Assembly: GCA_009602725.1 (NCBI GenBank)
Contig: WELB01000159.1
Span: 177,550 to 228,021 of the forward strand
Origin: Spirogloea muscicola
Taxonomy: Eukaryota > Streptophyta > Zygnematophyceae > Spirogloeales > Spirogloeaceae
Direction: 5' to 3'
Length of the DNA stretch: 50,472 nucleotides
Part shown: piece after piece, positions 1-50,472 of the stretch
Position numbering within the stretch: the stretch's first letter is position 1
How the letters are laid out: every line of letters begins with the position of its first letter
Translations under genes and position numbers: made by a program
Notes under the pieces: model-generated
Seen by the model: the letters and a program-made list of their open reading frames with translations, nothing else
What the model was told of the DNA's origin: nothing
Databases searched by the model: none

Positions 1-24
1 GCGGCGGCGGCGGCGGCGGCGGCG
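1..24. repeat. (GCG)n at the window edge
   Basis: A run of GCG triplets opens the window. Similar CGG runs lie at the starts of most genes here (2781-2803, 12990s, 30703 onward, 42991-43023, 50450 onward). It may be the 5' leader of a gene outside the window, but nothing inside supports that. Confidence 0.8.
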
Positions 25-179
25 CGGCGGGAGACGAGGAGCGAGGCGGCACACAGGAGATTCAAAATGACAAATGCGACTGCTGATGGCAAAAGAGCGG
101 CTGCATCTTTCAAAGGCGGCTGCTGAGGTCCCCATGTTTCCTCCCGCTCCTTCGGACCTTGCTCAATCTATTGCTCTTG

Positions 180-700
180 CAGGCTATGGCTGCTGCTTCC
201 GTTCCTTGTCGGGGTGCCACCTTTCCAGCTGCAAGCTACTCCGACTTGCTCCTGCTATCCCGGGTGACTAAGCTCCCCTCCGCGGTAGTCTTGTGCATAG
301 CTGTGTAGTTTAGGCGCCTTTCGGCTCTTTGACCTTGTCCATTCTTTTTGGCCTCGCCTTTCTCAGCCACTATCTTGAACTGGGCGAGCTTCTTCTTCGT
401 CAGATATTTATGTGCTCACTCGTGGATACTTGTGTCCCCTTTAGCTCATTGCCCGTTACCAGGACTTTTGCAAGGCTCAATTGGCCTCCCTTTCATGATC
501 ATGTGCACCCGCTCGCCTTTTCTCTCTTTCTTCCTTCTATTGTGGGTTGGCATTTCCCAGCCCTTCGTGGTATCGTGGTACTTGCAGAGCTGCCTTAAAG
601 CGCTTTCCGCCCCCCCCTTTCGACCTTGTCCACTCTTTTCGGGCTGGTTTTACACAGCCCTTGCCCCCTCAGCTGTCCTTGGCCTGTGCATTGCATCTGC
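180..700 (+). repeat. Dispersed repeat, copy group 1
   Basis: Degenerate copies of a pyrimidine-rich unit appear around 330-400, 523-570 and 620-680. Each has the core 'accttgtccattctttt' or a variant, followed by a short GGCTGG...CCAGCC-type hairpin and a 'gggcgagc'-like tail. A distinct block at 200-270, ending in a 'gactt...gactaag' stretch, is shared with 2030-2130 and 14330-14400. No transposase or reverse transcriptase is visible, so a non-autonomous element is likely. The open frames across it are short and overlap in several frames, which argues against coding. No gene is recognised from 1 to 2805. Confidence 0.6.
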
Positions 701-1499
701 GAGCTGGCCGTGCTCCTAGCTGCCGCCTTTGGCTCGCCTGTCCCGAGCAGCTACACCTGGGGTGCTGGCCCCAAGTGGCCTCCACCATGTCCGACCGCTT
801 TATCCTGAAGGATAAGGCAGTATAGCCAGTCCATTGCCACTCCCGCCATAGCGGGACTGGCAAAGGGGACACCGCCCTTCCAGCTTTCCGTCACCATCAC
901 ACAACGTGACGTCCTACGCTCCTCATTCTCTTGCGGAGGGCCATGCAGCCTTTAGCATGTGCAGGCTGTTGCGACCTAAAAGCACAGTCCCACTACACGC
1001 ACGCAGCAGATGAGCAGGCCGTCTCTGAGCTAAGAGAAACGCTCAGGGACGATGGACCTGGTCTTACCCGGATTGTTTTTTATGAGCCCTCCGAGGGCGT
1101 CCCTGTGGTTGATCACTCTTGCAATGTACGAGGTCCTCCTGCTCCTGAAAGATCTGTTTCGCTCAGCACTGCGTCATCATCTCGGCCTTCCCCCCTTTTG
1201 CTTGGCTGGCACCCGCCAGTGCGAGTGTGGCCCCATAGCTGATGGATAGATTGCTCTGGATGCGCACATGCTGAGGTGTGTTGAGGTTGGTGAGCGCATT
1301 GCCTCCCACAACCTACTCAGAGATTCTACATTGGCATTGTGCTCGAGGTGGGGTATCATCCTGTAATGGAGGTGTTGGGCATCATGCCAGTCTCCGACAA
1401 GCGCGGCAAGTGATTCATGTGGCGTCTGGACGTGGTTGCCACCCCCTGGAGCAGTGGGCCACGCCTTCTCCTGGACGTTGTACCTACTGACGCTTCCAA

Positions 1500-2560
1500 G
1501 GCTGGACCACCCACGGCGAGTGTGCCTAGCTTGGTAACGACCACGCGCGGAGTCCAGAATTAAGGCAATGGCCGTGAGAGGCCAGCTCAAAGGCAAGTGG
1601 CTCCTCCACAGGTGGGCAAGGGCTTTGTAAGGCCAGCCCAGAAAAAATCCGGACAAGGTCCAAAAAGAAGTGCGCGCCCATAGAGAAGAGGGGCTGGCAA
1701 AGCCAGCCCAAAACAGAATGGACAATGTCCAAAGCCAAAGAAAGAGGAGCCGGAGAAAGGACTACACTACAAAACACTGCAAAACACAGAAACGATGCAG
1801 AGGGAAGCTCAGTACCCACGAGTGAGCAACAGCAGGTCTGAGTAGCTCGCTGCAGGGAAAGAGGCACTCCGCCGAGACCCAGAGGCGGCGGCCACAGCAC
1901 GGCCTGCGCGCGTGTGGACGGCGTGGGCAAGGGAGCGTTGAAGCGATACGGCCAGGCGCATGCGGAAGACTTGTGATGGATGCGCCTGGCCGTCTCTTCG
2001 CAGCGGTCCCCAGCTTTTGCGGTCCACCTGCGCGCAGGCCGCGCTCTGGCGACGGCCTCCGGCTTCCGTCAGGGCGACGTCTTTCCGCCTGCTAGCTATT
2101 CAGATTTGCATCTACTGACGAGAGGTTACTGAGAGTTCGCTTACTGCTGTCTCAGTCTTTAGCACTCCGACTCCTTCAGACCTTGTCCATTTTTTTGGGC
2201 TGGCCTCTCCCAGCCACCAGTTAATCCGAAGTGCGCGCCCATAGAGAAGAGGGGCTGGCCGCGCTTGCTCATCGTCTCTGTGTTCTTGCAGTGTTTTGTG
2301 GTGTAGTTATTTTGCCGGCTCGTCTTTCTTTGGCTTTGGACATTGCCAGCCCCTCTTCTCTATGGGCGCGCACTTCTCTCATTGGGAGAGCCACTTCTAT
2401 TACTCAGTAACCCCTGCTAAGCAGCCTCAGCTTAGAGAAGCTAGGCTCCTGGAAGTGGGAGAGGCCAGCCCAAAAAAGGGAGAAAGGGCTCGCCCATTGA
2501 GGATAGGGGCTGGAAAAGCCAGCCCAAAATAGAAGGAACAAAGTACGAGAAGGGGGCCCG
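1500..2560. repeat. Fold-back pair of dispersed repeats
   Basis: Two copies of the dispersed repeat lie head to head. The left part (about 1590-1947) is on the minus strand and the right part (about 1994-2560) on the plus strand. The junction holds a 14-bp perfect palindromic pair (1948-1961 with 1980-1993). An exact 32-bp sequence occurs at 1667-1698 and 2228-2259 and, inverted, at 2345-2376. The block 1700-1800 is an inverted, diverged copy of about 2285-2345, and 1800-1930 resembles the complement of 2030-2125. This is what a non-autonomous fold-back element or a nested insertion looks like. Confidence 0.65.
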
Positions 2561-2805
2561 GGGAAGCGCTAAGAAAAACAAAGCACTTTGGCCCTTCCAC
2601 TTTCCAATACACGCAACTGCCCCCCGGTGACGGCCTCCCCGTTCAACCGCCGACTGACGGCGACCAGTGCAAACCGCCGTTTGGCAGCGTGCCCCGTCAA
2701 GCCGGCGAGTCTAAGGTTAGGGTGCCCATTGCTTCCCTTGCCCTAGCCCTAGCCCGGGCGCCGAGGCCGCCGCCTCCTGCGGCGGCGGCGGCGGCGGCGG
2801 CGGCC

Positions 2806-3407
2806 ATGGCGTGGCGCGCGGCCATGGCGTGGCGCGCGTCGCTCTCGCGGTGCCTGCAGGAAGTGCGCATCCACCTCTGCCGCACCTCGCCCGCCAGCGC
2901 CGGCGCCAGGTGAGGGCCCAGCGCCGCAAAACTCCCGGCGCCTCCGTCCCGCACCCTTGCGGCTGCGCGCGGTCGAACCCTCGTCGACGCGATGACGGCG
3001 GCTGACCGTCCGCTGCCGCGCGGAGGGGCGCGGCAGGGAGTTCGTGCTGCGCAACTACAAGGACCTGAAGATGCTCAACCCGCGGCTGCCCATCCTCATC
3101 CGCGAGTGCAGCGGCATCCGCCCCCGCCTCTACGCCCGCTACGGTGCGCCCCCGGCGCGACTCGCGCCCGCCGCGGCGCATTTTGCGCGCTGCGCGACAG
3201 CTCCTGGGCGATCTATGAGTCGCTGACAAAGGGTCGAGACCCAGATCCGCTGTGGCACCTTGCTGCTCACGGCGGTCGCGCTTGCTGTGGCGCCCGAGAG
3301 CAGGGCTCGGCGTGGAGAAGAGTGTGTCGCTGGAGGATCTCGGCGAGGAGGACATCTCCAAGCGGCTCAAGGAGCTCGTCCAAGCTGCACCTCCTGCACC
3401 GAGCTGA
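2806..3407 (+). CDS. NDUFA2: NADH dehydrogenase [ubiquinone] 1 alpha subcomplex subunit 2 (complex I B8 subunit)
   Basis: Accessory subunit of mitochondrial complex I with a thioredoxin-like fold (L51/S25/CI-B8 family). Three exons are supported: 2806-2909, 3037-3143 and 3304-3407. All have GT-AG borders and joining phases, giving 104 residues (human about 99). Family signatures are 'LQEVRIHLCRTSPAS' in exon 1, 'EFVLRNYKDLKMLNPRLPIL' and 'IRECSG' in exon 2, and 'GVEKSVSLEDL' in exon 3. The two cysteines usual for the fold are present. The start is ambiguous because an 18-bp tandem duplication gives two in-frame ATGs, at 2806 and 2824. A (GGC)n run directly precedes it. No neighbour is functionally linked. 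Confidence 0.93.
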
Positions 3408-6323
3408 CATCGGTCGGGCGCGATCGCGGCGAGACCTCAAGCGGCAGTCGCGCGCAGTGGCTGTGGGGCTGATTGGGTTGGTCATGCCAGGCGTTTGACC
3501 TTGATTGCTCGAGCCCCACTGCGGTAGTCACCAGCCTCTGCAGCATGGTCAAGCCTTGCAAGCAGGCAGCTGGTCATAATCGCACAGTTGACTGCCTTCT
3601 GGGCAATGGACGTCTTTCGTGTGAAGCATTGCTGCAATGCTACATGGTGGGCTGAGCACCATGGTTGTGCTGCAGATTTTTGCACACGCGAATCTTGTCC
3701 AGGATCATGTGAATCAGCTAAGACATCAATTGCAGCTTCTAGCATCGCCTATGCCGAAAGGGTTCGAACAACAGATATATTCGCTGCATAATAAAAGGTT
3801 CCACTGGACCTTTGGCACACTCAGATGGTATAAGCCAGCTAAATATAATATAAGCCCGCTGCTTTCAGACGTGCGTGGAAGTGCAGGTGGCCTAAGATTT
3901 TATCGGGTGGATCAGGTAGAGGTTTGCTTCCATATTTCATTAGTCTCGCACCTCTTTCAACTTCGGGATATCTTCAAGCAGGAACAGCATCCCTGCTGTT
4001 GTCAGAAGCGGCAGAGCTGGTCCTCGAAAGTTGTTGAGACAATGCTTGAAAGACTCACAGTCGTGTCGGATCAGTATAAATTTCACAAGTGCTGAAGAAG
4101 CTACTTCCTTCAATTGTTGCTGATGGTCACACTTCACTTCGCCTTGCCAAGTCATCCAACACCCTCTTTCTTGGATAATTGTTTATATGGAGATTGTGTA
4201 GGTTTCTGACATCTACATGTAATTGAGGTAAGCGGACAAGCACTGGCGGTTGAGGCCTACTTGTTGAGACCCTCGCGCAGACGCAGATCTGGTCGATGAC
4301 AGGCTGTTCAAGTGCCCAGATTAAATGAAACTCTGCCGGACCCTGTTGCCAGTGCTACTCGCCGATTTGTTTTTGGATTGCTGGGTGGGCCTCTTGCAGC
4401 CGCTGTCGCCTTGAACGAGCACTTTGCTCCGATTGTGGCCTGCTGCCATCACATGCCTACATGCCATGCTCGTGGCCAACACCTGTGCAACACTCCCCTC
4501 GACAGCTTCTGAGTCTCCAGCTGGCCAGTGCCCCTCCGCAACTGACTGGTGCGGCACTTTGGCTACCACACTGGCCAGTGGGCATTCACGGCACAAACTT
4601 GGCAGTGATAGCGGCGCCCTCTGCCCTGGAATTAGGCAGGTGGTAAGCTGAGTCACTCATGTAATCTGATTCATTTGTGGGGCGTAAGCTTACATTTAAA
4701 GCAGTGCAACCAAGTCAAAAGCAATGCAACTACTCTAGACAGTGCTGCCTGTGATTGAGAATGCGCGCTCAGTACCAAGATGTCGAGTCGGATTAATGCG
4801 CCTCATGTTACTTCAGAAGTTGGTACTATGCACTATCGATGTCCTTTGAAAGTTGCATCAATGAAGAGCGTCCACACGAGAGTATTTACCTGCATTGGGA
4901 GAGAAATAATATCAAGTAGAAGCTCTTGAGTAAAGTGGAGGCATCCTTCTTTGACCCGAGCTGGTATGCCCAATACGCTTTTGGAGGTGGCCTTTTTAAG
5001 CTGCTGCACCCATTCAAGGAGCCACTTCGTGCAGCTTATGACAAGCTCTTTACTGTTTGAGCAAAGCCAGTAGTCACAGAAACATCTGGCACCAGAATTC
5101 TATGAAAAGACACCACTTAGTTATTTGGAATGGGAGAGGAGAAGATGGGTAGAGAAAGACCAACACATATGAGAAGGTAAGTTACTCACAGCTTATTCCA
5201 CATTGAAGCCACTGTGAAGACATTCGCAACCTGCAGCCACAGTTCCTTCTCTTCGTGCTGCTTGTGCGACCGAGCTGGCATGCACAGTCACAAATGTCTT
5301 CACGAGGTTACTTTGTGTCACAATCACCAAAGCTGAACACAATTTGATATATTGTGATCAATATTTACCCAATTTCAATCATGCATCTCTCAGGTCCAAA
5401 CTCTGCTGCAGACCCTTCAGTGGCTCTTGCGGAGGGAAGGGGCGCCACGCTCATTCATTGAATGGAAGGGCAAGTCATGCCAATACCTTGCCCTTGCAAA
5501 GGGCAAAGGAAGTGCGAAAGATGGGGCTACTAATTTGCGAAGCCGGCGTGGAAGAGGAGGGGCTAAGGTAGCAGGGGGAAAGCAGAGCTGGAGGGGGGCT
5601 TTCGTACACGAGTGAGCAAGTCGGACAGGCTAACTTAAGGAGCCGGATGTTGAGATTAGAAATGGTTGAGCTATAGTGCAATAGCTTCAAGGACCGTCAG
5701 CCCAAGACTGGAGAACCTGCAGGAGCCCTGCATGCGAGGTCCCGGTTACGCTTCTTATTTTCTTCTGGACCTTGTTCATTCCTTCTTGGGCTGGCTTTTC
5801 CAGCCCTTATCCTCAATGGGCGAGCCCTTCCATCTCACAGCCATCGCCTTACTTTGACAAAGACAGGGTTAAGACAGGATTGCTAGTTCATGACATGGCA
5901 GCGTGGCTCACATGTGCCTGAACTGAGAACATCCTGACATGCGCACAAGAGACAGAGCCGGGCGATCATTTACCTAGGAGAAAGGTGTACAAAAATCCGT
6001 CGAGAATGCCTTCAGGCGCGCCAACCGAGTCGTGGGGGATCGGCGCCATGGCGGCTGCCTTGCTCCTCTCCACCCCTCCAGAGCAGAAGCTCGGGGAGCT
6101 CGCAGGAGCCTCGCGGGCGAGCTGAGCGCCGTCACTTGCTGCTGCCGTTGCCAAAGACCTTATGCCGTGCAGTCTGGCCGGCGACGCTGACACCAGCACC
6201 GACGACTGGCAAAGCCGCTCGGGGATGCCGAGCCGGCGCGGTCGAGCTTAGCGGCCCGTCCATGGCCGCGGCCTAGCGGCGCCGCTGCGCTAGCCTGGCT
6301 GCGCTGCGCCGCCAGAGGCATCC
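3408..6323. other. Intergenic; no gene recognised
   Basis: This holds the NDUFA2 3' flank, AT-richer unique sequence at about 3480-5400 without a convincing exon, one dispersed-repeat fragment near 5740-5860 (plus strand, with the GGCTGG/CCAGCC core and 'aatgggcgagcc' tail), a fragment of related sequence at 5420-5640, and a GC-rich stretch at 6000-6323 that is probably the KATNB1 promoter and 5' leader. Short open frames here show no family resemblance I recognise. Confidence 0.5.
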
Positions 6324-9300
6324 ATGGAGCGCCCGCGGAAGATATGTAAGCTCTCGCGCCACACCTCAACGATGTCACTATAGCATTATCGTAAAGCATT
6401 GCATCTAAGGGTTACTCCTGGTTCGCCAATCACGCTACCTGCAAGGTCGCATCACAAGACTATCTCAAGAGGTGCAAGAGCTCGGATGGCGGTGAGATCA
6501 GCTGCGCTAAGCTGCAGGAGGCTGCAAGCTGATGATTCAAGGCCTTGCTTCTGGATTGCACCGCAGACGAGGTGCAAGCGCACGGCGGCAAGCCGCGGTG
6601 CGCCGCGCTCGGGGCAACGAGGGAGGGAAGCTTGGTCCTCGTCTCTGGCGGCGACGACGGCCGGGCTGAGCTTTGCAGTCTGGCGGGCCCCGACGTGTGC
6701 ATCGTGAGCGACGAGCTCAAGCCCCTGGCACCACAGCAGCTGCGGCTGGCCTTTTGATGTTAATATGTCAACTATATTTATGTCAATGGAGCTGCCGTGC
6801 ATTGCGTCGGTGTTTGCAGGGCCTGCCTGTGGGAGGAGGCAGCAATCCAACAGCGGCAATTGGCTGCGTCACGCTTGGCCCAGGGTGCCAGCTGGCCACT
6901 GCTGGTGCCGCAGACGGGACAGTGCTGCTGTGGGACCTGGATATGGCGCGGGGTATGGACAATTCGCACTGATTTAATGAAGCTGAAAGGCTAAGCAGTC
7001 TTTGGAGTCCCTTGACCACACCGAGACCATAGAGTGTTAATGACTCCAGTTGCTGGTGCCAGCGGCTCACCTCATCGCCGTCCTGAGCTCATTGGTCGCG
7101 GGGTCTCCGTCGGCGGGGCCCAGGGCAGGTATCGGCCGCTGCTCGCTTGGGCCGGCAAGTTGCAGCGCCGTGGACATCGACATGACAGGTCACATTGTGG
7201 CGGGCGGCTCGGTGGATGAGCGGTTGTGGTTGTGGGACACTCGGCAGCGTGCCTCTGCAGCGACGAGCCATTGGGACCATGGTAGCAGCGTCGCATGCGT
7301 AAAGTTCAGCCCCGACGGAGCGTGGGTTGTATCCGGCGGCCGCAACGGCTGCATCAAGGTGCTCTTGATCAATGGAGCTTGTGCTTTCGTTGAGCTCAGA
7401 CGGAAGCAATGTGGAGGCATTTGCATGATCTTTGCTTTGTGAGCACCGGCCTGCCTGACGCAGCGAGCGTACTACCTCGCAGGTCTGGAGCCTGCAAGCC
7501 GGCCGACTCATGCACAGCCTTGTGTCTGGCGGGTCTGCCACCCACAAGGCGGTCGTGTGCCTTGAGTACCACCCTGAGGAGTGCCTCCTTGCCACCGGTA
7601 CCGTCCTTGCGTCCACTGCTCGTTTTGGAGCAGTCAGTTGCCGGTTGTGCCATCAGCTTATCATCAACTTCTCCTGTCAACAACTTTCGGATAGTGCGCA
7701 TGCTCAGGCTCTGCCGACGGCTCCCTCTGCATGTGGGACTTGGAGAAGTTTGAGCTCATTGAGTCCACCAGCTTGATGGTGAGCAGTGGATGTACGTATG
7801 CTCCAGCCGCTGAAGACCGCGCCTGAATTAGCTGCCATGTGATCGCCAATTTCGGCGTGGTAATTGCTGGCAACTTCACTGTGCAGTCGCCCACGCCCGG
7901 CACACCTGGCCTGCATGCGCTGGCGGCCTCGGAGAGTGACAGACGCCTGATCGTGGCCACAGCTGAAAGCTTGATGGCATGTGCAGTGCCCTCATCTTTC
8001 GCATTTTGTCATGGGGCCTGCTTTGCCCTGGTCATCACAGTCATGTGATGATTTAGTGAAGACTGCCTCTCTCAGCTGGATGTCAGCAATTGAACGAGGT
8101 GCAGATTGGTCGGTACTATTCCTAGAAGGTGAAATCACCTTCAGTGCAAGTGCTCGTAGTCAAGGCATTCAGCTGACTTTCTGCAAATTGCAGGCATGCA
8201 CTTGGGAGCCCGTAACAGTCGCGTGGGGCATCCCAGTCGGCTGTCCTGGCGACGTGGCGGCCTTGGCGTGCCACGGGCCAGACGTCGTCGCCTGCAAGCT
8301 GGTCAACGGCGGGCTTGCCGTGTGGTCAACGGTGAGTGGGCCATGCCGACGCAGCCGAAGCTTACCAGTCTCGTGTGCCATATGCCGGCAATGCGACATG
8401 CCAAGGACGCTGACTAAGCGGCGCAGTTGCCTGCAGTCCCCAAGCAGCAGCCGTGTAAATACCACAATGCAACACAGCCGTGCCCCTATGTCTTCCCCTG
8501 ACCCCCCAGAGCTGGCCTTTCAGACGCCGCGACGAGGTCAGTGTCATTGTTAAGTTCTGCCATTGACAGTGCCGTTGTGCTTGGTACCTCCAGTGGTTGG
8601 GCCTCGTATGGTGCCACTGGCATCCTGCGGATTCACCTCACACCCTGCCTTGCCCTCGCACGCAGGGCCTGAGTACCAGGAGCCACACCTTGGTGCCTCG
8701 ACTCAGTCATTCTCTGGACAGAAGAAGCGGACCACCGCCTACCGGCACGGCAGCGTGCTCACCACGCACAGCCCGGCGATGCTGCGTGACGGCAGTAGCA
8801 GGAGCCAGAAGCTGTCCCCCACCAGAGAGACACCAGCTCAGCGCCGAAGCTCACCTCAGCCTGCGCCGGGCGTCATACATGATCTTGTGGTGGGGCTTGC
8901 TGAGGACTCGTGGATTTCGCAAGCGACGGGCGTCGCAACCCACAATGCAGGAGGGGAGCAGCTGTTGACTGCCAGCGAAGGCCGTCACCAAGCTGCCGGC
9001 CTGGAGCATCACCTTGCTTCGTTGAGACTGTCCTTCAAGGGCTGTCAAGTCTCCAGGGACGACTCCTGGGTGGACAAGACCATCGAGCCAGCCGTTCGGC
9101 CACGGGTCCAGCACAGCCCTCCCAAGACACCAGGCGTGACCGGTGGTGACTTGCAGCAGCTGCTGGGCCTTGATATTGGCGTCATGCAGGTGCCTCGCTT
9201 CGACGTCATATCCCTGCACTATGAGCCATAAAGCCTAAGCCCTTCTGTGTGCCACCCCAGGCTATAGTTGTGTGAGTGACTTCCACCATGTGCTCAACTA

Positions 9301-10859
9301 GCTGCAGCTCAGAACCACTATCACATCAGTATTTGGGCCTCTTTATTCCTGGTCGCCCCTACAAGACGAGCTTACTCAAAGAGTACGCTCATGAAGGCTC
9401 TGTGCACTACTCTTCCAAGTCTTAGTGGAAAGCTTCATCCAATATGCAATTGTGTCCTTGCTGATGCAGAGAGGGTCGCAGGGTTGGCAACAGGATTCGC
9501 GCCAGTCTGAAGACGACATCATCAAGGACCTGCTGGAGAAGCATGACTTGGTGTCGGGCGTTCTTCAAGGGAGGCTCACGAAGCTGAAGGTCAGCCTTTG
9601 CTGTGGCGTTGACTGGGAAACGCTTCTTCTGAAGCTGTGAATCCCGGAGCTTAATGTGAGCTGACAGACAGTCCGAAGGTCCTGCAATACGCAGGTCATC
9701 AGGAGTTTCTGGTCAAAGGGTGACCTGAAGGGGGCCGCGGAGGCCATGGAAAGGATGCAAGACGATGCAGTAGGTCTTTGCTCAGTGGCTGTCGCATGCG
9801 CAGAGTGATGTGTAATTGAATTGCAGTAGTCATGCTTCTACTTACAACCTGATCCCACACTCAGCCCGTACGACACACAATTTCAAGATGGTGTCTGGAC
9901 GTATGATTCAGTATCTTGCGGCTGTCTTCTTGGGCCACTGCGTCGTGAGTACTGCCACTGCCAAGATTCCCCTGCCACATCGTGAAGAAACTCTGTGGCC
10001 ATTTGAGCACGTGGCAGATTGTGGTAGACGTGCTGGAGCAGAAGGGAAAGCAGCTGGATCTCGAGTGGGGCACCTTGATCATGCCTCTGCTGCTCGGCCT
10101 CCTGAACAGCCCCCACGAAAGGTTCGCACTTCAAGAGTTCTCAGCTTCCCAACAGGCCTCAAGGACTGAGCAGAATGGGCTTCTGTCAGGATGTAATCTG
10201 CTTCTGACTGTAGCCAAGAGCAGAAGGACCGCATGTCTTGGGCGCCGTGCCCTTACCTGCTTTACCCCCCTGCTTCCCCGGCTCCCACCCTCTGTACCTT
10301 CGGATTGTCCAGCTTGTTCATGTGGGGACAACCCGCGATGCTGACCTTCACATGCCTGCACGTGCGTGTCCCGACATGAACATGCAGGCATGTGAAGGTC
10401 AGCATCGCGGGGCTTGCGAGCCTGTGGAGGAGTTTCGGAGGCATGATCACAGCGTCCACTGTGGCAGCAAGCCCCCCTGGCGTCGACATTCATGCGGAAG
10501 AACGGTCAGTGCCATACAATGACGACATTGCCTCTGGTGGATAATTGTATTAGCAAATTTGTGATCCAATAATACAATGTTGCTGTTTAGATTATCACAG
10601 AAAGACTTGGAGCTTGTGGGTTCCGTGTTAGAACATGACTCAGAACAGACTCCTTAGCAGTTGAGTAATATGTATGCAAGCAATGTTACCGCTACATGAA
10701 CTTGGCTGCAGGTCTGCAGCTTATCAACTCAACCATTCTCTCTGCATCAGTCTGCACCTTACTTTTAGTGGTAGAATGTGGAACAGGCAGGAACGATGTC
10801 AGAGTTGCCTGGAGGGCTTCAAGGAGGTCGCGCTCAGGCTGACTGAGCTAGCCAAGTGA
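6324..10859 (+). CDS. KATNB1: Katanin p80 WD40 repeat-containing subunit B1
   Basis: Targeting and regulatory subunit of the microtubule-severing AAA ATPase katanin. Fifteen exons join in phase: 6324-6345, 6567-6703, 6820-6952, 7129-7358, 7483-7597, 7708-7778, 7887-7985, 8194-8331, 8512-8536, 8666-9189, 9470-9589, 9695-9769, 10018-10121, 10388-10504, 10787-10859. The product is 660 residues (human 655). The N-terminal half is a WD40 propeller with 'LVSGGDDGRAELCSL', 'VACVKFSPDGAWVVSGG' and 'MWDLEKFELIESTS', close to other katanins. A low-complexity linker (exon 10) precedes the con80 domain from about residue 499 ('VIRSFWSKGDLKGAAEAMER', 'CLEGFKEV'), which binds the p60 subunit. The 22-nt first exon and 25-nt exon 9 are inferred from phase. 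Exon 7 uses a weak GTGCCC donor. The exon 14 acceptor lies inside a perfect hairpin. Confidence 0.93.
10332..10411. repeat. 29-bp perfect inverted repeat spanning KATNB1 intron 13 and exon 14
   Basis: The arms are 10332-10360 and 10383-10411, with a 22-nt loop. The right arm contains the 3' splice site (cag at 10385-10387) and the first 24 coding bases of exon 14. The left arm is therefore an inverted copy of that exon start inside the intron. In pre-mRNA it would hide the acceptor in a long stem. Confidence 0.95.
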
Positions 10860-12410
10860 GTCGGCGATTACCCTCCTGTCAGTAGCAATCTTGCTATGGC
10901 GTTGCAAATTTGCAACTGGCAGGACTGTGCTACATTTGCAGTACTACTGTTGAACTGTGGCAATAGGAAGAAGTATCACTTGAGCTGTGCCACCAAGAGG
11001 TCTTGCAGACGGGGCAGCGGAGGCATTCCGAAGGATGCTGCGGCTCTACTGGCTGCTATTGAACACAATGAATACGGCAAAGGCGGGCTGTCTTGACATG
11101 CAAGACTGCGGCATTGCCCTACTTACACAAGCGCAGTTGCCAGCATCGATCCACTCAATCCCCACTCAAAGAAGGACATGCACACAGCATTCTAGTTGTT
11201 GACATTTGCGTGCAAACCACAGCCTGATGCCACCCTCTATGGCTCTGAGTTAAGCCAATCCATTCATTGCCACAGTAGGAGTTTATGTATCACTCAAGGT
11301 CCTCGTGTGCAAGGCCCCCCTGTATGGGGTGGCAAGTGCCTCTCCTTTCTAAGCATCAATGTACAACATATGTGGCGACTAACTCAGCCATGTATACTCC
11401 TTGGCCAGCAAGGTGCTGATGAGGGCGACTTGATCATGCTCTGGTAGACAAGCTTATCCATAAAGCCTGTGATGCTGGGCAGGCGGACCCATGCTAACTC
11501 TACAATTTCGACTTGATTCTGCAGGTAAATTTTCAAGCGCTGTAACTCGGTTAGCCAGCCCGAATCAAGCCGGTCAGGCCATCAGTGCTCTGTTAACAGG
11601 CCCGAGCACTTCCATGCTTTGGAGTGCAGTACCAGGGATTACAGTTGGCCTTCTGATAACTTGGTTTTTGCTCCAGAGTAGAGCTGCCTCCACTCGCACT
11701 TGACAAGGTCTTGCTATAGCATTGCGGCTTACTCTTCCACTCTCCAAGCAGCAACAGGAGTACCTGACGCAATGCAGAGCAGTGTCAGGCACCTACTGCA
11801 GGTTCTGTCATAGTAGCAGGTACGCGTTTGAAGTCAGGAGCGTTTGCTTTTTGCGATTCTCTAATCGTATGTTCCCTAAAGCTTTTCTTCACTTCACACC
11901 CCCTACTTGTACTGTTGACCTTGCTACTGACAAGTAAGAAATCCTTTCAACAACCATATGATAATTTGATCGATAAAGACAACTACCTAATCTTCGATGC
12001 ACAAAAGCTAGTCTAGGACCACTGGCAAATGCATTTGTGGAAATGTAGCACGCAGACTCCTCTTAAAGACAGCATATAGTTACACGACCTGCCTTCGTTT
12101 GCATGCAGAGACAATCAAGTACTTCTCAACTGGACTTAAGCTTGCTTTATAGACCGGAGAGTCTACCAGCTTTCAACTCTGTTTGCATAGGCACAACAAG
12201 ATGATGCAATTGACACTTGCGCATCTGCCCCTTTGCAGCAGCCAGTAGCAAGCCGCACTGCTGCATATCACTGCTGAGCAGCATGCCGAGTAGTGGGGCT
12301 GTGCGACCAGAGCGCCTGCAAGAGGCCCCAGCTCTGCAAGTGCTCGATCCATATTGCCTCACTGAACGTTATGAATCATGCCAACGTTCAGAAGCTGAGG
12401 ACTGACGCAG
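10860..12410. other. Intergenic; no gene recognised
   Basis: This is the convergent region between KATNB1 and the zinc-ribbon gene. Small open frames, such as one at 11491-11703 with a hydrophobic stretch, lack family signatures and splice support. It presumably holds both 3' UTRs. Confidence 0.4.
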
Positions 12411-13235
12411 CTACGGGTGTTGTGGCTTACCACATTGCGGGCAGTACTTGAAATTGGGCGCCAGTAAGGCACCGCAACTGGGGCACCGCAGGTCGGCAGC
12501 AGCTTCTGGCAGCGGCGGCGGCGGGGGCGGCCGCGGCGGCCACTGCCCGGCCTGCATGGCGAGACAGCGTGCGGCGGAAGAGCAGCAAGTGAAGTTAAGG
12601 GTTAGGGGATTTTGTGGGGTTTGGGGGCGGCAGGGCCAGCTTTCTCGAGCCGACACCAATTGCGCAGCCCTCCATGGACTGGCGGTTCTGTGCACCGGCC
12701 GACAGACAGCAGGCGAGCGCCGCAGCGGCGGCCCATCGGAACACACATAAGCTATGAAGAAACCAAAGAAAACATAGGTGTGAAAGTTCTAGACACAGAA
12801 ACTTATTGAGTTTCCCAAGCAAGCACTACTAAGAGGCTTACACTTAGAATGTAATGACCGAGGTTAATCATCATGTGAAAAATTCTCAGGCTTTGTCCAT
12901 GGAAGAGCTGTAATTGGGAAGTAATTTTTGGCCGTGTTTCACCGGATAAAGGAAATAAAGTGAGTATTGGAAAAGATGAAGCAACATCTTCTTGAGACAT
13001 GGCGGCAAGGTGTCCTGACCGCGAGCTGGTTGGGGTCGACGGCAGCGACGAGGCCGCAGGAGGGGCAGGCGAGACCGCGGCGCCGACCCCAGCGCCAGAC
13101 CGGCAGCGCGAAGACCCGCAGCGTCTGCTGCAGCTCCACGGCGTCGGCGGGAGCGCCGCAGCGTGGGCACGCCGCGGCGCCTCGTGCCAGCACCGCGCGC
13201 ACCTCCGGCGCCACGCTGGCCAAAAAGAAGAACAT
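12411..13235 (-). CDS. Small double zinc-ribbon protein (zinc-ribbon 15 type)
   Basis: Two minus-strand exons join in phase 0: 13020-13235 (ATG at 13235) and 12411-12551 (stop at 12411-12413). The product is 118 residues. It opens with a hydrophobic 'MFFFLASVAPEVRAVL' and carries four CxxC knuckles: 'CPRCGAPADAV', 'CPSCGLVAAV', 'CPSCGALL' and 'CPQCGKP'. This looks like two zinc ribbons, the first with the 'FALPVWRWG' stretch typical of a short plant and fungal zinc-ribbon family whose members start MFFFF. The function is not known to me. A proline run in exon 2 separates the ribbons. The gap at 13264-13784 starts 29 bp upstream of the ATG, so promoter and leader are missing. Confidence 0.75.
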
Positions 13236-13263
13236 GGCGCCGCCACCGCCGCCTCCGCCGCCC

Positions 13264-13784
13264 NNNNNNNNNNNNNNNNNNNNNNNNNNNNNNNNNNNNN
13301 NNNNNNNNNNNNNNNNNNNNNNNNNNNNNNNNNNNNNNNNNNNNNNNNNNNNNNNNNNNNNNNNNNNNNNNNNNNNNNNNNNNNNNNNNNNNNNNNNNNN
13401 NNNNNNNNNNNNNNNNNNNNNNNNNNNNNNNNNNNNNNNNNNNNNNNNNNNNNNNNNNNNNNNNNNNNNNNNNNNNNNNNNNNNNNNNNNNNNNNNNNNN
13501 NNNNNNNNNNNNNNNNNNNNNNNNNNNNNNNNNNNNNNNNNNNNNNNNNNNNNNNNNNNNNNNNNNNNNNNNNNNNNNNNNNNNNNNNNNNNNNNNNNNN
13601 NNNNNNNNNNNNNNNNNNNNNNNNNNNNNNNNNNNNNNNNNNNNNNNNNNNNNNNNNNNNNNNNNNNNNNNNNNNNNNNNNNNNNNNNNNNNNNNNNNNN
13701 NNNNNNNNNNNNNNNNNNNNNNNNNNNNNNNNNNNNNNNNNNNNNNNNNNNNNNNNNNNNNNNNNNNNNNNNNNNNNNNNNNNN
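13264..13784. other. Assembly gap (521 N)
   Basis: A run of N begins right after a CCG/CCN-rich stretch at the 5' end of the zinc-ribbon gene. It probably reflects a GC-rich dropout. Open frames reported through it are meaningless. Confidence 0.99.
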
Positions 13785-14560
13785 ACTACTAAGTGGTCCA
13801 TCCTCCCCCGTTCTGCCATAGCCTCTTCAGGCCCCGCAGTCGCTGCTTAGCTCGTAGTTTGGCCCCTTCGAACCTTGTCAATTCTTTTCGGGCTGGCTTC
13901 TCACAGCCCTTGCCCCCATTGGGGGAGCCACTTCTTCTTCAGGCCCCGAAGTCGCTGCTTAGCTCGTAGTTTGGCCCCTTCGAACCTTATCAATTCTTTT
14001 CGGGCTGGCTTCTCACAGCCCTTGCCCCCATTGGGAGAGCCACTTCTGCTTTCCACAGCCCTCGCCCCCTTTGAAAGAGTCACTTTCTTTCACAGCCATC
14101 GGCCCCCTTCAGGAAAAGCTTTTTCCTATTTGGGCCTTATGCTGGACCTTCTCATTCTTCAGTGGGCTGGCCCCTCACAGCCCCTCGACCTCTTCTGACG
14201 AGCTCCATCTTCTTAGTTTGGGCTGGCCTTCCACAGCCATCGCCCACCGTGGGGAGAGTTCGTCTTCCTTCACAGGCTCGTCTCCTTGCCAAGCGCTGTT
14301 TCTCTCTCTCAAGTCCACAACCTCCTCTGTGCGCACTCGACTCGCTTGCACAGCTGCTACTTACTCGGACTTGTGGCTGTTGACCAGGGATTACTGAGTA
14401 GCAACCCGCATTACTCGTTTGCTTAGCCGAGGGGTTTGTGCTTGCCGGCCCCTCGGATCTTTTCTGTCTGTCTACACAGGGCTGGCATCTCACAGTCACC
14501 GCCCCTTGTCTGGAAGAGCTCCTTCATTCACAGGCGCCCTTGAATGTCGGTATCTGCTTA
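13785..14560 (+). repeat. Dispersed repeat block with a 112-bp tandem duplication
   Basis: Successive plus-strand copies of the 'accttgtcaattctttt' + GGCTGG...CAGCCC unit occur here. Two nearly identical 112-bp units lie at 13826-13937 and 13938-14049 and differ at only a few bases. More diverged units follow to about 14260. The family's terminal block ('ttactcggacttgtggctg' ... 'attactgag') is at 14360-14398. No protein-coding capacity was recognised. Confidence 0.75.
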
Positions 14561-15814
14561 CCTCATTCTCCAAAATGCCCCTCCTCCCTCTTCATTTCAC
14601 ACTCTCTCCCTTCCTCCTTTCCCACCCCATGACACATGTGACCTGCAACTAAACATGAAAGGCGATCCCTTCTACATGTCCTTCCACCTGCACTAAAATT
14701 GCTCAGAGCTCATCACCTCTTGACTTGCTGGGTGGCTCAAGAAGCCGGACTACGTTATGCCAAGACGCAGAGACAGTGAGAAGCTAGGATTAGGTTTCCA
14801 GCTGGCTTTGCTGGTTACAACTACGCGCCTTTCGTTGAGGCCCACTATACACAGTACAAAAATTCTCCTTTGCAGAGTCCCTATTTCTCTGAGAGTTCCC
14901 GGTCATGAGCTGTTAATCCCAAGCGCAGGACTTGCGGCGCGTCAGAATTCAGGAGACTGCTGCGATGCAACACAGAGCGGCGTCAGGCAGCAGCAAAGGC
15001 CTGCCAGGGCCAAATAGGGCACTTGATCCTGCTGTCCTCGGACACGACAAATAGAAGGGAGTCTTGTGGTATGAGGGGACATCTCTTCTCATGCTAGTCG
15101 ACACTGACTGTCACAAGCACATTCGCCTGCCTCAGCAGCCATTCCAATGCCTCAGCCCAACTTCATTGGACGAGCCGTTATGGGCTCCAGGATAGCATCT
15201 CAACTTCTCAATCCTATACTCCTACGTGCCTGTGCTACATGTTACTGCACACTTGCAGCTTCCCAGCGGATTGGTGCAAGTCAGGTTGCCCCTGTTCTTA
15301 TATGTGCTGCCTTTAATGAATGGTCGGTTTGACCCTTTGATGTTGTATGCATTGAATATTTGTTCGCTATAAATTTAGCTGGTTGGATGAATATAACAAG
15401 GGGGGATGTATTATCAAATAGTTGGTACTTGCTACTGTCAGGAGAAAAGCAACGATCAACTTATGACGTACTGTCCATAGAAAGAACGACTTGATCTCTT
15501 TATGCAGCAAGGGAGGATGAAGCTGCTGTAGTGTGTCACAACTCTAGTCTTGACGCACGTCTATGAGGGGGCTGCTGCTAGCGGGCTGGAAAGAGAGAAA
15601 GATGGCTTCCAGTGCATGTTGCTGTCCTACTGCAGCAGCACGTTGAGCGCAAGCTACAGTGAGGGCATGATGAGTTGCTTGAGATGAGCCAATTGCCATC
15701 ATTGCCATTAATCAAGCTGACAGCACTATTGGTGAGCACCAGTGGCAGCATGGCACAGTGACCAACATGAAGTAAACCTGCAGCAACAAGTTGTAGGAGT
15801 GCAGCCTAATCTCC
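14561..15814. other. Intergenic; no gene recognised
   Basis: Mixed-composition sequence downstream (3') of RHM. I see no exon with family resemblance, no tRNA and no further strong repeat. The last 100-200 bp before 15815 should be the RHM 3' UTR. Confidence 0.4.
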
Positions 15815-18800
15815 TCACGTCTTTGGCGTCTTCCTGTTCGGCTCGTACACATACTTGATGAGGGACTCCTTGATTGAGAGCATCTCTGGAAACTCCTTCT
15901 GCAGCTTTGTAGCATCGAGCTCATTGTTGCTCCTGGCAGCCACAATGACCTTGGCCTGGCAGTGACATCATAAGTCAGACAGTCTGTATGTTAGACACTC
16001 TATTGAAGAAGGTACCAAAACATGACACTCACTCAGCAATTGATGAAGAATCATTGGACGTCCTTGCCACTATAGCAATGTGTGCTCAGCGGCAAGGAGG
16101 ATAGCAGACCTGCTCCTCAAGCGAGAAGTTTGTCCACTTGAAGGAAGAGTCAATGTACTCCTTGTAAAGCTCCAAGACTTCATTGTGACTGATGACACCC
16201 GGGTTGGTGAAATTCCAGATGCCACGCAAATCACGTTTGGCCATCTCGATGCTTATTGGCAGGAGCTCATCAAGCACAGTCATTGAGTTCGGAATATTGA
16301 CAACCTGCCAAAGAAAAACCAACTTCTCAGCATGAAAGTATGGCCCACAAATTCTTTGCGGCTTTCTCTACCATCCAATGCCCTGTCCTTGAGATTTGAC
16401 TCTCATTCCTTGAGAGTACAAAGGCAGTGGAGGTAGAAGCACGCATCCTACCTTCTGATAGCGACTGATCTTGGTGATAAAATTCCGAGGATTTGCTAGG
16501 TCAGACGTGATAGGCATGCGCACGCGCAGAATGGCCACATTCTCAAACTGCTGCAGAAGTTCTTCAACCTGGCCATAGATGTCACAAGAAGCACTTCATC
16601 AAACAAGAACGAAGTTTCATAGCCGGCTGTGAGTTGAGTAACAATAGTTAGTGTAATCCTCAGCTTAGTACACAGTCTTCATAGATAACTTTAAGAAATT
16701 CCAAGCTGCTGACAACATATTCATTAAGCACAAGAAAAGCTGCAAGCCAAGGTGGACACACACCATGGCCTTCGTCCTTGAGTAATAAGAGCCGAAGAAG
16801 TTAGGGATATCCTCTTCTTTGAAGCCTACTCCACTACCTTCCGGATGCTTTTCATCATACTCAAAGATGCAACCCGTGGCATAGTTGATCATAGTTAGGT
16901 TGTGACTTCTGCAGTAGAGCATGTAAGTCATCATCACGATGATCAGCTTCTTGAGAGGATTGTGGTGAACACCAATTCAATTTGAAAGTATTTGCAATTA
17001 GCCCAACTTAAGGTGACTGACAATAGAGCAGTTACATTCTGCACTCTACTTCTAAACCTGAACTCAGATTGCATGCAGATGGCGTTCATACCTGGTGACA
17101 TCGGCAAGGTTAAGCACCCCAACAACGTTGGCACGGATGACATCCACCTTGTGAGTTTCACACCAATCAACATTTGGCCTGCCTGTGACTCCCGCTGCAT
17201 TGAAGACATGGGTAGGCTGCACACTGGCGATATCCGCCTCTAAGGCTGACCTGTCCTCCAGGCGACCGGTTCCATACTCCCAGGGAATGCCCTGACACAT
17301 CATCACGGACAGTCAGTCCCATCTTGCCGCGGACTGCACTTATGGTGCTTAACACGACCAGACTAGGTCAGCTGCCGTAGATGCCTCTTCTGAAGCAGCA
17401 TGTCAAGCTTGAGCACACCTGCTTTGTGCAGAGCTCCCCGAGCAAACCTCCAATCCATCCAGTTTTCCCATAGATCAAGAACTTGTATGGAGATGGAGCA
17501 TGTCCATTGGCAGTGGGGCCACTCTCATTGTTCACTTTGAGTTCGTCAACATGGGTGCTGCTGACGCTCTTCTCTAAGTTTGCTATCGTAAGCATCCGTG
17601 GGTGAGGCACAAGAGCGCCAGAAACATCACCCCAGTAGTCACGATGCCTGAGTTATCACACATCTCACAACAGCTCTATGTTACTTGAAGCTCGAGTTAT
17701 GCTGAAGTAGGCAAACGCTATGTATGATATATTGACAAACAAGCTTGCCACCATCTTCCAAGACTTTCATGACACTGTCATGACCATCCAATTGCCCCTA
17801 GGCTTGAAGTTACAGAAGCTTACCCCCTGTACCACTCTAGTGTCTTCTTCAGACCATCCTCCCAAGTAGTCCTCTCTCTCCAGCCCAGAGCAGTAAGCTT
17901 AGCATCATCCAGGAAGTAACGCTGTGCAAGACAACAAATCGCGTCAACAGAGCATCTGCATATTGTCCTGTCACCTACTTGAGGCTGATAAGAAAGGCTT
18001 GGCACTGTAGCAGAAAAGCCAACCCTAAAGCAAGCCTGATGGCTGTCATACCTGGTCATTGAAGGGCCTGTTGTCTACAAACTTTACAACCTTGTTGAAG
18101 TCTAAGCCAAGTATGTTGCAGATGTCATTGGCAACATCAATTACACGTCTCTCCTTCTTTGTTCCAATGTTGTACACGTGGCCAACAAGGCCCTGCAAGC
18201 AAAGGCGGTGTTTCGGCTTGCGTTGGGGCATCTTACAGATTTGGAGGAATGGACATCTCATACAGACACTGCTTGAAGCAAGATGACATATTCCGCCTGA
18301 CATGAATAGGACTTGCTTAATGAGTACCAAAGCTCAGAAGGAACAGCCAGATTCACTACTGTTAGACAAAGTCAAATGCAGGAGTGCAGAAACTGCTTCT
18401 TGCTCACCTTATGGAGTATCGTGTCGAATGCCTCAGCGACGTCTTCTGCATACAGATAGCTGCGCACATTGGAGCCGTCTCCATGAATGGGCAAGGGCTT
18501 ACCCTGGAAAGAGACACAGAAGATGCCAAGCTGTCAAATGTGTGGAAGCAAGAGCACAGCTTGGAGGTGTATTGTTGCATTGTGTAAGTGGGAGGACTAG
18601 TGCATCAAGAATAAGCTGACCTGCATTGCAAGTAGTAAGAACTTGGGGATGAGCTTCTCCGGAAACTGCTGTGGTCCATATACGTTATTCCCACGAGTTG
18701 TGATAAATGGAATCCCATAAGACTGGCCGTACGCCATCACAAGCATCTCAGCTCCGGCTTTGGTCGCAGAGTAAGGATTCGTAGGCAACAGTTGGGAAGC

Positions 18801-19479
18801 TTCGTGGTTCCCAACGATGGCATCTGCTTCAGTCTCTCCGTAAACCTCGTCTGGAAACAGCACAAAGCAGTGTCAACCCCAGGAAAGAGGAAGCCAAGCT
18901 TGACTAGAGGCGTGTACAGGAAGAGGAGTTGTAATCCTCCTCGCCCTGCAATTGAGTGTTGTCGATATGGACCTGTGCTGACGTGAATGAATCTTCTGAT
19001 GGCAGGTGCAGAGACTTTGCATGCCTCCAGCAGCACATGAGTACCGTAGATATTGTTCTTGGTGAACTCGAAACTGCAAGATGAAGCAGTCATCAGAGCT
19101 CGCTATGCACCTGTATGACATGCTTGAATCGCAAGCAAATATCATCGATAGGCTCGTAGGATATGAAGTCATACCTATTCCCGAATGAGTTGTCGACATG
19201 AGTCTGGGCAGCGAAGTGCATGATGGTGTCGATTCTCTCAGTGAGCAGGACGTAGTTGACAAGGTCAGCGCTGGCAATGTCGCCTTTGACAAACTTGAAG
19301 TTAGGATAGCGAAAGCAGTCCTCGAGGTTCTTGAGGCTGGAGCAGTAGTCCAGCTTGTCCAGTACCACGATCTTGCACTGCGGGTACTTCTTGACCAGCC
19401 GGTTGGCGACATGCGAGGCGATGAAGCCGGCGGCGCCGGTGATGAGGATCGTCCGCGGCGTATACGCCTGCTCGGCCAT
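15815..19479 (-). CDS. RHM: Trifunctional UDP-rhamnose synthase (UDP-glucose 4,6-dehydratase / 3,5-epimerase-4-ketoreductase)
   Basis: Converts UDP-glucose to UDP-L-rhamnose for cell-wall polysaccharides and glycosides; cytosolic. Twelve minus-strand exons join in phase: 19175-19479, 18973-19073, 18621-18850, 18408-18503, 18052-18192, 17824-17921, 17419-17647, 17092-17291, 16764-16908, 16452-16568, 16110-16304, 15815-15955. The product is 665 residues (Arabidopsis RHM1 669). The N-terminal dehydratase has 'GAAGFIAS' (residues 15-22, NAD binding) and YSATK (162-166). After a linker near 355-376, the C-terminal epimerase/reductase has 'GKTGWIGG' (384-391) and YSRTK (509-513). Start ATG 19479 is preferred over an in-frame ATG at 19593 because the conserved protein begins here; the upstream part is low-complexity. 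It diverges from the gene at 20666. Confidence 0.96.
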
Positions 19480-20665
19480 CGCGGCAGGGGGCTCGCCAAC
19501 GAGGGCGCGAGCGAGCGAGGCGAGCGTAGCGGGCGAGCCGGCGGGCTCGCAGGAGGAGAAGGCCTCGGAAGCCGCGCCCGCAGGGCAAGGCAAAGTGGAC
19601 GCCGCTGAGAGGGGGGGGCTGGTCGCTGCGCCGGCGGAGGAAGTGAAGGGAGCAGCGACCGCGGGGGGGGAGGGAGTGTGGAGTCAAGAGGGGGCCGGCT
19701 GGCGGCGGTGCCGGGGAGGAGGGAGGGAGGGAGGAGGGAGGGCGCCCCGCCCGCGGCGCGCCAGCCCGCCCTAGCACCCCCCTCCTCCCGCACCCCCCTC
19801 CTCCCAACGGCACGCTCTCGCCCCCGGCCCGGCAGTTGCCCCTTCCAAATCAGAATCCGCCGTTGCGTTAATACACCGCTGGCTCCCGCAGGGGGCGTCG
19901 AATATTACGCCCGGCCCGTTGGCAATACGTCGCCAACGGGGCCGAGGGACCCCCCTACCGGCGGGGACCGCGGGCTGGGACTCCCCACCCTCGCCGTAAT
20001 TCAGGATTCCGTTGCCAAAGCAGGGACGGAAACAGGGATAAACCCAGCGGGATGTGAGAGTACGCCGAACGGGTCGGAGCGAACGGAGATAGTCCTCTGC
20101 GCGTATTCGTTTCCCTGCCGGCAGTTTGGCACAACGCAGCCCAAGGATCGCTCTGTGCTCCGCAGACCAAATCACAGGCCCGCAGAGGCTTGGCCGGACC
20201 TCCCCCCGGCCTTCTGGACGGGACACCCCCGCCCGCCTTCGCCGCTGCTGCCTTTGGGGCGCCCGTTCTTATGCCGCCAAATGCCACGTGAGGACCACGC
20301 TGGCACTTATGTGGCTGCGGACTTGGGTCCACGTCAGCAAAATTCCCGCGCTTGCCACGTCGGCCCTCTCACCGCGGACATCGAAGCTCGCCCTTGCGCC
20401 TCTCGCCGCCGCCCGCGCCGCCGCCGCAGCTGCCGCCGCCGCAGCGCGCCAACCCTGCTGGCCTCGGCTGCTGTCCTCCAGCGCGCTGGCAAGCTGTGCC
20501 GTTCCGTTGAAGCGGCTGCGCCGCTTGACAAGCTGACTACACTTAAGTAACGACGATTGCTGCCGGCCAAACCCCTCTACACTGTGCCCTCACTTACAAG
20601 CAGGAGACACGGCCTGTGCGGACCGCTTTCAGTCAAAGGCTCAGTGACGAGTGTAGCTGCTAGCT
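19480..20665. promoter_or_regulatory. GC-rich divergent intergenic region
   Basis: It separates RHM (minus) from the unidentified plus-strand gene. It is GC-rich with G-runs (19600-19750) and contains a 9-bp perfect stem with an 8-nt loop (19915-19923 with 19932-19940). A 290-codon open frame (19678-20550) crosses it, but overlapping long frames in other phases and on the other strand point to stop-poor GC sequence rather than a gene. Confidence 0.45.
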
Positions 20666-22163
20666 ATGGCGGATGAGATTGCAGATTCGATGGCAGTCAG
20701 GCCAACGAGGATCCTGTACAGGAGGCAAGGACTCGTGTGAGAGCTCAACATTCAGGTGTCCGTGGCTGGAGGCTCTAGTGATCGAGGATCGTGTCAAGTA
20801 CGGGGACATCGGGGACATTGTCAGCGTAGGCCTACAGGAGGCTGTCTCTGGCTCCGCTTAGTCGCTGCTACTGCTGTTCTACAGCAGCAGCATCAGCATG
20901 AAGGATGACAGCAATCTTCTGGAAGATGGACATAAAGCAACGCTGCTGACAATAGAACCCAGCAGCCGGGCTCAAGACTTGTTCTCTTTCTTGACTGGTG
21001 TCGTTGAGGACGTGAGACCCTCGCCACCTTTCACAACCTCCACATCCTGCACAAGTTTTCAGTCTGTCCTCCCTGCTCACATTTTCTTGGCGGACTACTT
21101 CAGCTGCGCTGAGCACTTCATATGTTACATGTGATACGTAGACTGCAGCTTTTGTTCTTGGGCGGCCAGGGTCTGATTCGCCTACCTTCTCATATCCCTC
21201 TCCACTGTAGGATTAACGTTCTTGAAGCCAGTGCTGCTGCTTGACTGCCCTGCTTCAGATGGAGGGTGCAACGGGCCATATTGATGTGGAGTTGAGATCC
21301 AAGATTGAGGCTCTCAAAGTAGAGACAAGACGACTGCCAGATCCATCCAGCTTCCAGATGAATGAGGTCCTCCTTCGTTCTCTCAATCAGTGCATCAATG
21401 TGTCATGTTCCTTGAGCTCGCAGTGATATAGCTCAGGGTGCCTGTACGCCCATCAAACATCGTGAAAAGGTAGTGGCTCAGCTTAATCTCTCACGTGCTT
21501 GCTGCATGTCCTGAGAACCAGCGAATATGCTCCTTTGCCTCTTACTAATGCTTCAGCTGGAACAGCAGATGAAGCTCCACTCATACCTGCTTGGCGGCTG
21601 AGAATACTGATGCCTCCTCATCCTGCACTGGACAGGTGGAGTTGGCCAGCCGCTTGGATCAACTGGAGCAGCGGTTAGTGTCTCTAGATAGAAAAATCAG
21701 CACCGTTACATCTGATTCTCTGGTCACTGACATCCTAAAAGACAGCTCCGACCTCTGGCTTCCTGTAATAACTGCTGATGCCCAGCAGCGGCGCAGTAAT
21801 TTTGGTGGGGGGAGCTCACATCCTTGACAGACCTTGAAGGTTTGGTGTAGCTGATGACTAGTTTGACGATTTTAGTACTTAGCGTTCACATTAGTATGCT
21901 GATACTATCAGCTCGTTGACACAATTGTCATGGCTGAGAGATTGGGTGCTGTGTTGCATGTACTAGCTGATCTTTGTGCAAGAATTGCTTGCAATGCAGC
22001 GGAATTGCCTCCGGGGCTGTTTAGCAGGTTTGGCATTTGGGCGTGCACAGGTCTCAGTGCTTGCCACATAGTTTATGTAGAGGTGTCCTCACTGCTCCGT
22101 GCAGTTAAGAAGGCGGAGCAGGTGTTGCTGCTTGTCCCTTTAGGTGTGAGATGGAGCAGTTGA
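20666..22163 (+). CDS. Unidentified multi-exon gene, predicted coiled-coil (dynamitin-like possibility)
   Basis: I do not recognise this gene securely. Candidate exons with acceptors and donors are a start near 20666 ('MADEIADSMA', donor GTCAGG), 21259-21366 ('IDVELRSKIEALKVETRRLP'), 21636-21673 or longer ('VELASRLDQLEQRL', 'VSLDRKIST') and 21912-22027 ('LVDTIVMAERLGAVLHVLAD'). The heptad-like leucines indicate a coiled coil. The order of short helices and the 'ELASRLDQLEQRL' block loosely recall dynactin p50 (dynamitin), but no diagnostic motif confirms that. Exons between the start and 21259 were not resolved, and the phases do not yet close. Confidence 0.3.
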
Positions 22164-23499
22164 TAGCAGATCATGGAAGAACCAGATATAGATCAAGCCA
22201 TTGAAGTCGTCGTCGTATATGTGAATCTTGCGAGGGCCCAATTCAGCAGAGCTCTCAAATTCTGCTCTTGCAAAGCCCCTCTTCCCGCCAACCCTCCTGG
22301 GCTGTTAATGACCACTTGCTATGAATGGCCAGTGTGTGAGAGAGTTTGAAGTGGTGTCCAGAGGTCGCCACAGTGGCAAGAAGTTGACAGAGGGAGAGGG
22401 AGAGACTTACTCTAGCAGGGGAGAGGTTGGCAAGTGGGACTGAGCCAACAGGGGATACTGAGACGAGAGAGACGGTGCATAATGCACAGAACTGAAAGGG
22501 AGACAAAAATTAGTCGACATACTTTGTTGGCAAAAGCTTGTGCAAAGAAAGGGGCTGCACAAAACGAAGCCCTATGTCAAGGGGGGCTAAGGAAAAGTGC
22601 GATAGCGGGCTGTAGGCCGACGTCAGTATCACAACTGAGCTCAAATAGATCCAACAGGTCAACTACGAAGCGGCAGCTTGAAGAAACTTCCAATGTAAGG
22701 CAGTGGCAGTGAGTGGCGAGCCCAAAAGAATGTACAAGGTCTGAAAGGCCCTGCTCGTAAGAGAAGATGTAATAGTCTTCCGCTCTCTCCTGTAAGAGAG
22801 AAGGCGCGCGGTGCGCATGAAATTGAAAGGGAGGCTAATCCTAGCCTTACAAATGTCCTGTCAACTGGGTAATGAGCTGGCTAAGGGGGACACTAAATAT
22901 CCCCGAATGAGCACATGCATATCTGACATGCTATACTGAGGCGCCAAACCACCACCACGGAAGCCATTAGCCTGGGCTAATGCACGACCAGCACGCTTGT
23001 GTATCGCGAGTGCCTGGGAGCACTGTAGACTCAATGATAGCCGCATTCTATAGCATGCAATGATGGCTTGCGGGACGCTAGAATGCCCAATGGTCTTCCG
23101 CCCTCTCCTGGAAGCATCTTTTCTTCCGGAGAGGCTGTGAAAGGCCAGGCCGGAAAGCGGCAGACGAGCAGGCAGGAAAGCAGAGGATCGCACAGGCCCA
23201 CGTGAGGCCTCGTAGGGAGGGAGGGCGGAGGCGTGGGGCAGGGGCCCGATCAGGCCTCGAGGAGGAGCCGGGGAGAGGGAGGGCGGGCGGCGGGGAGGGG
23301 GAGAGACCCCGGCAATCAGGGCAGCCAAGGGCTTTTCCCCCCCCCACTCCGAAAACCAACATCGATCATTGCCCTCAGCGCGCGCAGGCCAGGCCGCCGC
23401 CGCCGCCGCCGCCGCCGTGTCCCACGCCGCCGATCGCGGACTGGCCTGGCCGCCGCGAGGGGCAAGGGCGCTCCGCGCTNGAGCTACCCGGGGCCGGCC
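22164..23499 (-). repeat. Dispersed repeat block (minus orientation) and IDH promoter
   Basis: At about 22430-23160 minus-strand copies of the family appear: 'agaatgtacaaggtctgaaa', 'gaggctgtgaaaggccagg' and, at about 22880-23060, the reverse complement of the terminal block seen at 2030-2130 (shared 'atggcttccg', 'gcatgtcagatatgcat' region). From about 23200 the sequence becomes GC-rich and leads into the IDH start. One ambiguous base lies at 23480. Confidence 0.55.
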
Positions 23500-26211
23500 A
23501 TGGCGCTGTCGCTGGCCAGGGCGGCAGCGCGGCGGGCGCGGGCGCACCTGGGGATCGTGCTGCCGCCGGCCCCCGCCGCGGCGGCCAGATCCGTCAGTTA
23601 CATGCCCAGGTCTGCTCCGGCCGGGCCCCGCCTGCGCGCCACGGTCAGCTTGCGCTCCGCGCGCCATTTCCCTCTGCTCTCCGCGAGCTGAAGCCGGCTT
23701 CGCCGTGGCGCCAGGCCCGGCGACGGGGCCCCGCGGGCCGTGACGCTGCTCCCTGGTGACGGCATTGGGCCGCTCGTCACCGCCTCGGTTGTCGAGGTGC
23801 ACACGATATCTCCACCGCGATTGTTGACGATTGTCAGGCTTGACGCATCGGCATGTAGGAGCTGGTGCTCCTGAAATGAGTGCAGGCTCACTTTTGAAAC
23901 GAAATGTTGGCCGGTGCGGAGGCTCAAAGTGGCGGCATCGGTGGCACCTGCAGGTCTTCAGCGCAATGCACGCGCCTGTCTACTTCGAGTCGTTCGAGAT
24001 CAGTGGGAGGATGTCCCACGTTCCTCAGGAGGTCATTCAGTCCATACACACGAACAAAGTTGCTCTCAAGGTCAGCCCCAGAAGCTTGGGTTACCAGTTG
24101 GTGCCTGGACTGTGGTGCTGACGGAGCAGTCTGTCCTTGTCAGCAACACCTTTTGTCATGATTTATGACACTACTCAGATGTCTGGAAGGGTGTAAGGGT
24201 GGAAGGGAAAACAGGTAGTAACAGTCAAGACTTAATCACATTATCAAAATAGCCTGACGAGCTCGTAGGACAGCACAACAGCAGCGTCCCTGCAATCTGT
24301 GCCAGCATTTGTTCTTGTCCGGGTTGACCTTTCTTGATAACTCGTCACCTTGCAGTAGAGGCAATATGTGAGGTTAGTTACAAGCTGCACTGATGCAGCT
24401 TGTAGACAACAGGCAGAAGCTCCTTTCCTTGGACGGGGGAGCTTGTCTTGTTTGGACAATAGAGCAGTCAGGGCGCCCTTCGTCTGGCTCCGAGGTGCTC
24501 CCCAAGGACAACATGTCTAAGCAGCTAAGATTGGTCTTTGTTCTTGATTGCAGGGAGGCTTAGCGACACCCGTGGGAGGTGGAGTCAGCTCCCTGAATGT
24601 GCAACTGCGGAAAGACCTTGACCTGTTTGCAAGCCTGGCGCATTGCGTAAATCTGCCAGGCCTGAAGACGCGGCACGAGGGTGTAGATATTGTTGTCATC
24701 CGTGAGAACACAGAGGGCGAGTATGCAGGATTGGAGCACGAGGTGGTGCCTGGGGTGGTGGAAAGCCTCAAGGTACCCAGCGCAACAGCGTTGACTGTAA
24801 ACCCTTGGCCTCCCTTCTACCACCTGGGTCTAGCATGCAGATAATAGTTTGGCAATGGCATACGGCAATAGCAGATGGCATGAAGCTTCTTACGGAGAAG
24901 GCATTTAGTCTGCTGCTTCAATCGCCACCCGCACAAGATGCCATTTGCGCAGGCTTTTCATAAGCCCCTTGAGTCAGTATTTTGCAGCCTGCCTCAAGTC
25001 AGGTTTTGCAGCCATGCTGGTGACCACACTGTCTGTGTCAGGGGCGAGCAGGTCATTAGCGGGACCTTTTTCGAATTTGTCGTGAGCTGTTATCATGTGC
25101 AGGTCATCACCAAGTTCTGCTCTGAGAGGATTGCAAAGTACGCATTTGAGTATGCGTACCTCAATAATCGGAAGGCTGTGACGGCTGTCCATAAGGCCAA
25201 CATCATGAAGCTCGCTGATGGACTCTTTCTGGAATCTTGTCGAGAGGTGGCCAAAAACTACCCAAGCATAAAGTACAACGAAGTTATTGTGGACAACTGC
25301 TGCATGCAGCTTGTCTCTAGACCTGAGCAATTTGATGTTATGGTGAGGTTAGCTGGTACCCATTCCTCCCCAGGCAGTCCTGCAGTTAGACGATTGTCAG
25401 TAGGACCTTTGCAGCTATCTTGGCAATGCTTAGGTCAACTCTTGCAGCATGTTGGCAGCAATGCAGTCATGAATGAGATGCCATTGCTTCAATGAAGACG
25501 CGCTCCATGACAGCAATTTGACAAGAACATTCAGATGTTATGTATGTATGAAGATTGTCATGAGTATTCCTGCTCTTCATACCACCTCTGTGTAGCTTCA
25601 GGCCTGGCGTGCAGATACTGACAAGCCTGAGCTTCGTCTCTTCTCAGGTAACGCCCAACTTGTATGGCAACCTAGTCGCAAATGTGGCGGCTGGAATAGC
25701 CGGAGGCACCGGGATCATGCCTGGTGGTAAGGACTAGTCCACCCGTGAACACGTGCAAATAGGGCAGTCAGATAGACTGTCATCTGCAGTGACAAGTCGT
25801 GTAGACCACTCAGCAAGGTATCCTTCAAGTCTGACCAAGTGGAGCTTTTGGGCACCACGCCACAAGAAGTTCGTAGCCTCAATCATGTGAAGGAGAATCC
25901 TTTGACATTTTGTTGCTGGCTGTCAATGAAATGCAGGTAATGTGGGCATGGATTATGCAGTATTTGAGCAGGGGGCGTCAGCAGGCAATGTCGGCAACCA
26001 AAAGCTGGTGGAGCAGAAAAGCGCCAACCCTGTTGCGCTCCTGCTCTCCTCTGCCATGATGCTGCGGCATTTGCAATTCCCAAGCTTTGCTGACCGTCTA
26101 GAGAAGGCCGTCATGGCTGTCATGGAGGAGGGCGTGTATCGTACTAAGGACCTGGGCGGGAGCTCAACGACGCAGGAGATGACGGATGCCATCATCTCCA
26201 AGATTTCCTAG
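23500..26211 (+). CDS. Isocitrate dehydrogenase [NAD], regulatory subunit, mitochondrial
   Basis: TCA-cycle enzyme subunit that pairs with a catalytic subunit to oxidise isocitrate to 2-oxoglutarate. Seven exons join in phase: 23500-23609, 23715-23796, 23954-24070, 24554-24772, 25103-25342, 25648-25726, 25937-26211. The product is 373 residues (Arabidopsis IDH1 367). The Arg/Ala-rich N-terminus is a likely mitochondrial targeting peptide. Then come '[13 protein letters not shown]', '[17 protein letters not shown]', '[20 protein letters not shown]' and '[20 protein letters not shown]'. The SLNVQLRK form and the following '[15 protein letters not shown]' match regulatory rather than catalytic plant subunits. 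The gene converges with CUL3, 636 bp away. Confidence 0.95.
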
Positions 26212-26847
26212 TCTTTTGCCCCCATGTGAACCTCTGTGCAGCAACGCAAGTCTTCTGCTGTAGGATCCTGTCCGACATAGCGGCTACCACTCAAAATCTT
26301 GGATAGGACCTTCCCACTGACCATTCTGCGCAGGGTGCCGGCATGCTTACAATCTATCTCGAGCCCCCAGTCAGCAGGTCAACTGAAGCAGATCAACAAC
26401 TGCAGTGTCTTGTGAATGCAAATCGCTGTGCCATTAGCACGTTGAGACAAAGCATCCATACTGCGCAGATTGGATGATCCTAAGGCACTGCCCAGTGTCA
26501 TCATGGCAATCAAATGCACTAATGCTTTCCCAAGTGCAACTACAACCGCAACCTGCGGGGCCATGCTCTTCAAGGGCCTTTTCTCTCCAGATAACTGTGC
26601 TGCATGAGAACCAGGTGGCTAGCCATGGCAGGGCGCCCAAGTCTAACTCCTCCCCTCCACATGAACACTTTACAGAGAGCAGCCATTGGAGGCTGATGCG
26701 CGGGGGCGTGCGTTGCGAATGCTACTGGATAACACAGTAGCTTTGCAGCTTGCATTGGGGCGCAGCAGGGAGGCCAGGCTGTGTGCAGACTATTGTTACC
26801 ATTCTGGGTAAGTGGACCTATCAAGGGACAGCAGTCAAGGGAGGTTC
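26212..26847. other. Convergent 3' region of IDH and CUL3
   Basis: No gene recognised. It should hold both 3' UTRs and poly(A) signals; small open frames on both strands show no homology I know. Confidence 0.5.
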
Positions 26848-29800
26848 CTAAGCGAGGTAGCGGTAGAGTTTGCGGTCACTACGGTCGCGCTCGAGGAATT
26901 CCCGCTCGATCAGGCTCTCTATCCGCTTCTTGATAACCGCCGGGTTTGGCATGAAGCGAGCCTGCAACGAAGCAAAACAAGGTGCAGAACGGAGCTCTTA
27001 TGCACCTTGCTATACCAGCAACCAAAACACAGGCCTTATCTGGACACAGATCTTGCCTGACGGCAAGTTGCACCACAGTTAGACATGCAGTATCTTGAGA
27101 CATGACTGGACTCCGCCACACTCGAAGCAGACGACCAGCACTTGCAACACATCGTATGCAGCGCTGCACTGCCCGGGCCCTTCTTTCTGTGCTGCACCTG
27201 TAGCTGCTTCGTGACCTCAGAGATGATGTTGTTATGGTCCAGGACGCGCCGCGACTTCATTATCCGCACGATTGCAGCCTCAATCTGTGGCTTGCGGTCC
27301 TCCTCGACCTTCTGCCGTGTCTCCTGCTTCTCTGGCTCCGTCTCCTTCTGGGCTGCCACCGTTCCAATTTTCACCTGCAACATAAGTTGCCCAAGAGAGA
27401 TGAAAACACGTCCCTGCTTTCAACTTGCAATTGATGCTAGCAACTATGAGGCAGGCCACGATGAGATTAAGAGCATGTGTGGTGGCAAAGAACCTTGTAA
27501 AATTTGCTTGTGAATTTGTCGTTGAAGACGAACTCGTCATCCTCAATTATCTCCTTGCTCATTGGCTCCTTGCGAAGCACGTTCTTGCCCTTGACGCATG
27601 CCAATGACTGCAAGTTGCGCTTGAGGTCAGCGGCAGGGATGTCGGTGGCTGACTCTATCTCCCGGTATGAAAGCCGATCCGCGCTGTTGAACAGCATCAG
27701 GATGCACATCTGCGCAGCCAAGCCGGAAGAGAACGGAGAGAGCAGGAAGAGGAGAGGAGGGGTTGGGGGGGAGGGGAAAGGGGAAAGCTATGAGCTGATC
27801 CGTTTCGCCTGCCAGCATCATGACGACCAACTCAGGGGCGTGCGAGCACTGAGCTAACACTAAACCAGCACTATAGCCCAAACCCTAGACTCCTTCCAGA
27901 GAAAATTAGGAATTTCATTTCCTCCTCGTCCTCAGTTTGCAACACGCGGAAAAGAACCTGGTATGTGGACACGTTGAGCTCGTGCTTGGCGTCGGCGCCA
28001 AACGTGGCCTTCAGGTCCGCAGTGCCCATGTTGGCCTGCCATGTCAGCCGCCGCCCCGTGTGCGTCGACAAGTAGTATGCCCGAAAACGGTCACAAACAC
28101 CAAGGATGTCTGCCGGCAGGTTGCACCGTGCGCCCGCTTGTGTCGGCCATGACCCCGTCGTTAGCACCTGTACTGCCAACCCAGGCCCGTCGCTGCCACC
28201 GGGACCGCCATCAGCCAGCGCGGCCAGGAAGCCCTGCATTGTGTCGCGCGACGTCTTCATGTCTGTGAACATGCCCTCCAGCTTGCTGGTGAACTGATAC
28301 CCGCACTCGGTCTTGAGTTTCACAATGAGGCTGCGCTCAGCGTCGTCTGACACCGTGCGGCCCGACAGCAGCCGCTTGGCCAGGTGCTGCTTGTAGTACT
28401 TCTCGAACACGTCCTTCTCCTGGAGATACCGAAACAGCATCATGACCTACAGCGCAGCTGCCACCGGCGAGTCAGAGGCGCAGCGGCAGTGGCGCAGGAG
28501 GTTGGCTTGCATCATACGCATGGCAGCAGCAAATTAAGGCTGCACGTTCGTCCTAGCACAGACTGGGGCGTATTGGCGTGAGCAAGTGGAACAGCAAGGT
28601 ATGAGGCATTTGTAAGGGCGAGAAAGACAGAGCGTGGAATGGGAGGTTGGAGGGAGGACAAGGGGAGTGCAAGAGAGCGAGAGAGAGAGAGTTGGGAGAG
28701 GGAGGACACACCAGTGAAGGAGAAGGAGGCGGAGAGAGGGGGGAAGATGGGAGGGGAGGGTGGAGGAGGTAAGAGTCGATCGAAATAACGTTGTAGAGGA
28801 CAGGAGACAAGCCGCACACACCTTGTCAAGGACGGTCTCGACGTCCTCCTCGCTGAAGCCCTTGAGGCCCTTGCGCAGCTTGTCGTCGACGAAGAGCGAG
28901 ATGAACTCGGGCGAGCGCTGATTGAGATTGATGAAGTGCTCGAACGCGGAGTTGAGGGCGTTCTGGAACGTCTTGTCGTTGGCCAGCGGGCCGCTCACGA
29001 GCCGGTCGTACTTGTCCTTCTCCTCCAGGAGGCGCTGCACAAACTCCACGGGGTCCTTGGCGCGGTCGGGGTCGGTCATGAGCTGCCGCCCAGTCTCGCG
29101 CAGGTGGCCCGCCATGACGTCGCGCACGATCTGGAGGCCGCCAGGCACGCGGCGGAAGAGCGTGTACATGCGCGCGAGGTCGTCCGTCTTGTCGTCCAGC
29201 AGCATCGACACGAGGCCGCTGTTGGCCATCTCGACGAGCAGCCGCTTGTGGTTGCCGATCATCTCCGCCTCCACGACCGCCGTGATCTTGGGCTCCGTCT
29301 TTATGTCCAGGTAGTGCGACACGCGGTCGATCTCCTCGTTCAGCCGCGCCTCCGCGCGCTTGAGGTAGTCCGCACAATCGCACGTGCGCAAGAACTCCTG
29401 CGCTTCCACATTGTAGAATGCCGCCGCCGACTCCAGGAATGGCTTCTCAAAGTCCTCCTGGACGAGAAAAGTAAGCCAGCGGGAGGAGGGATGCAGCCCG
29501 GGAGAGAATAAGTTAGGCTAGAGAGGGAGAAAGGAGGGAGGGAGGAGTGAGAGGATGGCGAGAGAAGAGGAGCTAATGGAAATGAGAAAGAGAGCTGAGT
29601 AGAGGAGAGAGAGAGTGAGAGAGATAGAGAGAGAGAATGAGAGAGGGAGAGACAGCCAGCATCACAAGTGCAGCGCAGCCAGCGCTTGCGCGAGCATTCG
29701 GCCAACATCCGCAGCAGCGGTGGCGTCGGCAGCGGCGGCAGCGGGGGGGCTGTCCCACCTGGTAGACGCTGGGCCCGAGGTCGGCAAGCATCTTGGTGGC

Positions 29801-30678
29801 GGAGCGCATGAGGTAGCGGTTGATGACCTCGCCCCGGCGCTCCGCGTGCACGAGGCCGAGGAGCGTGGAGCGCAGGCGGTCGCGGATAGGCGGTGCGCGC
29901 ACGACGTGGTCGCGCCACAGCGCCAGACCGAGCTCGTGCACCGGCGCCTTGTTCTGGTTGGCCACGAACGTGCGGTCCATGTACATGAGGATGTCGCGCA
30001 CCATCTGCAGCGACTTCCCGTGGTCCACCCACCGCGCGTCCAGCTCCTCCAGGAAGCGGCCCTCCGCCGCCTCCACCTCGCGCGCCGTGCGCTGCAGGTG
30101 CGCCGTCATCGTCGCCACCAGCCCGCTGTACAGCTTCTCGCCGTACTTGTGCAGCACCATGTTGTACGCGTTCCTGCACGCAGCTCACACCGCGCCGCTC
30201 CAACTCAGGCTCTCCCAGCAAGACATGGAGTGTGTATTGAGCGACGGAGGGCCCGAGTGGCCGAGTACAAAGGCAAGCACGTTGACAGACGTAAGCTCTT
30301 TCCCTAAGGGCTTAGCGCCATGGCCTCCTCCACGCCAGCTGCGCTGACTTTGCGCAGCTCGGCGGCAGCTGGGCGCCCACCAGGCGGCACTGCCACCCAG
30401 AGGAAAGCCCAGAAGGAGGGGGGGGGGAGGGGAGCTTCGGAGCCGCGCCAACTGGCATGCCGGGCGAGGGCGGCATGGCCATGAGAACGGCGGCGGCGGC
30501 CATGGCGGCGCGCGCACCGGTAGAGCTCCTCAAAGGAGAGGCCGCCGGCGTTGTGGCGGTAGATCTCGTGGATGGCGTCCTCCAGCACCTTCCACGTCTT
30601 GTCGGCGTACCGCGGGTCCATCTCCACCTTATGCTTGAACGGCTCGATCTTGAAGCTGCGCTTCCGCGGCGCGCTCAT
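26848..30678 (-). CDS. CUL3: Cullin-3 (scaffold of BTB-type ubiquitin ligases)
   Basis: Scaffold joining BTB substrate adaptors to RBX1 and E2. Seven minus-strand exons join in phase: 30518-30678, 29759-30173, 28822-29457, 27958-28446, 27494-27709, 27198-27374, 26848-26961. The product is 735 residues (Arabidopsis CUL3A 732). The N-terminus '[20 protein letters not shown]' is CUL3-specific and contacts BTB proteins. The cullin homology region includes '[20 protein letters not shown]' and '[20 protein letters not shown]'. The neddylation site is 'IVRIMKSRR' with the acceptor lysine at about residue 679. The C-terminus 'YLA' is typical. Intron sequences near 28650-28790 and 29520-29650 are GA-rich purine tracts. 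It diverges from the cycloartenol synthase gene. Confidence 0.96.
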
Positions 30679-30906
30679 CGTTGCGTTGCCACGACACGCT
30701 GGTCGCGGCGGCGGCGGCGGCGGCGGCAGCGGTGGAGGCGGAGGAGGCGGCGGCGGCGGCAGCGGCGGCGATGGAGGTGGCGGCGGAGGAGGTGGAGGTG
30801 GTGACAGTGGTGGCGGAGGCCCAGGCGGCGGCGGCGGCAGCGGAGGCGATGGAGGTGGCGGCGGAGGAGGCGGAGGTGGTGGCAATGGTGGCGGAGGCCC
30901 AGGCGG

Positions 30907-31154
30907 NNNNNNNNNNNNNNNNNNNNNNNNNNNNNNNNNNNNNNNNNNNNNNNNNNNNNNNNNNNNNNNNNNNNNNNNNNNNNNNNNNNNNNNNNNNNNN
31001 NNNNNNNNNNNNNNNNNNNNNNNNNNNNNNNNNNNNNNNNNNNNNNNNNNNNNNNNNNNNNNNNNNNNNNNNNNNNNNNNNNNNNNNNNNNNNNNNNNNN
31101 NNNNNNNNNNNNNNNNNNNNNNNNNNNNNNNNNNNNNNNNNNNNNNNNNNNNNN
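30907..31154. other. Assembly gap (248 N)
   Basis: A run of N inside a GGC-rich tandem repeat; true length unknown. Confidence 0.99.
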
Positions 31155-31693
31155 CCGCCGCCGCCGCGGCGCCAAGGCCCGCGCGCGGCGGCCGGGGGGG
31201 GGGGGGTGGTCTAGAAGGGAGGCCAGTCACGTTTCTGACGAGGGATGCGGTGCCGGTTTGACGTCGGAGGTGCCACTTGGGGGAGACGGCGGGGTCACCC
31301 CCCATCCCCCGGGCGGGGCGAGTCGGGGGGGGGTGGATGACGGGAGCGCGCACACTCCGCCGGCGCGACGGGCCGCGTTCTCGAATCACCGGTCTCGGCT
31401 TCTCCGGGTTGGCGTCTCCGGGGATTGCGGCGGCGCTCTTGGGGAGGAGGGAGGGTGGCGCTGGGCCCGGAGGAGCGCGTGAATTGAAAGGGTGACCAAT
31501 TTACACACTGGGCCGGTCGGTCGGAAATTAGCCTTGCATTGGCCTCAACTTGGCATTGTATTGACCCTAGCATCCATACAACATGCGACACATACCCCTC
31601 GCCCGCAACCGACCGACCCGGTGTGAATGGGCCCTAAGCAACACTGTTCAGCCAAAACAGAAAGGAAAAGGCAAAAAGCGAGTGCAAGAACTG

Positions 31694-31750
31694 GAGGAGA
31701 GAGCGAGAGAGAGAGAGAGAGAGGGAGGGAGCGAGAAGAGGAGAGAGAGG

Positions 31751-31804
<54 letters not shown>

Positions 31805-31805
31805 A
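31694..31805. repeat. (GA)n microsatellite in the cycloartenol synthase 5' region
   Basis: Nearly uninterrupted GA dinucleotides, longest at about 31753-31798, lie 250-360 bp upstream of the ATG. GA tracts in plant promoters are bound by BPC/GAGA-binding proteins; any such role here is inference. Confidence 0.9.
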
Positions 31806-32056
31806 GACGAAGAAGAGCAAGTGTGCGCCCAACACGGAGAGGTGGGGAGCCGACAAAGCCGCCAGGGGAGCTCGAGCTGCAGCAGCGGCAGCAGGTGTCC
31901 CCGCCGGCAGCTGCTGCAGGCTTCGGCACTGGCAGCTACGACGCGGCAGGAGGCGGCGGCAGCTCGGGCAGGGGCAGACCTGTGTCTCGCAGCGGCCCCC
32001 CTGTCTGCCGAGCTTGCAGCGAAGCTGGGCACCCCCGCCTCCGTCACCACACCGCA

Positions 32057-35000
32057 ATGTGGGCCCTACGAGTGGCGAGCGGCGGGCCGGACCTCGTCTC
32101 GCTCAACGGCCACGCAGGGCGCCAGGTATGGGAGTACGACCCCGCCGGCGGGACGGCCGAGGAGCGCGCTGCGGTGGAGGCCGCACGCGCCGCCTTCAGC
32201 GAAGGCCGTGCCGCCGGACGCCACCACGGCTCCGACGAGCTCCTCCGCCTGCAGGTCTGGCCGTCGGCGTGGTCGACGCCACCGCCGCCGCCGTGCCTGG
32301 CTCCAATGTCAGTTGGGGCCTAACGCTGGATCCGCGAAGCATTGCAGAGTCGCAAAGGAAAGCGGCCAATGCCAATGGCGCCGCTGCTGCCGGTGACCGA
32401 GGAGGGTGAGGCAGCGAGCGCCGAGGCCGGTGACGTGGACGCGGCTCTGCGCCGCGCCGTGGGCGCGTTCGCGGAGCTGCAGGCCGACGACGGCCACTGG
32501 CCGGGCGACTACGGCGGCCCCATGTTCCTCATGCCCGGCCTGGTCGGCAGCCGAGACCCCATCTCCTCCCTCCCTCCTCCCCCCCTCCGTCCGTGTATAC
32601 CCCCTGGCCTTGCCCAACCCCTGCCTGTGCCCACTTGCCCGCTTCTTGGCGCAAGGCCCTGCTGAAACCCCGGCTCTTGCCTTGTCGGCGGCGGCGGCGG
32701 TGGCGTCCAGATCATCGCGTGCCACGTTACGGGCTTCATGGACGCCGTGCTCTCGCCGGAGCACCGCGCCGAGATGCGGCGCTACCTCCTCAACCACCAG
32801 GTCTGCCACACGCAGCCGCCCGCACCACTTTCCTCCCTCCAAACCTCGTTGTCAAAGTTCTGGGTCTGCAATCTGAGGTCAGTATCCATGTCAGCGCCTG
32901 GGGCTCACGGTTGCCTCTGGCAGTTGCTGCCGCCCCGCAGAACGCGGACGGCGGCTGGGGCCTGCACATCGAGGGCGGCAGCACCATGTTCGGCTCGGCG
33001 CTGAGCTACGTGGCGCTGCGGCTGCTGGGCGCAGCCGCCGGCGACCCGCCGCTGCGGGCCGGCCGTGCCTGGATACTCGGCCACGGCTCCGCCACGCACG
33101 TCACCTCCTGGGGCAAGTTCTGGCTCTCGGTGCGCGCCCCCCCCCCCCCTCCCTCCCTCTTCTCCTCTCCCCCTCCGCTCTCTTTCCTCCCTCCTCCATG
33201 GCAGCAGCTGATGGTCGCCAATGTGGCGCTGATTGCCAGGTCCTTGGAGTCTACGACTGGGCTGGCAACAATCCGCTGCCACCGGAGATGTGGCTACTTC
33301 CGTACGCGCTGCCATTGCACCCAGGTTGACCTCCCTCTCTCTCACCTCCTCTCACCTCCCCCCTTCCTCCACTCTCACACCTCGGCACGTGCAAGCTCAT
33401 TGCTGTGCCCCCCTGTCTTACCCTCGATCCGTCCGCCACTTCGGCTGGCCTTGACAGCCGCTCTTTATCAGCCATGGCTTCTCTGCCCTCCCTCCCCCAG
33501 GCCGCTTCTGGTGCCACTGCCGCATGGTGTACTTGCCCATGTCATACCTGTACGGGCGGCGAGCCGTCGGGCCGGTCACGGCCCTTGTCCAGGAGCTGCG
33601 CGAGGAGCTCTATGCCACGCCGTACGCCGCCGTGGACTGGGGCCGAGCTCGCAACGCCTGCGCCAAGGCACGGCCTGCAGCCAAGCCCCTTACCCACCTC
33701 CTCTCCTGCTCTCTCCCTCCTCCACCCCCTCCCCTCCCACCTATCTGCATGAGGAGGAACTCCAAATGCAGTGTGCTGTCACTATCTCTCCTTCGAAGTC
33801 TTACATGTCTCCATCTGGGCCCTCTCCCTCCCTCCTCTCGCCACCCCGTGCCTCCCTCCCATTCTAGGAGGACCTCTACTACCCCCACCCCTGGCTACAG
33901 GACGTGCTGTGGTGGGCGCTGCACACGGTTGCCGAGCCGCTGCTGCTGGGCAAGCTCGGGCGGGGGCTGCGGAGCGCCGCGTTGGCGACCGTCTTGCGTC
34001 ATGTGCATTACGAGGATGAGAACACGCGCTACATCTGCATTGGCCCTGTGAACAAGGCACGACGGCTTTCCCTCCTTCCTCTTCTTGTACATCCGCAATC
34101 TGAGGAGGGAGGGCAGGATCGTCTATCTTCTGGCAGGTCTAGGCTTCCTAAGTGGTTGGTCTGGGTCTCGGTGGCGCCGGCGGCGGCCGCAGGTGCTGAA
34201 CATGCTGGCATGCTGGTTTGAGGACCCACGATCGGCGGCCTTCAAGAGCCACCTCCCCCGCCTGCACGACTACCTCTGGCTCGCAGAGGATGGCATGAAG
34301 ATGCAAGTGCGTACCAAAGCCAACCCCCTCTCCACCCTCCTCATTCCCTCCTCGTCTTCTTTCATCCAATACCAATTTCACTTATGGATGACCATTTAGG
34401 ATATCTGCTTGCACGCCATTTTAGCATTTTAGCAGGGATTTCCTCCTGATGCTCGTTCATGTGGTGGCTCACCTTGCTCAATGTGCAATGAGGGGTGCGA
34501 CCTCACACCGCTTGACCGGCTGGGTGCGTGCCGACAGGGATACAATGGAAGTCAGCTGTGGGACACAGCGTTCGGCGTGCAGGCGCTGGTGGCCACGGGC
34601 CTCGTGCGCGAGGCTGCGCCCGCGCTTCACTTAGCGCACGCCTACATTGCCAACACGCAGGTGCCCGTGCACGTCCGCCCACCGATTTAGGATGTAGACA
34701 AAGGGTTGTGGCTACACCGCAGTGCAAAGCTCGGGCGATCCTTCGGTTGGACTTAGATTCTGAGGCTTCCGCTTAGGCCAGGGTCCAGGCAGCCTGGTGA
34801 TTACTGGGGCCCCGGAGATGACGGTTGCGGCCCTGACTGCCGCTCCAACCACTTGTCCACCTGAGCTGGTCACACAAGGGGCCGGCGCCTCAGGTGCTGG
34901 ATGACTGCCCGGGCGACCTCGGGGCGTGGTACCGCCATATCAGCAAGGGCGCATGGCCGTTCTCGACGCGGGACCATGGGTGGCCCATCTCAGACTGCTC

Positions 35001-37404
35001 CGCTGAGGGCCTCAAGGTGACGTCTGTCCTCCTTGCCTCCCTCTCTTTGTCCTCTGCTTTCCTCCCTCCCTCTGGCTCTCGGACTTATCATGGAATCCCT
35101 GCATAACTTCAAGCACCGCATTGCCTATCGTGCCATGAGATGGAGGAAGACGCTGACACCTTGACTACGGTGATAGCCTGACAGGCGGCGCTTGCCCTCG
35201 CGGACCTCCCGGAGGGCCTGGTTGGGCCGCCTATCGCCAGCGAGCGTCTCTATGACTGCGTCAATGTCATCATGTCATACCAGGTAGCTCTGTCTGGACA
35301 CTTCGGCCAATATCACGATGCTTATTGGAGTAAGAGTCATCTCCAACATCAAGCTTGGCGGTCCATCTTATCATCTTGAGCTTGTTGGGTATGGCCACAG
35401 AATGCGGATGGCGGCATGGCCACATATGAAAACACACGGTCCTTTGCCTGGCTTGAGGTTGGCCCAGCACGCCGCACTCTCTTGTTTTCGATTTCTCTTC
35501 TGCTCGGGGTTCAGCACAAAGCCTTGGGTGAGGCATACCATGTTTGCTTAGAAGGGGTAGCTGAGAGGAGAGGGCCAGAGCACGAGGTGATGCAGGAGAG
35601 AGGGAGAAGTATGCAGGACTATGCTTAAATATGGGGGTAGCATCGTGCGGCATGCGATCTCATGCAATCTGTTGCCGCACTGCGCGGCTCGACTTGATAC
35701 CGCTGGAACTGTTTGCAAGAGGCAGGACTGCCACTGCTTGTGCAGAATGCAATCTTTGTGCATATGACCTTCCTGCATGCGGCTCGCTGATGACTGGCAC
35801 TGCTCGTCGTGCGTGCTGACTCCATGTAGCTGATCAACCCCGCGGAGACGTTTGGCGACATCGTGATCGATTACTCGTGAGTTGACCACGGCCATCACTG
35901 AGGCGCCAGATAGCATCTATGCAGCCATACTGTCATGTGTGCCACGACTGAGAGAGTGTTGCGTTTTTGGGAGTGGACTCTACGCCAAAGGTACGTCGAG
36001 TGCACCTCGGCATGCGTCCAAGCGCTGGCGGCATTCGCCAAGCGGCACCCGCACCACCGTGCATGGGAGGTCGCTTCCACCATCCAGCGGGCTCGACGGT
36101 ACATTGAGACCACGCAACAGGCTGATGGCTCCTGGTGAGATGCCTGCTTCGATGGGACTACCGCCACTTCCAGATGAGTGTACTGCTTGACCAACCCAGC
36201 GGTGCTGCCCTTCTCTGCCTCCAGGCATGTCGAGCTGCAGCTGGTCTGGTCGCGCGACCGGGCAAGGTCTTTGATCACCCAGATACCATGTGTCGTTGTA
36301 CACGCAGGTATGGGTCGTGGGGCGTCTGCTTTACCTACGCGACGTGGTTCGGTGTGCTGGGCCTCGTGGCGGCTGGCGACTCGTATGCCTCCTCGGATGC
36401 CTTGCGGCGTGCCTGCGCCTTCCTGCTAGGCAGGCAGCTGCCAAATGGCGGGTGGGGCGAGAGCTACCTCTCCTGCCAGAACAAGGTGCACTAGCAAAGT
36501 GCTACGGTGCTTCTGTTATTGTCGGTTTGCAGCTTTGGCGGCCAAAAACAAGTCATCTTGAATGATTGATCTTGTTGGTACTTGCCGTCACAATGCCCAC
36601 CAATGCTTCGGACCTTGGCATCGCTGCACCACTGCTGAAGAAGTGAGAGCCACTGTTGCCTGCCACGTCGATATACAACGGCTGCCACATCGCATCCATG
36701 TCATGAAGTGCAGCTGACGGACTCTTCTCCCTACTGGGTTCGTGGGTGCGCGGCGCAAACTGCAGGTGTACACAAATTTGGAGGAGGGCAAGGCCCACAT
36801 TGTTAACACTTCCTGGGCGCTCCTGTCGCTCATCGCAGCTGGCCAGGTTGGCTCTGCTGCTTTGTCCGAGCAGCAACATCGACTACCCATGTCGTTAGTC
36901 TTTGAGTCACTGTTGCTTGGCTTGGCCTCAGACTGTCAAGTACATCAAGTACAGAAGGGGAGCTGCTTGGCCACTAACTTGTATCAGCCCATGGAGACAT
37001 TTGCGCGCCTTACTGGACCAGGATTACTGGTTACCTTTCTGTGCACGCAGGCCGAGCGAGACCCCAAGCCCCTTCACGCTGCAGCAATCTACCTCCTTGA
37101 CGCGCAGCTCCCCAACGGCGACTACCCCCAGGAGGTAATACAAGCTGACACCTGTCAAGATTATACACCTTGTTATTTCTGCAGCATTGACGACAAACTT
37201 GACGCAGCAGCCGGAAGATGGCCCAACATGCTGGCAACAAAGGATGAAACAAGATGCACTCATCTCGCACTCGTCTTGCAGAGCATCATGGGCGTGTTCA
37301 ACCGCAACTGCATGATCTCGTACTCGGCATACCGAAACGTCTTTCCCATCTGGGCACTCGGAAGCTACCGCACTGACGTCCTGCGAGGTGAAATGAATCT
37401 TTGA
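32057..37404 (+). CDS. CAS1: Cycloartenol synthase (oxidosqualene cyclase)
   Basis: Cyclises 2,3-oxidosqualene to cycloartenol, the first committed step of plant sterol synthesis; ER membrane. Eighteen exons join in phase: 32057-32254, 32348-32542, 32711-32800, 32941-33129, 33240-33324, 33501-33667, 33868-34056, 34193-34306, 34538-34660, 34894-35016, 35185-35283, 35401-35457, 35830-35876, 35991-36134, 36308-36485, 36766-36846, 37051-37134, 37282-37404. The product is 761 residues (Arabidopsis CAS1 759). The catalytic motif reads DCSAE (D484), where the family usually has DCTAE. Tyr411, His478 and Ile482 match the residues that favour cycloartenol over lanosterol. QW motifs such as 'QNADGGWG' and '[14 protein letters not shown]' are present. 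Introns 6 and 7 begin with GC rather than GT. Several introns are strongly CT-rich. Confidence 0.96.
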
Positions 37405-39383
37405 TTATTGCACAGAGGAAGTCAGGGCATTGTAGCAGTGGATGGGCTGTGAGCAGAAGAGCAGATTAGGTCGATTGAGCAACATTCAGTTTTGCAGATT
37501 TGCTGGCAAGTGTATGCCATCGTGCTTCTCTTTCAGTTGCTATATTACAATCTATGGTGCTGCTCCTTGAAAAAAATGTGTCCTGGGAGTCGCACGGCTC
37601 TCACCCCAATGATCAGACTTACATCGAAGTCGTCTCCTAGCGCCATTAACAGGAAGACAAGCCCACCTCCAGCATGAAGCAGATTGACGTCCACTCATGC
37701 CCTGCCGTCGACATACTAAAATTTAATCCCTCAGTGCTCACTGCTTTTGGAAGGGCTCCTCACTCCTGGCAGTACCTTCTCTAGCTTTTGAGCCAATGTA
37801 ATTTCAAGCCTATGTTACTTCCTATAACAATTTGTAACTCTTCATCCGCCCACTGTGGTACACTGTGGTATGGAGTTGACTAAGTAGTGGGCCTCCAGAT
37901 TATTCTTTTGAAAGCGAGGACCACCAACCCCGTGTGAATCAGGTGTACTTGATATCCTCTGCTTTCATTTGTATGATCCAATTACTATATTTGAAATCTC
38001 TTCGGCAAGTGGCATCTACCACCTGCTTGTCTAATGAACGAGCAATGCCTTTCGGGCCTCACTGACACTACCGGCTGTTGAGTTCATTTATTCTTCGAAG
38101 AATGCAATAGATGTGTCACATATGCGCAATCGATCCCTACAGAAGAACCCGTGACTGAAGCAGGTCAACGAGTGTGCCTGGGCGGGTACAAGATGGGCAA
38201 GTCCCGTTGTCAGCTCTGTATCTCTTAGTCAAGTTTTTACCACATGGGCAAGTCACTGCTTGTTGGATGAAAGGTTACGCTTTGCACCTCAACGCAATCC
38301 CCAGGAGCACAGCACGAGAAGCAACTCTGTGGCATGGACTTCTTCGAGGAGATATCAGATTGCACCACATTGAGAGAAGCAGCACTGCACAACCACAACC
38401 AAGACTGGCACGTACAACCATTTGGCATAGAACCCATCAGGGAATTGACAAGGTCTGAGATATCTGCACCAATAGTGTGCGCGTTTACAATTGAAACAGC
38501 CTATGACGTCAGAAAGGAATGAAATTATTGAGAGACCACTGGCTGAACAACTTGGATTTCCCAGTGGATGGGGGCACCAAGGTGGCTGCCATGTTGTGCC
38601 GTGTAGACAAGGAGCTCTTGTGAGTAGGCCCCTTCTATGGCAGGAAGTGCCAATATAAAGGAGGCCTGCAAGGGGCCACTGTTTCAGGCTAGGGTGATAC
38701 ACAAGGTGCACTGGGCCGTGCATGGACAATGTGATGGGCGTGAATTGGACATGGATGCCACATCCCAAACCGTGAGCAGGACTTATGCTGAGGAGCAGTT
38801 TTTTGGTGTAGTGGCAAAGGGGCTAGCCGAGGGAGCTCGGAGAGGGTCGCCAAGCGAGTGGCGGCCCCCGGCGAGCGCCCCCGGCAGCAAGTTGGGGGCT
38901 TGTAGGCGCTTATTGCTGCCCTAGAGTGCTCACGACACTGACCTCGGTTGAGCGGCAAGTGCGAGATGGGGTCTAGCATCCATGCGTTTCACGTCCACAC
39001 TGGCCGGCAAGGAGAAGAGGGAGGAGGAGGGTACGGGAAGGGCGGTAGGAAGGCGAGGAAGGCAGGCGAGCAGCCAGCAGCTGCCTGCCTGAGCAGCAGC
39101 GGGGTGCAAAGCACTTGCGGACCCGCAGCATGCAGCTCTGGCCTCGGCTCCGGCAGGCGCGCACAGGCACCTGCGGGCGGGCTGAGCTATCTCGTGCACG
39201 GCCCCAGGCTGGCCAGTGATCTAAGCACCATAGTGTCGCAGGCACGTCTCCATCCAACCGGCTGGACCACGTCATCTGTGTTGGGCAAACCTGGGGGTAT
39301 GGGGCTGCAACATATGAAAGCTTCCCGGCGGCCAGGAGGAATCGCCGCCAGCGCCAGAGTGGGCTACCAGCGGCATGCAACGC
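37405..39383. other. Convergent intergenic region; no gene recognised
   Basis: It lies between the cycloartenol synthase and DRB 3' ends. AT-rich sequence from 37405 to about 38760 should include the sterol gene 3' UTR. From 38800 to 39380 it is GC-richer. I looked here for missing PhoD C-terminal exons on the minus strand (a GDVH-type motif) and found none. Confidence 0.45.
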
Positions 39384-41294
39384 TCACAGGCTGAGCTGGC
39401 TGAGGACCTGCCGGGTGGCAGCCTCACCCTGCGTTGTGGACGCACGCTCCTCCTCCTCCTCCTCGACCAGGCGCGGAGGCGTGGCGTGCACGGGCACCAT
39501 GGTGCGCAGCCGCACAGGCCCAGCGATGGCCGCTTCAGAGTGGTGGCGATGCATCATGCCCTGCTGCGCCATGCTGACGGCGGCCATCTGGGCCGATGCC
39601 GACCCCGCTGGCAGGTAGGCTGGTGGCTGGCCCCACCACTGCTGCGCCGCAGCCGCCGCTGCCATGTTGGACTGCCACACCATGCTGGGCGGCATGGACA
39701 TGTCGGCAGCCATCGCTTCCATCTGGAGGGCCTCACCTTGAAGCCACGCAGCCTCGTCCGCCTCATGATCCGACTGGACGACGGAGACCTCCCGGCGCAC
39801 TGTCGTGACGACAGAGGCCTTGATCCCAGGCCCAAGCGGCACACCCGCAGGCCGTCCTGAAGACCGGGGGGTGCCATGCGGTGGTGGCGCTGGCGCAAAC
39901 TGCGGCCGAACCATAGGCTGATATGAAGCGCCGGGCTTGACCTTCAGACTTGTATGCCGCGGCGTGTACAGGGGAGCATTAGGTGCAGGGAGGGCTGCCA
40001 TCTGCGCGACCTTCATGACCGGCGCCATGTGCAAAGAGGATGCTGTTGGCGCCTCGAGTCCGCGAGGAGCATAAGATCGCGGCCGATAGAGGGGCCCACC
40101 CGTGGGCAATGCACCAAGATGCTCCAGCTCGAGCGGCCGGGCCATAACCGCCGGCGCCGAGTGCCGCGAAGGGCCAGCATAGACATGCTGCGCAGCAATG
40201 GCAGCGGCCTCCTTGACGTCCTTGGCACTGGCAAGGGCCTGCGACACCATATTCTGCTCCTGCTCCTCTGTAAGCTCAGCTTCAAGGTTGGCTGCCGCAT
40301 GTCCTTTATTGGCATCTGCGCAAGAGAAGCAGAAGTAAGAGCAGTAGCACATGAGTACATGCTACTCCTGGTGCGAGGATCATCAGCCACAGATCAAGCA
40401 ATGTGATGCATACTAGTGAGGCCAGAAAAGCCCTGACGACTATAACAACTTGGTAATGTCATCAATGGGTGTGACGACTATGCCATCTCTATGATGTGCA
40501 TCATAGCAGACTCACAGACACTGCGGCAATTTACATGCTACAATACCAAAATCATGTCCCACGAAGGCCTCCATGTAGCACGTGAACAACAAGGAAAACA
40601 AGCACAATATTCCTTGGTAAGCGGCCGCGGGACACACGTTGCCCAGGAAAGCAGCGAGCGGGGCTTGCTCTGTGCAAGTCACAAGAGCTGGCTGGCAGGG
40701 CAACGAGCACGCACATTTCTTCAGGGCGGACCAGGCAGCCATGGCGGCATTCTTCTCGGCCTGCTTCTTGGTCTTGGCGGTCTCGCCCCAGAAGCTCATG
40801 CCCGCGACCTCCACGCGGCACGTGAAGGACGGCAGGTGGCCAGGGCCCGAGCGCTCGGTGGTGTAGACGGGCAGCGAGACGCCAGCACGCTGGGCCGTCT
40901 CTTGCAGCAGGTTTTTACAGACGCCGGTCTCGTCAAGAATCCGAGCCGCGAGCGATTGCGCAGGGCCACGGGTGGACAGGGTGCTGCACAGACAACTAAG
41001 GAGGGCGAGACGGTCAGGTTGCATGATAAGACTGAGTCAGATCGCATGGTAAGACTGCACTGCAGCGCGCCGCCGCAGCGGCCGGCGCAGGCCTCACCTG
41101 AGGGCCACTTCGGCGGCGGCGTGCTCCGCCTGCCGCAGCGTGCCGCAGTAGCCGGGGCTCTCAAACACCTCGCCATTGAACGTCACCGACGCCTTGAAGC
41201 GCGGCGCGTGGTCGGGCCCCTCGCGCACGCAGGCGTAGGCCGGGAGGTTGAAGCAGCTGCGCTGCGCGAGCTCCTGCAACTGATTCTTGTACAT
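39384..41294 (-). CDS. DRB2: Double-stranded RNA-binding protein, DRB2/3/5 type
   Basis: Plant-type partner of Dicer-like proteins in small-RNA pathways. Three minus-strand exons join in phase: 41098-41294, 40715-40983, 39384-40315. The product is 465 residues. The first dsRBD (residues 1-67) begins 'MYKNQLQELAQRSCFNLPAY', almost the same as land-plant DRB2/3/5, and has 'LRQAEHAAAEVAL'. The second (about 83-150) has 'NLLQETAQRAGVSLPVY' and 'KTKKQAEKNAAMAAWSALKK'. The long C-terminal exon is low-complexity with Ala, Pro, Met and Gln runs, as in the family. The symbol is by subgroup resemblance only. The start lies about 200 bp downstream of the last PhoD exon, leaving little promoter. One ambiguous base (41459) is in between. 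Confidence 0.9.
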
Positions 41295-41489
41295 CCCGGC
41301 GTCGGGGGGGCTTTCGGCGACCGCAGTTGGCGGTCGCGGCTGGCGAGCGAGCGGCCGGCCGAGGCGTGTGCGCCGCGAGGAGGAGCTTTAGCCGAGGCGG
41401 CGCAGCGGCATGGGAGGTCGGGCCTTCGCCGGCGGCGGCGGCGGCGACGGTGGCGGCGNGAGCCACTGCTCGCCACACGGGTGCCGCAC

Positions 41490-42801
41490 CTTGGTGTCAG
41501 CAATTAACTGAAAGAGGCGCTTGCGATCAGAGGGAAAGCGGCCCCATGACTCAGTGTTGAACAGCGGCTGCACGAGCGCTGACAGATTAGACAGGACCTG
41601 CACAACCACACGCCAGGCGCATCAGTGCACTTGCCTGGCGATCGTACTACGTGCTCTGTCATCGCTAAAAGAACCTTCTAAAAGGTGCACATGTGGTCAG
41701 CTGCAGCATACGAAGCAGCACACTGAGTCCCAGCTAGCCAGCCAGTGACCAAGTGACATTGGACACTCAGGCGTACATTGTAATCCCTGGCAAGGTCAAA
41801 CGGACAGGCAGAAATAGCGCGACAAGCGCCGCTGGACGGCGTACAGATTTGCAACATGCCACAGTGGCAAGGGGCATAAAGCAGTTGCACGGAACAGAGA
41901 TGTCAAATGAAGTACGAGTTTGCAATGACTGCTTCGTCCCTGGCATCCTGTGCAAAAGTATATTAGTCGTGTCATGGCTTGAGATTCAGGGGTTCAGCAC
42001 TTGATCTCGGCAGAGCGACGAGCCTGGATGGAAGAGCCGATGAGGTGGATCTGGGCGTCGGAGCCGGTGAGCTGACGACTGAGCCACGCCCACTGCGCCT
42101 CGCCCAGCATCGTGCCATCGCTTCCCACGGGGTCGCGGAAGTAGCGCAGGTCCAGCAAGATGATCTGCAGTGGCAGCATCCACAGCATCATGAGAGTGGC
42201 TGCCTGCCAACACTGTCATTGCTGACGACCGCCATTCGAAAGCCTGGTGGCAGCCATGGCCGCCAGCCCGCACCTTGATGCGCTTGCCCAGAGGCCCGTA
42301 CGTGTATGCCGAGTAGACGCCCTCCTGGGCGCACCGAGGGCTGTTGGGCGGCTCGTCGAAGAAGTCGAGCATGAGGCGCTGGCTCTCGCGCTTGAGTACA
42401 AACTCCTTGCCAGCGTTGTCAAGGCCGTAGTCGTGGTCATCCCACGTCCCAATCACCTGGCACATTACCGCCTCAGCGGCTGCAAGTGCTGCTAATGCAT
42501 GTAACTGGGGCCTTAACAGACTGAGCGAGGGGCAAGCCACTGGCCCAAATCTCACCTTGGCCTGCCGGCGGAGCGCAGCATAGCCGGGCTGCGCGCGCAT
42601 TTCGGCGTACCGCGTGGCCATGAGCGCCTCTCCGATGTGGCGGAAGCGCGGCGCGTTCTTCCAAGGCCCCACGGTGCGCGCGTCCCCAGCGAGGCGGATG
42701 GGGAACTTGTTGTCGGCGTAGATGTTGTCACCCATCCAGACGAAGACGTCCGGGCGGAATGCCACAATCGGGCCCCAGATTGGCTGCGCCAGGCCCGCAG
42801 G
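41490..42801 (-). pseudogene. PhoD-like metallophosphatase, both ends missing
   Basis: Four minus-strand exons join in phase 0: 42556-42801 (or 42783), 42274-42456, 42024-42164 and 41490-41597. They encode the middle of a PhoD-type alkaline phosphatase/phosphodiesterase: 'FRPDVFVWMGDNIYAD' and 'GTWDDHDYGLDNAGKEF' (metal ligands), 'LLDLRYFRDP', and 'WGRFPSDRKRLFQLIADTK'. Missing are the N-terminal 'FGSC' segment and the C-terminal GDVH metal-binding exons; neither is found on either side. All exons are open with plausible splice sites (the third intron starts GC), so this is either a recent truncation or an assembly collapse at the ambiguous base 41459. A (GGCGCT)5 run sits at 42849-42878. Labelled pseudogene on present evidence; a mis-assembled functional gene is equally possible. 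Confidence 0.7.
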
Positions 42802-42848
42802 CTGCCGCCGTCAGCAGCTGCGACTCGAGGCCAGCAGCGGCCGGCCTT

Positions 42849-42878
42849 GGCGCTGGCGCTGGCGCTGGCGCTGGCGCT
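42849..42878. repeat. (GGCGCT)5 hexanucleotide repeat
   Basis: Five perfect units lie upstream (minus sense) of the first PhoD exon, between it and the divergent DUF4864-like gene. Confidence 0.95.
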
Positions 42879-43023
42879 CACGTCCAGCAGCAGACGTCTT
42901 AGCTAGCCCGCTAAGTGGAAGTGGCTAATGCTGCTGATCATTGACCAATATAAATAAGTATCTGATATGGCCTCCGACTGTCGTGCTAAGGCAGCGGCGG
43001 CGGCGGCGGCGGCGGCGGCGGCA

Positions 43024-44689
43024 ATGGCGGAGCGCGCCGGGTTCCGGCGCACGACGCCGCCGAGGGCGCACCGCGGCAACGACTGGTACGTCCTGCCACC
43101 GGCCATCCGGCATGCGCGCCGAGGCCGACTCCCTGGCCTTGATGCCGACCTCGCTTCCTCGCCCCGCGACCTCCTGGGTCCAATCCGCGCTGCCAGCAGT
43201 GGACCGCCGGCTGGTGATGCCCGTCGTGTCGCCGTGTGACGGCGTGCAGGGAGCAGCTCTCAACTCGGAGCCGGGGCCCCAGCCCGCTGGTCAGAGCCGA
43301 CTGCTGTGCACCTCCGACGGCTAAAGATGGCTCTCAATCCTAAGCTACACTCACAACTTCATATAGTGAATTGTAGACCCGCATTTACGTTTCCCAATGC
43401 TCAAATCCTTGACGACAATGTCATCTACGATCGGGAGAGAGATAATTGTCTTGCTGCAGCAAGTTGCTGGCCAAGGGGCCAGCCAAGCCTGCGTGGCTCT
43501 GTTGAGGAAGTAGGGGCACTTTGTTGCTCCAATGTGGCCGCAGCTCACGGCAGGCGAGGCAGTGCAAGCCCAGCTGGAGGCCCTGCGCAAGGTGGACCAT
43601 CCCAGCGGCGACCTCGCTCTGGACGACTTCCTTGAGGTGCTTCTCCCTGGGAGTAGATGACCCTTCAGCTCGGCATTAGCATGAGCAGGGTCCGTTTATA
43701 CATCATCTATGGTGACCTTGTCGCTTGAGTATGTCTGATGTGTGCCAAAGCTGGAGGCTGGCTTTTGGCGGAGCAGGTCCTGTACAGGTTCGCGCTCATT
43801 GATCCCTTCTCCAAGGGCTCCCGCTACTTCGGCGAGCAGCTCAACGTGGCCTACTTCAGCCAATTCAGTGCCAAGTTCAGCCGGCACAGGTGCCTCTAGA
43901 CCAGCTCTTCCAGGTTCGGGCTGGCCATCTCCTGCCAGTGTGCACAATCTCTGCGGAGGGCTGCCTTCAGTTCAACACACTACCGGCTTCAAAGAAAATG
44001 ATAGAGGGTCTCTATGCAGCATCTGGCATGTTATCGCCCCTTTACAGAGGAAGGGTGCAAGAGGGGTACTTGGAGCACTGAAGCTCATCTCACCGCAAAT
44101 AAATGCAGTAGCTCATGCCCACTTTATTGTTGAGACAAACATGATTACATGCTGCGTTGACTGCTCCACCAGCCACAAGATGCTTCTTGGCCTGGACGAG
44201 TACGAGGTGCTCAGCTCCCTTCACGTGTCGCAGGCAAGCCGTTAGCCGAGCCAAACTCCTGGCGGGCATGTTGAGCAAAGTTGTCTTCCAGGCTCTTGTC
44301 TGCTCTGAAACTGCCATGCCCTTGCGATGGTCACCTGGAGCGCGCATGACGGCCTGGTTCTAGTGGCGTTTGAAGCTGAGTGGATCTTCTGAAGACCTGA
44401 AATTGCTGTCCTTGTCTGTTGTAGGATTCCTTCATTCAAAGGGTCCTTGTACAGAGCGGGCCTGCCACGGGGGTGTTCGTCTTCAATATGACCAAGGCAT
44501 GTACAATTATTACCTGGTCAAGAAACACTGTGTTCTCAAGTGCTTACTACGTTGCTGACAAAGGCAACTAGAAGTGACCCTGCTGCTGAGCAAGCTGTGC
44601 AGGTCATAGGTGGGCACCAGCACATGTGCTGGATGACAGCCAGCTTGCTGCGGGATCTGTCAGCTAACTCCCCACCTTTGACAACCTGA
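43024..44689 (+). CDS. DUF4864-like protein
   Basis: Well-supported exons are 43514-43636, 43777-43889, 44173-44233, 44425-44496 and 44603-44689 (stop TGA), all joining in phase. Signatures are 'LTAGEAVQAQLEALRKVDHP', 'VLYRFALIDPFSKGSRYFGE', 'FSQFSAKFSRH', 'LDEYEVLSSLHVSQDSFIQR' and 'CWMTASLLRD'. The layout (AQLxALRxxD, then a short helix, a beta strand 'RVLVQSG' and a terminal GCW-like strand) resembles DUF4864 proteins of plants and bacteria; function unknown. A first exon at 43024-43085 ('MAERAGFRRTTPPRAHRGND', donor GTACGT) is likely, but the connecting exon between 43086 and 43513 was not resolved. The introns after 44233 and 44496 start with GC. A (GGC)n run precedes the ATG. Confidence 0.6.
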
Positions 44690-44845
44690 GTCACGGGTCT
44701 TCCCTTAGATGCTGGAAGCGCACGCTGCTGTTGTGCATAGGTCAAGGTAACATTCAGCAGTCTCTGCCAGCCTAATACAGGCCGCTTGGTGTACTATATC
44801 ATCATGAAGAAGGGCTTGCATTGAAGACCATCAATCTCCTTGCTA

Positions 44846-45618
44846 TGTCGAGGCACAAGCCCTCGTGGCCCTGAAATGCAAGTTCTGTTGTGATACGGGA
44901 TGCTTCCCTTCTAATGTGAGACGAGCATTTGGCAAGCATGACTTCAAGCTTACCAAACTAAGAGCTGGAGGAAATTGATGTGCTGGGAAGCCCTTGATGC
45001 GTTGATGTGGAGCACGTCTTGTTGGTACTCTAGCAGGCAGGCCCCAAAGCCTCTGCTCCTTGACTGCCACACCATCCACGTCATAAGTGGCAGGTAAGAA
45101 GCTCTTAGCCCCGTAGCTTGTCCTTGTTATGATCAACGTGGTATCAGGCCTTAAATTTGACACTTGCGGCCACGATTGGTACTCCATGAAGCTGTGCACA
45201 TGGGCAGTAAAAGAGCTACCTGCTTGATCTTAACGAAAACTTAAGTGGCTGGTAGAGATTGAAATGGAGGGGACGACGCCAGGAAGCTGGCCCAGAATCT
45301 TGGTCCAGCTCAGACATGTCTGACGTGTCACTGGTCTATGTAAGATACTCTGCTAATTAACCAATGACCTACCGGTGGCTGTGAAACCAGTCCAGAAGAT
45401 TTGACAAGGTCCAGGGGAAGCTCCCAGATGTAGATAATAGCTGCTTGTACAATGCAAATGATAGGGAAGCACATTCCGAAGCCCAGTAGAATGTCATGAT
45501 TTCGGTGATTTTCTGATGGATACTTTTCGTCGACGAGCACGAACAACGAGACAATCACACAAGGCGAATTCAGCAGAAGAAGACGGCGGGCTCCACCATC
45601 CGAAGCTGGGGCTGTCAA
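44846..45618 (-). CDS. Unidentified minus-strand gene candidate with hydrophobic N-terminal part
   Basis: The function is not recognised. An open segment 45373-45618 ends at a good GTAGGT donor and contains two hydrophobic stretches ('CVIVSLFVLV', 'GFGMCFPIICIVQAAIIYI'). A middle block near 45220-45310 ('SELDQDSGPASWRRPLHFN') ends at a GTAGCT donor and joins in phase to 45191 downward ('FMEYQSWPQVSNLRPDTTL', 'GAKSFLPATYDVDGVAVKEQ'), open to 44846. The acceptor of the middle block could not be fixed in phase. The 5' end overlaps repeat-related sequence. It may be a membrane protein or a remnant. Confidence 0.3.
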
Positions 45619-46110
45619 GTTCAGGGCTTAGGGGCTGGGAAGCGAGGGGGGTCAGGTCATCCTTGGTCATTCCTTTTGGGCTGCCCTTCTCACAGCCATG
45701 ACCTTACTTTGGAAGAGTGAGCACATCCAAAGAGAGAGAGAAGTCGCGCGGTGCGCTTGGAATGGAAAAGTGGCCAATTCAAGCCAATACATTGTTTAGG
45801 CAAAAACTAGTTCCAATGTTTTGGGGCTACACGAGACGAAGCATAGGGGGCGGGGGCTGTGGAAAGCCAGTCCCGAAAGGATGGACAAGGTCCAAGCTGG
45901 AAGAGCTGGAAGAGCTGTTTCTTCTCTTCATTCTTTATTGGGCTGGCTTTTCCCAGCCCCTCTCCTCAATGGGCAAGCCCTTCGTCTTCTCTTGTTTCGG
46001 GGCAGGATAGAGCAAAGCCCCCCAGATGAGAAAGCGCGGCCAGCTTGACTGGTGGCTGTGAGAGGCCAGCCCAAAGGAATGGAACAAGGTCTGATGGAGC
46101 CGAGACTGCC
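45600..46110. repeat. Dispersed repeat block, mixed orientation
   Basis: Plus-strand cores lie near 45665-45715 and 45925-45985 (GGGCTGG...CCAGCCC then 'caatgggcaagccc'). Minus-strand cores lie near 45855-45895 ('gatggacaaggtcc') and 46050-46090 ('gccagcccaaaggaatgg'). Nested or rearranged copies of the family are likely. From 46110 to 46582 the sequence is GC-rich promoter and leader of the carrier gene. Confidence 0.7.
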
Positions 46111-46582
46111 AAAAGCGTGGCTCCGAGAGGGCGGCGTTGACGAGCACCCCGTGGGCTCCGAGCGACGCGGGGAACCAGCCGATGGCCCGACGCTCCCCAG
46201 GCGCCCGAAAACGGTCCGCCCTTCCCTATCGCCCGACGATCTGAGGCCAGGGGGGGGGCGCCAGGCGCCGATCGCGGCCGTCCGGCGCCGGCACACTGGA
46301 CGCGTGGCGCGCCGCCGGCGCGCGATGCGTCCGACGTGGCGTGGGGAGGAGGGAGGGAGGAGAGAGGTCGGGTAGCTTTTGTGTCCGCCGCGCCCCTGCC
46401 CTGATCACCGGCCGCGCCCGCGCCCGCCGCCGCCGCCGCCGCCGCGATTTGCGGAGCTCGCGGCGGCTGCGGCGCGAGGAGTGGCGGGGCGAGTGACGCC
46501 GTGCCTGAGAGACGCTCAGCTCCAGCTCGTCGGTGGAAGGGCGCCCGGGGCCGCCGCCACCGCTGCCGCCGCCGCGGCCGCA

Positions 46583-48735
46583 ATGGCGGAGCCCCCCAAG
46601 CGGTCCGCGGCGGGCGCGGCGTGGTCGGCGTCGAAGCCGTTCATCAACGGCGGGCTGGCCGGCATGGGCGCCACCTGCGTCATCCAGCCGGTCGACATGG
46701 TCAAGGTCCGGCACGAGCTCCGCCACTGGCCGGCCATGGATCTCGCTACGACGAGACGGCCGGGGCCTCTGATCAGCCCCTTTGCCGCTGGCGCGCGATC
46801 CACCGCCGCAGGTCAGGATCCAGCTCGGCCAGGGTTCCTTCACGCAGGTCACGCAGAACGTGCTCAAGAACGATGGAGTCTCCGGCTTCTACAAGGTGCG
46901 CTGCCACCATCTAATCAGCGCCATCACCTTGCTGTTGCTGTGGCCGCTGGAGCCGAGTCGCGGCTCAGAAGGCATCTCGCCAGCAGACAGCAAGTCCATT
47001 GCGCAATTAGGCAGCCATAGCGGCCATCATCCCGCAAGTTGTACCAATGATGGAGCAGCTGCTTGCTTGGCTGCTGAGGCTGATGGACGCCATGCCGGGT
47101 GGTGGGGTTCCCGCTGGGCTGAACGTCGCCCGCCACAGGGCCTCTCTGCTGGGCTGCTCCGCCAGGCTACCTACACGACTGCGCGCCTGGGGAGCTTCCG
47201 GTCAGTCGCTGCATCTCTGCCTGGCCATGGGGTTGGTGCTACGGCCTTTGCGCACCACCACTGATTAGCGGACTGTGAGCACGTCCACGACAATTTGGGA
47301 TGTCCTGCAAGCATAGCCAATGGCGGCTGGAAGAGGCTCGGATGACTCCTGCTTCTACAGCTACTGCAGCAGTTTGCTGACGTGCGTGTGGGGCATGGTG
47401 GCGCTCTCCTTCTGCAGAGCATTGACATGGTTGCCTGGCTGCTGCAGGCTCCTGACGGCCAAGGCCGTCGCTGCCAACGACGGCAAACCCCTGCCGCTGT
47501 ACCAGAAGGCCGTCTGCGGCCTGACAGCGGGTGCAATAGGCGCCGTGGTGGGCAGCCCTGCAGACCTGGCGCTCATCCGCATGCAATCTGACTCCACACT
47601 GCCCATGGCACAGCGCCGCCACTACCAGAATGCATTCCATGCCCTGTACCGTATAGCAGCCGACGAGGGCGTATTGGCGCTCTGGAAAGGGGCAGGCCCC
47701 ACCGTTGTCCGGGCCATGGCACTCAACATGGGCATGCTTGCGTCATATGATCAAAGCGTGGAGTTCTTCCGTGACAACCTGGGCACTGGCGAGATAACTA
47801 CCGTGATTGGTGAGCAGGAGTGCCATGCCTGCCTGTGATTTTGGCCAGCAGTTCAAGCACCTCAAGCTAGTAAAGGGTTTTGGGTATAAGCCAATGACCC
47901 ACAGCTCCATTGAAGTGTTGGTCTGATGTGCAGGACTTTGCGCTCCTATGAAGACCTGAAACATGTGTTGTAGAGCTGGAAAGATCTCATCAGAGCATGT
48001 GACAACATAAACCTGCAGAACAATGTGTGCATTATAGGCTCATATAGGAGAAGGACAGTCCTGTACTCCTTTCCTGCGTGTAGGAGCTAAGGGCCTCCAT
48101 CTCGCTTCCTTGGATCCTCAGGCGCCAGCTCCATATCAGGCTTCTTCGCAGCTGCGTGCAGCCTGCCTTTTGACTATGTGAAGACACAAATCCAGAAGAT
48201 GCAGCCAGGGCCGGATGGAAAGTTGCCATACTCAGGATCGCTCGACTGCGCTGCCAAGACCCTCGCAAGCGGCGGGCCCCTCAAATTCTACACGGGCTTT
48301 GGCACCTACTGTGTCCGGATTGCGCCCCATGTGATGGTGAGATCTTCGCTCATTGTGTTGCCAAAGTACTAGAACTAGTGAGATGCTTACGCCAGAAGTG
48401 ATTGTGACCTGCAACGTTAGGCGGGACCATACAGTTAGCTCGTCATGATTAGGGCAGTTGCCTACATTGTACGGGCCATCACACCATGTAGAGTGAAGCA
48501 AGTTGGGCAATCAATCACTGCAAGACACACCACCCTAGAGGACCACTTCTGGAGTACCTTGACCAAAGCAGGTGCAGCTCGTCGCGTCTGCTCCAGTCGG
48601 CAGTGTGTACAGGCTGCTGGGGCTTGCTGGACGCTGGAGTATTCACAATTCTGTCATGTGTGGGTACGCCCCTTGCAGATGACCTGGATTTTCCTCAACC
48701 AGATTGGGAAGCTGCAGAAACAGATTGGCATCTAG
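46583..48735 (+). CDS. DTC: Mitochondrial dicarboxylate/tricarboxylate carrier (2-oxoglutarate/malate type)
   Basis: Inner-membrane antiporter exchanging 2-oxoglutarate, malate, citrate and related acids. Six exons join in phase: 46583-46705, 46812-46895, 47139-47200, 47448-47809, 48122-48336, 48679-48735. The product is 300 residues (Arabidopsis DTC 298). The three carrier repeats carry 'PVDMVKVRIQLGQG' (residues 36-49), 'SPADLALIRMQSD' and 'LPFDYVKTQIQKMQPG'. 'YTTARLGSF' and 'ALNMGMLASYDQS' are typical of DTC/OGC. The ATG at 46583 follows an Ala-coding CCG run; in-frame upstream sequence is low-complexity. Confidence 0.95.
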
Positions 48736-49826
48736 TGCGTCACTTGAGTTATGCTGGCTTGTCAACAGCCGCGGTTCTTGGTGGTGGTCTCCTCAGCGGC
48801 TTCTTCTGCTCATTGCAGTCTACCGTCTACACCCAGCTTGACCCTTAATCTTTGAGATCCTTGAATCTGCTCTTTAGCAGCGTCACAGAGTAGACGCCTT
48901 TGTGCCAACCCTTGCTTTTGCCGACGAGAGGTGCTCAATTAGCAGAGTTTGCCCCCAGCGTAATTCGTTCATTATTGGCAGAGCCACCTCTTGTCTTGCG
49001 CTGCTTTCTCTGCTCATTCCTCAATCCACAGGCATTGGAGCTCTTCCGTACTGTCTGTATTTGGTTGTCTACTTCACCAATGGCATGTCACGATACAAAG
49101 CTCGGGTGCGTTTCCTCGATTAGACCGAGGGCCTTATAAAAGCTTGCTGGCAGCTGTGCCAAATGGGTAAGGCTGCAGCTGCTTTCATGCAAGATGAGAA
49201 AGGGGTCCCATGGCTTTGAGGTACTCGTGGTTCTCAACACCAAGGCTGCAGCTAATAATTTCAAGTACCTCAGTCTTGCATGGCTAGTCCTGGCAGTGAC
49301 ACTGCTTCTCCAAGTTCACTGCAGCCAGGCTGCCAAGGGTGTCCTCTGTAGAGGCCTCACTAGGACTGCTTTGAGATTATGAGCTCCACGACTCCTGTGA
49401 GTATCATATATATCAACGATATCATCGTGTATTGTGGAGTGAATATGGCAAGCATGCACGGGTGGCGCCATCATCAGCTTCTGTGTCCCTCAAGGTCAGA
49501 GACAGTTGAACATGACATCACAATGCTATATATAGCTATGTCACCTCATATATGAATTGTTGCCTTGGCAACGGCACAAAATCATATGAGTAACAAGCGG
49601 CCAACTCGCTGCAGAAAATTGAGGTATTACTTCATAAATGCTGTACTGCCTAATGTTTGAATGCTGCCTTGGCAATGGCCCAAAATCAGATGAGCAACAA
49701 GCGGCAAACTTGCTGCAGAAAAATGAGGTGCACGTAGCTGAGTATCGTGTAGAATGTACAACACAAAATTCTGCTTTGAAAGTCGGAGCAGTGGCTACGT
49801 CGGCGGCAGTGGCGGGGTGGCATGCT
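48736..49826. other. Convergent intergenic region with a short direct duplication
   Basis: This is the 3' flank of DTC and COX17. No gene recognised; small hydrophobic open frames near 48750-48850 and 48950-49120 lack support. A diverged direct repeat of about 65 bp lies at 49561-49625 and 49665-49729. Confidence 0.5.
49561..49729. repeat. Diverged direct repeat, period 104 bp
   Basis: Two copies of about 65 bp start 'tgccttggcaa' and end 'gcagaaaa-tgaggt', offset by 104 bp, with roughly ten differences. They are next to the COX17 3' end; no function known. Confidence 0.8.
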
Positions 49827-50443
49827 TCAGACCCGAAAGCCTTCGGAGCGGAGGCAGGCCTTGTGCGCTTCGATGAGCCGTCGGCACTCCTCAGCCTCCT
49901 GGCCGCGCTCGGCGACGCACTCGTCGCGCGCGCGCTTTGTCTTAGGACAAGCGCAGCAGATCTTCTTCTTGGTCATCGGGTTGGAGCTCTCAGAGCCTGC
50001 GCAGTGATGGGGCAGTGGATGTTGATCCAAGCTTTCTGCGCAGACTCAGCTGTAAGCTGCTTAGTGCGACCAGTTCCTTACTGAAAACCGCGGGTTTGCC
50101 AGCGCTGCTGAACCCTGTTGCATCGCAGGGTCGGGCTCGTGGCCAGGGTTCGACACGGAGCCAAGCGCTTCCTCAGTGGCAGAGTCATGGTGGAGACGAT
50201 TTAGCGTTTGTGGGTGCCCAGATGAAGGCTAGAGCAGGGCAGGTCGAGGCAAAGTGGAGGGATCTGGGAAGAGGTAAGCGGAGGAGGAGGAGGGGGGGGG
50301 GGGCGGAGGCCTCGTGGGAGGGCCCTTCTGTGTCTTGGTTTCTAGTGGGAATTGGAGTCACCTTGCGTTGGCGTCGGCGTCGGCCCCGGCAGGGCGGCGG
50401 CGGCCGCCAGTGGAGCTCCCTCCGAGCGCGCCGGCTCGAACAT
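49827..50443 (-). CDS. COX17: Cytochrome c oxidase copper chaperone COX17
   Basis: Delivers copper in the intermembrane space to SCO1 and COX11 for cytochrome c oxidase assembly. Two minus-strand exons join in phase 1: 50362-50443 (ATG at 50443) and 49827-49996. The product is 83 residues. The copper-binding 'KKKICCACPKTKRARDEC' carries the CC pair, and the twin CX9C pattern is intact (CPKTKRARDEC and CRRLIEAHKAC). The end 'LRSEGFRV' is typical. The N-terminal exon is a variable Ala/Pro-rich extension. The 5' leader is CGG-rich and runs off the window. A G/GGA run lies in the intron near 50279-50303. Confidence 0.95.
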
Positions 50444-50472
50444 GGCCGCCAGCGGCAGCGGCGGCGGCGGCG

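Follow-up and report, generated by a model that had tools for sequence, protein, structure and literature searches.

Katanin p80 and its three copies

The window, by which we mean the whole stretch of DNA analysed here (50,472 bases; C159:177550-228021, in an assembly of 153.1 Mb and 471 contigs), contains six in-frame exons of katanin p80 (KATNB1). When joined, they match the Pfam model Katanin_con80 (PF13925) with an E-value of 1.2e-27 and the solved con80 structures of katanin p80 with a best E-value of 1.4e-9 (6gzc). The exon numbers 13, 14 and 15 are labels taken from an earlier reading and are used here without a full gene model.

9470-9589, 9695-9769, 9888-9944, 10018-10121, 10388-10504 and 10769-10855, + strand: the six in-frame con80 exons, from the Pfam and structure matches
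10018..10121, + strand: the preceding exon ("exon 13"), from exon reading and three-copy alignment
10388..10504, + strand: a con80 exon ("exon 14") of 117 nt and 39 codons, from alignment and Pfam match; its skipping stays in frame
10769..10855, + strand: the following exon ("exon 15"), from three-copy alignment

The earlier note on this DNA had placed exon 14 in the con80 region and described it as 117 nt long and in frame. The Katanin_con80 match bears out the first statement; the exon coordinates, 39 codons whose removal keeps the frame, bear out the second.

Searching the whole genome with the con80 model yields four exon matches with E-values of 1 or less, one of them above the curated cut-off, distributed over three contigs: C159 (the window), C70 (two matches) and C1. 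Across these three copies, all six exons examined keep their length, frame and AG acceptor, with Ka/Ks of about 0.12-0.24. After exon 9888-9944 the window has a GT donor (9945-9946); the aligned site reads GC in both C70 and C1, hinting at GC-AG introns or a shifted donor.

The similarity extends well beyond the gene. Comparing 20 kb of each contig, C70 is collinear with the window from 2.6 to 20.0 kb and C1 from 2.8 to 21.5 kb, with gaps present. Aligned blocks are 10-13% apart in all three pairings, and the introns near the feature described below differ by 13-16% among the copies. Two of three test pieces taken from other contigs likewise gave exactly two further long matches each, at 84-89% identity (C10/C162/C253 and C130/C83/C268); the third fell in a repeat family and is uninformative on copy number. 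The assembly thus seems, from its sequence, to hold three diverged genome copies, about 10-16% apart, and we infer that these are homeologs. One repeat of about 600 bp (L012:3101-3704) has at least 39 other copies at 87-90% identity, with 40 of 6550 candidates scored. The genome contains many light-harvesting exons, one of which matches chlorophyll a/b-binding proteins of solved structures; judging from these exons, the organism is photosynthetic and presumably a member of the green lineage.

A perfect hairpin over a splice acceptor

In the window copy, the acceptor of the 117-nt exon lies inside a hairpin.

10332..10360, + strand: left hairpin arm, part of a 50-nt inverted tract, from inverted-repeat search
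10383..10411, + strand: right hairpin arm, the retained forward copy, made of the TGCAG acceptor and the first 24 nt of the exon
10386..10387, + strand: splice acceptor (AG) of the 117-nt exon, within the stem, from exon reading and three-copy alignment

The two arms are exact reverse complements of 29 nt each, separated by a 22-nt loop; in an extended form of 39 nt each, 92% of the positions pair and the gap shrinks to 2 nt. The right arm includes the AG acceptor and the first 24 nt of exon 10388-10504. The earlier note had described a perfect 29-bp hairpin at this acceptor with the AG and the first 24 coding bases in its stem, and the coordinates of arms and exon agree with it on both counts. 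Folding of the RNA from 10300 to 10420, proposed there as a check, gives a strong structure: the predicted energy is -78.8 kcal/mol, compared to -42.0 ± 3.6 kcal/mol for 200 shuffled sequences (z = -10.4), none of which folds as well.

The stem is far longer than chance would produce: perfect inverted repeats spaced by up to 300 nt reached at most 16 nt across three order-1 resamples of the window. As a genomic background we used 19 further loci at arbitrary places, three of which consist entirely of N. Their 127,553 non-N bases contain four perfect hairpins of at least 19 bp with a loop of 150 nt or less. The longest of these, 26 bp with a 98-nt loop (L020:4537-4686), is a candidate second case of the mutation type discussed below, template switching. 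Perfect hairpins of this kind are rare in this genome, but not unique. One hairpin in the window is longer (32 bp, 2228-2376) and was rejected as a second case: 16-nt pieces of its arm also occur in four other loci (L007, L009, L018 and L020) and a third copy of the arm lies near 1667, so it looks like a dispersed repeat.

The hairpin at the acceptor is absent from the KATNB1 copies on C70 and C1. Both lack the same 46 bp of intron, immediately upstream of the acceptor, while the exon boundaries and frame at the hairpin exon are identical and the other differences among the copies between 10300 and 10440 are single bases and one 3-nt gap in C1. Because both homeologs are without the same 46 bp, this segment is evidently a private insertion of the window copy, barring a clean loss of the same piece in both others.

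A short intronic insertion with inverted arms could in principle be a mobile element, either a hairpin MITE or an introner-like element. The arms, however, match the local exon, and in place of the many dispersed copies of such an element, a genome search with 10300-10420 (E-value of 10 or less, very common words skipped) found nothing beyond the locus and its two homeologs. We rejected this origin, the probability of which we consider close to negligible.

A 50-nt inverted tract and its origin

The inverted copy extends beyond the 29-nt arm into the loop and can be laid out as follows.

10332..10381, - strand: 50-nt inverted tract, corresponding to the reverse complement of ancestral GTTCATGTCGGGACA-CGCACG-TGCAG|GCATGTGAAGGTCAGCATCGCGGG
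10361..10366, - strand: six bases, CGCACG when reversed, present at the window locus only in inverted form
10316..10330, + strand: first 15 nt of the copied stretch in forward orientation, pairing with 10367-10381 except at 10324
10331..10331, + strand: one A at junction 1, left without a template by the simplest reading
10382..10382, + strand: A at junction 2, which could belong to either side (shared ACA)

The source of the tract is one continuous ancestral stretch, comprising 26 nt of intron end with the acceptor and 24 nt of exon. It opens 26 nt before the exon with GTTCATGT, followed by CGCACG and the TGCAG acceptor, and its last base lies 24 nt into the exon. The reverse complement of the tract aligns without gaps to the homeologous loci at 47 of 50 positions in C70 and 46 of 50 in C1. 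Its last 29 nt are also present in forward orientation at 10383-10411, with zero differences. At 10324 the forward base is G; the inverted copy and C70 have C, and C1 has T. The forward counterparts of CGCACG are CGCACA in C1 and TGCACG in C70, one change each. A second inverted repeat (10309-10330 with 10367-10388) and the loop-side mismatches of the 39-nt arms are both explained by the single 50-nt tract. We also considered a 41-nt inverted copy followed by later substitutions on the right side and rejected it: the TGAAC bases belong to the far end of the same 50-nt tract, so later right-side changes are unnecessary. The inverted micro-duplication put forward in the earlier note was correct in kind, as both homeologs are without the copy, but the tract is 50 nt and not 29.

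Inverted artefacts do arise in long reads, and a fold-back read at this site would leave an inverted copy in the assembly. Such a read would copy today's forward strand exactly. The tract is not an exact copy of that strand; it holds CGCACG, which is absent there and close to the sequence of both homeologs. The surrounding region, moreover, aligns well among the copies. An assembly artefact is therefore unlikely on the sequence evidence, and we regard an artefact of assembly or reads as a very slim prospect.

We conclude, with a probability of about 0.88, that the hairpin, which only the window's homeolog carries, arose through a single short-range template-switch mutation. A model with four free switch points lowers the edit distance of the 121-nt window segment from 47 to 8 when C70 stands for the ancestor, and from 51 to 10 when C1 does; in each case a homeolog 10-13% away takes the place of the ancestral sequence. 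In all six solutions listed, the points fall in the order 3<1<4<2, with a loss of 3-8 nt from point 1 to point 4. A four-point model is flexible, having many free parameters, and improves the fit of shuffled insertions too, though never as much as that of the real one: with the 46 inserted bases shuffled and C70 as the ancestor, the mean cost falls from 47.2 for linear alignment to 23.1, and 100 of 100 shuffles cost at least 18. Copying in the order forward, reverse complement, forward thus describes the segment far better than linear alignment. Source and insertion together span 96 bp (10316-10411), a proximity in keeping with a template switch inside one replication fork, and both of the two homeologs provide an outgroup without the event. 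Two three-way alignments, covering about 11 kb, contain eight private insertions of 10-400 nt. The hairpin insertion is the only one for which an inverted source lies no more than 150 nt away; that source is 29 nt long, compared to 8 nt for the next best of the eight.

The event would have proceeded in four steps. Replication would have run through the old intron end up to ...GGGACA (point 1) and switched to the complementary strand at a position 24 nt into the exon (point 2). From there it would have copied 50 nt backwards over the acceptor as far as GTTCATG (point 3) and then returned just before TGCAG (point 4), with about six bases (CGCACG) lost from the forward strand. The net outcome would be a gain of 46 bp and a 29-bp stem containing the acceptor. 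We infer replication, or polymerase switching, as the mechanism from the pattern only. The order 3-1-4-2 appears to be its own mirror image. By the rule given in Walker et al. (2021, PMC7954356), intra-strand switching is possible only where point 2 precedes point 1. Here point 2 is ahead of point 1 in either reading direction, so the event fits inter-strand switching, in which the second template is the other strand.

Template switching that creates perfect hairpins has already been described (Monttinen and Loytynoja, 2022, PMC8794818; Walker et al., 2021, PMC7954356). In these papers' accounts, as here, a local reverse-complement copy inserted in one step produces a perfect hairpin, and the event may show as a single large insertion in an ordinary alignment. 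Their cases come from great apes, mammalian microRNA loci and rRNA genes, whereas the present one lies in an alga, has its stem over a splice acceptor, and is judged against two homeologs of the same genome. The majority patterns in Walker et al. are 1-4-3-2 and 3-2-1-4; the type 3-1-4-2 found here has no occurrence in the main text of that paper. Small inverted triplications, as presented by Lei et al. (2026, PMC13334657), resemble the insertion in having an inverted centre between direct copies, a small size and a replication origin. Here, in contrast, no segment is present three times: the flanks (15 and 29 nt) correspond to separate parts of the tract, and the 6 nt between them exist only in inverted form. 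All six listed solutions place point 4 after point 1, and we rejected this class.

The tract and its forward copies differ at one of 44 comparable pairs. The probability of one difference or fewer is 0.011 at an arm divergence of 0.14 and 0.031 at 0.115; it is 0.062 with the coding side frozen, and rises to 0.14 if the event is placed where the window's private branch begins. Because of the single difference in 44 pairs, the event probably postdates the split of the three copies, although these sequences bound its age poorly. The perfect arms do not require selection, since a template switch would produce them directly, although selection may still have contributed. Of the two explanations offered in the earlier note for the perfect identity, recent origin or selection, a recent or moderately recent origin fits the single difference and selection is not needed.

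Possible effects on splicing and small RNAs

One further feature bears on the use of the acceptor.

10310..10312, + strand: an upstream CAG outside the perfect stem, also present in both homeologs; reading on from it meets a stop (by eye)

In the window copy, the predicted probability that the acceptor AG is unpaired is 0.0003 in all three sequence contexts. With the contexts taken in order of increasing length, C70 gives 0.50, 0.003 and 0.003, and C1 gives 0.32, 0.30 and 0.008. The predicted contrast between the window and its homeologs is clear only locally, and folding alone is weak evidence because the homeologs' AG is also predicted to be mostly paired in the longer contexts. The insertion also adds 46 nt to the distance between the acceptor and the pyrimidine-rich part of the intron upstream. 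The CAG at 10310-10312 ends 75 nt before the end of the true AG in the window and 29 nt before it in the homeologs.

The stem would probably lower acceptor efficiency in the window copy to some degree, and correct splicing of this copy should be lost only in part at most. The two hairpin-free homeologs would buffer the loss, leaving the mutation near neutral. Regulated skipping of the 117-nt in-frame exon is possible. The hairpin could even be a functional splicing switch, kept by selection, in which the masked acceptor would lead to regulated skipping and to a con80 variant with altered p60 binding. The position of the AG inside a very stable stem and the intact frame after skipping would suit such a switch. 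However, the hairpin is private to one of three copies, and its origin accounts for the perfect pairing without selection; we consider a selected switch improbable.

The hairpin could also be a source of small RNA. In the inverted-duplication model of plant microRNA origin, an inverted copy of a coding sequence reportedly yields a hairpin antisense to its source. The insertion follows the same scheme, with an inverted coding copy forming an antisense hairpin, on the scale of tens of bases within one gene and not of a gene-scale duplication. If the stem were diced, the left-arm strand, antisense to the exon start, could silence katanin p80 of all three copies. The antisense match is 24 of 24 nt for the window and C70 and 22 of 24 for C1, and Piwi-domain (Argonaute-like) exons are found on four contigs. 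Against this, none of six candidates in the genome matched PF14622, the single RNase III model applied, in a search that exon-split genes could escape. In addition, no Rfam family was found at the gathering score across the whole window of 50,472 bases, and a known RNA family was rejected on this ground. Silencing by a stem-derived small RNA is, in our view, very unlikely.

The nearest functional precedent, by analogy, is the splice-site-overlapping microRNAs, described as hairpins over an exon-intron junction and lying at the acceptor in miR-34b and miR-412 (PMC8465124). The hairpin here likewise spans an exon-intron junction (the AG and 24 exon bases); compared with those described in that source, it has a perfect long stem and an algal host, and is known from sequence alone. 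A template-switch hairpin on a splice acceptor was not found among the titles and abstract openings listed by literature searches, a weak negative. The mutation type is known; its setting here is unusually well controlled, with two copies for comparison in the same genome.

The locus is a fully readable case of a long perfect RNA stem arising in one mutation: a known class of mutation, in a neat and possibly consequential place. It also carries a caution, in that an intron arm that pairs perfectly to an exon need not imply selection. Two further copies of the gene in the same assembly, both without the hairpin, are natural controls, and homeolog-specific transcript counts could show the effect of a new 29-bp stem on an acceptor. 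It is a long shot that the acceptor acquired a regulatory RNA element all at once, through one replication slip, an element by which the con80 exon of this homeolog would be conditionally skipped and/or an antisense small RNA would act on all three katanin p80 copies. If true, a splicing element would have been born in a three-copy genome that keeps the before and after states side by side as a built-in control.
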